Assembly: GCA_016215705.1 (NCBI GenBank)
Contig: JACRIR010000142.1
Coordinates: forward strand, 1 to 8,289
From: Candidatus Poribacteria bacterium
GTDB lineage: Bacteria; Abyssobacteria; SURF-5
Direction: 5' to 3'
Length of the DNA: 8,289 nucleotides
This document shows, one piece after another, positions 1 through 8,289 of the stretch. A program made the position numbers and the translations under genes. Position 1 is the first letter of the stretch. Every line of letters begins with the position of its first letter. Below the pieces are notes generated by a model, which worked only from the letters and a program-made list of their open reading frames with translations, was not told where the DNA came from and did no database searches.

Positions 1-8
1 GCTTGCAA

Positions 9-37
9 TTGCCTTTTTCCTGAACATGAGATAGAAT
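9..37 (+). promoter_or_regulatory. Candidate sigma70-type promoter for the AOR gene
   Basis: A -35-like box TTGCCT (9-14, 4/6 match to TTGACA) is followed after exactly 17 bp by a -10-like box TAGAAT (32-37, 5/6 match to TATAAT). Transcription would start near 44, leaving a short 5' leader of about 47 nt before the AOR start codon at 91. The assignment rests on consensus matching alone. The upstream flank is outside the window, so read-through from an earlier gene cannot be excluded. Confidence 0.5.
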
Positions 38-77
38 TGTGTACGAACTGCCTCATTCCCACGCATTTATCGCAAAC

Positions 78-82
78 AGGAG
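78..82 (+). promoter_or_regulatory. Ribosome binding site that sets the AOR start
   Basis: AGGAG at 78-82 lies 8 nt before the ATG at 91. It makes that ATG the likely start rather than the in-frame TTG at 37, which lies inside the -10 box and has no Shine-Dalgarno sequence. The extra 18 residues of the longer reading do not look like the N-terminus of this family. Confidence 0.8.
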
Positions 83-90
83 AAACGATC

Positions 91-1950
91 ATGGCAATGC
101 AGAGCGGCAAACTCTTGGACGTTGATCTCTCATCCGGAAAAGTTTCCACCCGCACACTCGACGACAAAATCCTTCGCGATTACGTCGGCGGCAGCGGACT
201 GGCGGCAAGGCTTTTTGTCGAAGACAAGGTGCCGGTAGATTGCGACCCACTCGGCCCGCAGAACAATCTCTATATTCTCACAGGGCCGCTCTGCGGCAGC
301 GGCCTCCCTGCGACTCCCCGTTTCAGCGTTGCCGCGAAGTCGCCGCTGACCGGCATATGGGGCGAGGCCAACTCCGGCGGCTATTTCGGACCCGCGCTGA
401 AATTTGCCGGATGGGACGGCATCGTCGTCCGGGGCAAATCGAGCAAGCCGGTGATACTTGTTATTGAAGACCAGAAGACCGAGTTGAAAGACGCATCCGA
501 CCTTTGGGGGAAGGACACGTATGAGACCGCCGACATTTTGGCCCAAAGGTTCGAGGGCAAGCCGGCCGTCAGGAATATCTCGATCGGGCCCGCTGGTGAG
601 AACCTTGTAAAGTACGCCGCTGTTTGCGACGGCAAACACGACTACGCCGGTCGTACCGGTCTTGGCGCGGTCATGGGGTCGAAGAAACTGAAGGCGATTG
701 TTGTCAGAGGTTCCGGCAGGCTCACTGCCGCTAATCCGGAGGCATTTGCCGAAGTGCGCAAGACGGTCGTGGACAAAGTGAATGAAGGCATGTTCACGAT
801 AATCCTCAAATCAATGGGCACAAACGGCGGCATGGTCATGGGCATGGACATGGGCGACGTGCCCGTTCAGAACTGGTCTGTCGGCGAAGACCAGGCATGC
901 GCGGCCGAACTCAGTTCCGACGTGATGAACGAAAAATATCTTACGAAGGCCTCCGCATGCTATGGCTGTCCCATTGGCTGCAAGCGAAACGTCAAAGTGG
1001 ATGAAGGCCCATATAAGATGGAGCCGGGCGCGGGTCCCGAGTACGAGACGATGGGCTCATTCGGAACCATGTGCAAGATTTGCAATCAGGCTGCCGTCAA
1101 TAAGATCAATGAACTGTGCAACCGGTTCGGTCTGGATACGATCTCGTGCGGCACGACCATCGCGTTTGCGATTGATTGCTACGAGAATGGGCTCCTGACC
1201 GATGCCGATACCGGCGGCCTCAAGCTCACCTGGGGCAACGCAGACGCCGTCATCGAACTCATCAAGAAGATCGCAAAGCGCGAAGGGCTCGGCGCTATTC
1301 TCGCTGAAGGCAGCCGCGCCGCTGCCAAGAAGATCGGCAAAGGCGCATCCGACCTCGCAGTCGAGGTGAAGGGCCTCGAGGCCCCCATGCATGACCCGCG
1401 CGCATTTCACGGGCTCGGGCTTGCATACGCGATGTCTGTCCGGGGCGCATGCCACCTCTCGCATCTCGATCTCTTTGCGGAACAGGGAGGCGTTGTGATG
1501 CCGGAAGTCGGCATCGACGGCGGCTATATGGGGCAGACAAGTGAGGGAAAGGCGAAGCTCGTGTGGGTAACCGAAAACCTTGCCTCGCTCCTTCAGACGA
1601 CTGGCATGTGCTATTTCGGAGCGGCTTCGGTGGATTTCAACGACATGGCCAACATGCTCAACGCCACCGCGGGCCGCAACTACACCGTGCAGGACCTTCT
1701 CGCCATCGGCGAGCGAATATGGCTTCTGAAGCGAGCCTTGAACAACATGATGGGTGTGAGGGTCGAGGACGACCGTTTGCCGAAAAAGATTCTGACCGCC
1801 ACCAAAGAGGGCGGCGCTGCAGGCTCCATTCCCAACATCGAAATGATGATGAAGGAATACTACGAAATCCGCGGCCTCGATATGAAGGGCGTCGTGAAGA
1901 AAGATAAGCTTGCCGCAGTTGGCCTCTCCGACATTGCCGCGAAATTGTAA
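91..1950 (+). CDS. aor: Aldehyde:ferredoxin oxidoreductase (tungsten-type AOR family)
   Basis: The 619-residue product is close to the usual AOR length of about 605-620. Enzymes of this family oxidise aldehydes to carboxylates, passing electrons to ferredoxin through a tungsten-bispterin cofactor and one [4Fe-4S] cluster in the cytoplasm. The N-terminal domain opens with GKLLDVDLSSGKV and contains YVGGSGLAARL, GEANSGGYFGPALKFAG and the pterin-region motif TGLGAVMGSKKLKAI. Cluster ligands are visible as C290, C293 and C297 (ACYGCPIGCKR), with the fourth at C507 in TTGMCYFG. This matches the three-plus-one pattern of the Pyrococcus enzyme. Other family signatures are GPEYETMGSFGTMC and HDPRAFHGLGLAYA followed by RGACHLSH. 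No signal peptide is present. The substrate cannot be read from the sequence: AOR, GOR and related tungstoenzymes, or a BamB-like role, are not separable here. No cofactor-synthesis or ferredoxin gene is adjacent. Confidence 0.95.
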   Translation: MAMQSGKLLDVDLSSGKVSTRTLDDKILRDYVGGSGLAARLFVEDKVPVDCDPLGPQNNLYILTGPLCGSGLPATPRFSVAAKSPLTGIWGEANSGGYFGPALKFAGWDGIVVRGKSSKPVILVIEDQKTELKDASDLWGKDTYETADILAQRFEGKPAVRNISIGPAGENLVKYAAVCDGKHDYAGRTGLGAVMGSKKLKAIVVRGSGRLTAANPEAFAEVRKTVVDKVNEGMFTIILKSMGTNGGMVMGMDMGDVPVQNWSVGEDQACAAELSSDVMNEKYLTKASACYGCPIGCKRNVKVDEGPYKMEPGAGPEYETMGSFGTMCKICNQAAVNKINELCNRFGLDTISCGTTIAFAIDCYENGLLTDADTGGLKLTWGNADAVIELIKKIAKREGLGAILAEGSRAAAKKIGKGASDLAVEVKGLEAPMHDPRAFHGLGLAYAMSVRGACHLSHLDLFAEQGGVVMPEVGIDGGYMGQTSEGKAKLVWVTENLASLLQTTGMCYFGAASVDFNDMANMLNATAGRNYTVQDLLAIGERIWLLKRALNNMMGVRVEDDRLPKKILTATKEGGAAGSIPNIEMMMKEYYEIRGLDMKGVVKKDKLAAVGLSDIAAKL

Positions 1951-2002
1951 AAGAAGAGTCTGGAACACGAATGGCACGAATGAAATTCGAATGCCACGAA
2001 TG
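1951..2002 (+). repeat. Short direct repeats and imperfect hairpin after aor
   Basis: The octamer CACGAATG occurs three times (1966-1973, 1975-1982, 1995-2002), with a related TTCGAATG at 1986-1993. The same stretch folds: TGGCA (1972-1976) pairs with TGCCA (1992-1996), and CGAAT (1977-1981) pairs with ATTCG (1985-1989), leaving a GAA loop and a two-base AA bulge. It begins directly after the aor stop codon. The first 25 nt recur with 21 matches at the 3' end of the next gene (2924-2948). This looks like a dispersed non-coding repeat placed behind genes. Its function is unknown. Confidence 0.6.
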
Positions 2003-2051
2003 AGGCCGAAAACTCAAAGAGACGTTGAACGCAAACAGATGCAGATCGTTT

Positions 2052-2086
2052 TGTAGGGGCGGTTCGCGAACCGCCCCTACATTTTT
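2052..2086 (+). terminator. Perfect 30-nt palindrome with T-run: intrinsic terminator and probable dispersed repeat
   Basis: Positions 2052-2081 are a perfect 30-nt palindrome (half-site TGTAGGGGCGGTTCG), with no mismatch, followed by five T at 2082-2086. As RNA it would form a very stable GC-rich hairpin with a U-tract, sited about 100 nt after aor, so it should terminate that transcript. It would also act on opposite-strand transcripts, apart from the weaker T-run on that side. From general knowledge, palindromes with this GTAGGGGCG / CGCCCCTAC form are scattered in many copies through intergenic regions of some environmental bacterial genomes. It may therefore be a REP-like element doing terminator duty. 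Only one copy lies in this window. Confidence 0.8.
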
Positions 2087-2239
2087 CTGAAGAAACGGTG
2101 CTTTTGATCGATGGAAATGATTGTGCAAATCGAAGAAGCCGCACTCGAACAGACTTTGGCACGGCCCGGTACAATCGTTCGATAACGCAAGATACCACGG
2201 GAACCACAGCGCGGCTCCCGGAGAAGGCGGTTACGCACG
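2087..2239 (+). other. Leader region of the QueG-like gene
   Basis: This stretch of about 150 nt holds no convincing gene. A -10-like TACAAT lies at 2170-2175 but has no good -35 at the proper distance, so the promoter is uncertain. An imperfect hairpin (CGGGAACC 2198-2205 with GGCTCCCG 2213-2220, one A-C mismatch, 7-nt loop) ends on the first base of the GGAG/AAGG Shine-Dalgarno tract (2220-2227). That tract sits 12 nt before the ATG at 2240, slightly farther than usual. The hairpin could modulate ribosome access, but this is speculative. Confidence 0.35.
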
Positions 2240-2947
2240 ATGGCCCTATCAACGGATTTAAGTGAAATCCTAAAGTCAAATGGCGCAAACATGGTTGGCT
2301 TCGCCGATCTGCGCAAGCTTCCCGAAAACATTCGCGACGTCTTCCCCCGAGGCATATCAATCGGGGTCGCGCTCGACCCCGGCATCGTCCTTGGAATCAA
2401 GGAAGGACCGACACGTGAATACTACGAGGAGTACCGGCGGATCAACCGCCTCCTCGGCTCGCTTGGCCGGCGCGCCGCCCGATTTCTTGAGAAGCAAGGT
2501 TTCAGCGCAAAAGCATACGCTGCCACAAGCGTCGGCATCGATTTCAAAACGCATACCACGCGGCTCCCTCATAAGACAATCGCCACCCGCGCCGGCTTCG
2601 GCTGGATCGGGAAATGCGCGCTTCTCGTGACCGAGCCATTCGGTCCCGCAGTTCGACTCACGACTGTATTGACCGATGCGGAATTGCCTGCCGGCAAGCC
2701 GATAGACAAATCCCGCTGCGGGGATTGCACAGTCTGTGTCGATGCCTGTCCCGGTCACGCGCCGTCCGGCCGCAACTGGGAACTCGGCCTATATCGTGAT
2801 TCCTTCTTTAATCCGTATGATTGCCGGAAAACCGCCCGAAAACTTGCCCGTGAGCGGGCTGATATCCGAGAGACCATCTGCGGCATCTGCATTGCCGCTT
2901 GCCCGTGGACACAAAAATACGTCAAGAAGAGATTGGAGCACGAATAG
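2240..2947 (+). CDS. QueG-like iron-sulfur protein with double [4Fe-4S] cluster domain
   Basis: This 235-residue cytoplasmic protein belongs to the COG1600/QueG superfamily, whose characterised member reduces epoxyqueuosine with cobalamin and two [4Fe-4S] clusters. The N-terminal part aligns with the QueG corrinoid-binding region (GANMVGFADL, RGISIGVALDP, RAGFGWIGKCALLV, VLTDAELP). The ferredoxin-like part has C160, C163, C166 and C170 (CGDCTVCVDACPG), then C195 and C214, C217 and C221 (CGICIAACPW). That is the complete eight-cysteine double-cluster set. Two departures from QueG are clear. The protein ends just after the second cluster, with no C-terminal HEAT-repeat extension (QueG is about 380 residues). 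The segment expected to carry the catalytic Asp (DSAPxLER in QueG) reads instead around SVGIDFKTHTTRLPHKT. It is therefore probably not a tRNA queuosine enzyme but a corrinoid/Fe-S reductase or electron-transfer protein of unknown substrate. A terminator separates it from aor, so co-transcription is not supported. Confidence 0.85.
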   Translation: MALSTDLSEILKSNGANMVGFADLRKLPENIRDVFPRGISIGVALDPGIVLGIKEGPTREYYEEYRRINRLLGSLGRRAARFLEKQGFSAKAYAATSVGIDFKTHTTRLPHKTIATRAGFGWIGKCALLVTEPFGPAVRLTTVLTDAELPAGKPIDKSRCGDCTVCVDACPGHAPSGRNWELGLYRDSFFNPYDCRKTARKLARERADIRETICGICIAACPWTQKYVKKRLEHE

Positions 2948-2948
2948 C
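2924..2948 (+). repeat. Second copy of the 25-nt gene-end motif
   Basis: These 25 nt match 1951-1975 at 21 positions (shared blocks AAGAAGAG, TGGA, CACGAAT and GC). Here the motif encodes the last residues of the QueG-like protein (KKRLEHE) and its stop codon. At the first copy it lies just after the aor stop codon. The match could mean that a dispersed element supplied the C-terminus and stop codon of this gene. Two copies are too few for certainty. Confidence 0.45.
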
Positions 2949-3272
2949 GCCTCTACACTGCTGACTTCCAAAATCGTGAACTCCTGTCGCATAAGTTTCG
3001 TTGCGGCGGTCGTAAGTTGTCTGCCAGACCCTGGTTATAACCTTTGCCGACATAGCTGACGCGAGGCACACGTAAGAACCATTCCCAACTTTATTTTGAT
3101 TCATTTCCAAAACGCATTCGATTTCCTGATTCGGTGACGACTATATTCGGAAGAGGAATGAAGCATCGACCTCCCCCATTAACCTATGGGTGAAAAGCAA
3201 TCTTGACTCACGGCTTCCCGGTACGTGATAAGAAGGCCTCGGCGCAGATTAGAGATGCAAATTGCAGGCGAT
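2948..3272. other. Intergenic region without a recognisable gene
   Basis: These 325 bp hold no reading frame with a plausible start and no homology I recognise. Visible items are a perfect 10-bp palindrome GGTTATAACC (3033-3042) and a small hairpin CCCAT/ATGGG (3175-3179 with 3186-3190). Neither has a T-run, so no clear terminator for the QueG-like gene is seen. The palindrome could be an operator, but nothing supports a specific regulator. Confidence 0.5.
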
Positions 3273-3301
3273 TTGACAAATGGGTGTATGCAGTATAAAC
3301 T
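3273..3301 (+). promoter_or_regulatory. Strong sigma70-type promoter ahead of the structured RNA
   Basis: A perfect -35 box TTGACA (3273-3278) is followed by overlapping -10 candidates: TATAAA (3294-3299, 5/6, 15-bp spacer) or TAAACT (3296-3301, 4/6, 17-bp spacer). Transcription would begin at about 3306-3308. This is the best promoter match in the window. It lies in otherwise empty DNA, 135-140 nt upstream of the end of an intrinsic terminator, implying a short transcript. A second TATAAA at 3310-3315 lacks its own -35. Confidence 0.65.
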
Positions 3302-3306
3302 GATTC

Positions 3307-3437
3307 GGCTATAAAAGAATTAGATTCATGAGCTTTTCTTATCGTCGGAGCGCTGCAGATGACGCGGAGGGAAACGAAGAAAAGCAGTTAGAAGCTGTCT
3401 CTCTCCCCGAGCGGGGGAGGGCGACGGCTTTTTTGTT
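3307..3437 (+). ncRNA. Predicted short structured RNA (small RNA or terminating leader)
   Basis: A strong promoter (3273-3301) and a strong intrinsic terminator (3392-3437) bracket about 130 nt. A perfect 9-bp helix is visible: GCTTTTCTT (3332-3340) with AAGAAAAGC (3377-3385). It encloses a 4-bp CGTC/GACG helix (3343-3346 with 3361-3364) whose loop contains GGAGCGCTGCAGAT, and a purine-rich segment CGGAGGGAAACG (3365-3376). A competing hairpin, CAGTT (3385-3389) with AGCTG (3393-3397), would overlap the 5' arm of the terminator and could act as an antiterminator. This is the topology of a transcriptional riboswitch or attenuator for the protease gene 213 nt downstream, or of a free-standing sRNA. 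I recognise no known RNA family. All folding is by eye. Confidence 0.5.
3392..3437 (+). terminator. Intrinsic terminator of the predicted short RNA
   Basis: The 5' arm 3392-3408 pairs with 3414-3430. The inner stem CTCCCC/GGGGAG (3403-3408 with 3414-3419) has a GAGCG loop. It extends through a U-G wobble and a C-G pair, one T/C mismatch (3400/3422), and the outer stem AGCTGTC/GACGGCT with one wobble. The 3' arm runs straight into six T (3429-3434) and further T at 3436-3438. No coding region of credible quality precedes it, so it most likely ends the RNA started at about 3307. Confidence 0.8.
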
Positions 3438-3649
3438 TGTCCGTGCTGCGTTTTCACAGATAAGATGGCCTCGTATATGCAAGTAGATTTGCACCCGCAC
3501 ATTTGAGGAATAGATTTGGGAAGGGGATTTCTTGTTTCGCGTATTATGACGCATATTTATGATTAATTCAGATGACGAGGGCATAGCGAAAAGAATCCAG
3601 TGGCGTGGGGCAAAGCCGAACCACAACGAGAGTGAAGGGAGCCGTCACA
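3438..3649 (+). other. Untranslated region between the terminator and the protease gene
   Basis: These 212 bp have no credible gene. A weak promoter-like pair, TTGTTT (3532-3537) and TATTTA (3554-3559, 16-bp spacer), could give the protease its own start. Two small hairpins are visible: TGCAA/TTGCA (3478-3482 with 3489-3493), and GTGG/CCAC (3600-3603 with 3621-3624) enclosing GGC/GCC. If the upstream promoter is used instead, protease expression would need read-through of the 3392-3437 terminator. Confidence 0.35.
3635..3641 (+). promoter_or_regulatory. Ribosome binding site of the protease gene
   Basis: AAGGGAG at 3635-3641 sits 8 nt before the ATG at 3650. The residues that follow form a textbook signal peptide, so both lines of evidence agree on this start. 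Confidence 0.85.
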
Positions 3650-3742
3650 ATGTTCAAGGATTCGACATCCAAGAGATTGCGGTTGATGTTGTTGTTGGTG
3701 CTTCTTGCTTTCATCTTTTGTGGTTCACAATCAGCTTTCGGC
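3650..3742 (+). other. Signal peptide of the M6 protease
   Basis: The n-region has K3, K8, R9 and R11. The hydrophobic core runs from about L12 to F23 (LMLLLVLLAFIF). A plausible signal peptidase I site follows A29-F30-G31, before MPPHPD. C24 lacks a proper lipobox (IFC context), so a lipoprotein is unlikely. Confidence 0.85.
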
Positions 3743-6700
3743 ATGCCGCCTCATCCGGATCTCAAGAAGCAATTCAAGGAAAAGAAGAAGCCTATTCCGG
3801 CTTTCATTCGTAATCCCGAGATTCTCAGGCAAAGAGGAATCGACAATCCTGCGCCGAGGCCCGGGCTGCGCCAGAGGATTTTGCAAGATGAGCCCGCACA
3901 AGGACCGTCGGGGAGTTTCAGAGCCCTTGCCCTGCTCGTCGACTTTTCCGATAGAACCTCGCAGGTCTCAGCGAGCTACTTTGACACCCTGATTTTTGCC
4001 AGCACCGGCAGTACTGTGAGGAGTTATTACAACGAGGTATCCTACGGGACCCTCACCATAGTCACAGTCAACCTGCCGAGCACAACCGGCTGGTTGAGGG
4101 CGCCGCAGACATACAGCTATTACGTGAATGGACAGAATGGTCTTGGGACGTACCCTCAAAATGCACAAAAGCTTGTTGAGGACGCAGTCGATGCGGCTAA
4201 CTCGGTCGTGAATTACTCCCTATACGACAATGACGCAAACGGTTACGTGGACGCCCTCTTCGTGGTGCATGCCGGTCCCGGCGCAGAGTACACCGGCAGT
4301 TTCAATGATATCTGGTCGCACCAATGGAGCATTTCTCCCCGGCTCAGAGACGGGGTATACATATCCACCTATTCGATGGAACCCGAGTATTGGCTGAGCC
4401 CAAATGACATGACGAGCGGAGTCTTCTGTCACGAGCTCGGCCACGTGTTCGGTCTGCCTGACCTGTACGACACAGATGACAGCTCGGAAGGCATAGGAAA
4501 CTGGAGCCTTATGGCTGGGGGGAGTTGGAACGGTGTCAGGGGCAATTCTCCCGCCCATTTGGATGCATGGAGTCGAATCTATCTGGATTTTGCCTCCACG
4601 ACGCTTGTCAGCGCTGATTCGATAGGCCTTAGCATCACCGCAGTGGAGACCACACCGCAGATTTATTATCTTTGGGACTGCGACCCCACAAGTGACGAGT
4701 ACTTTCTTCTTGAAAACCGCCAGCCTGTCGGATTTGACGCCGCTCTGCCGGGCTCGGGCCTTTTGATCTGGCATATTGACGAGGGCATGACCACAAATAG
4801 GAACGAATGTCTCGACCATCAGAACTGCAACTGCGTTTCGCATTATAAAGTAGCTTTGGAGCAAGCAGACGGCGCACTAGATTTGGAATATGGCCTTGAC
4901 CGCGGCGATAGCGGCGACCCGTTCCCGGGTTCGACGAACAAGCGGGCGTTTGACCTCAGCACTACTCCCAATCCTGGATCCTATGCAAGTTGCGATTCGA
5001 ATATCGAAATCAGCAACATCAGCAACTCTGCTTCTACGATGACAGTCGACGTGCATACGTGTACGGCGCCGAACGGCCTTTTCTTCCCATATCTCGAGTT
5101 TCCGGTGGCGTCGAAGCCTGTGGCTGTGGCAATAGGCGATGTCAACAACGATGCAAGAAACGACGTTGTCGTGACAACGACATACGAAAACGATCCGGCG
5201 AATGACCACCGCATCCATGTCTTCCTGCAGGATGCATCTGGCAGTCTTCAAACACCTGCGGTCAAGTATTTGATAGACCCGGCCTTCTTTACTTATCATT
5301 CGCAATCTGTCGACATAGGCGATCTCAACAACGACGGCAGAAGCGATGTTGTAGTGAGCGCACAAGACAGCGTAGGCGTCTTCCATCAAAACGGCGCGGG
5401 TACGCTAGAACCAATGGTTAGCTACCCCTGCGGGCATTCAAGCATCCGTAATGCATACCAGGTGCGAATCGGCGACTTTAACAACGATGGTTTGCTCGAT
5501 GTTGTATCCATCGATGAAGGGTTTGAGTCGAACGATGCCGATGTATTTCTCCAGAACGCGGGCGGTACGTTGGACGAGCCCGTCACTTATGTAGTCGAGC
5601 ACGGTGGCTACGACGATTTGGACGTTGGCGACGTGAATGGCGATGGGCTTCAGGACATTATCGTCATGAGCGGATATGGGGGCTATAGCACACTTGGCAT
5701 ACTGCTCCAGAACGCTTCGGGAACATTGGACCCAGCGGTTTACTACGATCTTCCGGTCGCCGCGAATGCACGTGGAGTGGCAGTGGGTGACATCGACGGC
5801 GACACGCTCGATGATGTTGCCGTAACTTACGGAGTTCCGACCGAGTACGTAGGAGTCTTTTACCAAAACATCACAGGCACGCTCGATCCGGCCATCTCTT
5901 ACCCCACTATGAATGTTTCCGATGCAGTGGAGACGGAGGACCTTGACAACGACCTCTTAAACGACATCGTCGTCGCTCATAGCGCTTGGGTATATCTGGG
6001 AGTGTACCGCCACGACGTCGCCGGGGAGCTGTTGCCGGAAGAGTATTATCCCATTCCAGCCGCGAATGGCACCAGTCCACATGGCATGGCGATTGGAGAC
6101 TTAAACAGCGATGGCGGAAACGATGTTGCGATTGTCAGTGATCTCAGCGGTTTGACGGTACTTTACAATACTTCTCCCGTATCGCCGACAATTGCGCTTA
6201 GTACGTTCGCGCTTTCAAGCAGTACCCCATTGCTGCAAAACGCGCCCAGCCAGACGTTCGAGGTCTGGAATTCCGGAGCGGGAACGCTGTCGTACACGGT
6301 AAGCTGGAATGTCGGCTTTTTCTCCTGCGTTCCCATAACCGGAACTTCTACCGGTGAACATGACACAATCACGGTCAATTACAACTCCGCCAACCTTTCG
6401 GCTGGAACTTATTCCGGCACAATCACCATCACTGATTCAAACGCATTAAATAATCCTCAAACGATTCTTGTTACTCTCACTATCCTTCAATCGACGATCG
6501 CGCGTAGTCCGACCTCTCTGACCAACACGTGCTCGGTTGGATACAACGCGCCGAACCAAAGCTTCGAGGTATGGAATTCCGGAGGCGCCACGTTGTCGTA
6601 CACGATTAGCGACAACGTAACGTGGCTGGCATGCGCGCCGACAACGGGGACATCCACCGGCGAACACGACACTATCACCGTGACCTATAGCACCTCCGCG

Positions 6701-8289
6701 CTTGCAAGGGGAACCTATACGGGCACAATCACAATAATGAGCGATTCAGCCGCGAGCAATTCGCCGCAGACCATTCCGGTGACTTTAACGGTGGTTTCGC
6801 CGACGATTGCGCGCAGTCCGACGACGCTCACGAACACGTGTCTTCTGGCGACGAACGCTTCGAGCCAGACGTTCGATGTCTGGAATTCCGGCGCAGGGAT
6901 ATTGTCGTATTCCATAAGCGATAATGCCGATTGGCTATCATGCAGTCCTGCGAGCGGCACGTCACTTACGAACGAGCACGACACGATAGCTGTCAATTAT
7001 GCCACTGCATCGCTGCCGGTGGGGACGCATTCAGCTACCATAACGATCAGTGATCCGAATGCGACCAATAACCCACTGACGATATCGGTAAATCTGACGG
7101 TGTGGAAGCCGACCATCACCTTGAGCACAAATGCTCTCTCGAAGACCGTTCGGATGGGTTTGAACGCTTCGAATCAGACCTTCCAGGTTCGTAACAGCGG
7201 CACGGGCACGCTCTCGTACACGATAAGCGACAATGCCGACTGGCTGGCGTGTACCCCTGCGAGCGGGACGTCGACCACCGAGAACGACACGATTTCCGTC
7301 GTCTACACTACCTATGCGCTGGCGGTAGGCAACTATTCGGCAACCATCACGGTCGCTGACGCGAATGCGTCGAACAACCCGCAGACGATATCTGTGAGCC
7401 TGGAGGTCGTGCAGCCGACAATAAGTCGGAATCCGACCACGATTGCTGCCGCATGCGCGCCGGGTGAGAATGCAGTGAGCCAGAGCTTCGAGGTGTGGAA
7501 CACAGGGGTTGGCACGTTGTCGTACACGATAACCGACAATTCCACATGGATGTCGTGCAGTCCCACTAGCGGCGCTTCCCTGGGCGAGCATGACACTATT
7601 ACCATAATCTATGACACTTCTGCGGTTGCCGTCGGCAAGTACACAGGGACAATCACTATCAGTGATCCGAATGCGACTAATACGCCGCAGACAATAGTGG
7701 TGACGTTGACCGTAGGCCCGACGATATCGCGCAATCCGACTACGCTTACGAACAACTCGCAAACCGGGCAAGACGCCGCTGCCCAGAGTTTCGAGGTATG
7801 GAACTCGGGGATGGGGACTCTCGCGTACACGATTACCAGTGACGTTGCGTGGCTAACGTGCAATCCTGTAAGCGGGACATCCACAGGCGAGCATGACACG
7901 CTTGCGGTCAGTTACGGCACGGCGGCGCTGTTAAGGGGAACGTACCGCGCGACGATCACGATCAGTTCTGCGAGCGCGACGAACACGCCGCAGACAATTC
8001 CGGTGACGTTGACGGTAATTCAGCCGACGATTGCGCGCAGTCCGACGACGCTCACGAACACGTGTCTCCTGGCGACGAACGCCGCGAGCCAGACGTTCGA
8101 CGTCTGGAATTCGGGTTCGGGGACGTTATCGTACGCGATAAGCGACAATGCCGATTGGCTATCATGCAGTCCTGCGAGCGGCACGTCACTTACGAACGAG
8201 CACGATGTGATCACTGTCAGCTATGCCACTGCATCGCTGCCGGTGGGTGCGCATTCGGCCATAATAACGATCAGCGATCCGAATTCGAC
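3650..8289 (+). CDS. Secreted M6-family metalloprotease with FG-GAP propeller and BACON-like repeats (3' partial)
   Basis: One frame stays open from the ATG to the window end: 1,546 complete codons, no stop. Residues 1-31 are a signal peptide and about 32-84 a charged pro-region. Residues about 85-470 are an M6 (immune inhibitor A-type) zinc peptidase. Zinc ligands H261, H265 and D271 and catalytic E262 lie in HELGHVFGLPD, with M288 in NWSLMAGGSW as a likely Met-turn. The family segments GLLIWHIDEG, HYKVALEQADG and RGDSGDPFPGS follow, with C387, C393 and C395 nearby. Residues about 478-843 carry seven FG-GAP/VCBS calcium-site repeats, and about 846 onward at least seven BACON-like Ig-fold repeats. 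The enzyme should be exported and cleave proteins outside the cell, with the repeats giving adhesion or polymer binding. The C-terminus is missing, so any sorting signal (PEP-CTERM, type IX secretion or other) and the final repeat number are unknown. M6 assignment is firm, but substrate is not predictable. It may be regulated by the upstream terminating RNA. Confidence 0.95.
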   Translation, partial: MFKDSTSKRLRLMLLLVLLAFIFCGSQSAFGMPPHPDLKKQFKEKKKPIPAFIRNPEILRQRGIDNPAPRPGLRQRILQDEPAQGPSGSFRALALLVDFSDRTSQVSASYFDTLIFASTGSTVRSYYNEVSYGTLTIVTVNLPSTTGWLRAPQTYSYYVNGQNGLGTYPQNAQKLVEDAVDAANSVVNYSLYDNDANGYVDALFVVHAGPGAEYTGSFNDIWSHQWSISPRLRDGVYISTYSMEPEYWLSPNDMTSGVFCHELGHVFGLPDLYDTDDSSEGIGNWSLMAGGSWNGVRGNSPAHLDAWSRIYLDFASTTLVSADSIGLSITAVETTPQIYYLWDCDPTSDEYFLLENRQPVGFDAALPGSGLLIWHIDEGMTTNRNECLDHQNCNCVSHYKVALEQADGALDLEYGLDRGDSGDPFPGSTNKRAFDLSTTPNPGSYASCDSNIEISNISNSASTMTVDVHTCTAPNGLFFPYLEFPVASKPVAVAIGDVNNDARNDVVVTTTYENDPANDHRIHVFLQDASGSLQTPAVKYLIDPAFFTYHSQSVDIGDLNNDGRSDVVVSAQDSVGVFHQNGAGTLEPMVSYPCGHSSIRNAYQVRIGDFNNDGLLDVVSIDEGFESNDADVFLQNAGGTLDEPVTYVVEHGGYDDLDVGDVNGDGLQDIIVMSGYGGYSTLGILLQNASGTLDPAVYYDLPVAANARGVAVGDIDGDTLDDVAVTYGVPTEYVGVFYQNITGTLDPAISYPTMNVSDAVETEDLDNDLLNDIVVAHSAWVYLGVYRHDVAGELLPEEYYPIPAANGTSPHGMAIGDLNSDGGNDVAIVSDLSGLTVLYNTSPVSPTIALSTFALSSSTPLLQNAPSQTFEVWNSGAGTLSYTVSWNVGFFSCVPITGTSTGEHDTITVNYNSANLSAGTYSGTITITDSNALNNPQTILVTLTILQSTIARSPTSLTNTCSVGYNAPNQSFEVWNSGGATLSYTISDNVTWLACAPTTGTSTGEHDTITVTYSTSALARGTYTGTITIMSDSAASNSPQTIPVTLTVVSPTIARSPTTLTNTCLLATNASSQTFDVWNSGAGILSYSISDNADWLSCSPASGTSLTNEHDTIAVNYATASLPVGTHSATITISDPNATNNPLTISVNLTVWKPTITLSTNALSKTVRMGLNASNQTFQVRNSGTGTLSYTISDNADWLACTPASGTSTTENDTISVVYTTYALAVGNYSATITVADANASNNPQTISVSLEVVQPTISRNPTTIAAACAPGENAVSQSFEVWNTGVGTLSYTITDNSTWMSCSPTSGASLGEHDTITIIYDTSAVAVGKYTGTITISDPNATNTPQTIVVTLTVGPTISRNPTTLTNNSQTGQDAAAQSFEVWNSGMGTLAYTITSDVAWLTCNPVSGTSTGEHDTLAVSYGTAALLRGTYRATITISSASATNTPQTIPVTLTVIQPTIARSPTTLTNTCLLATNAASQTFDVWNSGSGTLSYAISDNADWLSCSPASGTSLTNEHDVITVSYATASLPVGAHSAIITISDPNS
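5081..6178 (+). repeat. Seven FG-GAP/VCBS repeats (seven-bladed beta-propeller)
   Basis: Calcium-loop motifs of the form GDxNxDGxxD occur seven times, with their first Asp at residues 497, 558, 609, 661, 714, 764 and 817. The spacings are 61, 51, 52, 53, 50 and 53 residues. Examples are GDLNNDGRSDVVV and GDFNNDGLLDVV. Most are followed by VFxQNxxGTLxPxVxY, the inter-blade signature of VCBS-type propellers. Seven units are the number needed to close an integrin-alpha-like propeller. The sixth motif is degenerate (EDLDNDLLND, lacking the leading Gly), so that calcium site may be weak. The role is probably structural or adhesive. Confidence 0.9.
6800..7065 (+). repeat. BACON unit 3, near-identical partner of 8024-8289
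   Basis: Compared base by base with 8024-8289 this unit differs at about 30 of 266 positions (about 89% identity). Exact runs are 44 nt (6800-6843 with 8024-8067) and 59 nt (6923-6981 with 8147-8205). Other units are visibly more diverged from each other. The two copies lie 1,224 nt apart, which is four repeat units. Confidence 0.9.
8024..8289 (+). repeat. BACON unit 7 (truncated by window), near-identical partner of 6800-7065
   Basis: This unit has the same gene position and frame as unit 3, with most differences at third codon positions or a few substitutions. It is cut after about 88 residues. The preceding unit 6 likewise resembles unit 2 most closely: only these two carry an Arg before GTY and both end PQTIPVTLTV. 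This supports duplication of a block of four units. Confidence 0.85.

Follow-up and report, generated by a model that had tools for sequence, protein, structure and literature searches.

A candidate attenuator leader upstream of an M6 metalloprotease gene in a Candidatus Poribacteria genome

The protease locus

Here, we analysed a window of 8,289 bases, a single contig from the 5.47 Mb draft genome of an uncultured Candidatus Poribacteria bacterium. It carries an oxidoreductase gene, a gene for an Fe-S protein and the start of a protease gene, and the element described below sits in the 700-nt gap upstream of the latter. The following features were assigned:

91-1950: aldehyde ferredoxin oxidoreductase-type protein
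2240-2947: Fe-S protein with similarity to part of QueG or of reductive dehalogenases
3273-3301, plus strand: predicted sigma-70-type promoter, a sequence match with a presumed start near 3307
3332-3385, plus strand: helix P1 and its loop, 3332-3340 pairing with 3377-3385 over exactly 9 bp
3347-3391, plus strand: candidate leader ORF with GGAG (3347-3350), 8 nt, ATG (3359), the peptide MTRRETKKSS and the stop TAG (3389-3391)
3366-3406, plus strand: possible antiterminator, 3366-3372 with 3400-3406, enclosing 3385-3389/3393-3397 (together -10.6 kcal/mol)
3391-3437, plus strand: intrinsic terminator with arms 3391-3408 and 3414-3431, an internal mismatch, then a T-run
3650-8287, plus strand: M6 (immune inhibitor A-like) metalloprotease with FG-GAP and BACON repeats, the presumed target gene, open at the contig end

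The M6 metalloprotease is probably a large, secreted protein. Its ATG at 3650 is preceded by AAGGGAG, which reads as a Shine-Dalgarno-like motif, and lies about 213 nt 3' of the terminator, the distance given in the original prediction. A series of BACON-type repeats (six stretches in Pfam) occupies the tail of the protein at 6180-8289. Upstream, CACGAATGGCACGAATGAAATTCGAATGCCACGAATGA words are repeated at 1961-2005, 3' of the oxidoreductase gene, as a simple intergenic repeat. The perfect palindrome TGTAGGGGCGGTTCGCGAACCGCCCCTACA at 2052-2081, followed by TTTTT, has a similar hairpin at L180 2508 and is probably a dispersed repeat and not a dedicated terminator.

The promoter and the terminator bracket a noncoding unit of 131 nt (3307-3437), and both are above chance. 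The -35 hexamer is an exact TTGACA (3273-3278), and two -10 hexamers come into question, namely TATAAA at 3294-3299 (5/6, spacer 15) or TAAACT at 3296-3301 (4/6, spacer 17). When the intergenic region was shuffled, 0.5% of the resulting sequences had an exact TTGACA together with a -10 matching in 5/6 positions or more (p ~0.005). The terminator has a G+C-rich hairpin directly before its T-run, as is characteristic of intrinsic terminators, and its fold of -30.3 kcal/mol was reached by 0 of 1000 shuffles. The hairpin has one exact copy in the genome, and we thus rejected the idea of a dispersed repeat. Between promoter and terminator, a perfect inverted repeat of at least 9 bp such as P1 was found in 0.9% of leader shuffles (p ~0.009). 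The p-values for promoter, helix and terminator apply to a site preselected as the most striking one of the window and are uncorrected for this choice; in a looser scan of the whole window, promoter-like and terminator-like sites were not in excess. The perfect -35 with its good -10, the exact 9-bp helix and the strong terminator with T-run, all named in the original prediction, are hence present as described.

Structure of the leader

The original prediction went further and saw a structured RNA that switches between termination and read-through. Once the terminator is taken away, the remaining leader (3307-3390) is no more stably folded than its shuffles (p 0.37), and the term 'structured RNA' therefore does not extend beyond the terminator. 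The z-score of the whole RNA (-2.5) is owed mostly to the terminator, while the 66-nt core reaches z = -1.07. An inner CGTC/GACG hairpin can pair as proposed, but contributes -1.6 kcal/mol and is not part of the minimum-energy fold. Likewise, the proposed competing 5-bp helix 3385-3389/3393-3397 exists, but has -1.4 kcal/mol alone; it nests in the larger helix listed above as possible antiterminator, with which it reaches -10.6 kcal/mol.

P1 and this alternative helix are mutually exclusive unless a pseudoknot forms. In equilibrium folds of growing transcripts, both were about equally populated when the transcript ended at 3410 (0.45 for P1 and 0.50 for the alternative helix), and from a transcript end at 3416-3419 onward, P1 and terminator dominated the equilibrium folds. 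In these models, the folding course fits that expected of an attenuator, yet the antiterminator pairing equals chance: pairing of the leader with the 5' arm of the terminator was not stronger than in shuffled leaders (p 0.42 and 0.51). Of the proposed switch, the attenuator-like anatomy of promoter, leader and terminator thus stands, whereas the switching structure cannot be told from chance.

The candidate leader ORF has 10 codons and ends, with its stop, right at the edge of the 5' terminator arm. A comparable Shine-Dalgarno motif with ORF arises in 8% of shuffles, and the frame contains no run of codons for one amino acid, which makes a classic starvation sensor unlikely. Two other frames were rejected, a 52-aa frame running through the terminator (3328-3486; no Shine-Dalgarno motif, no family, no relative) and a minus-strand frame at 3339-3626 without family match.

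Relatives and comparable units

In Rfam, riboswitches and T-box included, the element found no match at gathering level, in line with the original prediction, which could not match it to a known family; below threshold, the terminator matched a viral hairpin model best. 6S RNA (RF00013) was considered and rejected, as it has no match in the window and the 6S RNA of the genome lies on contig C80. DNA searches found the element once in its own genome and nothing convincing elsewhere, and phage and plasmid records yielded no relative. A covariance model built from the single sequence (R1) detected no credible second copy in 290 diverse genomes, family members included, nor in two family members searched with laxer filters. 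Applied to the surroundings of 40 M6-protease loci of other lineages, R1 returned no credible relative and one match at E = 3. Weak matches were rejected as chance: three lie inside an adenylate-kinase-like gene (L082), an NAD-synthetase-like gene (L083) and a short ORF (L229), one falls in a CGCAGAGG-type repeat of low complexity and differs in its loop (L231), and one covers the loop only (L230, E 4).

The family member G001 possesses a protease ortholog (64% identity) that is shorter and has a different neighbourhood. Its short upstream region has a TATAAT box immediately ahead of the gene and no such leader. The ortholog ends at 603 residues, apparently without the BACON-type tail. Conservation in relatives, which the original prediction had named as its own test, was hence not found, either as a homolog of the element or as a leader of the G001 ortholog. 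As no relatives were found, there is nothing to covary and no conserved aptamer. Within the sequences searched, the element has thus far been met in one genome only and fits no known class. A study of candidate leaders from intergenic searches (PMC8632094) reports regions that mostly carry an intrinsic terminator but no sign of more elaborate folding, and that may comprise just the platform of a switch; compared to those candidates, the element of the window is a single example, which makes the comparative step impossible.

But, how common are strong terminators with a strong promoter in this organism? In about 1.78 of the 5.47 Mb, roughly a third of the genome, we searched the sequence outside long reading frames for strong hairpins followed by a T-run and set aside a family of GGGGACA-type repeats. 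Twelve non-repeat, largely noncoding hairpins of at least -20 kcal/mol in strength preceded a T-run in the 1.78 Mb. A promoter matching the consensus in at least 11/12 positions was present within 300 nt upstream of three of the 12, compared to 20 of 3000 random stretches of 270 nt. Two weaker hairpins (L115 and L156) also had 11/12 promoters. The three promoter-bearing hairpins are the element of the window and the following two:

L121 4244-4580, contig C38, minus strand: complete aromatic-amino-acid leader-peptide attenuator with TTGACA-16-TATAAT, the leader peptide MSSARKYFRFYFSWWYSVPARLG and a terminator, before DAHP synthase
L197 2252-2524, contig C113, minus strand: cobalamin riboswitch (RF00174, 113 bits) with terminator, before cobU (adenosylcobinamide kinase)

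To judge from their sequences, both are genuine attenuators. The leader peptide of the first is rich in Phe, Tyr and Trp codons, and this unit has no Rfam family match. The element of the window resembles aromatic-type leader-peptide attenuators, such as the one at L121 4367-4580, in its consensus promoter, a leader of 130-170 nt, a strong terminator and a same-strand gene about 100-200 nt on; in contrast, its ORF lacks a regulatory codon run and has a stop abutting the terminator. When compared to shuffles, antiterminator pairing reached p 0.02 in the aromatic unit, but p 0.42 in the window. With the cobalamin riboswitch, the element shares the TTGACA promoter, leader, terminator and gene order, whereas a recognisable aptamer is missing from the window. 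Both units lie on the strand of their gene, and the distances from terminator to gene (about 120 and 150 nt in the two units, 213 nt in the window) are similar.

The GGGGACA-type hairpins set aside above number 19 in 1.36 Mb. The dispersed repeat (e.g. TCGGGGACACGATGCGACATCGTGTCCCCGATTTTC) occurs at L087, L090, L109, L116, L125, L128 and others in the same genome and resembles a REP or a small mobile element, and it mimics terminators.

Interpretation of the unit

An own promoter and a terminator followed by a same-strand gene constitute the layout of an attenuator, and this layout is present. We consider the chances about even that the M6 protease transcript has 3307-3437 as its 5' leader and that this leader acts as a transcription attenuator. 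In the default state, P1 would form along with the terminator, and transcription would end near 3437. If P1 were disrupted, 3366-3372 could pair with the 5' arm of the terminator with 3385-3389/3393-3397 nested inside, and once this antiterminator had formed, the polymerase would read into the protease gene. As trigger, we favour translation of the candidate leader ORF (3359-3391): in passing through it, a ribosome would unwind P1 and, on reaching the stop codon, mask the 5' arm of the terminator, whereby translation could promote read-through. The leader is thus possibly linked to translation of the 10-codon ORF. What we observe is the match to a promoter, the complementarity of the P1 strands, the terminator, the order of the genes and the use of this layout by two recognisable attenuators in the genome; transcription itself, the switch, its trigger and its target we infer. 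Counting against an attenuator are the chance-level antiterminator, leader fold and ORF, the G001 ortholog without leader and an analogy that comprises two units.

The main rival is an independent sRNA gene (about 131 nt) that has a promoter and a terminator of its own and whose product acts in trans; the protease would then be transcribed from a separate downstream promoter. We regard this as possible, though rather unlikely. The bracketing of a 131-nt noncoding unit would fit an sRNA equally, as would the TATAAT box just upstream of the leaderless G001 protease. In favour of the attenuator, a scan of 3440-3650 gave no promoter of at least 9/12 that passed the scan rule; a poor 9/12 match (TTCACA-15-TATATG, 3453-3479) past the terminator may be counted in favour of the sRNA. 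However, the element is distinct from 6S RNA, which the genome encodes at another locus, and no homolog turned up in the two family members. Above all, the genome's two comparable units are cis leaders, namely attenuators on the strand of their gene and similarly far from it. They are our main ground for preferring an attenuator over a free sRNA, by an analogy that draws on two units in about a third of the genome. Overall, we expect a regulatory leader of ordinary look, or an sRNA, with the leader as the most likely reading.

Less probable still, the hairpin could be an ordinary terminator that ends stray transcription before the protease gene, with promoter match and P1 due to chance or irrelevant. 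Such a view would account for the terminator as the only overwhelmingly non-random part, for leader fold, antiterminator and ORF within chance, and for the lack of detected conservation. It leaves aside a promoter sequence that matches strongly and lies at a suitable distance (p ~0.005) and the fact that, at this hairpin strength, promoter pairing otherwise occurs only at two attenuators in the sampled part of the genome. A new ligand-binding riboswitch class controlling the secreted protease is highly improbable: the anatomy permits a choice between P1, antiterminator and terminator and Rfam holds no match, but there is no second example, hence no conserved aptamer or covariation, and the fold is not above shuffles.

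We are also very doubtful about a broader scenario, in which a new riboswitch or attenuator class of one sparsely sampled lineage senses a nutrient or translation signal and gates a giant secreted protease by the choice between P1, antiterminator and terminator. The novelty proposed in the original prediction, a new kind of RNA switch, is unsupported beyond the anatomy, as the extra structure is at chance level and no relative was found.

If the attenuator reading is true, a large protease would be one further attenuation-controlled gene. Strong terminators look rare in this genome and, when paired with a strong promoter, would seem to mark regulated leaders. While the element alone is a single unclassified case, the pairing of strong promoter and strong terminator could serve as a filter for leaders in little-known lineages. 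Elsewhere in the genome, two matches to RF01055 (Moco/tungsten riboswitch) stand in tandem on contig C74 (L158 8956-9081 and 9235-9359), on the same strand and about 150 nt apart, a pair that could be of interest.
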